Assembly: GCF_025642135.1 (NCBI RefSeq)
Contig: NZ_CP106793.1
Location: 8,028,001 to 8,092,000, forward strand
Source: Streptomyces cynarae
GTDB lineage: Bacteria; Actinomycetota; Actinomycetes; Streptomycetales; Streptomycetaceae
DNA: 64,000 nucleotides
Direction of reading: 5' to 3'
The notes under the pieces are model-generated. The model was not told the DNA's origin. It did not search any database and saw only the letters and a program-made list of their open reading frames with translations. Positions within the stretch are counted from its first letter, which is position 1, and each line of letters begins with the position of its first letter. The position numbers and the translations under genes are program-made. Positions 1 through 64,000 of this stretch are shown here, piece after piece.

Positions 1-1000
1 CGAGGCGACCGGAACCGGCCACTCCGAGTACACCGGCGATGTCAGCATCGACACCACGCAGCAGGCCGACGGCACCTTCGCCCTGATCGACCCGGTGCGC
101 GGCCACATCACCAAGGACGCGCACAACCTCTCGTCCTCGTCCCTGAAGAGCTCCTCCGGCACCCTGTTCACCGACGCCGACAACATCTGGGGGGACGGCA
201 AGAAGTTCTCCACCGACCGCGCCACCGCCGCCGTCGACGCGCACGTCAACACCGCCGAGACGTACGACTACTACAGGACGACCTTCGGCCGCAACGGCAT
301 CAAGAACGACGGCCGCGGCGCCACCGTCTTCGTCCACGTCGGCACCAACTGGGACAACGCCCAGTGGTCGGACTCCTGCTTCTGCATGATGACCGGCGAC
401 GGCAACGGCACCACCGACCCGGAGCAGGTCGACCTGGACACCATGGGCCACGAGATGACCCACGGCGTCACCTCGGCCACCGCGAACCTGCGCTACAGCG
501 CTGAGTCCGGCGGCCTGAACGAGGCCACCAGCGACATCCTCGGCACCATGGTCGAGTGGTACGCCAAGAACCCGGTCGACACCCCCGACTACCTCTTCAG
601 CGACCAGTCCACCCCGCCGTGGCTGCGCCGCTTCGACAAGCCGTCCCTGGACGGCCGCTCCGCCGACTGCTGGTCGAAGTCGGTCGGCCGCCTCGACGTG
701 CACTACTCCTCGGGCGTCGGCAACCACTGGTTCTACCTCGCGAGCGAGGGCAGCGGCGCCAAGACCATCAACGGCGTCTCCTACAACAGCCCCACCTGCA
801 ACGGCTCCACCGTCACCGGCATCGGCAACCAGAAGGCCTCGGCCATCTGGTACCGGGCGCTGACCGTCTACATGACCTCCACCACGGACTACAAGGGCGC
901 CCGCACGGCGACTTTGAACGCGGCGAAGGACCTGTACGGTGCCACCGGCCCCGAGTACGCCACCGTGGCCGCGGCCTGGAGCGCCGTCAACGTCCTCTGA
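1..1000 (+). CDS. Secreted M4 (thermolysin-family) neutral metalloprotease, 3' part
   Basis: The 5' end lies outside the window; the reading frame is open from base 2, giving 332 visible residues. They hold the thermolysin-like catalytic region. The zinc motif HEMTH is encoded at about 449-463, the third zinc ligand is the Glu of NEATSD near 521, and the catalytic His is in GVGNHWFY at 725-727. The tail (YRALTVYMTSTTDYKGARTA) is the usual end of the M4 C-terminal helical domain, so no extra C-terminal domain is present. M4 enzymes are secreted as pre-pro-proteins that cleave peptide bonds on the amino side of hydrophobic residues; the signal and propeptide would be upstream. A strong hairpin follows the stop. 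Family assignment is firm; substrate preference cannot be read. Confidence 0.96.
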   Translation, partial: EATGTGHSEYTGDVSIDTTQQADGTFALIDPVRGHITKDAHNLSSSSLKSSSGTLFTDADNIWGDGKKFSTDRATAAVDAHVNTAETYDYYRTTFGRNGIKNDGRGATVFVHVGTNWDNAQWSDSCFCMMTGDGNGTTDPEQVDLDTMGHEMTHGVTSATANLRYSAESGGLNEATSDILGTMVEWYAKNPVDTPDYLFSDQSTPPWLRRFDKPSLDGRSADCWSKSVGRLDVHYSSGVGNHWFYLASEGSGAKTINGVSYNSPTCNGSTVTGIGNQKASAIWYRALTVYMTSTTDYKGARTATLNAAKDLYGATGPEYATVAAAWSAVNVL

Positions 1001-1054
1001 GGCACCGACGTACCGCCGGAAGGGAACGCAAGGGAGTCGGAGCGCGAGAGCCGA

Positions 1055-1082
1055 GGGCCCCGGCGCGGGTGCGCCGGGGCCC
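1055..1082. terminator. Rho-independent-type hairpin between protease and amine oxidase genes
   Basis: A perfect 12-bp GC stem (1055-1066 with 1071-1082) closes a 4-base loop. It lies between convergent stop codons at 1000 and 1116, so it can serve both transcripts. There is no U-tract, as is common in Streptomyces. Confidence 0.8.
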
Positions 1083-1115
1083 GCACCCGCGCCGGGGCTC
1101 AGCGGGTCGCGGGGC

Positions 1116-3110
1116 TCACGCGGTGTGGATCTCCAAGGAGGCCCGCACGGCGGACTCCACGGCTCCCTCGATCCAGGCCGGCTTGACGGACGTATGGTCC
1201 CCGGCGAAGTGCAACGGTCCTTCAGGCTCGGGGATGGCGGTCAGCAACTCCGTGTGCTGGCCGGGCAGGAGCACGGACGCCTCCCCGTAGGCGTAGGGGT
1301 CGCGCAGCCAGCTCTGCGTGCGGCCCGCACCGGTGTAGAAGACCTCGATGCGCTGCCCGTAGACCTGCTGGAGGCCGCACAGGGCGTGTGGATACCGGGC
1401 ATCGTCGTCCAGGGAGTCCCAGCGCAGCGCGTCGTCCGCCCAGCTGTAGGAGGCCAGGACCACACCCCCGGCGCTGCCCGGGACCGGATGGGAGGGATGG
1501 AACATGAACCGGTTGGCGTTGTCCGACACCGAGCCGCCACCCACGACGTCGACCGCCTCCGGCTGGTCCCGGGCGATCGCACGGTTGGCGGCGTAGTGGG
1601 TCCGCTGTCCCGCTGTGATGTGCCCGGCGGGCACGGAGGGATGGGCGCCGAGGAGGCTGCCGTCCGCGGCGGCGCGGCCGGTGCGGTAGGCGTCGTACAG
1701 GCCGGGGTCGACGGCGTTGAGCTCGCGCTTCCAGTCGGCCTCGTCGAACTCCCACCAGCGGCGGCTGAACTCCAGCAGCACCTTGGTCGCGCTGTCGTAG
1801 TGCAGTTCGCAGACCGCGCGGCGCTTGCCGTACGACATGGGCGGGTCGATCTGCACGTGGCGCAGTCCGGAGAACGGCACCGTGACCACGGCGACGTCCG
1901 CGGTGAACTGCTCGCGCACGACGGGACCGTCACGGCCCTCGGACACGGTGTCCACCCAGACGTGCGGACCCTTGCTCCGGACGTGCTCGGTGTCCGGCGA
2001 GGGGCGGTCGGGGTGGTGGTACTCGATCCGCGTGACACGGCGGTCGAACCGGACGTCCTTGCGTACCCGTTCCAGGAGGGCGTCCGGCAGTACGGCCGTG
2101 CCGCCCTCCAGCTCGTAGAAGGGCGTGTCGGGGCTGATGAGGGAGGAGCCGATGAAGCTGTGGATGAAGGACAGGGGAAGGCGTGAGGTGAGATTCTCCA
2201 GGGTGCCGATCAGGTCGATGGTCCGCTCGTCGAGGCCGGCGTGCTCGGTGAGGAAGCGGAACATCGACCAGTCACCGAACCGCTGCACCACGCGGGCCCA
2301 GCCCCGCAGCCGCTCCGGAAGCGGCTTGTCGACCCGCTTGCCGTCGCGGTCGACCTGACTGAACTCGTCGCGCACCGGGTCCAGTGCGGAGCGCAGGATG
2401 GTGGCGGCGGGGATGTCCCAGTGGGCCCGGGGGACGCCGAAGGACCGGTTGATGCGCCGGGGCGCGCGGGCGTAGTCGGCGCGCCGCATGCGGATGCCGT
2501 TGACGTGGATCCAGGTGCGGCCCGCGGGACGTCCCTCGTGGTCGACGTCCACGTAGTGGAAGGGCCGCTTCTTCAGGCCGAACTGGTCGATCAGTTCCAT
2601 GACCAGGGGATGACTGCCGGGGATGCGCATCGCACCCGCTTCGGCGTACTGGCGGGGATCGGTGAAGGGTTGCTCGGCGTGTTCGTGGCCGCCGGCCCGG
2701 AAGGTCTTGATGCGTCCGCCCGCGCGGTTGCCGTTGGCCTCCAGCAGCGTCACCCGATGCCCCGCCCTCTTCAGCAGCCAGGCAGCCACAAGACCGGCCG
2801 GACCGGCGCCGATGACCAGGACGTTCTTCGGGCGTGTCCGTCGCTGAGCCGGAAGTCCTTCCTGGAGAACGCGCTGGTAGCGCGGGACGAGGGAGCGGTC
2901 GTCGGAGTCCAGTACGAGCAGTGCGCGAGCGACGGCGAGGCACCGGTCGAAGTCGGTGCCACGGCTGTCGCTCGGGGCGGCCGGTGCGGGCAGAGCCGCG
3001 GCGACACCGCCGGTCAGGGCGGTCGCCACCGTGGCCGTGCCGGCCGCCGTCGCGAAACTCCTGCGGGAGAACCCGACGTTCGAGCGCGCCACCAAGTGAT
3101 CTTCAGTCAT
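1116..3110 (-). CDS. Tat-exported flavin monoamine / L-amino acid oxidase
   Basis: A 664-residue FAD enzyme of the amine oxidase / L-amino acid oxidase family, which oxidatively deaminates amines or amino acids to H2O2 and ammonia. The start at 3110 was chosen because AAAGG sits just upstream and because it gives a short N-region ahead of a twin-arginine signal (FSRRSF, then a hydrophobic Ala/Thr-rich stretch ending ALPAPAAP). The dinucleotide-binding motif [15 protein letters not shown] ends in a Glu after the second strand (TLLEA), followed by GGRIKTF. The C-terminal FAD motif is [20 protein letters not shown]. Length and architecture resemble secreted bacterial L-amino acid oxidases; the substrate is not determinable. 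It is monocistronic and convergent with the protease gene. Confidence 0.9.
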
Positions 3111-3359
3111 GGCGGCCTTTGTAATGGCGTCCGTCGCCGGGCACCCGACCTTCGCTCCGGCGTTGACTCGAAGGAGCGAAGACGGCGACAAACCCTGACG
3201 TCACAGCAGGTTCGCTGATGTGGGTGGCTCCGGAAACCCGAAGGGATGAATGCCGCGCGAACCTTCTTGGCCGCCGCGTTGGATCCCCCACACTGCCACA
3301 GACGTACCCACTCCGTGCGCGCCGGCCGCGCGGAGTGCGGGGCGACGGAGGGGGGAAGG

Positions 3360-5258
3360 GTGGCGCAGCGGCGGACTCGGTTCGGTGACAGAGCCCGTTA
3401 CTGGTTCGACACGACATTGGCCCGTGGCGCCTCCGCTCTCGTCGGCTGGATGGCGCTCGTGTGTCTGGTCGTCGTCGTCCCGGCAAGTGCGGTACTGGTG
3501 TGGACCGATCCCGACGCGCCGGGGTCCCTGACGGGTCGCCTGGCGCAGGTGTGGCACCTCACCGGAGACACCCTGCGGCTGGGAGGCGCGACGGGCGCGC
3601 CGCTGCGGGTGGCGATGTCGGTCCTGCTCGCACTGGTCGCCCTGCTGTACGTCTCGACGCTCGTGGGCCTGATCACGACGGCGCTCACGGAGCGGCTCAC
3701 CGCGTTGCGGCGAGGCCGTTCCACCGTGCTGGAAAAAGGGCACGCCGTGGTCCTCGGGTGGTCGGAGCAGGTCTTCACGGTGGTGAGCGAGTTGGTGGCC
3801 GCGGGCGCCAACCAACGGGGCGCGGCGGTGGCCGTGTTGGCCGACCGGGACAAGAGCGCCATGGAGGAGGCCCTGAGCGCGAAGGTGGGTCCCGTCGGCC
3901 GTACGCGGCTGATCTGCCGCAGCGGCCCCACCACCGACCCGGCCGTGCTCACGCTCACCAGCCCGGCCACGGCCGGTGTCGTGCTCGTCCTGCCCCAGGA
4001 CGAGCCCGACGCCGACGCCGAGGTGGTCAAGACGCTGCTGGCGCTCAGGGCGGCCCTGGCCGGGGAGAAGATGCGTCCGCCCGTCGTCGCCGCCGTCCGG
4101 GACGACCGGTACCGTCTGGCCGCCTGTCTCGCCGTGGGACCGGGCGGCGTCGTCCTGGAGAGCGACACCGTCGCGGCCCGCCTGATCGTCCAGGCCGCCC
4201 GCCGCCCCGGGCTCGCCCTCGTCCACCAGGAACTCCTCGACTTCGCCGGCGACGAGTTCTACCTGATCAAGGAGCCGGCCCTGGCCGGCCGTCCGTTCGG
4301 GGACGCTCTGCTGTCCTACCCGACGTCCAGCGTCGTCGGCATCATGCGAGGAGACACCCCTCTGCTCAATCCGCCACCGCAGACGTCCATGGCTCCCGAC
4401 GACCTGCTCATCGTCATCTCCCGTGACGACGACACGGCCTTCCTGGACGACTGTGCAGCGTTGGTCGAGAAGGCGGCGATGGCGTCCGGCCCTGCCACGC
4501 CCGCGCGACCGGAGCGGGTGCTCCTGCTGGGCTGGAATCGCCGGGCGCCGCTCGTGGTGGAGCAGCTGCGCCGCCGCGCCCGCCCCGGATCAGCCGTCGA
4601 CGTGGTGGCGAACGAAGGCGAAGCGACGATCCGGCAGGTGAGCGAGGCGGACACGCGCAGCGGCACCGACCTGACCCTGACACTGCACCATGGGGACATC
4701 ACCCGTCCCGAGACCCTGCGTTGTCTGGACGTTCCCTCCTATGACAGTGTCATCGTGCTCGGCCAGGACCCCGCTCCCGGACAACCGCCGGACGACCCCG
4801 ACAACCGCACGCTCGTCACCCTCCTTCTTCTGCGCCAACTCGAGGAAGCCACGGGACGCGAGCTGCCGGTCGTCACCGAACTGATCGACGACCGCAACCG
4901 GGCGCTGGCCCCCATCAGCCCCGGAGCCGACGTGATCATCAGCGGTAAGCTCATCGGCCTGCTCATGGCACAGATCTCCCAGAACCGGCACTTGGCGGCG
5001 GTGTTCGAGGAACTGTTCTCCGCGGACGGCACGGGGGTTCGCCTGCGGCCGGCCACCCAATACGTGTTGCCAGGGCGTGAGACGTCCTTCGCCACGGTCG
5101 TGGCCGCGGCGCTTCATCGCGGCGAATGCGCCATCGGCTACCGAAGCAACGACGACTCCTCGACGAGCTCGGGCTTCGGCGTGCGGATCAACCCGCCCAA
5201 ATCCGAGCGACGCCACTGGTCGGTCGAGGACGAGGTGGTCGTCGTCTGCAAGGACTGA
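3360..5258 (+). CDS. CASTOR/POLLUX-related putative ion channel with two RCK-like domains
   Basis: A 632-residue membrane protein. The GTG at 3360 is preferred over an in-frame ATG at 3246 because a purine-rich GGAGGGGGGAAGGG element directly precedes it and the family starts near the first helix. Two hydrophobic helices (ALVGWMALVCLVVVVPASAV and VLLALVALLYVSTLVGLITT) flank a segment that could be a pore helix. They are followed by two TrkA-N/RCK-like nucleotide-binding folds that begin at AVVLGWSEQVF and VLLLGWNRRAPLVVEQL. This matches the bacterial relatives of plant CASTOR/POLLUX channels, cation channels gated through cytoplasmic ligand-binding rings. No canonical K+ filter (GYG) is visible. 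The neighbouring genes give no functional hint. Confidence 0.85.
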   Translation: MAQRRTRFGDRARYWFDTTLARGASALVGWMALVCLVVVVPASAVLVWTDPDAPGSLTGRLAQVWHLTGDTLRLGGATGAPLRVAMSVLLALVALLYVSTLVGLITTALTERLTALRRGRSTVLEKGHAVVLGWSEQVFTVVSELVAAGANQRGAAVAVLADRDKSAMEEALSAKVGPVGRTRLICRSGPTTDPAVLTLTSPATAGVVLVLPQDEPDADAEVVKTLLALRAALAGEKMRPPVVAAVRDDRYRLAACLAVGPGGVVLESDTVAARLIVQAARRPGLALVHQELLDFAGDEFYLIKEPALAGRPFGDALLSYPTSSVVGIMRGDTPLLNPPPQTSMAPDDLLIVISRDDDTAFLDDCAALVEKAAMASGPATPARPERVLLLGWNRRAPLVVEQLRRRARPGSAVDVVANEGEATIRQVSEADTRSGTDLTLTLHHGDITRPETLRCLDVPSYDSVIVLGQDPAPGQPPDDPDNRTLVTLLLLRQLEEATGRELPVVTELIDDRNRALAPISPGADVIISGKLIGLLMAQISQNRHLAAVFEELFSADGTGVRLRPATQYVLPGRETSFATVVAAALHRGECAIGYRSNDDSSTSSGFGVRINPPKSERRHWSVEDEVVVVCKD

Positions 5259-5272
5259 CGGCCGAGGCGAGT

Positions 5273-5301
5273 GGCTCGGGCCGGCTCTCCCGGCCCCAGC
5301 C
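5273..5301. terminator. Hairpin between convergent channel and LuxR genes
   Basis: Arms 5273-5284 and 5290-5301 pair over 12 bp with one mismatch around a 5-base loop. It lies just past the stop at 5258 and downstream of the LuxR gene ending at 5457. Confidence 0.6.
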
Positions 5302-5456
5302 GTCCTCGATCTGATCCGCAAGGCGGCGCACGACGGGGCCACGGCGTAGGTCGGGAGTCCGACGAGCACGTCGGCACCTGTATCTTCCGCCAGTATGAGG
5401 CCTTTCTCGGCCACCGCCTGGGGACAGCGCCACGGAGGTGAGGAGTCGGCGACGCG

Positions 5457-7943
5457 TCACCCGGATGTGTGCCCGGCCCTGGTGCGGGCGGCCACCCATA
5501 AGGCGATCTGCGTGCGCGACCGCATGCCCAGTTTGTCGCGTACCTTGTCCAGGTGCGTGGCAACCGTATGCGTCGAAAGCCCGAGCCGTTCCGCGATCTG
5601 CCGGTTGGTCAGCCCGTCGGCGACGAGTTCGGCCACCATGAACTCCCTTCCGGTGAGCGTGGACAGGTCGTCGACGGCCTCTACGGCGTCGGTCGTCGCT
5701 CGGTGGTCCTGGCTCCTCGTCTGCAGCGCGTACGCGACGAGCCGATCCCCGCGCAGTCGGCGGCCGCCGCTGACGGCAGCCTCCCGAGCAGCTGCCGGGA
5801 GCTCTGTCCTGGCACGAGCCACCGTTCCTTCCACCCTGCGTCGCCATGGATCCTCGGGCACGGTGTCGAGTCGGCTGCGTGCCTGCGCGCTCGCCTCGTA
5901 CAGCAGGAGGGCTCGCCGCATGTCACCGCTTTCGGCGGCCACGAGAGCCAGGCCCTCCACCGGGTAGAGCGCGTGAAAACCCGCTTCGGGGACGATTCGC
6001 AGCACGTCGGCGAACAGCGCTTCGGCACTCTCCAGATGACCCAGAGCCAGCCGCACGGCGCCCGCCGTGTGTAGAGCGGCCGCCACCCGGCTCCAGGGGG
6101 CGTGCTCCCTGAGCACGGGCAGGCAACGGGACATGAGTATGTCGGCCTCCAGTTCCCCGCCCGCTTGCAGCAGAGCCCACGCCAGGTGATGGGTGCACCA
6201 CGCGGTGTCCTGGGGTCTGCCCAGCGTGGCTACGAGATCAAGGCCCTCGCGCAGATCCGCGACGGCCGCGGCGAACTCCCCTCGGCACAGCAGCGCCGCG
6301 GCCCGCGCGTCCAAGGCGTTGGCAAGTCCGGCGGGGTGGTTGCGCGTGCGCTCCATGGCCACCGCCTGCTCGCCGAGGCGCAGCGCCTGTGCCAGGTCGG
6401 CCCGCTGGCAGGCCACGCGCGCGGCAAGCGCCGGTACCGCACCGCCCAGCGCTCGGCCGCCGGTTTCCCGCAGCAGCCCCGTCAGCAGAGCGCGTGCGGC
6501 TGACGGCTGTTCCTGCTGGTAGTGCACACGCGCCAGTTCGAGCTCCAGCCCTGGGTGCGAGGTACGGACGCGGACGGTGGTGCCGGCCAAGGCCGCCGCG
6601 AGATTGTCCCGCTCCACGGCCAGCGGGCTGCCGGCCTGGTCGGGGAACACCTCGTCACCGGCCCGGTCTGCCAGCCCGTTCAGCCATTCGAGGACCCGGT
6701 GCCTGGTGACGTGCAGCTCGCCGGATGCGTGCAGGCACTCCAGGGCGTACGCGCGGATGGCGCTCAGCTGTCTGAATCGTGCGGTCTGCGAGTCTCCTGA
6801 CAGACGCGTGATCAGGGACTTGGCTTCGAGGGCACACAGGATGCCGAGTATCTGCGACGGAGCGATGCCGTCACCGGCGCAGACCGCCCGCGCCGCAGCC
6901 GTGTCGAACCCGCCGACGAAGACCGCAAGACGCCGGAAGACCGCTTGTTCGGCCGGATCGAGCAGTCGGTGGCTCCAGTCGATTGCCGCGGCCAGTTCGC
7001 TGTGGCGCCCGGGCCCGGTCCTGTGTCCGCCCGTCAAGAGGGACAGCTGGGACATCTGGTCGTCCAGTCCTGCCAGGATGTCATTGAGCGGAAGCGTTCC
7101 GGCCCGGCGTGCCGCCAGCTCGACGGCGAGCGTCAGGCCGTCCAGTCTGCGGCAGATCTCGGCAACCGTCCGGCCGTTTCCACGATGAAGCGTGAATCCC
7201 GGTGAGCAGCTCGAAGCCCGTTCGACGAACAGCCGGACGGCGTCCGCCCGCAGAAGGTCCACCGGGTCGTCCCCGGCATCGGCCGGCGGCAGGGACAGCT
7301 CACCGACCCGGAGCACGGTCTCCCCGGGCACCCGCAGCGCCTCTCGACTGGTGGCCACGATCCGCAGCCGGGGGCAGTGACTCAGCAAGGTCACGATCAG
7401 CCGGGCGCACGGATCGGCCAGGTGCTCGCAGTTGTCCAGGATCAACAACCGACGGGCGTCGCCGATCGCGTGGACCAGGACGTCGACACCGGATCGTCCC
7501 GCCCGTTCCCCCACGGCCAGCGCGGCGGCGACGGACTGTGCGAGCGCGGTGCCGTCGTGCAGCGCGGCGAGTTCGACCAGGTCGACCCGCCCGTGGCGGC
7601 CGGGCAGGCCTTTGGCGAACTCCAGAGCCAACCGCGTCTTGCCGACGCCGCCGGTGCCGGTCAGGGTCAGGAGCCGTGACGTCCTCAGCAGGGTGCGCAG
7701 CCGCGACAGCTCCGCCCGTCGGCCCACGAAGGAGTCGAGGGCGCGTGGCAGACCGCGGCCCTGGGCCGCCGGGGAGGCGGGGCTCCGTGTAGGCGCTGAC
7801 GCGCCCGTCTGCGCCCCGCGGGTATCCGGGCGGGCCGAGCGCTGCCTGAACGCCCGTTGCCTGCATGCGCCGGAGCAGTAGCGAGCCGGCCGACCGCCGA
7901 GCGGTCGACCGGTCAGCGGTGCGCCGCACACCTCACATGTCAT
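5457..7943 (-). CDS. LuxR-family regulator with N-terminal Cys ribbon and NTPase domain
   Basis: An 828-residue transcription regulator. The start at 7943 follows CGGAG. The N-terminus has a small Cys cluster (CEVCGAPL, then YCSGACRQRAFRQR: CxxC plus CxxxC), which resembles a short zinc ribbon. An AAA/STAND-type ATPase follows, with Walker A TGTGGVGKTRLAL and Walker B RRLLILDNCEHL. The middle is a helical repeat region like the sensor part of large ATP-dependent LuxR regulators. The C-terminus is a LuxR HTH (LTGREFMVAELVADGLTNRQI, then LSTHTVATHLDKVRDKL). Such proteins usually activate transcription when a ligand and ATP drive oligomerisation. The adjacent dioxygenase gene lies upstream on the same strand but is separated by a hairpin, so the two need not share a target or transcript. 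Confidence 0.9.
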   Translation of the reverse strand: MTCEVCGAPLTGRPLGGRPARYCSGACRQRAFRQRSARPDTRGAQTGASAPTRSPASPAAQGRGLPRALDSFVGRRAELSRLRTLLRTSRLLTLTGTGGVGKTRLALEFAKGLPGRHGRVDLVELAALHDGTALAQSVAAALAVGERAGRSGVDVLVHAIGDARRLLILDNCEHLADPCARLIVTLLSHCPRLRIVATSREALRVPGETVLRVGELSLPPADAGDDPVDLLRADAVRLFVERASSCSPGFTLHRGNGRTVAEICRRLDGLTLAVELAARRAGTLPLNDILAGLDDQMSQLSLLTGGHRTGPGRHSELAAAIDWSHRLLDPAEQAVFRRLAVFVGGFDTAAARAVCAGDGIAPSQILGILCALEAKSLITRLSGDSQTARFRQLSAIRAYALECLHASGELHVTRHRVLEWLNGLADRAGDEVFPDQAGSPLAVERDNLAAALAGTTVRVRTSHPGLELELARVHYQQEQPSAARALLTGLLRETGGRALGGAVPALAARVACQRADLAQALRLGEQAVAMERTRNHPAGLANALDARAAALLCRGEFAAAVADLREGLDLVATLGRPQDTAWCTHHLAWALLQAGGELEADILMSRCLPVLREHAPWSRVAAALHTAGAVRLALGHLESAEALFADVLRIVPEAGFHALYPVEGLALVAAESGDMRRALLLYEASAQARSRLDTVPEDPWRRRVEGTVARARTELPAAAREAAVSGGRRLRGDRLVAYALQTRSQDHRATTDAVEAVDDLSTLTGREFMVAELVADGLTNRQIAERLGLSTHTVATHLDKVRDKLGMRSRTQIALWVAARTRAGHTSG

Positions 7944-7976
7944 GCTCCGGTCATCCCCGATTCCGCGCCGCCCATT

Positions 7977-8013
7977 CCCACGCCCGCACGCGACGCCGAG
8001 CGGCGGGCGTGGG
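7977..8013 (-). terminator. Hairpin downstream of the dioxygenase gene
   Basis: A perfect 11-bp inverted repeat (7977-7987 with 8003-8013) with a 15-base loop lies just upstream of the LuxR start. It probably ends the dioxygenase transcript. A 12-bp tandem repeat (ggctaccgctcc twice, near 8069-8092) lies between it and the dioxygenase stop. Confidence 0.6.
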
Positions 8014-8101
8014 CGGCGGACCGCCGCGGCGGCGGCAGCCGGCATCGCCGCACCGGACCGGCGGACCGGCTACCGCTCCGGCTACCGCTCCGGTGGGAGC
8101 G

Positions 8102-8917
8102 TCAGGGCGCGGCGTCAGGCTCGACGCCGAGCACTACGGTGCCGGTCACTCCCTTGCCGAGGTCGCTGCCGGTTTGCGTGAGGGTCAGCAAGGTGGAGGA
8201 TCCGCCGTTGCGGTAGATGCCGTCCCTGGCGTTGAGCGTGCGGGTGGCGGTGTTGTTCCGGTAGGGGGTCAATGCGGCGACCCTGCTGTTGTACGTTTCC
8301 GGGAAGTAGAGCTGGCCGGTGTGGGAGACATGGCCTCCCTGGTACCTGCCGCCGGTGACAGTGCCGCCCACATGTGTCTTGACGTGGATGTGTAGAGCAC
8401 GGCCGACGTACCAGCCGGGGTAGATGGTGGTGAATTCCGCGACGCCGGTGGAGTCGGTGAGTTGCACACCGCGCAGGAAGGTCGTGTCAGGGGTGGAGCC
8501 GCCTGCCACATATCCGGAGTAGACGCCGAGAGCGTCGCAGTGCCAAATGTCGACCGCCGTGCCGGGCAGCGGGGAGCAGGTCGTGGTGTCGATCACTTTG
8601 ATGCGGAGGGTGAGCGGCACGCCGGGCTTGCCCTCGGTGATGTTCTTGCGGACCGTCTCCAGGTCCAGGTAATAGGGCCCCTCGGTCTGCTCGGGCGTGA
8701 GGACACAGGCGGCGGCGGGCCCGGCCGGGGAAGGGGCCACGTTGCTCCGGTCTGCGGCTGCCGTAGCCCGCGCGGCCGTGAGACCCAGTGCGGCCGCTCC
8801 GAGGGTCGCACCGCCCAGTGCGGCCATGACGGTCCTGCGGGTCGCGCCGATCGGTGCGTCGGCCGGCTCGGGGCCGGGCTCGCGTTCTGTGGAATGGGGG
8901 CGGGGGGTGTCAGTCAT
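8102..8917 (-). CDS. Tat-exported intradiol ring-cleavage dioxygenase-like protein
   Basis: A 271-residue protein. The start at 8917 places a twin-arginine signal correctly (ATRRTVMAALGG, RR at 27-28, then a hydrophobic stretch and ARATAAA). The mature part is an intradiol dioxygenase beta-sandwich: EQTEGPYYLD is the usual opening signature of the secreted subfamily. Likely Fe(III) ligands are Tyr133 (GVYSGY), Tyr170 (YPGWY) and His176/His178 (HIHVK). The family cleaves catechol-type rings between the two hydroxyls. Extracytoplasmic members are less well studied and may act on lignin- or humus-derived aromatics. No catechol pathway genes are nearby. The Shine-Dalgarno sequence is weak. Confidence 0.88.
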   Translation of the reverse strand: MTDTPRPHSTEREPGPEPADAPIGATRRTVMAALGGATLGAAALGLTAARATAAADRSNVAPSPAGPAAACVLTPEQTEGPYYLDLETVRKNITEGKPGVPLTLRIKVIDTTTCSPLPGTAVDIWHCDALGVYSGYVAGGSTPDTTFLRGVQLTDSTGVAEFTTIYPGWYVGRALHIHVKTHVGGTVTGGRYQGGHVSHTGQLYFPETYNSRVAALTPYRNNTATRTLNARDGIYRNGGSSTLLTLTQTGSDLGKGVTGTVVLGVEPDAAP

Positions 8918-8984
8918 GCTGCGAGGATGGCGCGTGCGGCAGTCCGGTGGGATCGATCGGATGACCGGTGAATCGGGCGCGTTA

Positions 8985-9175
8985 CGAAACGCACCGCGCC
9001 GACGTCCGCCTGGGAGGGGGCGGTCGCCGGCCAGCGCCATGGTGATCAGCAGGGGCGCATTGGGCATCCGCTCCGGCCGGGGGACCTCCCCGGCCTCGTA
9101 CTCGGCGCGCAGCCACTCGCCGTACAGGAGGTCGCGCGTCGGCGGGTCCGCTCTGCCGCCGACTGAGGCACGCCG
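8985..9175 (-). pseudogene. Decayed fragment, possibly of an aminoglycoside-nucleotidyltransferase-like gene
   Basis: The 474-bp gap upstream of the dioxygenase is otherwise empty but contains, on the minus strand, a stretch that reads like protein: TRDLLYGEWLRAEYEAGEV, then PERMPNAPLLITMALAGDRP. Codon use matches real genes here, yet there is no start or complete domain on either side, and it runs in frame into the dioxygenase leader. By memory the spacing (YGEWLR, E-x-G-x-P, then a leucine-rich helix) resembles the C-terminal helical part of ANT-type nucleotidyltransferases. That family guess is weak; the claim that it is a gene remnant is somewhat stronger. Confidence 0.35.
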
Positions 9176-9391
9176 CGTCGCCCGGGCGGGGAGTTACGCC
9201 CACGGGAGTACGCGTACTGACGCCTCTGGGTGGATGTTCTCGGTCCAGCATGGGGTGATCATGTGGGCAGGGGCGACAAGCGTGTGCGTTTCTCACCGCG
9301 TCCGCTCATCCGTGACCGCGACAGCCGTTCCGCATCATCCGTGACCGCGACAGCGGTCGGGTTCGCGGGCCAGGACAGGAAGGAAACCGAC

Positions 9392-10471
9392 GTGGATGGC
9401 GACCGCCAGGCCGGGCCAGTGAAGTCCCCGTCGGCGGATTCCGACGCCGCGCACCACATACCCGCGCGGAGCCGCCCGAGGGCCAGGCGGTGGCTGCGGC
9501 GGGCAGCGCTCGGCTGTGCGGTTCTGCTGGCGGTCGTCACCACGGCCTCCTTCATCTACAACGCGTGCACCTCACGGCGTGCTGAGCCTCCCGGGGGGCT
9601 GCGATACGTTCAGGCGGCCGATATCCGCACCCGTTATGAGACGTGGGGCACGACCGGCTCACCCGTCGTCCTCGTCCACGGTGCCTTCGAGCAGGTGGAC
9701 ACCTGGTCGCGACTCGCACCGCTCCTCGCGCGGGATCACCGGGTCTACGCGCTGGATCTGACCGGAGACGGCTACAGCGAACGCCGCGGCCCGTACACCG
9801 TCGGCCACTTCACACAGCAGCTGCTCGGCTTCCTCAGCGCCATGCACCTCGGCGGCCCGGGCGAGCGTCCCCTGCTGGTGGGTCACTCCAGCGGGGCCGC
9901 AGTCGTCGCGGAGGTGGCGCTGCGGGCCCCAGGGCGGATCGGGAGTGTGATGCTGCTCGACGGGGACGCCCTGGACACCGGCGCCGGTGCACCGTCCGCC
10001 CTCAAGTACGTGCTGATCGAGCCCTACCGCACCAGCCTGCTGCGCATCGGTCTCGGTGCCGACTGGCTGATCCGCTCCGTGTACGGCGCCCAGTGCGGAC
10101 CGGCCTGCCCGCCCCTCGATGCCACCGGACTGGATCAGTGGCGTCGGCCGCTGGAGGTGCCGGGCGCCGAGGCCGCTCTGTGGAGCATGCTGGGCCAGGG
10201 GGTGCCCGGCCTCCCCGCCGACCAGGTGGCCCGTCTCGACGCCCTCCGCATCCCCAAGTCGGTGGTGTTCGGTGCGCAGGACGACGTGTTCAGCCAGCTG
10301 ACGCCGCAGGAGACCGCCCGGCGTATCGGCGCACCACCGCCCACCCTCATTCCCCGAGCACGCCACCTGACCATGATCTCCAGCCCTCATGAGGTCGCGG
10401 CAGCCGTGGAAGCGCTGGCGAGTGCGCATCCCGTTCCCGGGCGTCCCCGAGACAGTGGTCTCCGCCGGTGA
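9392..10471 (+). CDS. Membrane-anchored alpha/beta hydrolase
   Basis: A 359-residue alpha/beta hydrolase. GTG at 9392 is chosen because AGGACAGGAAGGAAA precedes it. The N-terminus is a polar, basic cytoplasmic tail followed by one membrane helix (AALGCAVLLAVVTTASFIY), so the catalytic domain should lie outside the membrane. Catalytic features: oxyanion region VVLVHGAFEQVDTW, nucleophile elbow VGHSSGAAV, acidic residue in FGAQDDVF and catalytic His in ARHLTMIS. Substrate unknown; these enzymes act as esterases, lipases, epoxide hydrolases or haloperoxidase-like proteins. It stands alone and converges on the large glycosidase gene. Confidence 0.88.
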   Translation: MDGDRQAGPVKSPSADSDAAHHIPARSRPRARRWLRRAALGCAVLLAVVTTASFIYNACTSRRAEPPGGLRYVQAADIRTRYETWGTTGSPVVLVHGAFEQVDTWSRLAPLLARDHRVYALDLTGDGYSERRGPYTVGHFTQQLLGFLSAMHLGGPGERPLLVGHSSGAAVVAEVALRAPGRIGSVMLLDGDALDTGAGAPSALKYVLIEPYRTSLLRIGLGADWLIRSVYGAQCGPACPPLDATGLDQWRRPLEVPGAEAALWSMLGQGVPGLPADQVARLDALRIPKSVVFGAQDDVFSQLTPQETARRIGAPPPTLIPRARHLTMISSPHEVAAAVEALASAHPVPGRPRDSGLRR

Positions 10472-10559
10472 CGTGGACCCCTGCGCCATCGGCTCACCGG
10501 CAGCCGAGTGCCGGGGGAGGACGCTGACACGGCCTGCGGGCCGAGCGTCTGTCTGCGGC

Positions 10560-10624
10560 ACCGGCGGGCCGGCCGGAGCGGGGCGGTGACTCGCTGCACG
10601 GCTCCGTGCCCGCCGGCCGCCGGT
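10560..10624. terminator. Long imperfect hairpin between convergent hydrolase and glycosidase genes
   Basis: GC-rich arms around 10560-10573 and 10612-10624 (accggcgggccggc against gccggccgccggt, one bulge) lie between stops at 10471 and 10635. The loop is long and may form sub-hairpins. Confidence 0.45.
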
Positions 10625-10634
10625 GGTGATCACC

Positions 10635-13600
10635 TCATCGGAGCTCCCGTGCGTAGGGCGCGATGGTGATCCGGTCGATCAGCGGTGCGTAGCGCGAGCG
10701 GAGCAGGATGCCGGGGAAGGTGTCCGAGGCGTAGGTGGTGCCGTCGAAGTTCGGCAGTTCCTCGGAGCGGAAGGTGATCGCGTTCCGTCCCTTCGTGAGG
10801 TGGACCGGGACGGTCAGCTCCCAGAAGTTGTTCTGATGGAAGGTGTGGGGGAAGCTGACGCGTCGCATGTCGCCGCCATTGACGGTGATGTCGGCGTGGC
10901 GGGCGAGCGGGTCGGGGTTGTAGTGGGTGGCTTCGGACTGTTCGGGGTTGGAGTAGCGGATGCGCAGCGCGTAGAGGCCGGTTCGGTCGGCGTCGACGGT
11001 GAAGGTCGCGGTGTTGCCGTTGCCGGGGTAGCCTCCGATGCCGCTGATCGCCGTGCCGTCGGTGGCCAGGGAGAGCGGGGTGAGTGTGGCGGAACCCGTG
11101 AGCCTCGCGTCCTGTGCCTCGTAGGTACGCGCCGTGAGGGGGCCCTCGGTCGGCGTGACCGTGAGGCGGTCCACGAGGGTGGCGGACGAACCGCCGGTGA
11201 GCGTCACCTTGTTGATGCCGCCCGAGAGGGAGACCGCCACGCTTCCACGGCCCCGGGTCACGTGCGCGACGTCATGTCCGTTGACGGAGAGCCGGGCGTT
11301 CGCGGCGCCGAGAGTGTCGACGCCGAGGGTCGCTTCCCGGTCGGCGGGGGAGTAGACCCAGAACGTGGCCGTCGCGCCTCGCGGAAGCCGGGCCGCGCCC
11401 GAGCCGGTGGCGGGGGTTCCGGCGTGTGCGGACAGGTCGTAGACGGGCCGTGCCCCGCCGCCCAGCCAGGCCAGTTCGCCCTCGTACACCTGGGTCGCGG
11501 CCGAAGGCGCGGGCAGGGAGAGGGTGAGGCGGTCGACGATGGCGTCGCCCTTGGCGGCGCGCTTTCCGTCGAGGCTCTTCGCGGCGAGCGTGAGGGTGTG
11601 CTCGCCCTTGGTGAGGTGGATCTTGGTGTCGGTGTGGTCCCAGACCACCCACTTGTAGCCGAGCGGCAGGTAGAGCTCCTGCTCGCTGGCCGCCTTGCCG
11701 TCCACGCGCAGGAAGACGTTGGTGGGGCCCTGTTCCTTCACCTTGTCGAAGGTGTTGAGGGAGTTGGCGAAGACACTCAGGTCGTAGGTGCCGTCCTCGG
11801 GCACGTCCACGGTGAAACCGAGCGTGACGTCGGAGCCCGTGCGCAGACCGCCCACGTCGTAGCCCCCGGAGGTGTAGAACTTCGACACGTCGCGCGGTGA
11901 CCCTTCCGGGCCGTTCCTGGAGTAGCCGGCCCCGGTGTGGGCGGCGTCCTCCGCCTCGTACGACGCCTGCCAGCGCACGGGCGGAGACTGTGTGCCCTTG
12001 GCCTCGCCGGCCGGGCTGAGGACGATCTCGTACGCCGAGGACTCCTTCAGCTTCGGCAGCGCGCCGTCGCCGAAGTCGACGACGACCTTGCCGTCGTCAC
12101 CGACCTTCAGGTCCGTCTCCGTGAGCAGCTTCGGCCCTGAGGAGTCGCCGATCTGCCCGCTCCACTCGATCTCCCGGACCCAGGCGTGCACGCGGTCCCC
12201 GAAGACCGTCTTCGGGACATCGCTGAAGGTGATGTGGCCGCTGCCGGTGGATCCGCCGAAGAGCAGCCGCGCCTGCCGCTTGTCCTTGTCGAGTGTGGCG
12301 ACGCCCTGCATGGTGTAGTTCTCGCCGGGGAACGGCGGTGTCACCTTCACGGTGTGTCCGCTCATCGAGGCGTACGAGTGCAGCAGCCACCACTGGCCGT
12401 TGCCTCGACCCGACTGCACCGCGGAGTCGGAGAGGTTGCCGTCGATGTTCCAGTACGCGATGTCGGCGTCCACCTTGGACTCCTCGATCGCGGAGACCCA
12501 CTGCACCATCTCGCCCGGTACCGAGGTGTGGTAGTTGAAGGCGTACTCGTTGATGTTGATGGGGAGTCGGGTGCCCTCACGACTGGTGCCCTTGAACAGT
12601 TCCTTCTCCCACGCCCGGTACTTGGCGACATTGGCGCGCACCGCCTCGGGGTGGCTCAGCTCGTGCCAGGTGATGACGTCGGGGAGGGTGCCGACGGCCA
12701 GGGTATGGGTGAGGAAGCCCTTCACCTGGTCGTAGAGGACGCTGGTGTTGGGGCCGGCGATGCGGGCCTTCGGCATCTTCCCCTTGATGAGCCTGTAGAC
12801 CTCGTCCCAGGCGGCGAAGTAGTCGTGCGGGTCGTTGAGCCAGCTGACCTTGTCGTAGCTCCACTGGCCCGTGCCGAACATGTTGCCCTCGGGCTCGTTG
12901 AACGGCACGAAGACGATGTTGTCCTGGTACTTCGTCGGCAGCCGCAGGACCTGGTCGACCTGCTTCGCGATCTTCTCCTCGTAGAGCTTGAGTTTCTCCT
13001 CGGGCGTGTCGCCCGGCCACTCGTAGGGGAAGCCGCGGTGGATGTCGGTCATGTAGATGTACACGTCACCGTCGGTGGAGTCGGCCAGCGGCCCGACCAC
13101 CTCCAACGCGTCTGCGCCGGGATGCTGCGGGCCGTCCTGCGCCTTCGTGGAGACCGTACGCAGACCCATCCCCTCGATGAGGTTGTCGGTGGGGACGTCC
13201 GGCCCGTACACGCCGTAGAGGGTGCCGGAGGCGCCGCCGTGGAAGGCGCCGGTGTCCGAGCCGAGGTCGACATCCAACTGTCCCTCGCGGACGACGGTGA
13301 CGGTTGCCTTCACCGCGCGCCCGGACGCCGTTCCCGCAACCGTGAAGGTCCCCGGCCGGGAGTACTTCTCGGACGGAACGGCGTCCCAGGCGATCGGCGT
13401 GTCACGGTCGTACCCGTCGGAGAAGGAGGACCGGACGGCGGCCGGGAGAGACGGGGCGGTCCCCGTCGTCGTACGGACTTCGAACGCCGTCTGCGAGAGC
13501 TGCTGGAGGGTGGGCACCTGCCCGACCGTGTCGGCCACCTGCTCGGGGGTGAGCGCGGTGTGCCACACGCTGAAGTCGTCGATCGCGCCCTTGAACAGCG

Positions 13601-14300
13601 GATCGGGGTAGAAGGACTTGCCGATGTAACCGGCGGCCGTGGCGGAACCGTCCAACAGGTCCTTGGCCTTCACGCCGGTCGCGGCGGAGGAGACCGCGAC
13701 ACCGTCGAGGTAGGTGGTGACGCGCTGGGCGGAGCTGTCGAGGGTGACGGTGACGGTTCGCCACTGGTCCGCGGGAAGCGCCGCGTAGCCGCTCACCTGA
13801 GCCTCCGCGCCGCCGCCCCCGGTGGTCACGGCGGTGCGCAGTACCCCGCCGTTGTTGGACGGGGTGGTGAAGAGGTACTTCGTGGTGTCCGTGCCCAGGT
13901 CGAAGATCCTTTGCCAGGACGAGTCGTCACCGCTCCACTTCACCCGGGCGGAGACCGTCAGGTCGGCCGCGTCCCCGAGCACTTCGCGGGGCAGACGGAC
14001 GTACGCGCCCTGGGAATCGGGCGCGCCGCCGGGCAGGGCCAGAGCGCTGCCACCGTCCGCGCCCGCGACGGACTGGGCGGTGGAGCCGTTCACCAGGCTC
14101 GCCGTGAGCCCGTTGCCGGAGCTGTCGGTGATCTTTCCGGAGGCGAGGTCGTCCTGGTCGAAGCTGTAATGGGCGGTGGGCCGGGGCGGGTCCGCCGCCT
14201 GTGCGGCGGCGGCCGGCGCGGTCAGCAGGCCCGCGCCCAGGGCCACGGCGACGGCGGCCGGGGCCCGGCGGGGCCGGACTGGTCTGTCAGCGGATGACAT
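10635..14300 (-). CDS. Large secreted multidomain glycoside hydrolase (LamG, clan GH-A-like barrel, CBM-like modules)
   Basis: A 1221-residue exported protein. ATG at 14300 is preferred over a TTG five codons upstream because GAGG lies about 9 bases before it. A Sec-type signal ends near AAAAQAADP. Approximate order: LamG/concanavalin-like sandwich (residues 40-265), a small Ig-like module (about 290-345, ending TFTVAGTASGRAVKATVTVV), a TIM-barrel catalytic domain (about 350-680) and three carbohydrate-binding-like sandwiches starting near 777, 937 and 1057 (YEAEDA, YEGELA, YEAQDA). Likely acid/base Glu is in VPFNEPEG (about residue 469) and nucleophile Glu in ININEYAF (about 584); the ~115-residue spacing suits clan GH-A, possibly GH39-like. 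It is divergent from the LacI gene, with the shared palindromic operator. The sugar target cannot be read. Confidence 0.82.
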   Translation of the reverse strand: MSSADRPVRPRRAPAAVAVALGAGLLTAPAAAAQAADPPRPTAHYSFDQDDLASGKITDSSGNGLTASLVNGSTAQSVAGADGGSALALPGGAPDSQGAYVRLPREVLGDAADLTVSARVKWSGDDSSWQRIFDLGTDTTKYLFTTPSNNGGVLRTAVTTGGGGAEAQVSGYAALPADQWRTVTVTLDSSAQRVTTYLDGVAVSSAATGVKAKDLLDGSATAAGYIGKSFYPDPLFKGAIDDFSVWHTALTPEQVADTVGQVPTLQQLSQTAFEVRTTTGTAPSLPAAVRSSFSDGYDRDTPIAWDAVPSEKYSRPGTFTVAGTASGRAVKATVTVVREGQLDVDLGSDTGAFHGGASGTLYGVYGPDVPTDNLIEGMGLRTVSTKAQDGPQHPGADALEVVGPLADSTDGDVYIYMTDIHRGFPYEWPGDTPEEKLKLYEEKIAKQVDQVLRLPTKYQDNIVFVPFNEPEGNMFGTGQWSYDKVSWLNDPHDYFAAWDEVYRLIKGKMPKARIAGPNTSVLYDQVKGFLTHTLAVGTLPDVITWHELSHPEAVRANVAKYRAWEKELFKGTSREGTRLPININEYAFNYHTSVPGEMVQWVSAIEESKVDADIAYWNIDGNLSDSAVQSGRGNGQWWLLHSYASMSGHTVKVTPPFPGENYTMQGVATLDKDKRQARLLFGGSTGSGHITFSDVPKTVFGDRVHAWVREIEWSGQIGDSSGPKLLTETDLKVGDDGKVVVDFGDGALPKLKESSAYEIVLSPAGEAKGTQSPPVRWQASYEAEDAAHTGAGYSRNGPEGSPRDVSKFYTSGGYDVGGLRTGSDVTLGFTVDVPEDGTYDLSVFANSLNTFDKVKEQGPTNVFLRVDGKAASEQELYLPLGYKWVVWDHTDTKIHLTKGEHTLTLAAKSLDGKRAAKGDAIVDRLTLSLPAPSAATQVYEGELAWLGGGARPVYDLSAHAGTPATGSGAARLPRGATATFWVYSPADREATLGVDTLGAANARLSVNGHDVAHVTRGRGSVAVSLSGGINKVTLTGGSSATLVDRLTVTPTEGPLTARTYEAQDARLTGSATLTPLSLATDGTAISGIGGYPGNGNTATFTVDADRTGLYALRIRYSNPEQSEATHYNPDPLARHADITVNGGDMRRVSFPHTFHQNNFWELTVPVHLTKGRNAITFRSEELPNFDGTTYASDTFPGILLRSRYAPLIDRITIAPYARELR

Positions 14301-14457
14301 CGATCGCGTCCTCAATCCTTTGAGTGAGCAGGCTGTCGAACTGGTTCGTCACGTGCGTCAAGGAGCGGGGGAACTTCGTGCGGGAGCCGGGAACGCCGAC
14401 CCTTGCTTCAGGGCTATGGAGCCGGCGGACTCGAGGTTGCCGGGTTGATCACTTCAT

Positions 14458-14469
14458 CGAACCGGTTCG
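14458..14469. promoter_or_regulatory. LacI-type operator copy 1 (CGAACCGGTTCG)
   Basis: A perfect 12-bp palindrome with the central CCGG/CG-rich core of LacI-family sites, about 160 bp upstream of the large glycosidase start. Identical copies lie at 14601 and 14682. Confidence 0.85.
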
Positions 14470-14600
14470 GCGAAGCTAGCACCGGGACAGACGACCAGCA
14501 ATCCCTCCGACGCGGCGATCTCCGGGAGTCGGGCGGGCTGCGAAAGTGCCGTGTCCGAAGTGTTGACAGATGTGCGTCGTCTTCCTACCTTCACTTCACG

Positions 14601-14612
14601 CGAACCGGTTCG
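14601..14612. promoter_or_regulatory. LacI-type operator copy 2 (CGAACCGGTTCG)
   Basis: The second perfect copy of the palindrome, about 95 bp upstream of the lacI-type start. Together with the first copy (143 bp spacing) it could allow DNA looping; that is inference. Confidence 0.85.
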
Positions 14613-14680
14613 ACTGCCGGTCCCCGCCTCGTACCTCATTCCGTCCCCTGACGACCGGAAGCCGCTCACTCCGACGGGTG

Positions 14681-14694
14681 TCGAACCGGTTCGA
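14681..14694. promoter_or_regulatory. LacI-type operator copy 3, overlapping the regulator's own leader
   Basis: The third copy is extended to a 14-bp perfect palindrome (TCGAACCGGTTCGA). It ends only 13 bases before the GTG start at 14708 and abuts its AAGGA ribosome binding site, so bound repressor would block the regulator's own expression. Confidence 0.85.
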
Positions 14695-14707
14695 GCAAGG
14701 AGTCGCC

Positions 14708-15745
14708 GTGAACATCGGTGAGATCGCCCGGCGGGCCGGTGTCTCGCGGAGCACCGTGTCCTACGCGCTGAGCGGGAAGCGTCCCGTGTCGGACGAGACC
14801 CGCCGCAGGATCCAGCAGGTGATCGACGAGTTGGGGTACCGGCCCAACGCCAGCGCGCGGGCTCTGGCGAACGGCCGGACCAGCACGATCGGCCTGGTCT
14901 TCCCGCCGGCCGGGAACCATTACACGGGGATGCAGCTGGATTTCATCGGCAGTGTGGTGGAGGCCGCGGCGGCGTACGACTACGACGTGCTGTTGTCCCC
15001 GAGCGGCGTGGACAGTGACCGCTCGTTCCAGCGGCTGCTGGGGGAGCGGCGGGTCGACGGGGCGATCCTGATGGAGATCAGGCTGGAGGACGACCGGGTC
15101 GATCACCTGGCCGCCCTGGACTTCCCCTCCGTCGCGATCGGCCGTACCGCCCGTCCGGAGGGCGGCTGGTGGGTGGGCCTGGACCACACCGCGCTGGCGG
15201 AAGCGTGCGTCCACCACCTGGCGGACCTGGGCCACCGCCGGGTCGCCTTCGTCAACCGTCCCGAACAGCTCCTGCGGGCGGGGTACGAGTCGGCACACCG
15301 GGGCCTCGACGGGTTCACCAAGGCCGCGGCCGAGCGCGGGCTGACGGTACGGACCTACTGCTGCGGGGACGATGCCGCATCGGGCCAGGCATGCCTGGAG
15401 CAGATCCTCCAGGAGGAGCCGGCCACCACGGCCCTGGTCACGCTGAACGAGGCCGCGCTGGGCGGCCTGTACCGGGGGCTCGCCCAGGCGGGCCGCCATG
15501 TGCCGCGCGACTTCTCCGTCACCGGAATCGCCGCCGGCCGCTGGGCGGAGACGGTCACCCCGCAACTCACCGCGGCGGACGTACCGGCAGCGGAAATGGG
15601 CCGCTTGGCCGTCGACCTGCTCGTCGAACGACTCGACCACCCTGACGCCCCCGCCCGGCACCACCTGCTCACACCCCCGATCTCCTTGCGGGCCAGCACC
15701 GGGCCCGCCGCTGCTCCGCCCCCCGCCGAGGCCCGGGGCTCCTGA
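14708..15745 (+). CDS. LacI-family transcriptional repressor of the carbohydrate locus
   Basis: A 345-residue LacI/GalR regulator. GTG at 14708 follows AAGGA and starts the canonical HTH (NIGEIARRAGVSRSTVSYALS, hinge helix RPNASARALANGRT). The rest is a periplasmic-binding-protein-like sensor fold that binds a sugar effector and releases DNA. It lies between the divergent glycosidase and the downstream ABC operon on the same strand, with three identical palindromes in its promoter. Regulation of itself and the glycosidase is strongly implied. The ABC genes (from 15921) have no copy of the box immediately upstream, so they may be co-transcribed with this gene. Confidence 0.93.
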   Translation: MNIGEIARRAGVSRSTVSYALSGKRPVSDETRRRIQQVIDELGYRPNASARALANGRTSTIGLVFPPAGNHYTGMQLDFIGSVVEAAAAYDYDVLLSPSGVDSDRSFQRLLGERRVDGAILMEIRLEDDRVDHLAALDFPSVAIGRTARPEGGWWVGLDHTALAEACVHHLADLGHRRVAFVNRPEQLLRAGYESAHRGLDGFTKAAAERGLTVRTYCCGDDAASGQACLEQILQEEPATTALVTLNEAALGGLYRGLAQAGRHVPRDFSVTGIAAGRWAETVTPQLTAADVPAAEMGRLAVDLLVERLDHPDAPARHHLLTPPISLRASTGPAAAPPPAEARGS

Positions 15746-15786
15746 CCGCACGCTCACGGCCCGGGCCTCCTGACCGCAGGTTCACG
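15731..15786 (+). repeat. 28-bp tandem near-duplication covering the LacI stop codon
   Basis: Copies at 15731-15758 and 15759-15786 match at 25 of 28 positions. The first contains the last codons and TGA of the lacI-type gene; the second is a non-coding echo of the same sequence. It looks like a local duplication. Confidence 0.75.
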
Positions 15787-15920
15787 GCCGCCGTACCGCA
15801 ACCCTCCTTCCCTCCTTCCTCCCGACACCGGGCATCCGCCTCCCACCGCCGTTCGGCGTGCCCGCTTCCCCCACGTCGCCCCTCCCACGGCATCCCTGTG
15901 CCCAAAACGAAGGACCCGCC

Positions 15921-17162
15921 ATGCACAGCTCCCCCCGACGGCTCCTCGCCGTCGCCGCCCTGTCGACAGCCGTCGCCCTCGTCGGCACCGCCTGCTCCTC
16001 CGGCTCGGGCAGCACCAGCACCAAGGGCGCGGACAGCGGCACGTACACCGTCTGGGATCCGTACCCGCAGTTCGCGGGCGGCTCGGCGTGGACCAAGCTG
16101 CTGGACAAGTGCGGCACCCAGGCCGGCGTGAAGATCAAGCGGACCGGGTTCGACACCAGTGACCTGGCGAACAAGACGCTGCTGGCGGCACAGCAGGGCA
16201 ACTCACCGGACGTCCTCATCGTGGACAACCCGGTGGTGTCGACCCTGGCCGAGGCGGGCGTGCTCACCACGACCGACGACAACAAGCTCGACACCTCGAA
16301 GGTGGACCCCAACCTCCTCGCGGCCGGCCAGTCGGGCGGGAAGACGTACGGCACACCGATCGGCGCCAACACGCTCGCGCTCTACTACAACAAGAAGGTG
16401 CTGAAGGAGGCCGCGGTCGACATAGCCTCGGTCAAGGACTGGACGTCGCTGACGGCGGCACTGGAGAAGGTCAAGAAGGCGGGCAAGAAGGGTGTCACCT
16501 TCTCGGCGATCGGCACGGAGGAGGGCAGCTTCCAGTTCCTGCCGTGGTTCTGGGGCGCGGGCGCCAAGCTGACCGAACTCGACTCCGCCCAGGGCGTGTC
16601 CGCCCTGTCGCTCTGGAAGGACTGGCTGAAGAAGGGCTACGCACCCAACTCGGTGCTCAACAACACCCAGACCACCAGCTGGCAGGAGTTCGCCACCGGT
16701 GACTACGCGTTCGCGGAGAACGGCACCTGGCAGCTCGCGAACGCCGACAAGGCCGGCTTCGACTACGGGGTGCTGCCCATTCCCGCCGCCTCGGGAGGCA
16801 CCGCCGCGGCCCCGACCGGCGGCGAGTTCGTCACCATCCCGGTCCAGAGCGACACCGGCCGCTACGCCACCTCCGGGAAGCTGGCGGCCTGCCTCACCAG
16901 CACCCAGAACCTGTACGACACCGACACCACGCTGTCCTACGTGGCGCCCACCAGCGAGGTGCAGGCAAAGCAGGTGGCGGCGAACGCGAAGCTGAAGCCG
17001 TGGGTCGACGCGGTCAAGTCGGCCAAGGGACGCACCAGCGACGACCTCGGCACCAAGTACCCGAAGATCTCCGAGCAGATGTGGAAGGCCGTCCAGTCCG
17101 CCCTCAGCGGGTCCAAGTCGCCCAAGGACGCGCTGGCCGCGGCGCAGTCCGCCGCCAAGTAG
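15921..17162 (+). CDS. Sugar ABC transporter substrate-binding lipoprotein
   Basis: A 413-residue family 1 extracellular solute-binding protein. The ATG at 15921 follows GAAGGA. The signal peptide ends in a lipobox (LVGTAC, then a Ser/Gly/Thr linker), so it is anchored to the outer face of the membrane. The rest has the usual MalE/UgpB pattern, including SPDVLIVDNP, YGTPIGANTLALYYNKKVL and NGTWQLA. It presumably delivers an oligosaccharide released by the secreted glycosidase to the two permeases immediately downstream. No ATPase gene is present, which is common in Streptomyces where MsiK serves many sugar importers. Confidence 0.93.
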   Translation: MHSSPRRLLAVAALSTAVALVGTACSSGSGSTSTKGADSGTYTVWDPYPQFAGGSAWTKLLDKCGTQAGVKIKRTGFDTSDLANKTLLAAQQGNSPDVLIVDNPVVSTLAEAGVLTTTDDNKLDTSKVDPNLLAAGQSGGKTYGTPIGANTLALYYNKKVLKEAAVDIASVKDWTSLTAALEKVKKAGKKGVTFSAIGTEEGSFQFLPWFWGAGAKLTELDSAQGVSALSLWKDWLKKGYAPNSVLNNTQTTSWQEFATGDYAFAENGTWQLANADKAGFDYGVLPIPAASGGTAAAPTGGEFVTIPVQSDTGRYATSGKLAACLTSTQNLYDTDTTLSYVAPTSEVQAKQVAANAKLKPWVDAVKSAKGRTSDDLGTKYPKISEQMWKAVQSALSGSKSPKDALAAAQSAAK

Positions 17163-17183
17163 CCACGATCCGCCGGATTTCGG

Positions 17184-18167
17184 ATGAACCACACGACACA
17201 GCTGCCGGACCACCGGTCCGCGCGCGCCCGGAACGGGGCGGTCACCGCCGCCCCGGCCCCGGCCCGCACCAGGACACCGCGTCGGCCCACCTCCACGCAA
17301 TGGGCCGCCTGGGGCTTCCTCGCCCCGGTGACCCTCTATCTCGCCCTCTTCTACGCCTATCCGCTCTACCGCAACATCGATCTCAGCCTCCGCAACTACA
17401 CGGTCCGCTCCTTCGTACAGGGCAACGCGCCCTTCACGGGACTGAAGAACTACCGGACCGTCTTCGACGACCCGACCTTCGCCCCGGCCCTGCTGCACAC
17501 CGTGGTGTTCACCGCCGTGTGCCTGGCCTTCCAGTACGCCATCGGTCTGGCCCTCGCGGTCTTCTTCAACCAGCACTTCCGGCTGTCGGCGACCCTGCGT
17601 GCCCTGTTCCTGGTGCCCTGGCTGCTGCCCCTGATCGTGTCGGCGTCCACCTGGTCGTGGATGCTCAACAGCGACTCCGGAATCGTCAACGCGGCCCTGC
17701 ATGTCCTGGGCGTCGGACCGGTGAACTGGCTGACCTCGCCGACGTGGTCGCTGACCTCGGTGATCATCGCCAACATCTGGATCGGCGTCCCCTTCAACCT
17801 GGTGGTCCTCCACAGCGGCCTGCAGTCGATCCCGGCCGGCCTGTACGAGGCCGCCGCCCTCGACGGGGCGGGCGCCTGGCGCCGGTTCTGGAGCATCACC
17901 TTCCCGCTGCTCCGCCCGGTCTCGGCGATCACGCTGCTCCTGGGCCTGGTCTACACGCTCAAGGTCTTCGACATCATCTGGATCATGACCAAGGGAGGCC
18001 CGGCGGACTCCTCCACCACCTTCGCCACTTGGTCCTACCGGCTCGGCTTCGGCAACCTCCTGCCCGCCTTCGGCCCGGGCGCGGCCGTCGGGAACCTCCT
18101 GGTGGTCGCCGCCCTGGCGTTCGGGCTGGTCTACGTCCGGGTCCAGCGGAAGCAGGCGCTGTCATGA
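17184..18167 (+). CDS. Sugar ABC transporter permease, MalF type
   Basis: A 327-residue inner-membrane permease starting 21 bases after the binding protein gene. It has six membrane segments and the family loop EAAALDGAGAWRRFWSITFPLLRP, the EAA-type motif that contacts the ATPase. Its stop overlaps the start of the next permease by four bases (ATGA), so the two are translationally coupled. With the partner permease it forms the import channel of a CUT1-type transporter. Confidence 0.94.
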   Translation: MNHTTQLPDHRSARARNGAVTAAPAPARTRTPRRPTSTQWAAWGFLAPVTLYLALFYAYPLYRNIDLSLRNYTVRSFVQGNAPFTGLKNYRTVFDDPTFAPALLHTVVFTAVCLAFQYAIGLALAVFFNQHFRLSATLRALFLVPWLLPLIVSASTWSWMLNSDSGIVNAALHVLGVGPVNWLTSPTWSLTSVIIANIWIGVPFNLVVLHSGLQSIPAGLYEAAALDGAGAWRRFWSITFPLLRPVSAITLLLGLVYTLKVFDIIWIMTKGGPADSSTTFATWSYRLGFGNLLPAFGPGAAVGNLLVVAALAFGLVYVRVQRKQALS

Positions 18168-18988
18168 ACCGAAGCACCAGCCGTACGTGGATCAAGACGG
18201 CCGTCGGTCTGCTGCTGACCGCGATCATGCTCTTCCCGGTCTACTGGATGATCAACGTCTCCCTGACCCGCGACCAGGACATGCGCAAGAGCCCACCGGA
18301 CCTGCTCCCCGTCCACGGCACGCTGGCCGGCTACCGTACCGTCCTCGACGAGCAGTTGCCCTACCTCGGCACCAGCCTCGTCATCGGCCTGGGCACCGTC
18401 GTCCTGACCGTCCTCCTGGCCGCACCGGCCGGCTACGCGCTGGCCAAGCTGCGCCCCCGCGGCGGCGGCATCCTGAGCTTCGTCCTGCTGGCCGCGCAGA
18501 TGATCCCCGGCATCATCATGGCAATGGGCTTCTACGCCATCTACCTCCAGCTCGGCCTGCTCCAGACGGTCCCCGGCCTGATCGTCGCCGACTCCACCCT
18601 GGCCGTTCCCTTCGCGGTCCTCATCTTCACCGCGTTCATGTCCGGCATCCCCGGCGAACTGCTCCAGGCCGCGAAGACCGACGGCGCCGGGCCGTTGCGC
18701 ACCTTCTGGTCGATCGTCCTGCCGATGAGCCGCAACGCCGTCGTCACCGTGTCGCTGTTCGCCTTCCTGTGGTCCTGGTCGGACTTCGTCTTCGCCAGCA
18801 CGCTGGTCAACGGCGGTGCGCACGAGCCGATCACCCTCGGCATCTACCACTACATCGGCAACAACAACCAGGAGTGGAACGCCATCATGGCCACCGCCGT
18901 CGTGGCCTCGCTGCCGGCCGCGGTCATCCTCGTCCTCGCCCAGCGCTACGTCGCCGCCGGTGTGACCGCCGGAGCCGTGAAGGACTGA
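18164..18988 (+). CDS. Sugar ABC transporter permease, MalG type
   Basis: A 274-residue permease whose ATG at 18164 overlaps the preceding stop. It opens with a membrane helix (VGLLLTAIMLFPVYWMI) and carries the EAA-like loop LLQAAKTDGAGPLRTFWSIVLP. It ends with a last helix and a short tail (GVTAGAVKD), as in MalG-like proteins. It completes the importer with the genes at 15921 and 17184. Confidence 0.94.
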   Translation: MNRSTSRTWIKTAVGLLLTAIMLFPVYWMINVSLTRDQDMRKSPPDLLPVHGTLAGYRTVLDEQLPYLGTSLVIGLGTVVLTVLLAAPAGYALAKLRPRGGGILSFVLLAAQMIPGIIMAMGFYAIYLQLGLLQTVPGLIVADSTLAVPFAVLIFTAFMSGIPGELLQAAKTDGAGPLRTFWSIVLPMSRNAVVTVSLFAFLWSWSDFVFASTLVNGGAHEPITLGIYHYIGNNNQEWNAIMATAVVASLPAAVILVLAQRYVAAGVTAGAVKD

Positions 18989-19068
18989 CCGCCTCACACC
19001 TCGTCGCGGCTCCACCGTCCGCCCGTCGGACCGCCGATCTCCCCTGCTCGAGAAACGAGTCTCACCCT

Positions 19069-20805
19069 ATGACCGCCGCCCGCCCCGGTCCGGCCTTCTC
19101 CGTCCACGACATCCCGTTCAGCACACACGGATCCTGGTTCGACATCTCGCCCGTGGTGGCGGAGAAGACGTACGCCGAGGACCTCCACCTCGTCTCCCAC
19201 CAGAACGGCATGCACGCCGTCCTGCGCCTGGTCCCCCTGCACACGGGGACCGGCGACCGTGCCGAGACCCGCGTCGAGGCGACACCAGGCCTGCTCAGCT
19301 GGGTCGGAGAGGGCGGGCGCGTCGACCTCGCCTTCGAGTCGCCGGACACCGTACGCCTGCGGGGGACCGGTCTGGACATCAAGGTGTCCGCAGCCGCAGA
19401 GACCTTGACCCCGTTCAGCGGCACGTACTTCTTCCGCGACCCGGCAGCGGACGCGCACGTGTTCACGTCGTACGAGACCGGACGTCGCTACCGCGTCACC
19501 GTGCTCTCCGGCACCGTGGCCCATACGGCCGGAGGCCAGGCGCTCGGCAGCAGCGACCGCGGCCTCGTCACGACCGCCGGAGTGAACGGCACCTGGGAGA
19601 TCGCGATCGAGGAACTCGACGCGTCCCGCCCGCCGTACGTGTCCTCGGCGACCTTCGGCGAGATCGCGGCGTCCGCGCGGAGCTCGTTCGCGGACTTCGT
19701 CGAGGCGGTGGCGCCCTGGCGCTCGTCCGCCACCCCGGCCGCCGAACTCGCCGCCTACGTCCTCTGGTCGGCCACGGTACGCCCGACGGGCCTGGTCACC
19801 CGGCCTGCCGTGCTGATGTCCAAGCACTGGATGGACAAGGTGTGGAGCTGGGACCACTGCTTCAACGCGCTCGCCCTGGCCCCCGGATGCCCCGAACTCG
19901 CCCTGGACCAGTTCGCCCTGCCCTTCGACCACCAGGAACCCGGCGGCGCCCTGCCCGACTCGGTCACCCACTCCGAGGTCCTGTACAACTTCGTCAAACC
20001 GCCCATCCACGGCTGGGCCCACGGTCACCTGCGCCGCCGTCTGCCGGCACCTCCCAGCCGCAACGAACTCGCCCAGACCTATGACCGGCTGGAACGTTGG
20101 ACGGACTTCTGGCTCACCGCACGGCGAGCACCCGGCAGCGAACTGGCCCACTACCAGCACGGCAACGACAGCGGCTGGGACAACGCCACCACCTTCGATC
20201 CCGAGCGGGTGGTCGTCACCGCGGATCTGGCCGCCTTCCTCATCCTCCAGATGCGGGAGCTCGCCGGTTTGGCGGTGGAGTTGGGAAGGGCCGACCAAAC
20301 GCTCCGGTGGACGCGGGCCGCGGATGCCGCCCAGTCGGCGCTGCTCGACCAGCTCTGGACGCAAGACAGGTTCGTCGCCCGGGGCGTCGACAGCGGGGAC
20401 ACCTGGAGCAGCACCAGCCTCCTCGACCTGATGCCCATCGTGCTGGGCGAGCACCTGCCCGGACACGTCGGCAGCGCACTGGCGGACCGCATCAAGGCTC
20501 ACCTGACGCCGTACGGCCTGGCCACCGAACTCACCACCTCGCCGCACTACCTCGCCGACGGCTACTGGCGCGGCCCCATCTGGGCCCCGGCCACCGTCCT
20601 CATCGAGGACGGCTTGCGCAGGGCCGGCCACCTCCGACTGGCGGACGACATCAGCGCCCGCTTCCGCGTCCTGTGCGAGACCCACGGCTTCGCCGAGAAC
20701 TTCGACGCCCTCACCGGAACCGGTCTGCGCGACCGCGCCTACACCTGGACGGCCAGCAGCTACCTCCTCCTCGCCGAAGCACACACCCGCCGAGGCGGCG
20801 ACTGA
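19069..20805 (+). CDS. Cytoplasmic glycosidase, MGH1/GH63-like (alpha,alpha)6-barrel
   Basis: A 578-residue protein without signal peptide, 80 bases after the permease gene and probably in the same operon. An N-terminal beta-sandwich (residues 1-200) is followed by a helical barrel. Signature stretches are KVWSWDHCFNALALA, FDHQEPGGALPDSV, HGNDSGWDNATTF, WRGPIWAP and HGFAENFDALTG. The Asp of DSGWDN and the Glu of FAENFD occupy positions typical of the acid and base in GH63/GH37-type inverting glycosidases. It most likely hydrolyses the imported oligosaccharide. Alternatives are trehalase-like or amylo-1,6-glucosidase-like activity. The exact bond is unknown. Confidence 0.82.
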   Translation: MTAARPGPAFSVHDIPFSTHGSWFDISPVVAEKTYAEDLHLVSHQNGMHAVLRLVPLHTGTGDRAETRVEATPGLLSWVGEGGRVDLAFESPDTVRLRGTGLDIKVSAAAETLTPFSGTYFFRDPAADAHVFTSYETGRRYRVTVLSGTVAHTAGGQALGSSDRGLVTTAGVNGTWEIAIEELDASRPPYVSSATFGEIAASARSSFADFVEAVAPWRSSATPAAELAAYVLWSATVRPTGLVTRPAVLMSKHWMDKVWSWDHCFNALALAPGCPELALDQFALPFDHQEPGGALPDSVTHSEVLYNFVKPPIHGWAHGHLRRRLPAPPSRNELAQTYDRLERWTDFWLTARRAPGSELAHYQHGNDSGWDNATTFDPERVVVTADLAAFLILQMRELAGLAVELGRADQTLRWTRAADAAQSALLDQLWTQDRFVARGVDSGDTWSSTSLLDLMPIVLGEHLPGHVGSALADRIKAHLTPYGLATELTTSPHYLADGYWRGPIWAPATVLIEDGLRRAGHLRLADDISARFRVLCETHGFAENFDALTGTGLRDRAYTWTASSYLLLAEAHTRRGGD

Positions 20806-20835
20806 CCGACCGCGCCGGTCACCGGCGGGGCGTGC

Positions 20836-21812
20836 TCAGTCGGCCGTCCGCAGCAGCAGCTTGCCCGTCGAGGTGCGCCCGCCCATCAGCCGGTGGGCCT
20901 CGGCCGCGTCCGACAGCGCGAACTCCGCGGTGACGGGCAGGTCCACGGTCCCGTCGGTGACCTTGCGGAAGGCGCGCTCGGCCAGCGAGCGCAGCGCCTC
21001 GGGCGCCGACTGCGCGAGCGCCAGGATGGAGAAGCCTGCAACGGAACGGCCCTGCGCGTACAGCTCGGGCTGGCCGACGTGCCACGGCTCCGCCCCGCTC
21101 GCGTTGCCGAAGGACACCAGGCGTCCGAAGACGGCCAGCACGTCGAGACCACGGCGCAGCGTGTCACCGCCCACCGGATCGAGCACCAGGTCGACGCCCC
21201 TGCCGCCGGTGGCGCGGCGCACGTCGTCGGCGAAGGTGTCAGTGGTGAACACCTCGTCGTAGCCGTGCTTGACGGCGTGCCCGGCCTTGTCCGGAGAGGA
21301 GACCACGCCGTAGACCGCGCCGGCGCCGCCGCCCGTGCCAGCTGTCCGGCCGCCGTGCCGATGCCGCCTGCCGCGCCGTGCACCAGCACGCTCTCCCCGG
21401 CGCGCAGTCGCCCCACCTCGTGGAGCAGAGCATGCGCCGTCGGCAGCACGGTGGGCAGGGTGGCCGCGGTCCTCAGGTCCAGGCCCTCCGGAAGCGGGAA
21501 GACGGTGGCACTCTCGGCGACCACGACCTCCGCGTAAGCGCCGCTGTCGACGAGTGCGACGACCTCCTGCCCCGGACGCAGTCCCTCGACGCCGTTGCCG
21601 ACGGCCCGGATCCGTCCGGAGACCTCCAGGCCGGGGCGGAAGGGCAGCGACTGCACCCGGTAGCCCTCGGCGCGTGCCTTGAGGTCCGCGAAGTTCACCC
21701 CGGCATAGGTGGCGTCGATGGTCACCTGGCCCGGCCCCGGCTCGGGGATGTCGGCCTGCACGACCTCCAGCACCTCGGGGCCGCCGTACTCCTGGAACTC
21801 GACTGCGCGCAT
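20836..21812 (-). pseudogene. NADPH:quinone oxidoreductase (MDR/zeta-crystallin type), frameshifted
   Basis: The N-terminal part reads from ATG 21812 in one frame (MRAVEFQEYGGPEVLEV, then LVHGAAGGIGTAAGQLARAA). The C-terminal part (VYGVVSSPDKAGHAVKHGYD to STGKLLLRTAD) continues in another. The switch falls near 21327, in a run of GCC repeats. Adding one base there restores GQLARAAGAGAVYGVV across the Rossmann fold, and the 977-bp length is one short of a multiple of three. An intact product would be a cytosolic ~325-residue medium-chain reductase. Either the gene is inactive or the base is a sequencing error in a GC-rich run. It is divergent from the ArsR gene. Confidence 0.85.
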
Positions 21813-21836
21813 GACCGGAACGCACCCTTCTGCAAG

Positions 21837-21858
21837 GTGTTCAATGGAAAGCGAACAC
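21837..21858. promoter_or_regulatory. Candidate ArsR operator (GTGTTC-N10-GAACAC)
   Basis: A 6-bp inverted repeat at 21837-21842 and 21853-21858 lies in the divergent promoter between the quinone oxidoreductase and arsR-type genes. A further half-site CGAACAC follows near 21878. The spacing suits an ArsR dimer. Confidence 0.5.
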
Positions 21859-21935
21859 TGGCACTGTAAGATATTCATCGAACACTCAGCAAGCGGCGGA
21901 GCGCGCTCCGCAGAGCGCGGAATGAGGAGAGGGGC

Positions 21936-22280
21936 ATGTCGAACCAGGCTGCGGGCGGTAGTCACCGTGCGGCGCCGGTGCACACGGATCCCGAGGACGT
22001 GTCCGTCCTGACCGCTCTGTCCGCGGTCGCCGACCCGGTGCGCATCCAGCTGATTCGCGAGTTGGCGGGCTCCGCCGACTGGACACGCAGTTGCGGCAGC
22101 TTCGACGTGCCGGTCGGTAAAGCCGCGCTCAGCCACCACTTCTCGGTCCTGCGCGGCGCCGGCCTGGTGGAACAGCGCGACGAGGGGCCCAGGCGGGTCA
22201 ATCGCCTGCGCCGCGAGGAGTTCGACGCGCGCTTCCCCGGGCTGCTCAACCTCGTTCTCCGCGTCGACCAGAGGGACTGA
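21936..22280 (+). CDS. ArsR-family winged-helix repressor
   Basis: A 114-residue ArsR/SmtB-type regulator starting after GAGGAGAGGGGC. The body shows the family pattern: VLTALSAVADPVRIQLIREL, recognition region KAALSHHFSVLRGAGLVEQRDEG and wing RRVNRLRREEF. It has a single Cys (RSCGSF), so classic metal sensing through paired Cys is not evident. Divergence from the quinone oxidoreductase gene suggests that gene is its target, possibly in response to a quinone or electrophile; this is inference. Confidence 0.88.
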   Translation: MSNQAAGGSHRAAPVHTDPEDVSVLTALSAVADPVRIQLIRELAGSADWTRSCGSFDVPVGKAALSHHFSVLRGAGLVEQRDEGPRRVNRLRREEFDARFPGLLNLVLRVDQRD

Positions 22281-22408
22281 GCGGCCTCCACGTATGCCCG
22301 CGCGGTGCTGTGTTCCTCCTTGAGAGGGACATGAGCGCATTCGGCTCAGACGCTCCATCGCCTACGCCGTTGCAGGGCCGGCCGCACTCTCCCCCTGCGG
22401 GCGTCCCG

Positions 22409-23356
22409 CTACTTGGAGCGCGCCGAGGCGGGTGCGGAGTCCGCAGTGGCCGACTGATCCGTGGCTGTGACGCCCCGGGCGGGGGCGCCGTGCGGGCGCA
22501 GGCCACCGACCAGGCCGAGTATCAGCACGGCGATGCCCAGCCATACCGACGGTCCCGGCGCGCCGCTGCCCGAGACGGCGCCGACGACCGCCGCGGACAG
22601 CGGTGCGATGCCGGTGAGCAGTCCGGCTCGTCCGGCCCCGACGGCGCGGACCGTCGAGTACCACAACACGAAGGCGACCGCCGTCACCATCAGCGCCAGA
22701 TAACCGACGGCAGCCCACTGGGAGCCGGACAACTCCCGGACCGCCGACGGACCTTCCGAGGTCAGGCCGAGAACGGCCAGCAGCACACCGGCCAGCCACA
22801 TCGCGTGCACGGACACCCCCCACGGCGAGTGCCGCCGCAGCACCGGCACCGCGAGGAGTGTGAACCCGGCCTCGCACCCGAGGGCCACCGCCGCCCAGCA
22901 CACCCCCACGGCATCCGTGCGACCCGTCCCCTCCACCAGCACAGCGCCCGCCATGACGACCGGCGCCGCCAACAGGACCTGCCGGCTCGGCCTGCGCCGC
23001 TCCAGCGCCGGGCCCACCACGCCGAGCACCACCGGTACGCACGCGACCGCTACGGCGACCACCGCGGGCTCCGCATGGCCGACGCCCCGGACCACGGCCA
23101 CGTTGAACAGCACCAGACCGGTGACCGCGATCCCGGCCAGCCACAGCCACTCCCGTCCACGGGGCCACAGCAGGCGAGCACCGGTGAGCCGGGCCATGAG
23201 CAGAAGGATCACGGTGGCGGCCGCGTACCGGACCGCCTGAGTGGTGAACAGCGGGGCGTCGACGAGCGTGCGCGAGACGGTGACGCTGCTGCCGACCAGC
23301 GTCATCCCGACCATCCCGGGCACGAGTTTGGTGAACGAAGCGGAAGGTGTGTCCAT
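22409..23356 (-). CDS. DMT-family (EamA) transporter
   Basis: A 315-residue membrane protein with ten predicted hydrophobic segments in the two-fold EamA pattern (for example TTQAVRYAAATVILLLMARL and FNVAVVRGVGHAEPAVVAVA). EamA proteins export amino acids, metabolites or drugs. The ATG at 23356 lies 21 bases from the divergent MocR-type start at 23378, which strongly suggests the MocR protein controls it. Substrate unknown. Confidence 0.87.
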   Translation of the reverse strand: MDTPSASFTKLVPGMVGMTLVGSSVTVSRTLVDAPLFTTQAVRYAAATVILLLMARLTGARLLWPRGREWLWLAGIAVTGLVLFNVAVVRGVGHAEPAVVAVAVACVPVVLGVVGPALERRRPSRQVLLAAPVVMAGAVLVEGTGRTDAVGVCWAAVALGCEAGFTLLAVPVLRRHSPWGVSVHAMWLAGVLLAVLGLTSEGPSAVRELSGSQWAAVGYLALMVTAVAFVLWYSTVRAVGAGRAGLLTGIAPLSAAVVGAVSGSGAPGPSVWLGIAVLILGLVGGLRPHGAPARGVTATDQSATADSAPASARSK

Positions 23357-23377
23357 ACCGCCCACGCTGCCGTGACA

Positions 23378-25021
23378 ATGGACGCCATGGACAGGTCCAC
23401 AAACCCATCGGCACGGGGGTCCAAAAGTCCACGCCCGACGGCGGCGGCAGCGGACGCGCCGGTGGACGACACGGCGGCCCCCGGCGCGGTCGTCGGCTCG
23501 GACTTCCTCCAGCTGGACATCGGCGAGGCGCCGCCCGGCGGGCGTACCGCCTGGCTCGCCGACCGGCTGCGGTCGGCCATCGCCGACGGCCGGCTGCCCA
23601 TCGGCGCACGACTGCCCGCCAGTCGCGTACTCGCCGAAGAGCTGCGCGTCACCCGGGGCGTGGTCACCGAGGCCTATCGGCGCCTCGCCGAGTCCGGCCA
23701 GATCGCCGGGCGCGGGCGGCTCGGCACGGTGGTCGTGGCGGCTCCCGCCGCGCCCCGCGACCACGCCCGCGACGCGGGCGGACCACCTGAGGCCGGGGCC
23801 GGACCCGCGCTCTTCGGCTCGGGCGACCGCGACGGCCTCATCGACGCCCTGCGCGCCCTGCCCTGCCGCATCGACCTCTCCCCGGGCGTCCCCGACCTCG
23901 CCGCCTTCCCCCGCACCGGCTGGCTGCGCGCCGAACGTGCCGTCCTCGCGGGCGTCGGCCCGGCCGACTTCGGTTACGGCGACCCCCGGGGCGCTCCCGC
24001 ACTGCGCCGGGCCGTGGTCGGCTGGCTGGCCCGCAACCGCGGCATTCGGGCCGACCCGGAGGAGGTGGTGGTCGTCGCGGGTGTGGCGCAGGCTCTCGGC
24101 CTGCTCGCGCAGGTCCTGCGGGCGGACGGGATCCGCCGCATAGCCGTCGAAGATCCCGGTTCGCTCGGAGCGCGCCAGCAACTGGAGTACGGCGGCCACG
24201 AGATCGTGCCCGTTCCCGTGGACGCGGGCGGCCTCGACGTGGCAGCGCTGCGTGCCAGTGGTGCCCGGGCGGTGTTGCTGACCCCGGCACACCAGTTCCC
24301 CACCGGTGTCGTCCTCGACGGGGAACGCCGTCGCGAGCTGCTGAGCTGGGCGGCCGAGGGCGGCGTGGTCATCGAGGACGACTACGACGCCGAGCACCGC
24401 TACGACCGGCCGCCGGTGTCTGCGCTGCGCTCGCTGCTGCCGGACGGCGTCTGCTACGCGGGCAGCGTCTCCAAACTGCTCGCGCCCGCGCTCCGAGTGG
24501 GCTGGCTCCTCGTACCGCCGGACCGACACGACGCCCTGGTGACGGCCAAGCGGTACGCCGACCTCGGAAACGGCGTCCTCACCCAGCTCGTCCTCGCTCG
24601 CCTGATGGACTCGGGTGAGCTGGAACGGCACCTGCGCCATGTCCGGCAGCGCCACCGCAGACGCCGGGACGTGATGCTGCGAGCGATCGACAGGCATCTG
24701 CCCGGCGCCCGCGTCCACGGGGCGGCAGCCGGCCTGCACCTGATGGTCACCTTCAGCGACCCGCGGGGCGGCGCCCGCGACAGCGGTTTCCGTGACACCG
24801 ACCTCGCCGCGGCCGCTCTCGCGGGAGGCGTGAAGGTGCATCCACTGTCCTGGCACCGCATCACGCCCGGCCCTCCGGGCCTGGTCCTTGGCTATGCGGC
24901 GGGCCCGGCCCACGAGATCGACGAGGGCATCGCCGTCATCGGAGCGACCCTGCGCGGCCTCCTGCCGGGGCTGGGCACCACTGTGCCCAGCCCCGCAGCT
25001 GCGGCCCCAGTGCAATCATGA
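23378..25021 (+). CDS. MocR/PdxR-family regulator (GntR HTH fused to aminotransferase fold)
   Basis: A 547-residue protein beginning at ATG 23378; another in-frame ATG lies nine bases on. After a low-complexity N-terminus a GntR winged helix appears (RTAWLADRLRSAIADGRL, RLPASRVLAEELRVTRG). It is followed by a type I aminotransferase domain with DFGYGDPRG, EDDYDAEHRYD and the PLP-binding Lys in GSVSKLLAPALR (about residue 366). MocR proteins sense PLP or PLP-bound ligands and often control vitamin B6, GABA or transporter genes. The likely target is the divergent DMT transporter, whose start is only 21 bases away. Its stop overlaps the ATG of a decayed fragment. Confidence 0.92.
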   Translation: MDAMDRSTNPSARGSKSPRPTAAAADAPVDDTAAPGAVVGSDFLQLDIGEAPPGGRTAWLADRLRSAIADGRLPIGARLPASRVLAEELRVTRGVVTEAYRRLAESGQIAGRGRLGTVVVAAPAAPRDHARDAGGPPEAGAGPALFGSGDRDGLIDALRALPCRIDLSPGVPDLAAFPRTGWLRAERAVLAGVGPADFGYGDPRGAPALRRAVVGWLARNRGIRADPEEVVVVAGVAQALGLLAQVLRADGIRRIAVEDPGSLGARQQLEYGGHEIVPVPVDAGGLDVAALRASGARAVLLTPAHQFPTGVVLDGERRRELLSWAAEGGVVIEDDYDAEHRYDRPPVSALRSLLPDGVCYAGSVSKLLAPALRVGWLLVPPDRHDALVTAKRYADLGNGVLTQLVLARLMDSGELERHLRHVRQRHRRRRDVMLRAIDRHLPGARVHGAAAGLHLMVTFSDPRGGARDSGFRDTDLAAAALAGGVKVHPLSWHRITPGPPGLVLGYAAGPAHEIDEGIAVIGATLRGLLPGLGTTVPSPAAAAPVQS

Positions 25022-25130
25022 CGACCGCTGAACTCGTGTCCGCATACCTGGACGGCCTGGAACGTACAGACACCCATCCGGTGTTGGCCGCGTTCACGCC
25101 CGGTCCGATGGTCCCCTCACCCTGTACGGG
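25018..25130 (+). pseudogene. Fragment of a SnoaL/NTF2-like protein gene
   Basis: The ATG at 25018 overlaps the MocR stop (ATGA). The first codons read like an NTF2/SnoaL protein start (TTAELVSAYLDGLERTD, then VLAAFTPG). About 35 codons in, the frame loses family character: SPCTGP would become SPLYGP with one extra C, and beyond that no matching sequence continues. The open frame to 25323 overlaps the 3' end of the opposite-strand reductase gene. I read it as a small coupled gene that has decayed or been truncated. Confidence 0.35.
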
Positions 25131-25276
25131 CCCGGACCGAGGTGCGCCCGGGCGTGCCGGACCGGCGAAGGCAACTGCCGTGCGTGACGGCGATCGGCCC
25201 CTGCCCCGCCCGACAACACCCGTAGCCGGGCCCGTTACGGTCGGGCCCGACATCCGGCCGGGGCGTGCCTGGAGGG

Positions 25277-25840
25277 TCAGGCGGCGTCGCGCAGCGGAGC
25301 GAGAGCGGTGCTCCAGGCGATGACCTGGTCGAACAGGACGCCGAGCGCCTGCACGTTGTACTCGCCCGGCTTGAGGACACTGAAGTTCTCGAACTCCGTC
25401 ATCAGCGACAGGGCCACCTGCTGACGCACGTCGGCCATCTGCAGCTCGCCGACGACCAGCCGCAGGTGCTCCACGGCCCGGGCACCGCCGACCCCGCCGT
25501 ACGAGACGAAGCCGACCGCCTTGTTGGCCCACTCGGCGGAGAGGTAGTCGATGGCGTTCTTCAGCACGCCCGAGGTGGAGTGGTTGTACTCGGGCGTCAC
25601 CATGATGAACCCGTCGAAGGAGGCGATCTTCTCCGCCCACTCCTTCGTGTGCTCGTTCTGGTACTGGCCCATGGACGGGGGCAGGGGCTCGTCCAGGTGC
25701 GGCAGCGGGTAGTCCCGCAGGTCGACGAGCTCGAACTCGGCGTCGCCGCGCTGGGTGGCGGCGTCGTAGACCCACTTGGCGACCTGCTCGCCGTTGCGGT
25801 TGGGACGGGTGCTGCCGAGAATGATGCCTATCCTGATCAT
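25277..25840 (-). CDS. NAD(P)H-dependent FMN reductase (NADPH_dep_FMN_red family)
   Basis: A 187-residue flavodoxin-like reductase. The ATG at 25840 follows AAGGAAAC. The FMN phosphate loop is GSTRPNRNGEQVAKWV and the second family motif is TPEYNHSTSGVLKNAID; SYGGVGGARAVEHLR completes the pattern. Such enzymes reduce FMN, azo dyes or quinones with NAD(P)H. Two TTGA-N4-TCAA-type boxes lie upstream (25979-26021), matching those around the MarR gene at 28004, so it likely belongs to that regulon and may supply reduced flavin to the luciferase-like enzyme. Confidence 0.92.
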   Translation of the reverse strand: MIRIGIILGSTRPNRNGEQVAKWVYDAATQRGDAEFELVDLRDYPLPHLDEPLPPSMGQYQNEHTKEWAEKIASFDGFIMVTPEYNHSTSGVLKNAIDYLSAEWANKAVGFVSYGGVGGARAVEHLRLVVGELQMADVRQQVALSLMTEFENFSVLKPGEYNVQALGVLFDQVIAWSTALAPLRDAA

Positions 25841-25978
25841 GGTGTTTCCTTAACCGTGTCGGTTGTGGTGTCGCCCTGAATGGGGGTTCAGGGCGCGGGT
25901 GTTCCTCACGAACGGCCCGTTGGGGGCCTCACCCTTGGGCGGTGCGGACCCGCGGGAAAGCGTTTCCGCCAAAGATGA

Positions 25979-26021
25979 TTGATGCGTCATCTAACCTAGG
26001 CCGGTATAGATGACATATCAA
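25979..26021. promoter_or_regulatory. Two MarR-type boxes upstream of the FMN reductase
   Basis: TTGATGCGTCAT (25979-25990) and ATGACATATCAA (26010-26021) each match TTGA-N4-TCAA with one change in an outer half-site. They lie 139-181 bp upstream of the reductase start, within an otherwise gene-free 234-bp gap. Confidence 0.6.
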
Positions 26022-26074
26022 CTTGTTGGCCGAGTGAGCGGCTTCACACCGCCGACCCGGCAGGACGAAGGCGC

Positions 26075-26806
26075 TCAGACCGCCGGTTCGGCCGAGGTCG
26101 AAGCGGCGGCCCGTGCTCGGCTCACGGTTCGTCCGCGCTGTGACTCCGGGAACCGGTTGAGCATCGCTCGCAGCTCCGCGGCGCCGACGTTGGCGCCGAA
26201 GGGCTCGGTGCCCGGTTCGAGTCGCAGCCCTTCGGCAAGTGGTCCTGCCATGACGGGATCGAATCCGAAAGCGTCGACGAGGCGCGCGACGGTGGCGAGG
26301 TCGTCCGGATCGTCACCGGCGATCGCGATCGCCTTGCGTCCCGGCGTCCCCGCCGGCCGGGCGCCGTCCTCGAGATCGTGGTAGCCCATGTGGTTGAAGG
26401 CCTTCACCACGCGCGCTCCGCGCAGGTATGCCTGCACGATCTCGCTGGAGGAGGTGAGCGGATCGGTGAGATCCTCGCGGATCCCGTCGACCTCCCACCA
26501 GTAGTTCATCGCGTCGATGACGAGCTTGCCCCGCAGTGCTTCGGCCGGAATGCCGCGGTACTTGCCGAGCGGGAGCGCCAGAATGACGACGTCCGCCCGA
26601 GCGCCGGCCTCCGCGGAGGTGACGGCTACCGCTCCCGGTGTGAGGACCTCTGTGGTCAGGGCGATCTCGGCGGGGTCGCCCGATCCGGCGATGAGCACGC
26701 GACAACCGGCTGCGAGGGCCAGCCGTGCGAGCACGGTGCCGACCTTCCCGGCACCCAGGATGCCGACCGTGCCGAGGCCCTTGGTGGTCATGTCGTGTCC
26801 GTCCAC
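26075..26806 (-). CDS. F420-dependent NADP oxidoreductase-like protein
   Basis: A 243-residue Rossmann-fold protein of the F420-NADP oxidoreductase / PF03807-type family ([51 protein letters not shown]). I prefer GTG 26806 over ATG 26791. AGGAG lies 8 bases before the GTG but 23 before the ATG, and the GTG is only four bases after the stop of the upstream luciferase-like gene, giving translational coupling. The family transfers hydride between NADPH and F420. Some members use other acceptors, so F420 use is probable, not proven. The pairing with an LLM oxidoreductase fits cofactor recycling. Confidence 0.75.
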
Positions 26807-26810
26807 GGTG

Positions 26811-27851
26811 TCAGCTCCTGGCGTCCGCGAGGATGTCGCGGACCATCGGGAGCACCTTCGTGCCGTACAGCTCGACGGCGCGCAGACGAGCGCTGACCGG
26901 CTGTGCCCCCGCGGTGTAGATGAGGTCGAACCGGCCGACACCGAGTGCCTCGATGGCGCGGGCCATCTTGCGGGCGACCGTCTCGGGCGAGCCGATGTAG
27001 AGGGAGCCGTGCTCGATCTCGGCGTCGTACTCCTCCTTGCGGACCGGCGGCCAGCCCCGCAGCGCGCCGATGCGGTCCCGGATGACCCGGTAGTACGGCC
27101 AGTGCAACTCCCGGGCCTCCTCATCCGTGTCGGCGATGAAGCCCGGCGAGTGCATTCCGACCGGATGGGCCGTCGTACCGAACTTGTCGGTGGCGCGCTG
27201 GTAGAGATCGATGTACGGGGCGAAGCGTTGCGGGTTCCCGCCGATGATGGCGATCATCAGCGGGAAGCCGTAGTGCGCGGTGCGGATGACCGACTGGGGT
27301 GATCCGCCGACCCCGACCCACGTGGTCAGGTGCCCGGACTCGGTCTTGGGGAAGACGTCGGCGTTCTCCAGCGGGGCCCGCTTGGTGCCGCTCCAGGTGA
27401 CGGGCTTCTCCTCGAGCAGCTTGGCGAACAGCTCGATCTTCTCCTCGAAGAGCACGTCGTAATCGCTCAGGTCGTATCCGAAGAGGGGGAAGGACTCCGT
27501 GAAGGAGCCGCGCCCGAGGATGACCTCGGCCCGGCCGTCGGAGAGCGCGTCCACGGTCGAGAAGCGCTGGAAGACGCGGACCGGATCGTCGGAGCTCAGC
27601 ACGGTCACGCCGGAGCCGAGACGGATACGACGGGTGCGGGTGGCGATGCCGGCGAGCACCGTCTCCGGAGTCGAGATCGCGTACTCGGGGCGGTGATGCT
27701 CGCCGAGGGCGATGACGTCGACGCCGATCTCGTCCGCGAGAACGGCCTCGTCGACGACCTGCCGGATGGCCCGTGCGTAGGACACCGGGTTCCCGGAGTC
27801 GTCCTCCGGCACATCGCCGAATGTGTCCAGACCGAAGACGAGATCAGACAT
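26811..27851 (-). CDS. LLM-class (luciferase-like) flavin- or F420-dependent oxidoreductase
   Basis: A 346-residue TIM-barrel enzyme starting at ATG 27851 after CAGGAG. Family stretches are [58 protein letters not shown] and [18 protein letters not shown]. Members use FMNH2 or F420H2 to oxidise or reduce diverse substrates. It is first in a two-gene operon with the F420-NADP oxidoreductase-like gene. Twin TTGA-N4-TCAA boxes lie 25-64 bp upstream, so the MarR protein very likely represses it. Which cofactor it uses cannot be settled from sequence alone. Confidence 0.88.
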
Positions 27852-27875
27852 GGTGGACTCCTGAGAAACCGATGG

Positions 27876-27915
27876 TTGATGTGTCAATAATCCAGGTGGG
27901 CTATTGACGTGTCAA
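27876..27915. promoter_or_regulatory. Twin MarR operators in the LLM/MarR divergent promoter
   Basis: TTGATGTGTCAA (27876-27887) and TTGACGTGTCAA (27904-27915) are exact TTGA-N4-TCAA sites with 28-bp centre-to-centre spacing. Their flanks (GGTTGA and TCAACC) also form a larger imperfect inverted repeat. They lie immediately upstream of the LLM gene. Confidence 0.8.
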
Positions 27916-27957
27916 CCAAGTCGCTCCGGCGCCGGATGTGCTCGGTGCATGCGCACG

Positions 27958-27969
27958 GTGATATATCAA
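27958..27969. promoter_or_regulatory. MarR-type box upstream of the marR-type gene
   Basis: GTGATATATCAA contains the perfect palindrome TGATATATCA and matches TTGA-N4-TCAA with one change. It lies 35 bp before the GTG at 28004, a position suited to autorepression. Confidence 0.65.
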
Positions 27970-28003
27970 CAATTTGGCTAGACTCGTCCTCGTGGAGGAT
28001 TCA

Positions 28004-28456
28004 GTGAACTGGTTGACCGCGGAGGAGCAGCACGCATGGCGGAGCTTCGTCCGGTTGCATGAGCGACTGGGCGGCCGCTTGGCGCGCCTGTTGCAGACGG
28101 AATCCAATCTGTCCGCCGCGGATTTCGCGGTCCTGGTCAACCTCACGGATGTGCCGGAGGGGCGGCGGCGCTACCAGGACCTCGCACTTGCACTGGAGTG
28201 GGAGAAGAGCCGGATGTCCCACCACATCGCGCGCATGGCCGGGCGGGGGCTCGTAGTGCGGGAGGAGTGCCTCGAGGACGGGCGGGGAGCCTTCGTGGCG
28301 ATCACGGAGGCAGGTCGTGCGGCCATCGAGGCGGCGGCCCCGCTGCACGTGAAGGCGGTTCGCTCCCTGTTCCTGGACCATGTCACACCGGCGGAGCTGC
28401 GGACGGTGGCGGAGGTCTCCGAGCGCGTGGTGGAGAAGCTGGAAGAGGAAGCCTGA
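28004..28456 (+). CDS. MarR-family repressor of the flavin/F420 redox module
   Basis: A 150-residue winged-helix regulator. GTG at 28004 follows GGAGG at a spacing of about five; other upstream in-frame codons lack such a site. MarR features are AAWRACRLL-like dimer helix (here FVRLHERLGGRLARLLQ), LSAADFAVLVNLTD, recognition helix EWEKSRMSHHIARMAGRGLV and the wing EECLEDGRGAFVAIT. It is divergent from the LLM operon with three operator-like boxes between them; further boxes lie before the FMN reductase and at 28600. There is no Cys in the DNA-binding domain, so thiol switching is unlikely. A phenolic or substrate ligand is possible. Confidence 0.9.
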   Translation: MNWLTAEEQHAWRSFVRLHERLGGRLARLLQTESNLSAADFAVLVNLTDVPEGRRRYQDLALALEWEKSRMSHHIARMAGRGLVVREECLEDGRGAFVAITEAGRAAIEAAAPLHVKAVRSLFLDHVTPAELRTVAEVSERVVEKLEEEA

Positions 28457-28597
28457 CCGACCGACCGGCCGGCCGTGGGTGGTCGTGGTGAATGGCCGAC
28501 GGCTTCGATCGTCGACGATCGGGCCGCGATGTCCTCGTGGCTGCGTCCGACGTTGCCCGCCTGGAATAGAGGCGGTCCGGCGCATGTTCGGGCAGTC

Positions 28598-28613
28598 GGT
28601 TGATGTATCAACC
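28598..28613. promoter_or_regulatory. Isolated perfect MarR-type palindrome (GGTTGATGTATCAACC)
   Basis: Seven-bp perfect arms with a 2-base centre containing TTGATGTATCAA. It lies directly in front of a remnant that resembles the end of an LLM gene, 131 bp before the TPR gene start. It may be a leftover operator or may still act on the TPR gene. Confidence 0.6.
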
Positions 28614-28740
28614 GCAGCTGGACATGTTCGGTGATGAGGAGGTCGTACCCGTGCTGCGCAAGGAGTTCGCGACGAACCGGCCGGCCGACGTTTTCGACGC
28701 CCCCACCCACGCGTCACTGGTCGCAGCCCCTGGAGGAGGA
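28614..28740 (+). pseudogene. Remnant of a C-terminus, probably from a luciferase-like oxidoreductase
   Basis: The 287-bp gap before the TPR gene contains, in the same frame, LDMFGDEEVVPVLRKEFATN and RPADVFDAPTHASLVAA. By memory this is the standard tail of many LLM-class flavin oxidoreductases (E-x-x-x-P-x-LRKEFA then RPxxVxDAPTHxSLV). No barrel core precedes it. It runs in frame into the TPR ATG through a glycine stretch (PGGGL), so translation from an upstream start could yield a fusion, although the strong internal ribosome site argues for separate translation. Confidence 0.5.
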
Positions 28741-28743
28741 CTG

Positions 28744-29175
28744 ATGAGCGACACCTTCAACGACTACCCGGCGACGGGCGGCGTCGCGCCGGACCGCTGG
28801 GCGAGCGCCCTGCACCTGTTCGACAGCGGCGCCGGCGTCCCGCACGAGGAGACCACGGCGGAGCGCTGGGAGCGGGCCCGGCTGCTGTTCGAGGCGAGGG
28901 ATTACACCGGGGCCGCGAAACTGCTCGCCGCCGTAGTCGAGGAGGTCCCCGAGCAGACCGCGCCCCGGCTGCTGCTGGCCCGCGCCTACTACCACTCGGC
29001 ACAGCTGCGGCGTGCCGAGGAGCAGCTGCGGCAGATCATCGACCGTGACCCCGTGGAGCACTACGCCCACCTGATGCTGGGCCGCACCCTGCAACGTCAG
29101 GGCCGTCACGAGGACGCCGCACCCTGGCTGCGCATGGCCGCCGCTTTCACCGGAGAGCTCCCGGCCGACGACTGA
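28744..29175 (+). CDS. Small tetratricopeptide-repeat protein
   Basis: A 143-residue soluble protein. ATG at 28744 follows GGAGGAGGA. After a 35-residue leader there are about two and a half TPR motifs (WERARLLFEARDYTGAAKLL; PRLLLARAYYHSAQLRRAEEQL; AHLMLGRTLQRQGRHEDAAPWL). TPRs mediate protein-protein contacts; no enzymatic residues are seen. Similar short TPR proteins occur in Streptomyces without assigned role. A very strong terminator follows. Confidence 0.8.
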   Translation: MSDTFNDYPATGGVAPDRWASALHLFDSGAGVPHEETTAERWERARLLFEARDYTGAAKLLAAVVEEVPEQTAPRLLLARAYYHSAQLRRAEEQLRQIIDRDPVEHYAHLMLGRTLQRQGRHEDAAPWLRMAAAFTGELPADD

Positions 29176-29305
29176 CATGCCACCGGTGGTGCGACAGCGG
29201 GTGGCGGGTACCGTCCACCGGGCCCGCCGCTCACGTCCCGCCGGGGCACAATGAATCCCCCTCTGTACGCATTCCGAGATGTCGTTTTCCCGTGGGCGGT
29301 CAGCG

Positions 29306-29344
29306 GCGTGGCCCCGTTCCCGATCGACGGGAACGGGGCCACGC
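29306..29344. terminator. Perfect 17-bp bidirectional terminator hairpin
   Basis: Arms 29306-29322 and 29328-29344 pair perfectly around a 5-base loop between convergent genes ending at 29175 and 29357. It is the longest perfect stem noticed in the window. TTTTCCCG precedes it, giving a U-rich run for minus-strand transcripts. Confidence 0.85.
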
Positions 29345-29356
29345 GGGGAAGGGGGC

Positions 29357-30127
29357 TTACAGGGCGGCTGCGGCGCTGTGGAGGTTCTTGGCGGCCAGGG
29401 CGAGTCCTTCCGTCTGGGAGTAGGCGGCGTCCTCCTGCTCGATGTTGACGGCCATGTCGGGGTCGATCTCGGAGAGGGTGCGCAGGAACTCGGTCCAGAA
29501 GGCGACGTCGTTTCCGAGGCCGACGGCGACGAACTTCCACGCCGGGTTCTCCGGCCAGGCGTTGCACCAGAAGCCGTACCCGGTGGGCACCTTGCCGGGC
29601 GCGTCGGCGGGCACGCGGGTGAACGACGTGTCCAGGACGCCGCGGATGTCCGCGCCGGGGCACAACGTCGCGTCCTTGGCGGCGGCGTGGAACACCAGCG
29701 GGCCCAGCCACTTGATCGAGGCGATGACGTTCATGCCCTGCCACATCAGGTGCGAGGGGTCCATCTCCGCGCCGACGTTGGTGGCGCCGGTCTCTTCGAC
29801 GAGCCGCTTCAAAGTGACGGGGGAGAACACCAGGTTGTGCGGGTGCATCTCGATGGCGACCCGGACGTCGTTCTCCCGGGCGAGGGCGTCGATCTCCTTC
29901 CAGAACTCGACGGCCACGCCCCACTGGTAGTCCAGGACGTCCATGTACACGCCGTCCCACGGGTTCACCACCCAGGAGGGGTACTCGGCGTCGGGGTCGG
30001 ACCCGGGGGTGCCGGACATGGTCACGACGTGCTTCACACCGAGCAGGCCCGCGAGCCGGATGGTTCGGCGCAGGTCGTCGGCGTGCTTCGGGCCGACACC
30101 CGGGAGCGGGTTGAGCGGGTGAGCGTG
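29357..30127 (-). pseudogene. Sugar phosphate isomerase/epimerase (xylose-isomerase-like TIM barrel), 5'-truncated
   Basis: About 256 codons of open frame match the C-terminal two-thirds to three-quarters of a TIM-barrel isomerase/epimerase. Metal-site-like stretches are VRVAIEMHPHNLV, NVGAEMDPSHLMW and FHAAAKDATL, and the end AVNIEQEDAAYSQTEGL is typical. The frame reads back through NPLPGVGPKHADDLRRTIRL, where the family is still recognisable, to a TGA at 30128-30130. There the similarity stops; the first ~90 residues and the promoter are missing. A GTG at 30037 could only give a 226-residue fragment. The divergent LacI gene starts 39 bp from the break. Confidence 0.75.
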
Positions 30128-30168
30128 TCAAGGGCGTCGGGCGAGGAGATCGCTGCCAGGAGGCAGAA

Positions 30169-30210
30169 GTGGACGAAGCCGGTTCGGAAGTGGACGAAGC
30201 CGGTTCGGAA
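30169..30210 (+). repeat. Two perfect 21-bp tandem copies at the LacI start
   Basis: 30169-30189 and 30190-30210 are identical, so two consecutive GTG codons could start translation; only the first has AGGAGG at proper distance. The duplication adds seven residues ahead of the HTH. Confidence 0.9.
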
Positions 30211-31221
30211 GGTCGCCGGAACGGCACGACGAAGCGCCCACGGCTGGAGGACGTGGCGGCCCGTGTGGGCGTGTCCACGGCGTCCGTCTCCCTGGTGCTG
30301 AGCGGTGTGCCCGGACCCAGCGAGCGCACCCGGCAACGGGTTCTGAGGGCCGCCGCCGAACTGGGCTACCAGGTCGATCGAACCGCCAGCCTCCTGGCCG
30401 GCAGGCGCACCCGGCTGCTCGGCGTCATGGTCGACGTCCACAGCCCCTTCCATGCCGAACTGGTCGAGCATCTGCACACGGCCGCCGAGGAGGTCGGCTA
30501 CGACCTCGTCCTGAGCACCCAGACCCGCACCCGCGACGAGCACACCGCGGTCGAGACACTGCTGGCCTTTCGCAGCGAGGCTCTGATCCTGCTCGGCCCC
30601 ACCGCCCCCGCCGACACGCTCGCCTCCCTCGACCGCAAGGCGCCCGTCATCGCCGTCGGCCGTCGGATCGCCGACGGGGAACTGGACGTCGTGCGCACCG
30701 CGGACGACGACGGGGTCGGCCAGATCGTCGACCACCTGGTGGCTCTCGGGCACCGCACGATCGCGTACGTGGACGGCGGCAAGGGCGTGATCGCCACGGA
30801 CCGGCGCCGCGGGTACCGCACCGCGATGCGTCGCCATGGCCTGGACGCCCACATCCGGATCCTGCACGGGGACAACACCGAAGCGGCCGGCGAACGCGCC
30901 GCCCGCCACCTCCTCGACTCCGGCGACCTGCCCACCGCCGTCGTCGCCTACAACGACCAGTGCGCCATCGGGGTCCTGGCCACGCTCGCACGCGCCGGCG
31001 TCGCCGTCCCCGGCGAGGTGTCCGTGGCCGGCTACGACGACGACCGGCTCTCCCGGTTGAGCTGCTTCAATCTGACCACGGTGAGTCAGGGGGCGGAGGA
31101 ACAGGCTCGACATGCGGTGGCGGCCGCCGTCGAACGCCTCGACCAGGGCCGCACCACGCCGCGCGAGGTCGTCCTCACCCCCCACCTCGTCGTACGTGGC
31201 ACCACGGCCGCGCCTCGCTGA
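30169..31221 (+). CDS. LacI-family transcriptional regulator
   Basis: A 350-residue LacI/GalR protein. GTG at 30169 follows AGGAGG with a 5-base gap. The N-terminus has a duplicated heptapeptide (DEAGSEV, DEAGSEG) before the HTH (LEDVAARVGVSTASVSLVLSG) and hinge (VDRTASLLAGRRT). The sensor domain is standard (LLGVMVDVHSPFHAELVEHL; SVAGYDDDRLSRLS). Its natural target was presumably the divergent sugar isomerase, now truncated, and the intergenic operator region seems to have been lost. Whether it still controls anything is unknown. Confidence 0.9.
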   Translation: MDEAGSEVDEAGSEGRRNGTTKRPRLEDVAARVGVSTASVSLVLSGVPGPSERTRQRVLRAAAELGYQVDRTASLLAGRRTRLLGVMVDVHSPFHAELVEHLHTAAEEVGYDLVLSTQTRTRDEHTAVETLLAFRSEALILLGPTAPADTLASLDRKAPVIAVGRRIADGELDVVRTADDDGVGQIVDHLVALGHRTIAYVDGGKGVIATDRRRGYRTAMRRHGLDAHIRILHGDNTEAAGERAARHLLDSGDLPTAVVAYNDQCAIGVLATLARAGVAVPGEVSVAGYDDDRLSRLSCFNLTTVSQGAEEQARHAVAAAVERLDQGRTTPREVVLTPHLVVRGTTAAPR

Positions 31222-31485
31222 TCCGGTACGCGGCACCGCTGCGAGCCTCGCCGATCCGGTCGAGTAGGGAGAAGCCGCCCTCTGCCCGAGTCGCGATGAG
31301 CGCCCGCTGCTCCAGGACTGCGACCGGGTTCCTCTCTGCTGGTAGGCGCAGCCTCCCACGCCACGTCAGGCGGGCTCACCCGTACACGCGGCGCAGGGCT
31401 TCGCAGTGGAAAATTGTCGACCGGTTGTCTACTTTGGGGGAGCCGACGCCGACAAGGTGGCCGGCCCCCATCGAAAGGACACATC

Positions 31486-32202
31486 ATGAGCACCACCGGC
31501 CGGCAGAAGGTCGCGGTCATCACCGGTGCGTCGCAGGGCATCGGTGCCGCCCTGGTCGACGCCTACCGCAAACTCGGCTACGGCGTCGTCGCGACGTCCC
31601 GCGGCATTGCCCCTTCGGAGGATCCGAACGTCCTCACCGTTCAGGGCGACATCGCCGACCCTGCCACCGCCGAACGCGTCATCGCGGCCGGGCTCGAGCG
31701 CTTCGGCCGTATCGACGCCCTGGTCAACAACGCCGGCATCTTCGTGGCCAAGCCGTTCACCGAGTACACGCAGGGTGACTACGACGCAGTCACCGGCATC
31801 AATCTGAGCGGTTTCTTCCGTATCACCCAGCTCGTGGTCGAGCAGATGGTCCGCCAGGGAGGCGGGCACGTCGTCCAGATCACCACCAGCCTGGTCGACC
31901 ACGCGAACTCCGCGGTGCCCTCAGTGCTCGCGTCGCTGACCAAGGGCGGCCTGCAGTCCGCGACCAAGGCCCTGGCCATCGAGTACGCCACCCGAGGTGT
32001 CCGCAGCAACGCCGTCGCGCTCGGCGTCATCAAGACGCCGATGCACTCCGAGGAGTATCACGACACGCTCGCCGGCCTGCATCCGCTCGGCCGGATGGGC
32101 GAGGTGGGCGACGTCGTCGACGCGGTCGTCTACCTGGAGAACGCCCCGTTCGTCACCGGAGAGATCCTCCACGTCGACGGCGGCCAGAGCGCTGGTCACT
32201 GA
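31486..32202 (+). CDS. SDR-family oxidoreductase lacking the usual catalytic Tyr
   Basis: A 238-residue short-chain dehydrogenase. ATG 31486 follows GAAAGG. The cofactor motif is TGASQGIGAALVDAY, NNAG is present (ALVNNAGIF), and the end is GEILHVDGGQSAGH. In the active-site region the usual Y-x-x-x-K reads A-S-L-T-K (SVLASLTKGGLQSATKALA), so the catalytic Tyr is absent although Ser and Lys remain. This LASLTKGG pattern recurs, from memory, in a defined SDR subgroup, so it may be a functional variant. The preceding 264-bp gap (31222-31485) holds no convincing gene; ATTGTCGACCGGTTGTC near 31415 is a weak operator-like sequence. Confidence 0.85.
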   Translation: MSTTGRQKVAVITGASQGIGAALVDAYRKLGYGVVATSRGIAPSEDPNVLTVQGDIADPATAERVIAAGLERFGRIDALVNNAGIFVAKPFTEYTQGDYDAVTGINLSGFFRITQLVVEQMVRQGGGHVVQITTSLVDHANSAVPSVLASLTKGGLQSATKALAIEYATRGVRSNAVALGVIKTPMHSEEYHDTLAGLHPLGRMGEVGDVVDAVVYLENAPFVTGEILHVDGGQSAGH

Positions 32203-32320
32203 CCAGGGCGTCCGGGCCTCTGGTCCCCGCTCGTGCAAACAGTGAAGCCGACGTGCACCTCCGTCCGGGTTGTGGACGCCCGGCCGGAGGCGCGTCGCGA
32301 GACGGCGTCTCGGCGGCTGG

Positions 32321-33253
32321 TCAGTCGGTGGTGGCAGGGGTGGCAGGGGTGTGGAAGTAGTGGCCCTTGTCGAGATCGGCGAGGAGGTCGGGCTGGGTCG
32401 GTTCCCAGTCCAGCAGTTCGCGCGTCAGGGTGTTCGACGCCGGGGCGTCGGCGCGGAGGAAGGCGCCCAGCCAGGAGAAGTGCTCGGACGCGCCCTCGGG
32501 GGCCACGGAGGCCCTCGGCACGTCGAGGTGACGACCGATCACCTCGGCGATCTCGCGGATCGCGACGCCCTCTTCCGCGGCGCCGTGCAACACCGATCCG
32601 GCGGGGGCCTTCTCGACCGCCAGACGGAACAGCCGTGCGGCGTCGAGACGGTGGACGGCCGGCCAGCGGTTGGCGCCGTCGCCGATGTAGCCGGAGACGC
32701 CCTTCCTGCGGGCAATGGCCACCAGGGTCGCCGTGAAGCCGTTGTCTCCTTCGCCGTGGCAGGTCGGAGAGAGTCGTACCACGGATGAGCGCACGCCGCG
32801 CGAGGCGAGTGCGAGCACCGCCTGCGCGGTGGCCTGGCGGATCGATGTCGGCGAGCCGTCGATCGTGGGCATGTCCCGCTCGGTCGCCACGCGCCCGGGC
32901 GCGATTCCGACGAGGCCGGAGGCGAGGACGAAGGGGCGGTCCGTGCCGGCGAGCGCGTCGCCGAAGGCGTCGACGGCGCGGCGATCGGCCTCGGCGGCGC
33001 CCTGGAAGTCGCCGGTGAAGGCGATGTCGTGCTTGAAGGCGAGGTGGATCACCCCGTCCGAGGCGGCGGCCGTGTCCCTCAGGACGCCGAGGTCGTCGAG
33101 AGTGCCGCGGACGGCCTCCGCTCCGGCCGCGGCCAGCGCGTCGGCGGAGGCGTCGGAGCGGGCGAGCCCGACGACCCGGTGCCCCGCGTCGATGAGCTCG
33201 GGCACGACGGCGGAACCGATCCAGCCGGACGCGCCGGTGACAAAGATGCGCAT
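32321..33253 (-). CDS. NAD(P)-dependent epimerase/dehydratase-family (extended SDR) protein
   Basis: A 310-residue atypical SDR starting at ATG 33253. Cofactor motif is FVTGASGWIGSAVVPELIDAG. SSVVRLSPTCHGEGDNGF and the C-terminal substrate lobe (AEVIGRHLDVPRASV) follow the pattern of NAD-dependent epimerase/dehydratase-like reductases. The usual Y-x-x-x-K is not obvious in the SIRQATAQAVLAL region. It is divergent from a TetR gene, with twin operator-like boxes between them, and is probably induced by whatever that repressor senses. Function beyond the fold is unknown. Confidence 0.85.
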   Translation of the reverse strand: MRIFVTGASGWIGSAVVPELIDAGHRVVGLARSDASADALAAAGAEAVRGTLDDLGVLRDTAAASDGVIHLAFKHDIAFTGDFQGAAEADRRAVDAFGDALAGTDRPFVLASGLVGIAPGRVATERDMPTIDGSPTSIRQATAQAVLALASRGVRSSVVRLSPTCHGEGDNGFTATLVAIARRKGVSGYIGDGANRWPAVHRLDAARLFRLAVEKAPAGSVLHGAAEEGVAIREIAEVIGRHLDVPRASVAPEGASEHFSWLGAFLRADAPASNTLTRELLDWEPTQPDLLADLDKGHYFHTPATPATTD

Positions 33254-33273
33254 GACAGAGACCCCGAACTGTT

Positions 33274-33324
33274 GATGTCAGTTACTGTCATCGACGCTAG
33301 CACCTGATGTCAGTCGCTGTCATC
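33274..33324. promoter_or_regulatory. Twin TetR-type operators between epimerase and tetR-type genes
   Basis: GATGTCAGTTACTGTCATC (33274-33292) and GATGTCAGTCGCTGTCATC (33306-33324) are imperfect palindromes sharing 17 of 19 bases, centred 32 bp apart. They cover the space between the divergent starts at 33253 and 33341. Confidence 0.8.
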
Positions 33325-33340
33325 ACGTTAGGATCGGTGC

Positions 33341-33907
33341 ATGGGTAGATGGGAGCCGAACGCGCGCGGGCGCCTGGCGACGGCGGCGTTGGAGCTTTAC
33401 AGCGAGCGCGGGTTCGAGCAGACCACCGTGGCCGAGATCGCCAGGAGGGCCGGGCTCACGGAGCGGACCTTCTTCCGGCACTACGCCGACAAGCGCGAGG
33501 TGCTGTTCGCCGGCTCCCGTGAACTGGAGGAGCTGCTCGTGCAGGCGGTCGCCGGCGCTCCGGAGTCCGCAGCGCCGATCGACGTGCTGGCGGTGGGCCT
33601 TGAGGCGGTCTCCAGGATGTTCGCCGACCGGCGCGAGCACGCGCGGAAGCGGCAGGCTGTGATCATGGCGAACGCGGAACTCCGGGAGCGCGAACTGATC
33701 AAGCTCGCCTCGATGTCGGCCGCGCTCGCCGACACCCTGCGCCGACGGGGCGTGGGGGAGCCGGCAGCGAGCCTGACCGCCGAGGCGGGGGTCGCCGTCT
33801 TCAAGGTCGGCTTCGAACGCTGGATCGCGGCGGCCGAGGAACGCGAGATGTCGCAGCTGATGCGGGAATCGCTGGACGAGCTCAAGGCCGTGGCTGCGGG
33901 AGGCTAG
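33341..33907 (+). CDS. TetR-family repressor
   Basis: A 188-residue TetR/AcrR-type regulator. The N-terminal HTH is textbook (RGRLATAALELYSERGFEQT; VAEIARRAGLTERTFFRHYADKREVLF). The C-terminal ligand domain is helical and non-diagnostic. It starts 17 bases after the second of two near-identical palindromes, so autorepression and control of the divergent epimerase gene are expected. The start codon has a poor ribosome site (GGATCGGTGC). Confidence 0.9.
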   Translation: MGRWEPNARGRLATAALELYSERGFEQTTVAEIARRAGLTERTFFRHYADKREVLFAGSRELEELLVQAVAGAPESAAPIDVLAVGLEAVSRMFADRREHARKRQAVIMANAELRERELIKLASMSAALADTLRRRGVGEPAASLTAEAGVAVFKVGFERWIAAAEEREMSQLMRESLDELKAVAAGG

Positions 33908-34228
33908 AGGAGGCGTACCCGGCGGCCTGCCGGGCGCCGCCGCTGACGGCCCCGCACGGCGCGGGCCTACACCGTGCGACGCGCCAACCCTCCTTTGCCG
34001 GACCGGACTTCATTCCTCACCGTCGGAGACTCGGCAGCCCCGATCCGAAGGCAACGACTCCGCACATCACGGGACGCCCGAGGGAATGGTCTCGGCGTGC
34101 GGCCACTACGATCGGACCCCAAGACAACCATTCGACCGGCGCGTTCAGTGCGTGCCGGTCGGGGTCGCCGATGCCAGGGTCCGCTCCCCGGGCTGCGGTG
34201 ATCTTCCTGCTCAGGAGGACCCTCCCGC
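33908..34228. other. 321-bp gap without a recognised gene
   Basis: Open frames here are short and lack coding character. A GC-rich inverted repeat (ggccccgcacggcgcgggcc, 33949-33968 region) may end the TetR transcript. The 3' end supplies the AGGAGG-like leader of the MMPL gene. No other element was seen. Confidence 0.6.
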
Positions 34229-36421
34229 ATGTTCCGACGTATTGGGAACGCCGTCGTCCGACATCCCGTCTGGACGATCGTGGCATGGTTAATCGCGGCG
34301 GTGGCGATCGTCGCCACCGCTCCCAGCCTGCCCTCGAACAGTGACGAGAGCAGTTTCCTGCCCAAGAGTTACGAGTCCATCAAAGCCGCGGATCTCCAGA
34401 CGAAGGCGTTCCCCAGCGCCTTCACCCCGTCCGCGATCGTGCTGTACCAGCGCACCGACGGCGGCAAGTTGACCGCCGCCGACCAGCAGGACGTCGCCCG
34501 GATCACCTCCGAACTGGGCAAGAAGCACATCGACCAGGTGCAGAAGGTCGTCCCCGGCCAGCCGTCGAAGGACGGCAGGTACGCCCTGACCCTGGTCCAG
34601 ATGGACAGCAAGAACGCCGGCCAGCCCAAACAGGCGGACGCGGCCAAGGTGTTGCGCGAGGATGCCAAGAAGCTCGCCAAGGGCACGCATCTCGACGCCA
34701 AGCTCGGCGGCTCTGCCGCGCAGGCCCTCGACCAGCAGGACTCGTCCCAGCGCGGTCAGGCACTGATCGGCATCGGCACCTTCGTGATCATCCTGGTGAC
34801 GCTGCTGATCATCTTCAGGGCACCGATCCTGGCCGTACTGCCCCTGATCCTGATCGGCCTGGTGTCCGCGGTCGCCAACGGACTGATCGCTTACGCCACC
34901 AAGCTGTTCGATCTGCAGGCCAACAGTTCGATCTCCTCCATCCTGATCGTCGTGCTCTTCGGCGTGGGCACGGACTACTTCCTCTTCCTGATGTTCCGCT
35001 ACCGCGAACGCCTGCGCGCCGGCGACGAGCCCAAGCAGGCCATGGTCAACGCGGTGGACCGGGTCGGTGAGGCCATCGCCTCGGCCGCCGGAGCGGTCAT
35101 CATCGCCTTCTTCGCACTGGTGCTGTCCACGCTCGGGTTCCTCAAGCAGATGGGCCCGGCGCTCGCCATCGCGGTCGCCGCCACCCTGATCGCGGGCCTG
35201 ACCCTGATCCCGGCCGTGGTCTCGCTCATCGGGCCGAAGGTCTTCTGGCCCTCCAAGTCCTGGCAACGCGAGCCGGACAACGCCCGTTTCGCCGCCCTGG
35301 GCCGCGGCGTGCAGCGCCGCCCGGCCCTGACCGCCGCGGTGTCCGGACTCGTCCTGGTCGCGCTGTCGCTCGGCACGCTCGGCTACAAGGCCACGTTCGA
35401 CCTGGCCTCGGGCTCCATGCCCAAGACCAAGGAGTCCATGGTCGTCCAGGACGAGATGCAGAAGGCGTACTCGGCGGGCGCCGCCGCCCCCACCGACGTC
35501 TACCTGTCCAGCACCGACGGCAAGCCGCTGGACAAGACCGCCTTCGACGCCTACGCGAAGAAACTCGGCGGCGTGGACGGTGTCGCCGGCGCCCGTTTGA
35601 CCCAGGTCAACAAGGACGGCACCACCGCGGACTTCACCGTCACGCTCAAGTACGAGGCGTCGACGGACAAGGCGATCGACGCCGTGGGCAGGGTGCGCGA
35701 CATCGCCCACTCCTCCGCCCCGCAGGGCACCGAGGCCCTCGTCGGCGGCATGTCCTCGATCTACAAGGACATCAATGCCGCGGTCAACCACGACTACCGG
35801 ACGGTCTTCCCTGTCGCCGCTGTCCTGATCATGGTCATCCTGGGGCTGCTGCTGCGCAGCGTGGTCGCCCCCTGGTACCTGATCGCCTCGGTGGGCCTCG
35901 GCTTCGGCGCCACCCTCGGCGCCACCGTCTGGATCTTCCAGGAGGGACAGGGACACTCGGGGCTGATGTTCATGCTCCCGGTGATCATGTATCTCTTCGT
36001 GGTCGCCATCGGTACCGACTACAACATCCTCATGATCGCCCGGCTCCGCGAGGAGGCCCGGGAGGGCCGCGAGCCACGTGAGGCGGCCGGCATGGCGCTG
36101 AGGCACGCCGGGCCGACCGTGGCCGCCGCGGGCTTCATCCTGGCGGCGACCTTCGCCACGATGATGCTGGCGGGCAACTCGCTGCTCACGGAGATGGGTT
36201 TCGCGGTCTCCTTCGGCATCGCGGTCGCCGCCTTCGTCATGGCGATGTTCTTCACACCGAGTCTCACCGCGCTGATCGGCCACGCGGCGTGGTGGCCGGG
36301 GCACGGGGACCGTGCGGAGGGGGCGCCGGCCGGCACGGCCGCCCAATCCGTCGGTTCCGGGCCCGTCCCCGGCGAGGACCGGGACACGCTCGCGCACGAT
36401 CCGTCCGGGCGTCGCAGCTAG
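34229..36421 (+). CDS. MMPL-family RND transporter
   Basis: A 730-residue inner-membrane transporter; ATG 34229 follows CAGGAGGA. Two halves each have a large extracytoplasmic loop and a helix bundle. The proton-relay Asp-Tyr pairs expected in MmpL proteins are present twice: GVGTDYFLFLMFRYRE and AIGTDYNILMIARLREE. MMPL proteins export lipids, siderophores or hydrophobic compounds using proton-motive force. No biosynthetic genes or regulator adjoin it, so the substrate is unknown. The C-terminus has a short disordered cytoplasmic tail. Confidence 0.94.
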   Translation: MFRRIGNAVVRHPVWTIVAWLIAAVAIVATAPSLPSNSDESSFLPKSYESIKAADLQTKAFPSAFTPSAIVLYQRTDGGKLTAADQQDVARITSELGKKHIDQVQKVVPGQPSKDGRYALTLVQMDSKNAGQPKQADAAKVLREDAKKLAKGTHLDAKLGGSAAQALDQQDSSQRGQALIGIGTFVIILVTLLIIFRAPILAVLPLILIGLVSAVANGLIAYATKLFDLQANSSISSILIVVLFGVGTDYFLFLMFRYRERLRAGDEPKQAMVNAVDRVGEAIASAAGAVIIAFFALVLSTLGFLKQMGPALAIAVAATLIAGLTLIPAVVSLIGPKVFWPSKSWQREPDNARFAALGRGVQRRPALTAAVSGLVLVALSLGTLGYKATFDLASGSMPKTKESMVVQDEMQKAYSAGAAAPTDVYLSSTDGKPLDKTAFDAYAKKLGGVDGVAGARLTQVNKDGTTADFTVTLKYEASTDKAIDAVGRVRDIAHSSAPQGTEALVGGMSSIYKDINAAVNHDYRTVFPVAAVLIMVILGLLLRSVVAPWYLIASVGLGFGATLGATVWIFQEGQGHSGLMFMLPVIMYLFVVAIGTDYNILMIARLREEAREGREPREAAGMALRHAGPTVAAAGFILAATFATMMLAGNSLLTEMGFAVSFGIAVAAFVMAMFFTPSLTALIGHAAWWPGHGDRAEGAPAGTAAQSVGSGPVPGEDRDTLAHDPSGRRS

Positions 36422-36439
36422 CGACAGTGTGACGGGCAG

Positions 36440-36467
36440 GTCTGCCGGGCCGCGCGGCCCGGCAGAC
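36440..36467. terminator. 28-bp perfect palindrome between MMPL and kinase genes
   Basis: A perfect inverted repeat of 14-base arms without spacer (about 12 bp stem with a 4-base loop when folded), between convergent stops at 36421 and 36500. It serves as terminator for both. Confidence 0.8.
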
Positions 36468-36499
36468 CGAACTCGTGACTCCGCGCGTCCGGCTGCGGG

Positions 36500-37924
36500 T
36501 CAATCGTGGTCTTCGTGTCCCTTGTACACCTGGGACTTCTTGGTCTTCCCGACCTGCCCTGCCGCGCCTGCCGTGCCGGAATCAGTGGGGGTCCCGGAAT
36601 CCGCGGCCGTCCCGGAATCCGTGGGCGTCCCGGAATCCGCGGTCTTCCTGGCCTTCTGCTTCGGTTCGCGGGTGTCGCGGAGTGCGGTCCCTGATGGAGT
36701 ACGGTCGTCCGTGCCGTTGCCGTCGTCCGAGCCGTTCGACACGGGGGAGCGGGAAGTCCTCGAGTCGGACGCGATCGTGGACGCGGTCGGTCGGGGGACC
36801 GCCGTGGACGGTGCTTCCCTGGTCGCGGTTTTGGCCGGTGAGCCGGCCGACGGGGACGTGGGTGAGCCGGATTCGGGCCGTTCGGCGTTGGTGTCGCTGC
36901 TGCCCGGGGCCATGACGAGAGTGGCCGTCAGCGTGGCCGAGAGCGCGGTGAGGACGACGCCCGCTGTACGGCGGCGTGTGTGTTTCGTTTCGCCGGCATG
37001 CCCCGTTCCGGTGCGCGGATGTGCGGCTGTGGGCTCGAGCGGAAGCTCCTTGGCCTCCCCGACCGCGGCACCACGCATGCGGGCAGGGACCCGCGTATCG
37101 GCGAACAGAGCGGACAGCACCCGGGCGCAGTGCTCCGCGTCAGGACGGGCCTTGGCGTCCTGAGCGGTCATGGCGCGCAGCAGGCAGGCCAGCTCATGGG
37201 GCACCGAGGTCGGGACCACGGGTCGGCGGTGAAGGCGGGCCACGGCGGATTCCAAAGGGGTGCCCTCGTACTCCAGTTCGCCCTTCAGGCACTCCAGTAG
37301 GACCAGGCCGAGCGCGTAGACGTCGGCGGACGGTCCCACTTCCTTGCCCATGACCTGCTCGGGGGCCAGATAGGCCGCGGTCCCGATCAGTACGTCGGAG
37401 GCCGTGTGCCGCGTGGCGTTCACCAGCCGGGCGATACCGAAGTCCGCCAGGTGAGGGGTTCCGGAGGCGCTCAGCAGGATATTCGACGGCTTCACGTCAC
37501 GGTGCACGATGCCGGCACCGTGCACATGGGCGAGCGCTCGGGCAAGGGCGGCACCGAGCTCGGCGACGCGCTCGGGAGGCAGGGGCCCGGCGGCCAGGCG
37601 CGCGCGCAGAGTCTCGCCCTTGATCAGTTGCATCACCAGGTAGGCACGTTCCCCGTGCCGGCCGGCGTCGTAGATGGTGACCAGCCCCGGGTGCTGCATA
37701 CGCGCGAGGAGGACGGCCTCCTCGGAGAACCGCTCTTCCATCCGCGGATCGGTGTCCGGCCGGAAGAGTTTGACGGCCACCTCCCGACCGAGGCGGACAT
37801 CGAACGCCTCATGGACGTCGGCGGCGCCTCCCCGGCCGATCCCGGCACCCAACCGGTACCGGCCACCCACCATTTCCGACGAGACATGCAGAGCCGACCG
37901 CAACCCGGAACGTGGGCCCTTCAT
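36500..37924 (-). CDS. Membrane-anchored Ser/Thr protein kinase (PknB type) with repeat tail
   Basis: A 474-residue kinase; ATG 37924 follows GGAGG. The kinase domain (about 22-275) has the glycine loop GAGIGRGGAADVHEA, catalytic Lys52 (REVAVKLF), HRDVKPSN (141-148) and DFG (161-163), so it should be active. APEQ follows the activation loop. A single membrane helix (AGVVLTALSATLTATLVMA, about 321-339) separates it from a ~130-residue external Ser/Thr/Pro-rich tail with imperfect DSGTPT/DSGTAA repeats and a basic end. There are no PASTA domains. Encoded repeats of about 18 bp near 36575-36650 explain the low-complexity tail. Targets unknown. Confidence 0.93.
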   Translation of the reverse strand: MKGPRSGLRSALHVSSEMVGGRYRLGAGIGRGGAADVHEAFDVRLGREVAVKLFRPDTDPRMEERFSEEAVLLARMQHPGLVTIYDAGRHGERAYLVMQLIKGETLRARLAAGPLPPERVAELGAALARALAHVHGAGIVHRDVKPSNILLSASGTPHLADFGIARLVNATRHTASDVLIGTAAYLAPEQVMGKEVGPSADVYALGLVLLECLKGELEYEGTPLESAVARLHRRPVVPTSVPHELACLLRAMTAQDAKARPDAEHCARVLSALFADTRVPARMRGAAVGEAKELPLEPTAAHPRTGTGHAGETKHTRRRTAGVVLTALSATLTATLVMAPGSSDTNAERPESGSPTSPSAGSPAKTATREAPSTAVPRPTASTIASDSRTSRSPVSNGSDDGNGTDDRTPSGTALRDTREPKQKARKTADSGTPTDSGTAADSGTPTDSGTAGAAGQVGKTKKSQVYKGHEDHD

Positions 37925-38120
37925 TTGTCCTCCGTCACCGTCACCAGCAGTGCAACCAGCGAAACGCTGCGGGCGCGAGTACCCCCCGCCGCGCCACGCA
38001 ACCGGACGGAATCGGCGTCAACCGCCTCTCACGTCTGCACGGCCGGGCCCCGTCGCCGAATCCGGCGCTTCCCCAGGCATCCGGCCCGGCCGGGCCCCGA
38101 CGGCAACGGTCGTTCCGGGG

Positions 38121-39524
38121 TCAGGCCGTCCTCTGTCGCAGGGCCGCCAGCACGGCGTACACGACGACTCCCGCGAACAGGAACAGCACGCCCTGGTACA
38201 CCGCCGCGTAGCCGGCGCCCGCCACGAGCCACAGTGAGAAGGCGGCCGCGACCGACGCGACCACGGCGTCCCGCACCAGCCGCGCCCGGTCGACCAACTC
38301 CCGCCGCCCTGAGACCAGGTGGAAGAGCTGCGCGGCGGTGGCCAGCAGATAGGGCACGGTCGCGGTGAACGTGGTGACGAGGACCAGGATCTCGAAGATC
38401 TTGGCCGAGCCCGACGTGTAGTTGTAGACGGTGAGCAGCGAGGCGAGGACGACGGTGACGGCGACGCCGACGGTGGGAACGCCCCGCCGCCGGCGCGCGA
38501 AGGGGGCGGGGAACAGGCCGTCCTTGGCCGCGGCGTAGGGCGTCTGGGCGCTCAGCAGCGTCCAGCCGTTGAGGCAGCCGGTCATCGACACGAGCGCGGC
38601 GAGCGCGACGGCCCAGCCTCCCCAACTGCCGCCGAACATGGCGTTCACGGCGTCCGAGAAGGGTGCGGTGGACTTCACCAGGCGGTCGTGCGCGACCGTG
38701 CCGAAGACGGACAGGGTTCCGAGGAGATAGACCAGCGCCGCGCCCACGGTGCCGATGACGGTGGCGCGTCCCACGTTGCGCCGGGCGTTCCTGACCTCGC
38801 CCGCGCTGACGGCGGCGGACTCCACGCCCAGGTAGGAGAAGAGCAGGATCGCGGCGGAGGCGGACACCGCGCCGATCGCGCTGCCCCCGCCCGCGTGGAA
38901 CGGGCCGAGGTTGTGCGGGTCGAAGAAGAACAGCCCACCGACGGCGACGAGCAGCAGCGGCGCGAACTTCAGCACGGTGGACACCAGCTGGACGGCGCCC
39001 ACATAGCGGGTGCCCGCGAAGTTGGCGAGGGCGGGCAGCCACTGCAGGGTCAGCGCGGCCAGGCAGGCGGTCCAGCGGTGACCGTTCACCGGGATCAGCA
39101 CGTCGAGGTAGCCGACCGCGGCGACGGCGAGCGCCGCGTTCGACACCCAGGTGGTGATCCAGTACGCCCAGGCGGCGAGGAAGCCGGCGAAGTCACCGAA
39201 GGCCTCGCGGGCGTAGACGTACGGCCCGCCGGTGCGCGGGTCACGCTCGGCGAGCCGGCCGAAGACCAGGGCGAGGGCGATGGCACCGACGGTCAGGACG
39301 CCGAAGGCGACCAAACTGACCGTGCCGTACGGGGCGACGGAGGCCGGGAGCAGGAAGATGCCGCCGCCGATGATGTTGCCCATGACCAGCGCGGTGGCGA
39401 CGGGCAGCCCGAAGCGGCGGGCGTGCCTGTCGTTGTTGCCGCTGGAGTCCTCGGCAGGGGCGGGGGCCTTGAGGGCCTCCTGAGGGGCCGGAGCCGACTG
39501 AGGGACGGTTCCGGTGACGTGCAT
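38121..39524 (-). CDS. APC-superfamily amino acid permease
   Basis: A 467-residue transporter with about 12 membrane helices; ATG 39524 follows GAAAGGCG. The first helix has the APC signature GNIIGGGIFLLPASVAPYG, and EVRNARRNVGRATVIGT is the typical helix 6-7 loop. The layout is closest to the AdiC/ApcT-like basic-amino-acid/polyamine antiporter group. It lies downstream of a small cupin gene on the same strand (160-bp gap), which may be functionally linked. The 196-bp gap to the kinase gene contains only GC-rich repeats. Confidence 0.88.
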   Translation of the reverse strand: MHVTGTVPQSAPAPQEALKAPAPAEDSSGNNDRHARRFGLPVATALVMGNIIGGGIFLLPASVAPYGTVSLVAFGVLTVGAIALALVFGRLAERDPRTGGPYVYAREAFGDFAGFLAAWAYWITTWVSNAALAVAAVGYLDVLIPVNGHRWTACLAALTLQWLPALANFAGTRYVGAVQLVSTVLKFAPLLLVAVGGLFFFDPHNLGPFHAGGGSAIGAVSASAAILLFSYLGVESAAVSAGEVRNARRNVGRATVIGTVGAALVYLLGTLSVFGTVAHDRLVKSTAPFSDAVNAMFGGSWGGWAVALAALVSMTGCLNGWTLLSAQTPYAAAKDGLFPAPFARRRRGVPTVGVAVTVVLASLLTVYNYTSGSAKIFEILVLVTTFTATVPYLLATAAQLFHLVSGRRELVDRARLVRDAVVASVAAAFSLWLVAGAGYAAVYQGVLFLFAGVVVYAVLAALRQRTA

Positions 39525-39684
39525 GGGGTGGTGCGCCTTTCGTCGAACTGGTGCCCGGGATCGCCGCGGCGGACCCATGGTCCGGCATGGCCCGATGTCG
39601 CTCCAAATCGCACGCCTTCGTCCCGTATGGCCCCGTCGAGCGCCGCAAAAGATGCGCCGTGACGGGCGCTGAGCCGGGAATCGT

Positions 39685-40083
39685 TCAGCGGCGGCGGATC
39701 TGCATGCCCGGGCGGCGCTTGTGGACGGTGAGGTAGGACAGGCCGTCTTCCCCCGCGGTGACGCTGCGGGTGGAGCCGTGCGGCAGCCAGAGCAGGGTTC
39801 CCTCGGCGAGGGGGCGTGGCCCGTCGGGGCCGCCGAGGACGCCGTCGCCGGTGACGACCAGGAGAAGGACGTCCAGGTCCGGCTCGGTGTGGGTGTCCAC
39901 GCGCTGCCGGGCGGGCAGCCGGATGAGGTTGGCGTCGAGCTGGCGTCCGGACTCGGCGAGCTTCCACACGGCACCGGCCGATTCCGGGGTCATGCCGGCG
40001 AGGGCCCGGATGTCGCACAACAAGCGCGGAACGGGGGTGTCCACGGGCGTGCCGTCCGGTGCGGGGGCGGAGAGGTCAGTCAT
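39685..40083 (-). CDS. Small cupin-domain protein
   Basis: A 132-residue single-domain cupin. The core reads LIRLPARQRVDTHTEPDLDVLLLVVTGDGVLGG, then GTLLWLPHGSTRSVTAG, i.e. the two cupin motifs, with HTE as the reduced metal site (only one His in motif 1). Such proteins bind small ligands or metals and often lack catalysis. It is divergent from the Cys-containing HTH regulator at 40204 and upstream of the amino acid permease; the 120-bp divergent spacer is unusually AT-rich (tattattccatgtgatattc), which suggests a promoter/operator there. Confidence 0.75.
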   Translation of the reverse strand: MTDLSAPAPDGTPVDTPVPRLLCDIRALAGMTPESAGAVWKLAESGRQLDANLIRLPARQRVDTHTEPDLDVLLLVVTGDGVLGGPDGPRPLAEGTLLWLPHGSTRSVTAGEDGLSYLTVHKRRPGMQIRRR

Positions 40084-40203
40084 CGATGGCCGTTCGTCCG
40101 GTGCATAGGTGAGTCTATTATTCCATGTGATATTCGTAGAAATTAGCGGAGGTGTCCGGCCGGTGGCCGGTCCGCGGCCGTGGCGGAGAAGGGGGTGAGC
40201 GCC

Positions 40204-40938
40204 GTGAGCGGAGAGGTCGAGCGCCCTCGCCGACAGGAGGTGCTGCGGGCGCTGCGCGCGGCGGGGCGGCCGTTGGGCGTCACCGAGGTCGCGCAGCGAC
40301 TCGGCATCCACGCCAACACGGCACGCTTCCACCTGGACGCTCTGGTGGAGGGAGGCGAAGCGCAGCGGAGTCTGGAGGAACCCTCGGGCCGCGGACGCCC
40401 CCGTGCCGTCTACATACCGCGGCCGGGCATGGACCGCGCGGGGATGCGCAACTACCGCCTCCTGGCCCGGATGCTGCTCAGCCGCCTGGCGTCAGCCGGT
40501 CCCGGCTCGGCGGAGGCCGCCCGGGAGGCCGGTCGCGCCTGGGGCCGCTACCTGGCCGACCCGCCACCTCCGTTCCGGCGGCTGACGGACGAGGAGGCGA
40601 TCACCCGGCTCACCGCCCTGCTGGCCGACCTCGGCTTCGCTCCGGAAGCCGAGCAGGGCGCCCCGGTGCCGGGGACGATCCGGTTGCGGCACTGCCCGTT
40701 CCTCGAGTTGGCCGAGGAGTACGGGTCCGTCGTCTGCCCGCTGCACCTGGGCCTGATGCAGGGCGCGCTCGCGGAATGGGCCGGCCCGGTCACCGCCACC
40801 GCACTGGAGCCGTTCGCCGAACCCGGTGCCTGCCTGGCGCGCCTGGGACGCGCGCCCCGGCCCGCCGCAGGAGGACGGGCACACGAACCGACGGAGCCGG
40901 CGCCGACCGGGGCGGCCGCCGCACAGAAGGGCGAATGA
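40204..40938 (+). CDS. Winged-helix regulator with conserved Cys-Pro motifs (SufR-like)
   Basis: A 244-residue protein. GTG at 40204 is chosen because an AGAAGGGGG element precedes it; GTGs at 40180 and 40195 are possible. The N-terminus is an ArsR/DeoR-like winged helix (LGVTEVAQRLGIHANTARFHL, then GRGRPRAVYIP). The C-terminal half resembles the sensor of SufR-type regulators, with RHCPFLELAEEYGSVVCPLHL containing two Cys-Pro pairs and a His that could bind a metal or Fe-S cluster. It overlaps the start region of a co-directional small membrane protein gene (4-bp gap) and may control it or the divergent cupin. Confidence 0.8.
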   Translation: MSGEVERPRRQEVLRALRAAGRPLGVTEVAQRLGIHANTARFHLDALVEGGEAQRSLEEPSGRGRPRAVYIPRPGMDRAGMRNYRLLARMLLSRLASAGPGSAEAAREAGRAWGRYLADPPPPFRRLTDEEAITRLTALLADLGFAPEAEQGAPVPGTIRLRHCPFLELAEEYGSVVCPLHLGLMQGALAEWAGPVTATALEPFAEPGACLARLGRAPRPAAGGRAHEPTEPAPTGAAAAQKGE

Positions 40939-40942
40939 GGGA

Positions 40943-41380
40943 ATGAATACGACGGGGGCCGCGATCGCGTCCGCGGTGGTCTTCGTATGGCTCGGCATGG
41001 TCCTGGCGATCTCCTTCCTGGAGGCGCCGCTGAAGTTCCGTGCCCCCGGAGTGACGGTTCCCATCGGGCTCGGCATCGGCCGCCTGGTCTTCCGCGGGCT
41101 GAACCTCGCCGAGGCCGTATGGGCGGTCGTCGTGATCGCGGCGGTGGCGGCCGGAAGCCCACCGCCGGGGGTCGTCGTGCTCACCGTGTGCGTGGTGGCG
41201 CTGCTCGCTGTGCAGCTCGGCCTGGTCCGGCCGCTTCTGAACCGGCGGTCCGATCGCGTGCTGGCCGGAGAGACCGGGGAGGACGCGCCCCGCTCCGGGG
41301 CGCACCTGTACTACGTGGCCCTGGAGATCCTCAAGGTCGTCGGCCTGATCGCGCTGGGCGTCAGTGTGCTGACACGGTGA
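40943..41380 (+). CDS. Small four-helix membrane protein of unknown function
   Basis: A 145-residue integral membrane protein four bases after the regulator gene; the ribosome site GAGGGAATGA lies at the junction. It shows four hydrophobic segments (SAVVFVWLGMVLAISFLEAPL, AVWAVVVIAAVAAG, VVVLTVCVVALLAVQLGLV, LEILKVVGLIALGVSVL) and a conserved-looking LKFRAPGVTVPIGLGIGRLVF loop. I do not recognise a named activity. Operon position suggests it is controlled by, or works with, the Cys-containing regulator. Confidence 0.8.
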   Translation: MNTTGAAIASAVVFVWLGMVLAISFLEAPLKFRAPGVTVPIGLGIGRLVFRGLNLAEAVWAVVVIAAVAAGSPPPGVVVLTVCVVALLAVQLGLVRPLLNRRSDRVLAGETGEDAPRSGAHLYYVALEILKVVGLIALGVSVLTR

Positions 41381-41468
41381 ACCGAACCGCACGGGGAGGA
41401 CCCGCAACCGGGGCCTGCTGCCGAGCCGGTGCGGCTGCGGGACCAGGCGTTCGGACGATCCTGGACGT

Positions 41469-42014
41469 ATGAGGCAACAGGCGCTCGTCACCTTCGGACA
41501 CGGTACGGCGGACCGCGACCGGCTCTCGGACCTGTTGCGCGCGGCGGGGATCGCCGCCGTGGTGGATGTCAGGACCGCGCCGGGAAGCCGCCGCAACCCG
41601 GACGTCGGCAGGGAGCGGCTGCGGCAGTGGCTGCCCGAGTGCGGCATCGCCTACCGCTGGGAGCCGCGACTGGGCGGATTCCGCAAGGTGCCGCACGACT
41701 CACCCGACACCGTGTGGCGCAACGAGTCCTTCCGCGGGTATGCCGGACACACCCGGACGGCCGAGTTCGTCGATGCGATCACGCTGCTCCTCGAGGAAGC
41801 CGCACAGCGGCGGACGGCCGTGATGTGCGGGGAGGCCGTCTGGTGGCGCTGTCACCGTCGCCTCATCGCCGACTTCGTGGTGCTCGCGCGCGGGCGGCCC
41901 GTCCTGCATCTGATGCACGACGGCCGGCTCGTCCCTCACTCCCTCAGCCAGGGAGTGCGACTGCGCGACGACGGACTGCTCGTCTACGACGTGCAGCCTC
42001 CGGCCGGGGAGTGA
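41469..42014 (+). CDS. DUF488-family protein
   Basis: A 181-residue soluble protein with the DUF488 signatures: TFGHGTADRDRLSDLLRAAG, VVDVRTAPGSRRNPD, YRWEPRLGGFRK and the Cys/His motif MCGEAVWWRCHRRLIAD. The biochemical role of DUF488 is unknown. Its TGA overlaps a GTG that opens the truncated glycosidase frame at 42011, but the two proteins are unrelated, so the overlap probably arose by deletion. Confidence 0.88.
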   Translation: MRQQALVTFGHGTADRDRLSDLLRAAGIAAVVDVRTAPGSRRNPDVGRERLRQWLPECGIAYRWEPRLGGFRKVPHDSPDTVWRNESFRGYAGHTRTAEFVDAITLLLEEAAQRRTAVMCGEAVWWRCHRRLIADFVVLARGRPVLHLMHDGRLVPHSLSQGVRLRDDGLLVYDVQPPAGE

Positions 42015-43378
42015 GCGGACGGGCCCGAGGAGCGGGGGACCGGCCGAGGCAGCGGACCGGCGTCCCGCTCGGCTGGACCCATCAGTTCCTCAGCGGCCCA
42101 CTGCTCGACCTGCCCGGCGCGACCGTGTCCGGCGGACGGCTCGCCCCCGACGGCCCCGCCTACAAAGCACTGTTCATCGAAGGCGACTTCTTCTACGCCT
42201 TCACCCCCACGCTCGCCCTGAGCGACGCCCGCAAGGTGCTGAGGCCGGCCGAGGCCGGACTTCCGGTCGTCCTCTTCGGAGCCTTCGACCAGGCCCTGAC
42301 CCCGGGAGTGCCCGCGCCGGGAGGGACGGAGCAACTGCGCGAGGTCCTCGCCCGCCTGCTCGCCCTGCCCCATGTCGTCCGCGTCTCCGACAAGACGGCG
42401 ATCGGGGACGCCCTCACCCGGCTCGGCGTGACGCCCGACGCGCGCTACGCCACCTCCTCCACGCTCTTCAACGCGCACCGGGCCACCCTGGAAGCGGACT
42501 TCTACTACCTGTGCAACGGCAAGCACGCCGAGACCGTCAAGCCACCCGTGGCGGCGATCGACCACGAGGTGACACTGCGCCGGACACGGGGCGGCGCCAC
42601 CGTGCCGTACCTGCTCGACCCCTGGACGGGCGAGGTCGCGCGGACCGCCCACTACACCCAGGAAGGTGACGACTTCACCCTGCGCGTCATCCTCCAGCCG
42701 GGCCAGGTGGTGATCGTCGCGCTGGGCAGGCCCGGCCTGTTCGGCGACCGGAACGGCGACCGCCTGTACGCCCTCGCCACGGACGTCGACGCGGTGCTGT
42801 TCACCCGGGGCGGCCTGACCGTCCGGGCGACCACGGCGGGCACCTACACGACACGCCTGTCCCGAGGCCGTACGGTCACCACGGTCGTCCCGACGGTGCC
42901 GGAGGTCATCACGCCGACCCGCTGGCAGCTGGAGGTCGAGGACTGGTACCCCGGATCCGATGCGACGCGGACCGAACGGGTACGCCGGACGCTGACGCTC
43001 GACACGCTTCTGCCCTGGTCGCAGATCCCCGAGCTGGCCGACACCGCCGGAATCGGCCGGTACCGCACGACGGTCGCCCTGCCGGCCGGCTGGGACGCGT
43101 CCCACGGTGCGTATCTGGACCTAGGACAGGTCAGCGACACGTTCCGGGTGACCGTCAACGGCACGCGACTGGCACCGGCCGACCGCCTGCGCCCCGTCGT
43201 CGACGTCGGCGCCCTGCTGCGCCACGGCGACAACACCCTCGAGATCGAGGTGGCGACACCGCTCATCAACCGTCTCAGGGGCGTCCAGCCGGCCGTGTTC
43301 GGCGCCGCCGCCCGCCAGGCCCACGGTCTCGTCGGACCTGTGCGGCTGGTGCCGTACGTGCAGGCGACCGTGGACTGA
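42011..43378 (+). pseudogene. C-terminal part of an alpha-L-rhamnosidase-like (GH106-type) hydrolase, 5'-truncated
   Basis: 455 codons open with GTG overlapping the DUF488 stop, but similarity begins mid-protein (LSGPLLDLPGATVSGGRLAP; YKALFIEGD). What remains is a family C-terminal region: a Rossmann-like segment, a beta domain (HEVTLRRTRGGATVPYLLDPWTGEV) and a galactose-binding-like sandwich (GRYRTTVALPAGW; VTVNGTRL; GDNTLEIEVATPLINRLRG). Full proteins of this type run to roughly 1000 residues or more, with the catalytic barrel and signal peptide first; both are absent here. A glycosidase role for the remnant is therefore unlikely. The family name is from memory and moderately sure. Confidence 0.65.
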
Positions 43379-43444
43379 GGCGGACCGGCACACCGGGCTG
43401 CAGCCCGTGATCGCTGGCACGCCCGGCTCCGCCGGGTGCGCCGC

Positions 43445-43477
43445 GGTCGAGCCGCTCCCGAGGGGAACGGCTCGACC
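43445..43477. terminator. Hairpin between truncated hydrolase and acyltransferase genes
   Basis: A perfect 10-bp stem (43445-43454 with 43468-43477) and 13-base loop between convergent stops at 43378 and 43521. Confidence 0.65.
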
Positions 43478-43520
43478 AGGGTTCCCGGCGCGGTCGTCGC
43501 CGGTCTTGTGCGGCGCCCCG

Positions 43521-44774
43521 TCAGTCGGGTGCCGCGGCCGGAGCCTCGCGGGTGGGCGCGATGGGCTCCGGCCTGGCGGCCATCGGAGCCCGTTGTGTGC
43601 GGGAGGAGCGGCGGCCGCGGAGCAGCAGCCGTCGTGCGGGGCGTTCCACCGCCTCGTACAGCACCCAGGACAGGGCGAGCGACAGGCCGAACGCGATGGC
43701 GGTGGTGACGACGGCCGTCGGCAGACCGAAGTGGGGCGAGTTGCCGAGCAGGCTGGTGCCTGCCCGCAGCACCAGAAGGTGGACCATGTAGAACGCGAAC
43801 GAGAGTTCGCCCAGGCGCACCAGTCGCCGGTGCCGCCACAGTGAGGGCAGGCCGCGCAGGTCGGCGACGGCCGCCGCCGGGATGAGCAGCGCGAAGCCGA
43901 TGAGGGTGCAGGCGGTGGCCGGGTACCCCCCGTCGGTGATCTGCGGCACGAGGAAGTAGCCGATGATCGCCAGGGCGAGGGAGGCTTCCAGGCCGGGACC
44001 GCGCCACCGTTCGAGCCGCACCAGCCGGGCGGTGGCGGCGCCGAGGACGAACTCGGGCAGACGGGCGGCGGGGAGGGAGTAGAGCGACTGGCTCACCCAG
44101 TCGTGGGCGTCCGCCCGGGCGAGGACGAGGACCGCCAGCACGGATGCCCCGGCCAGCGCCGCCGACGCCCGGGGTCCGAGACGGCGCAGGACGACCACCA
44201 TCAGCGGGAAGGCGGCGTAGAAGAAGGCCTCGCAGGCCAGCGACCAGCTGACCGGGTTCAGCGTCTGCCACCAGGACTGCCGCCAGGAGTGCACCAGCAG
44301 CACGTTGGCCAGTCCCTCGGCCGCCGTCGGCTTCGCCAGATGGGGCGGCGTGTAGACCATGAGCAGCGCGATTCCGGCGGTGACCAGGTGGACGGGAAAG
44401 ATACGGGCGATGCGCCGCCGCCAGAAGGAGAGTGTGCGGTCGTTCGGCCGCGCGGTCCACATCAGAACGAATCCGGACAGGATGAAGAAGAACGACACCC
44501 CGGTGCCCCCGGCGTCGAACGCCCAGGTCATGATGTGGCCGCCGGTGCCTCCGAAATAGCCGAAGTTGCGCACGTGCAGTCCGAAGACCAGGAGCGCGGC
44601 CATCCAGCGCAGTCCGGTGAGGGACGGCAGCGACGGCGCCGGAGCGGACGGAGGGACCCTTGTGGCGGGCTCGGTGGTGGCGGCGGGCGCTGTCCGGGGC
44701 GCCGTCGTCGTGTCATCTACCGGGGGTGTGCGAACGGGCATGAAGGGGAACGTTGCCCGTTCGCCACGTTTCAT
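43521..44774 (-). CDS. OafA/YrhL-type membrane O-acyltransferase
   Basis: A 417-residue acyltransferase_3 protein with about ten membrane helices. Signatures: SLTGLRWMAALLVFGLHV (with the conserved His), GGTGVSFFFILSGFVLMW and the R-rich loop FWRRRIARIFPVHLV. These proteins acetylate sugars, lipids or peptidoglycan at the membrane. Two starts are possible, 44774 (used here) and 44741 (406 residues); neither has a clear Shine-Dalgarno. It lies just downstream of a secreted SGNH esterase gene on the same strand, and an acylation/deacylation pair acting outside the cell is conceivable. Confidence 0.9.
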   Translation of the reverse strand: MKRGERATFPFMPVRTPPVDDTTTAPRTAPAATTEPATRVPPSAPAPSLPSLTGLRWMAALLVFGLHVRNFGYFGGTGGHIMTWAFDAGGTGVSFFFILSGFVLMWTARPNDRTLSFWRRRIARIFPVHLVTAGIALLMVYTPPHLAKPTAAEGLANVLLVHSWRQSWWQTLNPVSWSLACEAFFYAAFPLMVVVLRRLGPRASAALAGASVLAVLVLARADAHDWVSQSLYSLPAARLPEFVLGAATARLVRLERWRGPGLEASLALAIIGYFLVPQITDGGYPATACTLIGFALLIPAAAVADLRGLPSLWRHRRLVRLGELSFAFYMVHLLVLRAGTSLLGNSPHFGLPTAVVTTAIAFGLSLALSWVLYEAVERPARRLLLRGRRSSRTQRAPMAARPEPIAPTREAPAAAPD

Positions 44775-44872
44775 TCGGGGGTAGTAGGGAACGTCACACC
44801 GGCACGGACGATCTTCTTCGGCCGCATGTCCGGATCCGCCGCAAAAGGGCGGGACTGCGGGTGTCGCCCGGC

Positions 44873-45841
44873 TCAGTGACGTCCGCGTCCCTCGCCCAGG
44901 CGTTCCAGCACGGCCCGCGCCATGGCTTGCTCGCCTTGGGCGTTGGGGTGCGCGGGGGCCGCGGGGGAGGCCGGCTGCAACGGCTCGATCCAGCGGTCCG
45001 CCGGCGCCTTGCACATGTCGTGGCCGCGCGTGGGACCGTAGGTGTCGACGTACTCCGCCCGGTTCCACTCCGCCACCAGACGGAGCATCAGGTTCAGCCG
45101 CTTCTCGGTGTCCCGCAGATAGGGGAAGTCCTTCGACGCGAACGGGACCGAGGGGTAGCAGCCGCTGCCGTCGTCGGGCAGGAGGTCCGGGTAGCCGACG
45201 ACGAGCACCCGGGCGTGCGGTGCCCTGGCGTGCACGGCCCGCAGCACACGGTCCACCTTCGGTGCCGTCTGCGCGATGGCGAGCGTCAACCGGTCGATCC
45301 CGGAAGAGGCGTAGGAGCGCCGGCACGGATCGCCTGTCGGGTCCTGGGAACTCAGGCGCGCGCAGGTGGCGATGATGGAGCCGAAGCCGATGTCGTTGCC
45401 GCCGATCTGAACGGTCACCAGATCGGTGTCGCGCCGCACCGCGTCGAGTTGGGGCGCATTGGTGCCCTGCGCCTTCCACATGTCGTCGGTCGTCGCTCCG
45501 CCGCAGCTCACGTCCTTGAACGCGGTCACGTGCCGCTCCGCCGCCACGAGCGAGGGGTAGTTGTGGTCGGAGCGGGCGCAGGCGGCGTCCACCTGCCGGG
45601 GGATGACGGGGCCGGAGGTGTAGGAGTCCCCGAGTGACACGTAGTGCGTGTCGCGACCGGGCCCCGGGCCGTGGGCCGCGGCAGGTGCCGTTGAGGTGGC
45701 GAAGAGGGCGCAACCGCCGAGGGCCGCGCCCACGGCGAGCGGCCACCGGCGGCGTCTCGCCGCTCCAGGTCCCGCCGCTCCAGGTCTCGCTGCTTCGCCC
45801 GGATGCGTGTCGTGCGCCATGGAAAGCCCGGCGTGCGCCAT
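44873..45841 (-). CDS. Secreted SGNH/GDSL esterase
   Basis: A 322-residue hydrolase; ATG 45841 follows GGGAGGA. An Arg-rich N-region and hydrophobic core (RRRRWPLAVGAALGGCALFATS) ending at APAAAHG form an export signal. Catalytic blocks: nucleophile in VSLGDSYTSG, oxyanion Gly in CGGATTDD, Asn in IGGNDIGF and the Asp/His-type block AHPNAQGEQAM. Several Cys could form disulfides as in Streptomyces extracellular lipases of this family. It likely hydrolyses acyl or acetyl esters outside the cell and may be in an operon with the acyltransferase (98-bp gap). Confidence 0.92.
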   Translation of the reverse strand: MAHAGLSMAHDTHPGEAARPGAAGPGAARRRRWPLAVGAALGGCALFATSTAPAAAHGPGPGRDTHYVSLGDSYTSGPVIPRQVDAACARSDHNYPSLVAAERHVTAFKDVSCGGATTDDMWKAQGTNAPQLDAVRRDTDLVTVQIGGNDIGFGSIIATCARLSSQDPTGDPCRRSYASSGIDRLTLAIAQTAPKVDRVLRAVHARAPHARVLVVGYPDLLPDDGSGCYPSVPFASKDFPYLRDTEKRLNLMLRLVAEWNRAEYVDTYGPTRGHDMCKAPADRWIEPLQPASPAAPAHPNAQGEQAMARAVLERLGEGRGRH

Positions 45842-46043
45842 GGAAGTCCTCCCCCTGAGGCCGGAACGGCGCGCGGAGCCCGCGTCGGGCGGCGGCCGGC
45901 GCACGTTCGCCGGGGCCTGTATACCGGTCGCCGCGTCACCGGGGCCAGGGGTGGGAAGGGAGCATTTCGTGGCATGGCAGCTTCAAAGGGCCCGGCGGGC
46001 GGTCCCCTGCCGAGACGTGCCAAAACTTGGTTCGCTCGTTTTC

Positions 46044-46080
46044 TTGAACTATTCGTGTTTGCGGCGGTAGGTTCGACGCC
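46044..46080 (+). promoter_or_regulatory. Candidate furA promoter/FurA site
   Basis: TTGAAC (46044-46049) and TAGGTT (46068-46073) with an 18-base spacer could be -35/-10 elements, placing transcription start at or next to the ATG at 46081. No convincing ribosome binding site precedes that ATG, so the mRNA may be leaderless. The AT-rich core TTGAACTATTCGTGTTT stands out from its surroundings and is a candidate autoregulatory FurA site. Confidence 0.45.
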
Positions 46081-48778
<2,698 letters not shown>

Positions 48779-48789
48779 TCGCTCCGATC

Positions 48790-48830
48790 ACGACGCCCGG
48801 GCGGGCCCCTACGGCCGGCCCGGGCGTCGT
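48790..48830 (+). terminator. Terminator of the furA-katG operon
   Basis: A perfect 13-bp stem (48790-48802 with 48818-48830), 15-base loop, followed by CCGTTTGTG, 11 bases past the katG stop. Confidence 0.85.
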
Positions 48831-48953
48831 CCGTTTGTGCGCACGGTACGACCCGCCCAACTCCGAATGACACTAAAATCCCCCCAACCCTGAAATTCCA
48901 CTGAAAAGACGTATAAATTGTCTGGAAGTGGACGGCGGAAAGGGGACCCGGTC

Positions 48954-51119
48954 ATGCCCATAAGGCCCGATGTCCCAGCACCGCCCGGCGCGGCCATGCT
49001 CTCCCCCCAGTGGCCGCCGGACGCGGACCTGTTCGGACCGGCCCCGGTGATCTTCGCCTCCCTCAGCGGTCCCGGGCACATCGTGGAGACCGCGAACTCG
49101 GCGTTCTTCGACATCGTCTGCGGCGGCCGGAGGCGGACCGGCGTGCCGATCGTCGAGCTGATTCCCGATACGGCTCTGCAGGGCGTGATCAACCGCATCC
49201 GAGAGGTGTACCGCACCGGCGTTCCCTACCGCACCCGGGACAAACGGCTTGTCCTCGGGGAGCCGGGGGCGCAGCAGGAGAGGATCTTCGACCTCACCTA
49301 TGAGCCCCGGCGGGACGCCGTGGGCAGGGTCGACGGGGTCGTGGTGATCGCCATGGACACCACCGCCTACCGTGACACACAGCTGCTGGCGGCGGAGCAG
49401 CGCGCCCTGCTGGAGCAGATCGCGCGCGAGGCCCCGCTGCAGGAGATTCTCACCGGCATGGCCAGGACGATCGAGGACTTCTCCCCGGGCATGCTCGTCT
49501 CCGTGCTGCTCGTCGACGCCGACGGCCGGCGGCTGCGGCACGGCACCGGCCCGAGCCTGCCCGACTTCTACAACGAGGCGATCGACGGGGTCCCGATCGG
49601 CGAGGGCCAGGGATCCTGCGGCACCACCGCGTACCGGCGCGCCCCGGTGGTCTGTACCGACATCGCCACCGATCCGCTGTGGGCGGAGTACCGCGAGCTG
49701 GCGAAGCGGGCGGGGGTCGGGGCCTGCTGGTCCACCCCGATCCTGAGCACGGACGGCCGGCTGCTGGGCACGTTCGCCATGTACCACCGGACGCCGAAGA
49801 TCCCGGAACTGAAGGACCTGGCCCTCGGCGCCGCCTTCACGCGCGTCGCGGCCCTGGCCATCGAGCGGCACCAGGCCGTGGCGGCGGGCCGAGCCGCGCG
49901 GCAGCGTGAGAGCTCGGCCCGCGAAGACCTCGCCTTCGTCCTGGAGGCGAGCACCGCCATCGCACGCGAACAGCACTACGCGAACAGCCTGCGGCGTCTG
50001 GCCCAGCTGACGGTCCCGAGCCTCGCGCAGCTGTGTGCCGTCTACGTGGCCGACGGCGGCCACCACAGCCGGATCGCCTCCGCGGCCGCGACCCGCGCGC
50101 ACGAGCCGCTGCTCGTGGCACCGGAGTGGTGCGAGGCGGTGGATCGCGCGGTGGCCCGGGTGCTGGCCTCCGGCGCGACGGAGACCGGGTTCATCGAGCT
50201 CCGCCCCGGGACAGAGCTCGGCGGGCGCGGCGCCGGTTACCTCTGCGTACCGCTCACGGCCCGCGGATCCACCTTCGGCGCCCTGGCGCTGCTGGCCGTC
50301 GACCGGGACTGGGACGGCCACGTCGTGGCACTGGCCGAAGAACTCGCCGGCCGGGCGGCCCTGAGCGCGGACAACGCCCGCCAGTTCACGCACCGGGTGC
50401 GGCTCGCACATGAACTCCAGGCCGGGCTGCTGCCGCCGAAGCTGCCGCACGTGCCGGGCGCCGCTCTGGCGGCCTCCTACCATCCGGCCGGCGAGGGTCT
50501 CGACGTCGGCGGCGACTTCTACGACGTCTTCCCGCTGCCCGGCGACCGCTGGGCCGTCATGATCGGCGACGTGTGCGGTCACGGAGCGGTGGCCGCCACC
50601 ACGACCGGTATGGTCCGGCACACGGCACGTGCGGTCGCCCGTCTGCTGCGCGACCCCGTGTCCGTGGTCGCCGCGATCAACGACGCCCTGGCCGAGCACA
50701 CCGAGGGCCAGGACCTGTTCGTGTCGCTCGTCTACGGCGAGCTGCGGCACACCACCGGGGGACAGGCGGTGACCCTGATGCGCGCCGGCCACGTGCCGCC
50801 GCTCGTGCGCCGCGCAGGCGGCACCGTCGAACGGCTCGTGCCGCCCGGCCTGCTGCTGGGCCTCGGCCTGGGCGGTGTGGGATCACCTGTGCGCGTCGAC
50901 CTGCACCCGGGCGACGGCCTGGTCCTCGTCACTGACGGCATCACCGAAGCGCGGTCCCCGGAGGGCGAGCTGTTCGGTGAGGAACGGCTGGCAGACACGC
51001 TGACCACGGTTCCGCCCACCGCCGCCGCCCTGCTGGAGTCCGTCACCACCGCCGTCGCCGCCTTCACGCACGACACCTCCCGGGACGACCAGGCCGCGCT
51101 GGTCGTGACCGCCGTATGA
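48954..51119 (+). CDS. PAS-GAF-GAF-SpoIIE (PP2C) phosphatase
   Basis: A 721-residue signalling protein; ATG 48954 follows GGAAAGGGGA. Approximate order: PAS (25-135, IVETANSAFFDIVCGGRR), GAF (150-310, GEGQGSCGTTAYRRAPV), a second GAF-like region (330-465) and a SpoIIE/PP2C phosphatase (485-720). Metal-site residues are in DVGGDFYDVFPL, MIGDVCGHGAVAA, TDGITEAR and DDQAALVV. No kinase domain is attached. In Streptomyces such proteins dephosphorylate anti-anti-sigma factors to switch sigma-B-like stress responses. The ligand sensed is unknown. An AT-rich stretch (48870-48920) marks its promoter. Confidence 0.93.
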   Translation: MPIRPDVPAPPGAAMLSPQWPPDADLFGPAPVIFASLSGPGHIVETANSAFFDIVCGGRRRTGVPIVELIPDTALQGVINRIREVYRTGVPYRTRDKRLVLGEPGAQQERIFDLTYEPRRDAVGRVDGVVVIAMDTTAYRDTQLLAAEQRALLEQIAREAPLQEILTGMARTIEDFSPGMLVSVLLVDADGRRLRHGTGPSLPDFYNEAIDGVPIGEGQGSCGTTAYRRAPVVCTDIATDPLWAEYRELAKRAGVGACWSTPILSTDGRLLGTFAMYHRTPKIPELKDLALGAAFTRVAALAIERHQAVAAGRAARQRESSAREDLAFVLEASTAIAREQHYANSLRRLAQLTVPSLAQLCAVYVADGGHHSRIASAAATRAHEPLLVAPEWCEAVDRAVARVLASGATETGFIELRPGTELGGRGAGYLCVPLTARGSTFGALALLAVDRDWDGHVVALAEELAGRAALSADNARQFTHRVRLAHELQAGLLPPKLPHVPGAALAASYHPAGEGLDVGGDFYDVFPLPGDRWAVMIGDVCGHGAVAATTTGMVRHTARAVARLLRDPVSVVAAINDALAEHTEGQDLFVSLVYGELRHTTGGQAVTLMRAGHVPPLVRRAGGTVERLVPPGLLLGLGLGGVGSPVRVDLHPGDGLVLVTDGITEARSPEGELFGEERLADTLTTVPPTAAALLESVTTAVAAFTHDTSRDDQAALVVTAV

Positions 51120-51138
51120 GCTGATCGGAGGGCAGGCC

Positions 51139-52593
51139 CTACGGTTCGCGGTGCTCGTGTGCCGCTCGCTCCAGTTCCGCGGCCTCCGCCTCGGCCAGTC
51201 GCCGCTCGGCCTCCACATCGATGGACCGGGTCAGCAGCCAGTACAGCAGCGCGGCGACCGGTAGTCCGACGAAGAGGGAGATGTCGGCTCCGCCGAGCGC
51301 CTCGGCGGCGGGCCCGACGTAGAGGTTCGCGACGGAGAAGAACGGCACCATGGCGGCGAACCCGACCAGGTACGCGATGATGCCGTGCCACCCCCAGCGC
51401 CCGTAGACCCCGCGCGGATTGAAGATCTCGGCGATGGCGTAGTGGCCGCGGCGCACCACGTAGTAGTCCATGAGGTTGACCGCGGTCCACGGGATGAACA
51501 GGTAGAGCACCAGCAGCAGGAAGTTGTTGAAGTTCTGAAGGAAGTTGGACGTCGCGGACAGTGCGCCGATCAGGGAGAGCGCCGCGGTCAGTCCGATGGT
51601 CACCAGCCGTACGGCGAGCGTCGGGCGCACCCTCCTGAAGGAGTCGATGGCGCTGATGAGCGTCAGCGACCCGCCGTACATGTTCAGCGCGGTGACCGAC
51701 ACCAGCCCCAGCGCGGCAAACAGCAGCACGATCGCGCCGAATCCACTGAACACCTTGTCGCCCGCGGCGTCGATCGAGCGGATGGTGTCGAAGTCCTTGC
51801 CCGCCCAGGCGGCGAGCAGCGTCCCGAGCACCATCAGCCAGATGCCGCCGAGCGCCGACCCGAAGTAGGTCCAGTAGAAGGTCTTGCGGACCGTCACGTC
51901 CGGCGGAAGGTACCGCGAGTAGTCCGAGACGTAGATGGCCCAGCTGATCTGGTAGCCGGCCACCACGCCGAACTGGGCGAGGAACGGCGTCCACCGGAAG
52001 GCGCCGAGGTCGAAGGAACCCGGCGGGTAGTGCAGGGTGACCAGGATTCCCACCGTGAAGATCCCGAAGACGACCAGGAACGTGTACGTCAGCATCTGCT
52101 CGGCCCGGTGGATGACGTCGTAGCCCACCAGCGCCACGAGGAAGGCGACGACGGTGACCACGACCACCCACAGGTCGACGCCTCCGTGCACCGTGGTGTG
52201 CAGGGCCTCCCCGGCGAGGATGGTGTTGAAGACGTTGAACCCGGCGTACTGCAGGTAGGCGAAGAGCCACACCAGAAGGGCCCCGACGTAGCCGAACTGG
52301 GGCCGCGACTGGATCATCTGGGGCAGCCCCAGTTGCGGGCCCTGGGCGGAGTGGAAGGCCATGAAGAAGGTGCCGACGACGGTCCCCGCCACGATCGCGA
52401 TGAGCGACCAGATGAGGTTCCCACCCTCGGTGATGCTGATCAGGCCCACCGCCAGTGTGGCGATCTGCGCGTTCGACATGAACCACAACGGCCCGAGGTG
52501 CCACAGCTTGCCGTGGCGTTCGTCGAGTGGGACGTAGTCGATGGAGCGGATCTCCAGGCTCGGCATCCGCGGCTCTGCTGATGTGCTTGTCAC
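51139..52593 (-). CDS. NCS1-family nucleobase/cation symporter
   Basis: A 484-residue membrane permease; GTG 52593 follows AGGAGG. The 12-helix NCS1 pattern is clear (WFMSNAQIATLAVGLISITEG; LGLPQMIQSRPQFGYVGALL; LFAYLQYAGFNVFNTILAGE; WAIYVSDYSRYLPPD). The family imports cytosine, purines, hydantoins or thiamine precursors with a cation. No catabolic or salvage genes flank it, so the substrate is open. The C-terminus is a charged Glu/Ala-rich cytoplasmic helix. Confidence 0.92.
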   Translation of the reverse strand: MTSTSAEPRMPSLEIRSIDYVPLDERHGKLWHLGPLWFMSNAQIATLAVGLISITEGGNLIWSLIAIVAGTVVGTFFMAFHSAQGPQLGLPQMIQSRPQFGYVGALLVWLFAYLQYAGFNVFNTILAGEALHTTVHGGVDLWVVVVTVVAFLVALVGYDVIHRAEQMLTYTFLVVFGIFTVGILVTLHYPPGSFDLGAFRWTPFLAQFGVVAGYQISWAIYVSDYSRYLPPDVTVRKTFYWTYFGSALGGIWLMVLGTLLAAWAGKDFDTIRSIDAAGDKVFSGFGAIVLLFAALGLVSVTALNMYGGSLTLISAIDSFRRVRPTLAVRLVTIGLTAALSLIGALSATSNFLQNFNNFLLLVLYLFIPWTAVNLMDYYVVRRGHYAIAEIFNPRGVYGRWGWHGIIAYLVGFAAMVPFFSVANLYVGPAAEALGGADISLFVGLPVAALLYWLLTRSIDVEAERRLAEAEAAELERAAHEHREP

Positions 52594-52810
52594 GGCGCCT
52601 CCTGCGTGCCGGTCCGCCCGGTCACACGATCTTCCCCTGATCGCGGCTGGTCAAGAGGTGCGTAGCAACGCCCCCCGTTCTTCCTCACGGGGCGGCGCGA
52701 CGAGGGGCATCCGCGGCGGGCCCCTGTGCGACCTGTGCCTGGTTTGTTCCGTTTGTCCTAATGGGATGGGGTTACCCGCCCAGTGACGACGCTCAGAGGA
52801 GGGCAGTGCC

Positions 52811-53398
52811 GTGAGCGATGCGACGATGGAACGCAAGGAGGCGGCGAGGCTTCCGGAAGGCGACGTGGTCCGCGTCCTGCTGGAGCAGCACGCACGTATC
52901 CGAGACCTGTTCGACGACGTGAAGAGCGCGCAGGGCGAGCAGAAGAAGCAGACGTTCGACGAGCTGAGGGCGCTGCTGGCGGTGCACGAGACCGCGGAGG
53001 AACTGATCCTGCGCCCCACCGCGAAGAGGACGGCCGGTGACGCCGAGGCTGAGGCCCGCAACCACGAGGAGGAGGAAGCCAACAAGGTCCTCGCCGAGCT
53101 GGAGAAGATGGACGTCACCAGCGCCGAGTTCGACGGGAAGCTCGCCGCCTTCGAGAAGGCCGTCATCGATCACGCCGAGCACGAGGAGCGGGAGGAGTTC
53201 CCCGCGGTGCGGCGCGGTTGCGACGAGGAGCAGCTCAAGGGCCTCGGGGCGAGGCTGCAGATGGTCGAGAAGGTGGCACCGACTCATCCGCACCCCACCG
53301 CTGCGGGATCGCCCGCGGTCCAGTTGCTGACCGGTCCCTTCGCGTCCATGGTCGACCGGGTGAAGGACGCGATCACCGGATCGTCGGGCCGCACCTGA
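52811..53398 (+). CDS. Hemerythrin HHE-domain protein 1
   Basis: A 195-residue protein; GTG 52811 follows GGAGGG. The four-helix HHE cation-binding fold is shown by VRVLLEQHARIRDLFDDV, LRALLAVHETAEELIL, ARNHEEEEANKVLAEL and IDHAEHEEREEFPAV; each supplies His/Glu ligands for a di-iron site. A Pro/His linker (HPHPTA) and a C-terminal helix (VDRVKDAITGSSGRT) follow. Related architecture recurs in the second HHE protein at 55442. Likely roles are sensing or scavenging O2, NO or peroxide. Confidence 0.92.
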   Translation: MSDATMERKEAARLPEGDVVRVLLEQHARIRDLFDDVKSAQGEQKKQTFDELRALLAVHETAEELILRPTAKRTAGDAEAEARNHEEEEANKVLAELEKMDVTSAEFDGKLAAFEKAVIDHAEHEEREEFPAVRRGCDEEQLKGLGARLQMVEKVAPTHPHPTAAGSPAVQLLTGPFASMVDRVKDAITGSSGRT

Positions 53399-53871
53399 GA
53401 GACGCGGGCGCACGCTCGACGCGTGTGCGCACCGGCAGACGGGCGACCCACCGCCGGCGGACACCGGCGGTGGTGTCGCCCTGCCGGCGGGCACCGTCAG
53501 GGCTTCTGCGTGTCGCCGTCGCCCTCCCCGCGTTGCTGTCGGGCAGGCCGGGGCGGATGGGCCGCTCCCGTGCCGCCCGGCTGGCCGCCCCCGGTGGTGC
53601 CGTAGCCGCCGGGGACACCGGGCGCCATGTCGGCGTCCGCCGCCTCTTCCGTCACACGGCGCCGGGCCCTGACGCCTGCCCGGCGCTCCGGGTAGGGGTA
53701 CTCGAACAGACGCGAAGCGGCGCGCCGGTCCTCAGCCTTGCGCTGCTCCCGGGCGGCCTGCTCGGCCGTCCGCCGCTCGTCACTGTCGTGGTTGCGGTGC
53801 TTCGTTCATGCGCGCCGAGTACCCAGAGCCGTCGTCCGACAACGCGCCCTTCGTCCGACAACGCGCACGTG
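53399..53871. other. 473-bp gap with a probable broken small gene and a short direct repeat
   Basis: Most of the gap is covered by the minus-strand frame described at 53497-53811. A 14-bp direct repeat (gtccgacaacgcgc at about 53831-53844 and 53851-53864) lies beside the MFS stop. Nothing else was recognised. Confidence 0.5.
53497..53811 (-). pseudogene. Small hypothetical protein gene, probably frameshifted near its start
   Basis: A minus-strand frame open from 53805 to the TGA at 53497-53499 reads like real protein (HDSDERRTAEQAAREQRK, AEDRRAASRLFEYPYPERR, then a Gly/Pro-rich tail ending GDGDTQKP) but has no early ATG or GTG. An ATG at 53811-53809 lies in another frame and stops after nine codons (MNEAPQPRQ). 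Removing one C from CAACCACGAC would join them as MNEAPQHDSDERRTAE, about 103 residues. Charged N-half, disordered C-half, unknown function. Either a one-base lesion or a sequence error. Confidence 0.4.
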
Positions 53872-55116
53872 TCAGATGAGGGTGGCAGCCTGCTTCTTCG
53901 CGTTCCCGGGCGCGTTCTCGCGGCGCGGGAGCAGCAGGGGGGTGGCGAGGAGGAGGATTCCGGCGATCGCGATCGCGGTGCGGGCGCCGGTGACGGCGGC
54001 CAGCAGACCCCACAGAGCGGTCAGGGCTGCGATGGCGGCGCTGCTGCTGACCGACCACGCGGTCAGGGTACGGGCGACCCGGTCGGGGCCGGTGTGGTCG
54101 AGCCGGTAGGTGGCCAGCACCGGGTTGAACACGCCGATGCAGGTGACCAGGCCGAGTTGGACGGCGATGACGAGGACGATCCCGGGGACACCGGGCCGGA
54201 CGAACGCCAGTCCGACAGGCCAGCACGCACGCAGCACCCCCGCGGTGAGCATCACCTTGTGCTGCCCGAACCGCGCCACGAGCCGGCGCGCCAGGCGTGA
54301 GCCGACGAGACCACCGACGCAAGGGGCCGCGAACGCGAGACCGTACTGCCAGGGCCTGAACCCGAGGCGGCCCAGCAGGAGCACGGCGAGCAGCGGCTCG
54401 GAGGCCATGATCAGGCCGTTGACCACGATCGTGTTGAGGAACAGCGGGCGCAGCGCCGGGTGGGTGAGGATGTGCCGCCATCCTTCGAGGAGATCGCCTG
54501 CGCGCAGCCGCGGCGCGCCGGTCCGCGCGGGCCGCGGTTCCGTCCCGCCGATGGCGCGGATGCCCAGCGCCGAGAGCAGGTAACTGACCGCATCGGCCAC
54601 CACGGTCGTCACCGGGCCGAACATCCCGATCGCCGCCCCGCCGAGCGGCGGTCCGACCACCGTCGCGCTCCACATCGTGGACTCGAACCGGCCGTTCGCG
54701 ACGAGCAGGTCCTCCGGGGGCACGAGCGCCTTCAGATACGCCCCGCCGGCCGCGTTGAAGGCGATGTTGGCCGCGGCGACCACCACGGAGACGACAAGCA
54801 GTTGGGCGAAGGTGAGCCGACCCAGCGCGAACGCGGCGGGGACACTCGTCAACGCCGCGAACCGGGTCAGGTCCATCGCCACCATGACCGGCCGTTTACG
54901 CCGGAACTCCACCCACGGACCGAGTGGCACCGCCACCACGGCTCCCACTGCCCGCCCCGCCGCGGACAGCGCAGCCACCTGTGTCGGCCCGGAGTGCAGC
55001 ACGACAACCGCCAGCACGGAAAACGCGCCGAACCCGAGCCCTGTGCCGTACGAGCTGACCGCATACGCCGCCCACAACCACCCGAACCGCCGCCCCAGCG
55101 CCCGTCTCCCCGCCAT
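53872..55116 (-). CDS. MFS transporter
   Basis: A 414-residue, 12-helix major facilitator; ATG 55116 follows GAGAGG. Loop 2-3 (PLGPWVEFRRKRPVMVAMDLTR) and the helix 4-5 region (FESTMWSATVVGPPLGGAAIG) match the enterobactin-exporter/macrolide-efflux-like MFS group. The C-terminus is short and basic. It is divergent from the second hemerythrin gene. Substrate unknown; probably a drug or metabolite exporter. Confidence 0.9.
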   Translation of the reverse strand: MAGRRALGRRFGWLWAAYAVSSYGTGLGFGAFSVLAVVVLHSGPTQVAALSAAGRAVGAVVAVPLGPWVEFRRKRPVMVAMDLTRFAALTSVPAAFALGRLTFAQLLVVSVVVAAANIAFNAAGGAYLKALVPPEDLLVANGRFESTMWSATVVGPPLGGAAIGMFGPVTTVVADAVSYLLSALGIRAIGGTEPRPARTGAPRLRAGDLLEGWRHILTHPALRPLFLNTIVVNGLIMASEPLLAVLLLGRLGFRPWQYGLAFAAPCVGGLVGSRLARRLVARFGQHKVMLTAGVLRACWPVGLAFVRPGVPGIVLVIAVQLGLVTCIGVFNPVLATYRLDHTGPDRVARTLTAWSVSSSAAIAALTALWGLLAAVTGARTAIAIAGILLLATPLLLPRRENAPGNAKKQAATLI

Positions 55117-55441
55117 GCCCGACGCACCTCTCGCCGCCCCGAAACAGCCTGCCGCTGACCATCGGCATCAAAGCGAGTGGCAGATGGCGAGATCAAACAG
55201 CCGACCCAACAGGAAAGCACAACCATCCGTTGTGCGAATACGGTGGGCTGCGTGGATCTCGATGTCGTACGCAGCTTCGTCCCACCCTCGTGGCCGCGCC
55301 GGCGCGTCCCGCACCGGAGGACCGGGGCCTCCACCTACCGCGACACCCTGGTTATCCGCCCGTCGACGGGGGCACCCGGTGTGCCGGGCGAGCCCTCGTG
55401 GGGTCGCCGTATCCAGCCGAATCCACAAGGAGGCATCGGAC
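55117..55441. other. 325-bp divergent promoter region
   Basis: The interval between the MFS and second hemerythrin starts has no gene with coding character. Its last 20 bases supply a strong AAGGAGG site. GGTTATCC near 55350 and GGGTCGCCGTATCC near 55394 vaguely recall stress-sigma -10 elements but cannot be supported. Confidence 0.4.
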
Positions 55442-56005
55442 ATGGGCCATGGAGGTAACGTCATCAACGAGCTGATGACGGACCATCGGGAAGTGGAGGA
55501 GCTCTTCGGCCGGATCGAGGCACTGCCGCCCGGGGACAAGAACCGCAAGGTGTACGCCGATCAGGCCGTCATGGAACTCGTGCGTCACTCGGTGGCCGAG
55601 GAGGCCTATCTCTACCCGGCGGTGCGGCAGTTCCTGCCCGACGGTGACGCGGTGGCCGACAAGGAGCTCGAGGACCACGCCAAGGCCGAACAGATCATGA
55701 AGGATCTGGAGCGCCACGAGGCCGACGATCCCGAGTTCGACCGGCTCATCGGGATGCTCATGACCGAGATCCGGTCCCATGTGGCCGACGAGGAGGGGAA
55801 CCTCTTCCCGAGGCTGGGCGAAACGGCTTCCGCCGAAGCCCTCGACGAGCTGGGCGACAAGGTCCGGCGGGCGAAGCAGACCGCGCCGACCCGCCCGCAC
55901 CCCGCGGCCCCGGACAAGCCCCCGGCCAACAAGCTGCTCGCGCCCGGCGCCGGCCTGGTGGACCGTATCCGTGACGCGCTCACGGGGCGCGGAGAGAAGG
56001 ACTGA
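55442..56005 (+). CDS. Hemerythrin HHE-domain protein 2
   Basis: A 187-residue paralogue of the protein at 52811; ATG 55442 follows AAGGAGG. Di-iron ligands are expected in VINELMTDHREVEELFGRIE, MELVRHSVAEEAYLYPAV, ELEDHAKAEQIMKDLER and EIRSHVADEEGNLFPRL. The HPHP-like linker (TRPHPAAPDKP) and a closing helix (GLVDRIRDALTGRGEKD) match the first copy, so the two arose by duplication. Probably part of an oxygen/NO or oxidative-stress response with nearby genes. Confidence 0.92.
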   Translation: MGHGGNVINELMTDHREVEELFGRIEALPPGDKNRKVYADQAVMELVRHSVAEEAYLYPAVRQFLPDGDAVADKELEDHAKAEQIMKDLERHEADDPEFDRLIGMLMTEIRSHVADEEGNLFPRLGETASAEALDELGDKVRRAKQTAPTRPHPAAPDKPPANKLLAPGAGLVDRIRDALTGRGEKD

Positions 56006-56010
56006 CCGGC

Positions 56011-56056
56011 CGGCGGTTCACCGGTCGGGCCGATCGGCGGTTCACCGGTCGGGCCG
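56011..56056. repeat. 22-bp direct repeat at the ANTAR gene end
   Basis: Identical copies at 56011-56032 and 56035-56056 (24-bp period). The second copy covers the stop codon and last codons of the ANTAR gene; the first fills the short gap after the hemerythrin gene. Confidence 0.85.
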
Positions 56057-56413
56057 GTCGGCGCGGGAGCGGATCTCGTACCGGCTGAGCGCCTGCCGCA
56101 GCTGGTTCAGCTCGGGGTCGGGCAGGGCATCACCCTGCGCGAACCTCAGGATGTGCTCGGCGACGACCCGCAGCTTGGTGTTGGTGTGCTGGGAGACGTC
56201 GCGCAGGACGCGCCATGCCTCCTCCGGCGCGATCCGTCCCAGCACGACCACGGCCCCCATGGCCTGGTCGATGGTGGCATGGGAGGTCACCGCCTGCCGC
56301 AGCTGCGCGTTCTCCTCGTGCAGCCGCTCGTTCTCCGTCGCCAGGTCGGCGGGGGAGAGCAGGTGCGCGGGCAGGCGTGGAGGGTGCCGCTTGGATATCG
56401 CGTGGAACGCCAT
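56042..56413 (-). CDS. ANTAR-domain RNA-binding protein
   Basis: A 123-residue protein; ATG 56413 follows AGGGG. A short coiled coil (LATENERLHEENAQLRQAV) leads into an ANTAR three-helix domain (HATIDQAMGAVVVLGRIAPEEAWRVL, SQHTNTKLRVVAEHIL) with the conserved Ala/Met/Trp pattern. ANTAR proteins bind dual hairpins in nascent RNA and prevent termination. No receiver or GAF domain is fused, so control must come through partners or abundance. The last residues (RADRPDR) lie in a local DNA duplication. Confidence 0.88.
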   Translation of the reverse strand: MAFHAISKRHPPRLPAHLLSPADLATENERLHEENAQLRQAVTSHATIDQAMGAVVVLGRIAPEEAWRVLRDVSQHTNTKLRVVAEHILRFAQGDALPDPELNQLRQALSRYEIRSRADRPDR

Positions 56414-56514
56414 GGTGTGCCCCTGGATGAACGAGTGGCCGCAGTTCCAGCTTCCCCCAGGTCGGCGTCGTGGACGACCCGGATGCGCGGTGTCCCCGTC
56501 GGCCGCGCCCGTGC

Positions 56515-57579
56515 CTAGGCGCTGCGCGGCCGACGGGCTGTCCTCTTCTCCGCCGTCTTCTCCGCCGTCTTCTTCGCCGCGGCCCCCTTAGCCGCGGTCT
56601 TCTTCTGTGCGGTGTCCTTCCGTGCGGCGCTCTGCGCCCCGGCCTTCGGGGCGGTCTTCGCCGCGGGCTTCTTCGTGGTCTTCTTCCCGGCCGTCTTCTT
56701 CGCCGCGGTCTTCTCGGCGGGCTCCTTCTTCGCCGCCCTGCCGACGTCGGCCTTCTTCTCCGGCAGCTCGTGGACCTCGGCCTCCGTCTCCTCGCCGCGG
56801 GAGGCCTTCGCCTGGGCCACGGACGCCTGGAGCGCGGTCATCAGATCCAGCACCTTGCCGGGCCCCGCCTCCGGCTCCGGCATCTCGGGCGGCGCCTGCC
56901 CCTCACGCCGGGCCTCGATCACCTGCTCGAGCGCTTCGGTGTAGTGGTCGACGAAGTCGGGGCCCTGGAGGTCCTCACGGGTCATCCGGTCGATCAGGTG
57001 TTCCGCCTCGGTGATCTCGTCGTCGGAGAGCCGGACCTGCTGTGGAGCCAGCTCTCCCGGGTCGCGGATCTCGTCGGGCCACCGCATCGCGTGCAGCACG
57101 ATCGCCTCGTCCCGCACCCTCAGCAGCCCGAGCCTCTCCCGGCCGTGCCAGGCGAACTTCGCCACCGCGACCTTCGACGTCCGCTCCAGCGCCTTGCGGA
57201 GCAGCGCGTACGGCTTTCCGGCGACCGTGCCGGACGCCTGCAGGTAGTAGCCCTCGCCGATGCGCAGCGGGTCGATCGACCCGGCCGGCACGAACGCGGC
57301 GATCTCGATGGCCTTCGCCGTGGGCAACGGGAGCTCACGCAGCTCCTCGTCGAGCACGGGAACGACCCGCTCCCTGGACAGCTCGTAGCCCTTGCCGATC
57401 TCCTCGGACGGGACCTCACGGTCCTCCAGCTCGCAGTACTTGCGCACCCGGACCCGGCCCATGTCCTCCAAGTGGTACTGGTGGAAGCGCACACTGTGGT
57501 CCTCGGTCGCGGGCACCACGTTGACCGGAATCGTGACCAGACCGAAGCTGATCGCTCCCGACCAGATGCTCCGGGGCAT
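56515..57579 (-). CDS. ku: Ku-type DNA end-binding protein with Lys/Ala-rich tail
   Basis: A 354-residue bacterial Ku; ATG 57579 follows GGAGG. The ring-forming core is intact (SIWSGAISFGLVTIPVNVVP; YCELEDREVPSEEIGKGYE; YYLQASGTVAGKPYALLRKAL; RLGLLRVRDEAIVLHAMRWPD). After a minimal C-terminal domain comes a ~75-residue tail of Lys-Lys-Ala repeats, typical of actinobacterial Ku, which strengthens DNA binding. Ku homodimers bind double-strand ends and recruit ligase D in non-homologous end joining. No ligD lies in the window. Confidence 0.95.
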   Translation of the reverse strand: MPRSIWSGAISFGLVTIPVNVVPATEDHSVRFHQYHLEDMGRVRVRKYCELEDREVPSEEIGKGYELSRERVVPVLDEELRELPLPTAKAIEIAAFVPAGSIDPLRIGEGYYLQASGTVAGKPYALLRKALERTSKVAVAKFAWHGRERLGLLRVRDEAIVLHAMRWPDEIRDPGELAPQQVRLSDDEITEAEHLIDRMTREDLQGPDFVDHYTEALEQVIEARREGQAPPEMPEPEAGPGKVLDLMTALQASVAQAKASRGEETEAEVHELPEKKADVGRAAKKEPAEKTAAKKTAGKKTTKKPAAKTAPKAGAQSAARKDTAQKKTAAKGAAAKKTAEKTAEKRTARRPRSA

Positions 57580-57758
57580 CGCAGACCTCCGTGACATGCC
57601 CCGAGGGCACCAGCGTACGAAGGGCGCGGGCCCGTGGCACGGTGAAGCGGTCCACAGGACTGACGACGACCGCCACCGGCGAGCACGCGGTGAACTCTGA
57701 CGGAACTCTCGGTGTCCGGCCCTGCCGCAGGGCCGTTCGGGCGTACGGTGCTGCCTGG

Positions 57759-57815
57759 TGCCGCAACAGGCAACGTTCGCGCCGTCGCGACGGGCAAACG
57801 TCGCCTGCCGCGGCA
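57759..57815. repeat. 57-bp nested inverted repeat upstream of efeO
   Basis: Arms 57759-57780 and 57794-57815 are 22 bases long and match at 18 positions. The 13-base spacer contains its own perfect palindrome CCGTCGCGACGG. It lies between the divergent ku and efeO starts, about 75 bp before efeO. It could be a regulatory structure or a repeated palindromic element; it is not a recognised iron box. The rest of the 311-bp gap has no gene. Confidence 0.6.
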
Positions 57816-57890
57816 CTAGCATGCGTGATCGCGCCCGCCGGCCGGGCGCGTCGGTTCGTTCGCACATCGTCCGGGGAGGCGCGGAGCAAA

Positions 57891-59099
57891 ATGCCGGTGC
57901 CCGGCCTCTCGTCACGGCGGGCCCGACTCTGGGCCGCGGGCGGAGCCCTTCTCACCCTCGTCCTGGCGGCGGCGCTCCTGGCCACGACCCTCGGCGGAGC
58001 CCGGCACGCCCGGGCCGCCGCCGACGACGACGGGCTGCCGCACACCACCGTCGAGGTGTCACCGAGCGGCTGCGGACGGGGCTGGGACCGGCCGGTCTCC
58101 GGCCTGCAGGTCTTCGATCTGCACAACACCTCAAGCGGCCCCGCCGAGGTCTACCTCGAGGACGCCCGCACCAGGGCCGTCTACGGCGAGATGGAGGGCC
58201 TGGCACCGGGCGCTACACGGGCGTTGACCGTGCGGCTCGGCAAGGGCTCCTACGCTTTCACCTGCCTGCCCGACGACGCCGACGCGGTCACCGGCCCCAC
58301 CGTCCGCATCACCTCGGGACGGTCCGGGCCCGCGGCGGCCCCGGTCACCGAGCACGACCTGATCCCCCTGGCGATCGACTACCAGAAGTGGGTCGCGGGC
58401 GGCTTGGACGAGGTCGTACGGCTGACCGGACGGCTGAACGAGGCCATCGACCGTGGCGACCTCGAGGGGGCCAGGGCCGCCTGGCTTCCCGCGCATCTGG
58501 AGTACGAGCGGCTGGGCGCGGCGTACGACGCCTTCGGTGACGCGGACAAGCAGATCAACGGAACGGACGCGGGGCTCGCCGGGGGCGTCCACGACCCGTC
58601 GTTCACCGGTTTCCACCGCATCGAGTACGGACTGTGGCACGGCCGGACGGCCACCGCCCTGCGCGCTCCGGCGGGCGCCCTCGTCAAGGCGGTCACCGCG
58701 CTGCGCGACAGCTGGGCGCAGTCCCGTATGGATCCGGCGCAGCTGGGCCTGAGGGCACACGAGATCCTGGAGAACACCGTGCAGTTCGAGTTGACCGGGC
58801 GGACCGACTACGGCAGCGGCAGCAACCTCGCCACCGCCCGCGCCAACCTCGACGGCACCCGCGCCGTGCTGTCCCGGCTGCGCCCCCTGCTCACCACCCG
58901 GTACCCGGACCTGCCCGGCCTCGAGCGGGAGCTGGACCGCGCCCAGCACACGCTCGACGGCTTCCACCACGGGGAGAGCTGGACGCCGCTCGACCGCCTG
59001 GACCGCTCGCACCGCGAACAGGTCGACGCGGTCCTCGACGACCTGGTCGAGCGGCTCGCCTCGGTGGCGACACTCTGCGACCCGCGGAGGACGGTATGA
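57891..59099 (+). CDS. efeO: EfeO-type periplasmic iron-uptake protein (cupredoxin plus M75)
   Basis: A 402-residue exported protein; ATG 57891 is preceded by GGGGAGG. An N-terminal signal/anchor ([20 protein letters not shown]) is followed by a cupredoxin-like domain (about 50-155) and an M75/imelysin-like helical domain. The M75 metal motif HxxE is His242-Glu245 ([11 protein letters not shown]). In EfeUOB systems EfeO captures Fe(II)/Fe(III) outside the membrane and hands it to the EfeU permease. Its stop overlaps efeB (ATGA). No efeU (FTR1-like) gene lies on either side. Confidence 0.9.
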
Positions 59100-60334
59100 G
59101 CGCGTCCGTGGAGGCCAGCGGGGTCGGGCGGCGCGGCTTCCTGCGCGGTGCGGCCCTCGCGGGCGCCGGGCTGGCGGCGGGCGGGGCGGCGGCCCCGGCC
59201 GCCACGGGCGGAGCGAATCCGTCGCCCGTCGCGCCGTTCCACGGCCCCCATCAGCAGTCGGTGCTCGCCGCCCCCCGACGGGTCACCGCGTTCGCGGCCC
59301 TCGACGTGACCGCCCAGAACCGCGCCGACCTCGTCGACCTCCTGCGCACCCTCACCGCCCGCGCCCGCTTCCTCACCTCGGGCGGTACGCCCTCGCCCGT
59401 CGGCATCACCGGCCCGCCCACCGACTCCGGCATCCTCGGCGAGCGGCTGCCCTCCGGTGCGCTGGCGGTGACCGTCGGCCTCGGCGCGTCCCTCTTCGAC
59501 GACCGCTTCGGCCTCTCCGGTCACCGCCCACGCAGGCTGACGACGATGCCGTCGTTCCCCGACGACGACCTCAGACCCGAGTGGTGCCACGGCGACCTCA
59601 GCCTCCAACTGCACGCCGACGACGCGGACACCGTGTTGCACGCCCTGCGCGACATCGCCCGGCACACCCGCGGCGGCCTGCAGGTCCGCTGGCGCCTCGA
59701 CGGATTCTCCAGCCCACCCCGCCCCTCGGGCACACCGCGCAACCTGATGGGCTTCAGGGACGGCACGGCCAACCCGGACCCCACCGACGCCCGCGAGATG
59801 AACAGCCTGGTGTGGGTGGGCCCCGGCCTGGGTGAACCGGACTGGGCCGTCGGCGGCAGCTACCAGGTCGTCCGGCTGATCCGCATGCTCGTGGAGTTCT
59901 GGGACCGGGTCTCCCTCACCGAGCAGGAGCGGATGTTCGGCCGGTCCCGGGAGACCGGCGCGCCCCTGGACGGGAACGCGGAGCACGACACGCCCGACTA
60001 CGCGAACGACCCCAAGGGCGACGTCATCCCGCTGGACGCCCACATACGCCTGGCCAACCCGCGCACGGCGGCCACGGCCGACCAGCGGATCCTGCGCCGC
60101 GCCTACAACTACGACGCGGGCCTGGACGGCAACGGCAACCTCGACATGGGGCTGCTGTTCTGCTGCTACCAGCAGGACCTCGCCCGGCAGTTCGAGACCG
60201 TGCAGCGGCGCCTCGCGGGCGAACCACTCACCGACTACATCAAGCCATTCGGTGGCGGCTACTTCTTCGCGCTGCCCGGTGTGCGGGACAGCGGTGACTG
60301 GTACGGACGGAAACTGCTGGCCGGGACGTCCTGA
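59096..60334 (+). CDS. efeB: Tat-exported DyP-type peroxidase / deferrochelatase
   Basis: A 412-residue haem peroxidase translationally coupled to efeO. The twin-arginine signal is [16 protein letters not shown]. The DyP motif GxxDG is GFRDGTANP (about residue 219-223), providing the distal Asp. The proximal haem-binding region follows, including [15 protein letters not shown] with the usual His. [20 protein letters not shown] and [11 protein letters not shown] are standard ends of EfeB. The family oxidises dyes and Fe(II), and is proposed to release iron from haem. Confidence 0.94.
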
Positions 60335-60501
60335 ACGTGTATGGGCCGCCGCCGAGTCAACAGGCGGTCAAGTTTTCCCTTGGCTTCCCTGACCCGGTGT
60401 TCACTTGACCGCCACCGTGCCTCCAGCATCGTGCCGTTCGTTGAACAGAGCATCTCTGACCGTATGGCGCAAACACGTTCGTGCCCGGAAGGTGAACAAG
60501 G

Positions 60502-62346
60502 ATGGCCAGCAGAGGTAGACGAGCAACGATGAGGAGCCTCGGCGCGCTCGCGGGCGCCGCCGCGCTCACGGCCCTGGGGACCGGCGCGCCCGCCTGGGCG
60601 GCGGCGCCGGACGGTCACGGGACCCGCTCCTCGACGGCCACGCCCATCAAGCACGTGGTCGTCCTCTTCGACGAGAACATCTCCTTCGACCACTACTTCG
60701 CGACCTACCCGAAGGCCGCGAACACCGACGGCACGAAGTTCACGGCGTCGAAAAAAACCCCGAAGGACATCGACACCCTGGCGAACGCCGGGCTGCTGAC
60801 GAAGAACCCCAACCAGTACGCGCCCAAGCGGCTCACCCCGTCGCAGGCCATGACCTGCGACCAGAACCACGCCTACGGGCCCGAGCAGTACGCGTACAAC
60901 GGCGGCAAGAACGACCAGTTCGTCCAGAACACCGACTCCGGCAAGTGCTCCGGCAACCTGTTCGGCGAGCCGGGCCTGGTCATGGACTACTACGACGGCA
61001 ACACGGTGACCGGGCTGTGGAACTACGCCCAGCACTACGCCCTCAACGACCGTTCCTACAGCTCGAACTACGGCCCGTCCACGCCCGGCGCGCTCAACCT
61101 GGTCTCCGGCCAGACGCACGGCGTCATCTCCGTGGACCCCGCGACCGGCACCGAGAACCCCAAGCAGACCTCGACGCCGGACTCGTACACCGTCCAGTCG
61201 CCGGACGCCAAGGGGGTCGGCACGGTCGTCAACGACCCGGACCCGGCCTACGACGACTGCTCGGGCAAGGACCACACCAGCAAGAACGCGCTGGCCGCGA
61301 TGCAGGGCCAGAACATCGGTGACGTGCTCAACTCGAAGAAGGTCACCTGGGGTTGGTTCCAGGGCGGGTTCCGCCCGTCCACCGCGTGGGACGGCAAGCA
61401 GGGCGACTACGCCAAGTGCGACACCACGCACACCAACGTCGGCGGCGCCGCCGTCGTCGACTACAGCCCGCACCACTCGCCGTTCGAGTACTACAAGTCG
61501 ACGTCCAACCCGCACCACCTGCCGCCGAAGAGCGTCGACGAGATCGGCCACAACGGGCAGGCGAACCACAACTACGACCTGACCGACTTCGACGCGGCCC
61601 TGAAGGCGGGCAAGCTGCCGGCGGTCAGCTTCCTCAAGGCCGCCGAGTACCAGGACGGTCACGCGGGTTACTCGGACCCGATCGACGAACAGCACTTCCT
61701 GGTGAGCGAGATCAACGCCATCCAGAAGTCGCCGCAGTGGAAGTCCACGGCCGTCGTCATCGCCTACGACGACTCCGACGGCTGGTACGACCACGCCTAC
61801 GCCAAGCCGCGCAACGGCTCCACGGACACCTCGACCGGCTCCAACGGCAAGGCCACCGACAGCCCGGCCTGTCAGGCGGGCCCGGCCCCGGCCGGCGGCT
61901 ACCAGGACCGCTGCGGCCCCGGCACCCGTCAGCCGCTGCTCGTGGTCTCCCCGTACAGCAAGGTCAACAAGGTCGACCACACGCAGACCGACCAGTCCTC
62001 GATCATCCGCTTCATCGAGGACAACTGGCACACCGGCCGGATCGGTGACCACTCCTTCGACGCCACCGCCGGCTCGATGGCGGGCATGTTCGACTTCCGG
62101 CACCCCAACAACAAGCAGGTGCTGCTGAACTCGGACGGTTCGGTGCAGTCGGTCGGCCCGATCCACCCGGTGAAGGCCGTCGCCACCAGCATCACCCCCG
62201 GCCCGGCGATGCAGAACACGGCCGCCAGCACGGACGCCTCGTCGTTCCCCGCCCTCCCGGTGGGCATCGCGGCGGGCGCCCTCGTCGCGGCCGGCGGCAC
62301 CGGCACCTTCCTCACCCTGCGCCGCAGGGAGCGCGCGGGCGCCTGA
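60502..62346 (+). CDS. Secreted, membrane-tethered phospholipase C/acid phosphatase-family protein
   Basis: A 614-residue protein with a signal peptide (MRSLGALAGAAALTALGTGA, cleavage near AWAAAP). It belongs to the phosphoesterase family of bacterial phospholipase C/AcpA enzymes: IKHVVVLFDENISFDHYFAT carries the metal Glu-Asn, and the nucleophile region is in SYSSNYGPSTPGALNL, where the usual Thr/Ser follows. Later metal ligands lie in VVIAYDDSDGWYDH and the DHTQTDQSSIIRFIEDNW end block. A C-terminal helix (AAGALVAAGGTGTFLTL) and RRR tail tether it to the membrane; no sortase motif is seen. A GTTCAC motif near 60400 could hint at phosphate control but is too weak to call. Confidence 0.88.
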   Translation: MASRGRRATMRSLGALAGAAALTALGTGAPAWAAAPDGHGTRSSTATPIKHVVVLFDENISFDHYFATYPKAANTDGTKFTASKKTPKDIDTLANAGLLTKNPNQYAPKRLTPSQAMTCDQNHAYGPEQYAYNGGKNDQFVQNTDSGKCSGNLFGEPGLVMDYYDGNTVTGLWNYAQHYALNDRSYSSNYGPSTPGALNLVSGQTHGVISVDPATGTENPKQTSTPDSYTVQSPDAKGVGTVVNDPDPAYDDCSGKDHTSKNALAAMQGQNIGDVLNSKKVTWGWFQGGFRPSTAWDGKQGDYAKCDTTHTNVGGAAVVDYSPHHSPFEYYKSTSNPHHLPPKSVDEIGHNGQANHNYDLTDFDAALKAGKLPAVSFLKAAEYQDGHAGYSDPIDEQHFLVSEINAIQKSPQWKSTAVVIAYDDSDGWYDHAYAKPRNGSTDTSTGSNGKATDSPACQAGPAPAGGYQDRCGPGTRQPLLVVSPYSKVNKVDHTQTDQSSIIRFIEDNWHTGRIGDHSFDATAGSMAGMFDFRHPNNKQVLLNSDGSVQSVGPIHPVKAVATSITPGPAMQNTAASTDASSFPALPVGIAAGALVAAGGTGTFLTLRRRERAGA

Positions 62347-62368
62347 TCCGGCGCACGCGCACACATGA

Positions 62369-62399
62369 GCGGTGGCCTCGGCGATCTCGGGGCCACCGC
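62369..62399. terminator. Hairpin between phosphoesterase and IMPase-family genes
   Basis: A perfect 9-bp stem (62369-62377 with 62391-62399), followed on the plus strand by CCGTTTCT, between convergent stops at 62346 and 62406. Confidence 0.75.
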
Positions 62400-62405
62400 C
62401 CGTTT

Positions 62406-63200
62406 CTACCGGCCACGGTGGCCGAGTATCTCCACCAGCCGATCGTGCAGCCCCGCCGGTGCCACGAGGAAGCTGCCGGATTCAGCGGTCCACGGGCCGC
62501 CGTCGGCATCGGTGACCAGCGCGCCCGCCTCACGGGCGACCAGCGCGCCCGGCAGCAGGTTGGCGGCGTCACGGCCGAACTGCCAGAAGGCGTCGAGGCG
62601 TCCGGCCCCCGTGTCGGCGATCTGCCACGAGGTGGGACCCAGATTGCGTACGGCACCAACGTGCGGCAGCAGGGCGGCCAGCGAGCGTCCGGCCTCCTCG
62701 GCCGCCGCCGGCTGCCGGCCGATGAACGGGGGATGGCTGCCGGCCACGACGGCGGCGGCCGGATCGGTCTTGGCCGACGGGGCGATCGGCCGCCCGTCGC
62801 GGGTGGCACCGCCGCCGAGGGACGCCAGGTAGGTCTCGCCCAGCAGCGGCGCGTGCAGGGCGGCCGCCACGGGTTCGCCGTCCCGGACCAGTGCCAGGCT
62901 CACACAGAACTGCGGCAGGTCCTGCAGGAACTGCACCGCGCCGTCGACGCAGTCGACCATCCACACCTCGCCGTCGGGCAGCGGGGCCAGGCCGTCCAGC
63001 TCGTCCGCCCAGGCGACGCCGGGCCGCAGCGCGTCCAGGTGCCGACGCATCACGGCGGCCGCCGGTTCCTCCAACGCCTCGAAGGCCAGGGCGAGTTCGT
63101 CGCGGGAGGTGACGGGGGCGGGGCGCGGGGTGGCCGACAGCAGCGCGCCCACCTCCTCGACGGCGGCGGCCATGGGGGCGAGCAGGCCCTGGTACGTCAT
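62406..63200 (-). CDS. Inositol-monophosphatase-family protein with altered motif
   Basis: A 264-residue protein; ATG 63200 follows AAGGAG. Metal-site residues are largely kept: the first acidic pair in VAWADELDG, the Asps in WMVDCVDGAVQFL and the Asp in QFGRDAANLLPGALVAREAG. However, the canonical DPxDGT-x-N-F reads DCVDGAVQF, replacing the Thr that helps activate water and the Asn. Similar DGAVQF variants exist, from memory, as a subfamily. It may hydrolyse a different sugar phosphate. It is divergent from an Lrp-type regulator (103-bp gap). Confidence 0.82.
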   Translation of the reverse strand: MTYQGLLAPMAAAVEEVGALLSATPRPAPVTSRDELALAFEALEEPAAAVMRRHLDALRPGVAWADELDGLAPLPDGEVWMVDCVDGAVQFLQDLPQFCVSLALVRDGEPVAAALHAPLLGETYLASLGGGATRDGRPIAPSAKTDPAAAVVAGSHPPFIGRQPAAAEEAGRSLAALLPHVGAVRNLGPTSWQIADTGAGRLDAFWQFGRDAANLLPGALVAREAGALVTDADGGPWTAESGSFLVAPAGLHDRLVEILGHRGR

Positions 63201-63303
63201 CTTCGGCTCCTTGAGGCGGGGGATCGTTTCGACGCGTCGATCCTCCGCGCTGCCGGCTCTCCCAGGTCCCTCCCCGGGGCGACTGTGAGCGATACTGCCA
63301 CTC

Positions 63304-64000
63304 ATGGCCATTGAACCGGCTGATTCCGTAGTCGACGACCGCGACCAGCGGCTGATCGCGGCGCTGCAGTGCGACGGGCGGCTGACCGCCGAACGGGCCG
63401 GTGAGGTCCTCGGGACGAGCCCGCGCACCGTCCACCGGCGCTGGCAGGCCCTGATCGCCGACGGCGTCTGCCGGGTGATCGCGCTGCCCGCCCGGCCGGA
63501 CTCCGTCGGCGCGCTGTTCCTGCGGATCCGGGTGATCGGCAGCAAGCTCGACGCGCTCACCGCCGCGCTGGCGGCCCGTCCCGACGTCCCGTTCATCGAC
63601 GTCTCCGCGTCCGGCGACGAGATCCTCGCCGTCCGCTGGACCCGGCCCGGCACCCGGGACGACCTGGTCTTCCGGGAACTGCCCGCAACCCGGGCCGTCA
63701 CCTCCGTGGCGGCGGACACCGTTCTGCACGTGTTCGCGGAGGCCCTGGACTGGCGCCACGACGTCCTCAGCGCCGCCGAACGCGCCGCGCTGACACCCCC
63801 GCGGCGACCGGGCGCCGCCACGGCGGGGCCGCTGGACGACATCGACCGTGACATCCTCGCCGCGCTGGAGGACGACGCCAGGGCAGCGGCGGCGGCCGTC
63901 GCCGCGCGCACGGGTCACCCGGAGTCCACGGTCCGGCGCCGCATCGCCCGGCTCACCGGCACCGGCCGGCTCCTCACCCACGTCGTGGTCGATCCGAAGC
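63304..64000 (+). CDS. Lrp/AsnC-family regulator with two HTH units (3' end beyond window)
   Basis: The frame opens at ATG 63304 and stays open to the window end (232 codons). The first unit has an AsnC-type HTH (DDRDQRLIAALQCDGRLTAE, SPRTVHRRWQALIADGVCRV) and a RAM-like domain (VGALFLRIRVIG; VSASGDEILAVRW). A second HTH begins near 63831 (LDDIDRDILAALEDDARAA; PESTVRRRIARLTGTGRLL). Tandem two-unit Lrp proteins are a known Streptomyces type that sense amino acids or related ligands. It is divergent from the IMPase-family gene, its likely target. Confidence 0.88.
   Translation, partial: MAIEPADSVVDDRDQRLIAALQCDGRLTAERAGEVLGTSPRTVHRRWQALIADGVCRVIALPARPDSVGALFLRIRVIGSKLDALTAALAARPDVPFIDVSASGDEILAVRWTRPGTRDDLVFRELPATRAVTSVAADTVLHVFAEALDWRHDVLSAAERAALTPPRRPGAATAGPLDDIDRDILAALEDDARAAAAAVAARTGHPESTVRRRIARLTGTGRLLTHVVVDPK

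Follow-up and report, generated by a model that had tools for sequence, protein, structure and literature searches.

The window analysed here, 64,000 nucleotides of Streptomyces cynarae DNA, contains a small group of redox genes next to a divergent gene for a MarR-type regulator. On the minus strand lie a gene of the NADPH-dependent FMN reductase family (25277..25840), a gene for an FNO/STEAP-like Rossmann protein with an F420_oxidored domain (26075..26806) and the gene of a luciferase-like monooxygenase, LLM1, with a Bac_luciferase domain (26811..27851). On the plus strand, the marR gene (27992..28456) is followed by a gene for a 143-aa TPR protein (28744..29175). The first four genes had been assigned in an earlier note to the FMN reductase, F420-NADP oxidoreductase-like, LLM and MarR families, and these assignments hold at the level of Pfam domains. 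The same note had listed six boxes of the form TTGA-N4-TCAA in this region, and we recovered all of them, three exact and three with one change, in a tight cluster.

Operator-like boxes in the window and in the genus

The boxes, which have no assigned strand, are distributed over four promoter regions. Two one-change boxes (25979..25990 and 26010..26021, 31 bp apart) lie upstream of the FMN reductase gene, each with a counterpart in a conspecific genome (L006). Motif counts and the comparison of LLM1 upstream regions identify two exact boxes in front of LLM1 (27876..27887 and 27904..27915, 28 bp apart). A further box (27958..27969) precedes marR, and an exact one (28600..28611) heads what we describe below as a decayed LLM2-TPR unit. 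Each of the six also has a counterpart in the conspecific strain Y2F8-2.

The three exact sites in the window (27876, 27904 and 28600) compare with a shuffle expectation of 0.10, and at least three were seen in 0/100 shuffles. At up to one change, the six boxes are the only sites in the 64-kb window, and this count taken by itself is unexceptional (3.94 expected; 18 of 100 shuffles got to six). Their packing is a different matter, since a stretch of just 2,633 bp contains all six, against 0.16 expected there (Poisson P ~2e-8). Given this clustering and the conservation in relatives, a chance origin of the boxes was rejected. The stricter form TTGAYRYRTCAA occurs at four places in the 9.36-Mb genome, three of them at the present locus. 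The fourth adjoins IS5-type transposase frames, has no obvious target gene and was left uncounted.

Paired boxes are a recurrent feature of LLM1 promoters. Among 44 distinct LLM1 upstream regions, which are related rather than independent and include two (L170 and L185) whose loci had been picked up by means of the box pattern, 31 carry two boxes with at most one change each, 26-34 bp apart; without those two the figure is 29/42. Each of nine permuted half-site control motifs was found in 0/44 of these regions. The 13 regions without a box pair comprise L131-L133, which are distant LLM paralogues (54-55% identity), L235 and L237-L239, which belong to another family of the order, and L087, L116, L206, L241, L244 and L247. 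Across the genus, 25 of the 295 genomes searched have the paired-box pattern, at 26 places in all, whereas a reversed control was found in 0/295. A MarR, LLM, FNO-like or LLM2/TPR homologue lies beside the paired boxes in 18 of the 25 loci returned.

The MarR regulator and its promoter

The nearest solved relatives of the MarR protein are SCO3205 (3zpl, E 2.1e-26) and AbsC (3zmd, E 8.6e-25), the next being 5dd8 (9e-09). According to the published account of these regulators (PMC3737563), the DNA contacts of SCO3205 include Arg72, Ser73, Arg74, Ser76, His77 and Arg81, and the salicylate pocket of AbsC contains Trp18 and His120. We compared 64 MarR orthologues (identity of at least 70%). Ser79, Arg80, Ser82, His83 and Arg87 of the recognition helix, which align with Ser73, Arg74, Ser76, His77 and Arg81 of SCO3205, are present in 64/64. 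Lys78, aligned with the contact residue Arg72, is likewise kept in 64/64. The pocket pair of AbsC corresponds to Trp22 (64/64) and His125 (63/64). Judged from these matches and contact residues, the local MarR is a member of the AbsC/SCO3205 subfamily.

The likeness to SCO3205 of Streptomyces coelicolor extends beyond the recognition helix to a divergent target gene, two operators and a site of the TTnA...TCAA type (PMC3737563). The two differ in one operator position and in their targets: SCO3205 acts on the extradiol-dioxygenase-like gene sco3204, whereas the presumed targets of the local MarR encode an LLM, an FNO-like protein, an FMN reductase and a TPR protein. The SCO3205 consensus, TTnAAnnnTCAA, agrees with the three exact boxes at its fixed positions except for the A at position 5, which at the present locus is T, C or A. 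AbsC (SCO5405) shares the subfamily and the Trp/His salicylate pocket with the local MarR but is tied to zinc-dependent antibiotic production in the same source (PMC3737563), whose authors were unable to assign SCO3205 a function.

RTGA-N4-TCAA stands at a fixed place upstream of marR in 60/64 orthologues; of the other four, one has a different one-change form and three have no box at that place. In a wider upstream window a box was found in 62/64, and seven permuted control motifs in 0-4/64. Therefore, the one-change box at 27958 is itself the conserved form. The longest open frame, to which the MarR_2 domain was assigned (27974-28456), begins with TTG at 27974. In most of the 40 promoters listed from the 64 orthologues, the box is followed by a TACACT-like hexamer and, 6-8 nt further on, by a start codon. 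Here, the corresponding -10-like TAGACT (27979..27984, plus strand) lies 7 nt before GTG 27992. Because of this arrangement we take GTG 27992, rather than TTG 27974, as the likely start of marR, and we infer a leaderless mRNA.

The genome holds five MarR matches at E 1e-20 or better, the local one included, so a paralogue could bind the same sites, and a relative of the group at this threshold is present in 295/295 genomes of the genus searched. In other genomes, moreover, some paired boxes adjoin MarRs of just 32-34% identity, and overlapping regulons have been proposed for SCO3205, AbsC and SCO7727 (PMC3737563). The boxes could accordingly be operators that another AbsC-type paralogue recognises, or that several recognise with overlapping specificity, the local MarR being one player in a shared regulon. 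Against this stand the location of three of the four TTGAYRYRTCAA sites at this locus and the persistence of the marR-proximal box with its gene in the orthologues, and we consider it rather unlikely. The control by one local MarR that the earlier note had claimed is supported at the level of sequence, by a single local regulator gene and a conserved operator that the promoters of the group, including that of marR, have in common; the F420 part of the note is not supported.

LLM1, its FNO-like partner and the choice of cofactor

LLM1 belongs to the Atu2307/SP_0267 family of luciferase-like monooxygenases, as it passes the family model (TIGR03858; 499 bits, cut-off 462.25) and matches the structure 2i7g (E 1.8e-98), and it is of the FMN type by family. 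What sets it apart from that family is its pairing with an FNO-like gene and the MarR-type operator ahead of the two. None of the F420-LLM family models was passed by LLM1, the best being TIGR03619 (71.4 vs 166.9 bits).

The FNO-like protein shares the Rossmann fold of its superfamily with NADPH:F420 oxidoreductase (TIGR01915, 5n2i, 1jax) but fails the NADPH:F420 reductase model (NCBIfam npdG) with 38.3 bits against a cut-off of 149.8. The true FNO of this genome is encoded elsewhere (266.2 bits). The STEAP3 domain and 4huj were somewhat better matches to the model than FNO was. A second difference lies in the turn of the second strand, where the arginine after the serine has a 2'-phosphate role. 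This Ser-Arg turn is found in the genome's own FNO (GSR), 5n2i, STEAP3, 4huj and 5/5 unlinked homologues, whereas the protein of the window and 24/24 relatives have Ser-Gly; the exception is L148, an LLM-linked FNO-like homologue with Ser-Arg. The rows of L215 and L218, which were out of frame, do not enter the comparison.

The FNO-like gene lies directly behind an LLM gene in 25/25 loci at an identity of at least 65%, own locus included, and in 7/7 named loci with an intact FNO-like gene. Hence, the LLM/FNO-like pair is a real unit. The Ser-Gly turn, an MNYWW/MNHWW motif and the place behind an Atu2307-type LLM mark the FNO-like proteins as an LLM-linked subfamily.

These data bear on the proposal that the locus is self-contained with respect to F420, the FNO-like protein supplying the LLM enzyme with F420H2. 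The npdG score, the true FNO encoded elsewhere, the loss of the Ser-Arg arginine and the membership of LLM1 in TIGR03858 all argue against it, and we regard such a unit as very unlikely. More speculatively, the subfamily might serve the monooxygenase as a dedicated, STEAP-like donor of hydride, reducing flavin for it with no link to F420, a suggestion we make with considerable reserve. If it were true, the pair would constitute a luciferase-type oxygenase of two components, with a reductase that lacks the flavodoxin fold and is not one of the usual FMN reductases either. In any case, the LLM-bound subfamily is a caution against taking the database name "NADPH-dependent F420 reductase" as F420 chemistry.

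The FMN reductase gene (PF03358; FMN_red, 155.6 bits) is a looser member of the group. As modelled, its product belongs neither to the CE1759 family (23.8 vs 175.9 bits) nor to the SsuE family (27 vs 164 bits), and with flanks of 1.5 kb it lies near LLM or FNO-like genes in 4/30 loci, own included. This weak linkage, along with the loss of LLM genes in relatives, weighs against the description of the unit as self-contained.

The LLM2 remnant and the proposed regulon

The box at 28600 had been counted as part of the module of LLM and FMN reductase; instead, it precedes another unit, an LLM2 fossil and the TPR gene. The fossil (28615..28728, plus strand) derives from the 3' part of a CE1758-family gene and lies downstream of the box, preceding the TPR gene in the same reading frame; only residues 319-355 are left, at 73% identity. 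In relatives, the box stands upstream of a CE1758-family LLM, with the TPR gene next (L088 LLM: 689 vs 479 bits). L208 has the box, a CE1758 LLM (695.8 bits), a CE1759 FMN reductase (280.9 vs 175.9 bits) and then the TPR gene, shortened by the loss of its middle part (residues 41-107). The unit is akin to the LLM duo CE1758/CE1759 (TIGR04036/TIGR04037), both members of which are present in L208; the window, by contrast, yielded the CE1758 fossil and no CE1759 gene. A box is present in 10 of the 14 closest TPR loci (identity of at least 79%, own included), which form a box-linked clade; of the four others, three end before the LLM2 start and one (L254) has no box. In the 16 more distant TPR loci no box came into view, three of them having LLM2 and CE1759 genes that start outside the locus.

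Gene loss is not confined to LLM2. Strain Y2F8-2 has lost LLM1, its FNO-like protein is missing the first 35 residues, and fragments of the FNO-like gene remain in L035, L041 and L049, the last two without LLM1. Read from these remnants, the operators have stayed while enzyme genes were lost, both for LLM2 in the window and in Y2F8-2. One may ask whether the whole locus is in decay and has little function left, as the LLM2 fossil, the deletion and truncation in the conspecific strain and the fragments in L041 and L049 would suggest. We think this unlikely: in the window, open frames cover the domains of the MarR, the FNO-like protein, LLM1, the FMN reductase and the TPR protein, and operators are conserved as pairs upstream of LLM1 and at the marR promoter.

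Our preferred reading, which we consider probable, is that an AbsC/SCO3205-type MarR, released by a ligand, represses an FMN-dependent LLM monooxygenase unit. The MarR would bind the TTGA-N4-TCAA boxes of its own gene and of three transcription units nearby: the LLM1/FNO-like pair, the FMN reductase gene and what remains of the LLM2-TPR unit. It would be released by a small ligand bound in the conserved Trp/His pocket, probably an aromatic carboxylate or a phenolic, and the derepressed genes would supply an FMN-dependent luciferase-like monooxygenase, its partner FNO/STEAP-like dehydrogenase and a flavin reductase. These enzymes may then act on the inducer itself, or on an electrophile related to it, by oxidation or detoxification.

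The genes found near paired boxes elsewhere offer some guidance as to this role. They include NmrA-like proteins, aldo/keto reductases, an isochorismatase and an FMO-like oxidoreductase, and across 20 neighbourhoods the recurrent genes encode pirin, CMD-family, DoxX-like, acetyltransferase, 4Fe-4S and isochorismatase proteins and a glutaminase. Sets of this kind would suit a response to electrophiles, quinones or aromatic compounds. Three neighbours are at odds with a detoxification theme, namely the glutaminase, an amidohydrolase and a sigma-70 region 4 protein. The locus as a whole would be a derepressible FMN-monooxygenase regulon, probably serving an aromatic or electrophilic compound.

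The locus had been put forward as an undescribed system. This is only partly right, because the regulator subfamily and the operator type have already been published (PMC3737563). In the papers that our literature searches listed, there was no account of the target set, of the LLM-bound FNO-like subfamily or of the decayed LLM2-TPR unit. The locus would represent one branch of the genus-wide AbsC/SCO3205 group of MarR regulators, linked to LLM monooxygenases and with a clear operator design, which makes it a testable regulon.

Gene loss in the conspecific strain and in the window

In the conspecific strain Y2F8-2 (L035 100-1140), the luciferase-like monooxygenase gene LLM1 has been deleted and the FNO-like protein lacks its first 35 residues. 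Despite these losses, we found that the operator boxes (TTGA-N4-TCAA) are retained. Window positions 28603-28743 hold an in-frame fossil of the CE1758-type LLM2 gene, with a retained operator box on one side and, on the other, a TPR gene that is intact. Comparison of TPR loci revealed that LLM2 has been lost partly or wholly, in other ways, in several relatives.

Start of marR and a short frame

At window positions 27974-28004, GTG 27992 is the probable start codon of marR, with a probably leaderless transcript. TTG 27974, the start of the gene's longest open frame, lies upstream of a -10-like hexamer. Elsewhere in the window, a short frame (25018-25323) follows the MocR-like regulator gene; its beginning presumably resembles an NTF2/SnoaL-type protein before diverging, and searches of Pfam and NCBIfam returned no match.

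Related loci and further box sites

At L148, an FNO-like gene (76% identity) adjoins an LLM of 54% identity. Its product carries a Ser-Arg turn, not Ser-Gly, and no box was found at this locus. The L148 protein represents a branch tied to an LLM yet with the usual turn.

Besides those at the window locus, the genome contains a single TTGAYRYRTCAA site (L001, G000:C1:7858273). This site adjoins IS5-type transposase frames, and no clear target gene was found there.

In other genomes, a GTTC/GAAC inverted repeat marks the spacer ends of paired boxes at L180, L184, L186, L187, L193, and L194. A MarR homologue (32-33% identity) occurs at five of these six loci, and an aldo/keto reductase was confirmed next to L180 and L186. 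These loci perhaps represent a second regulon with the same type of box.
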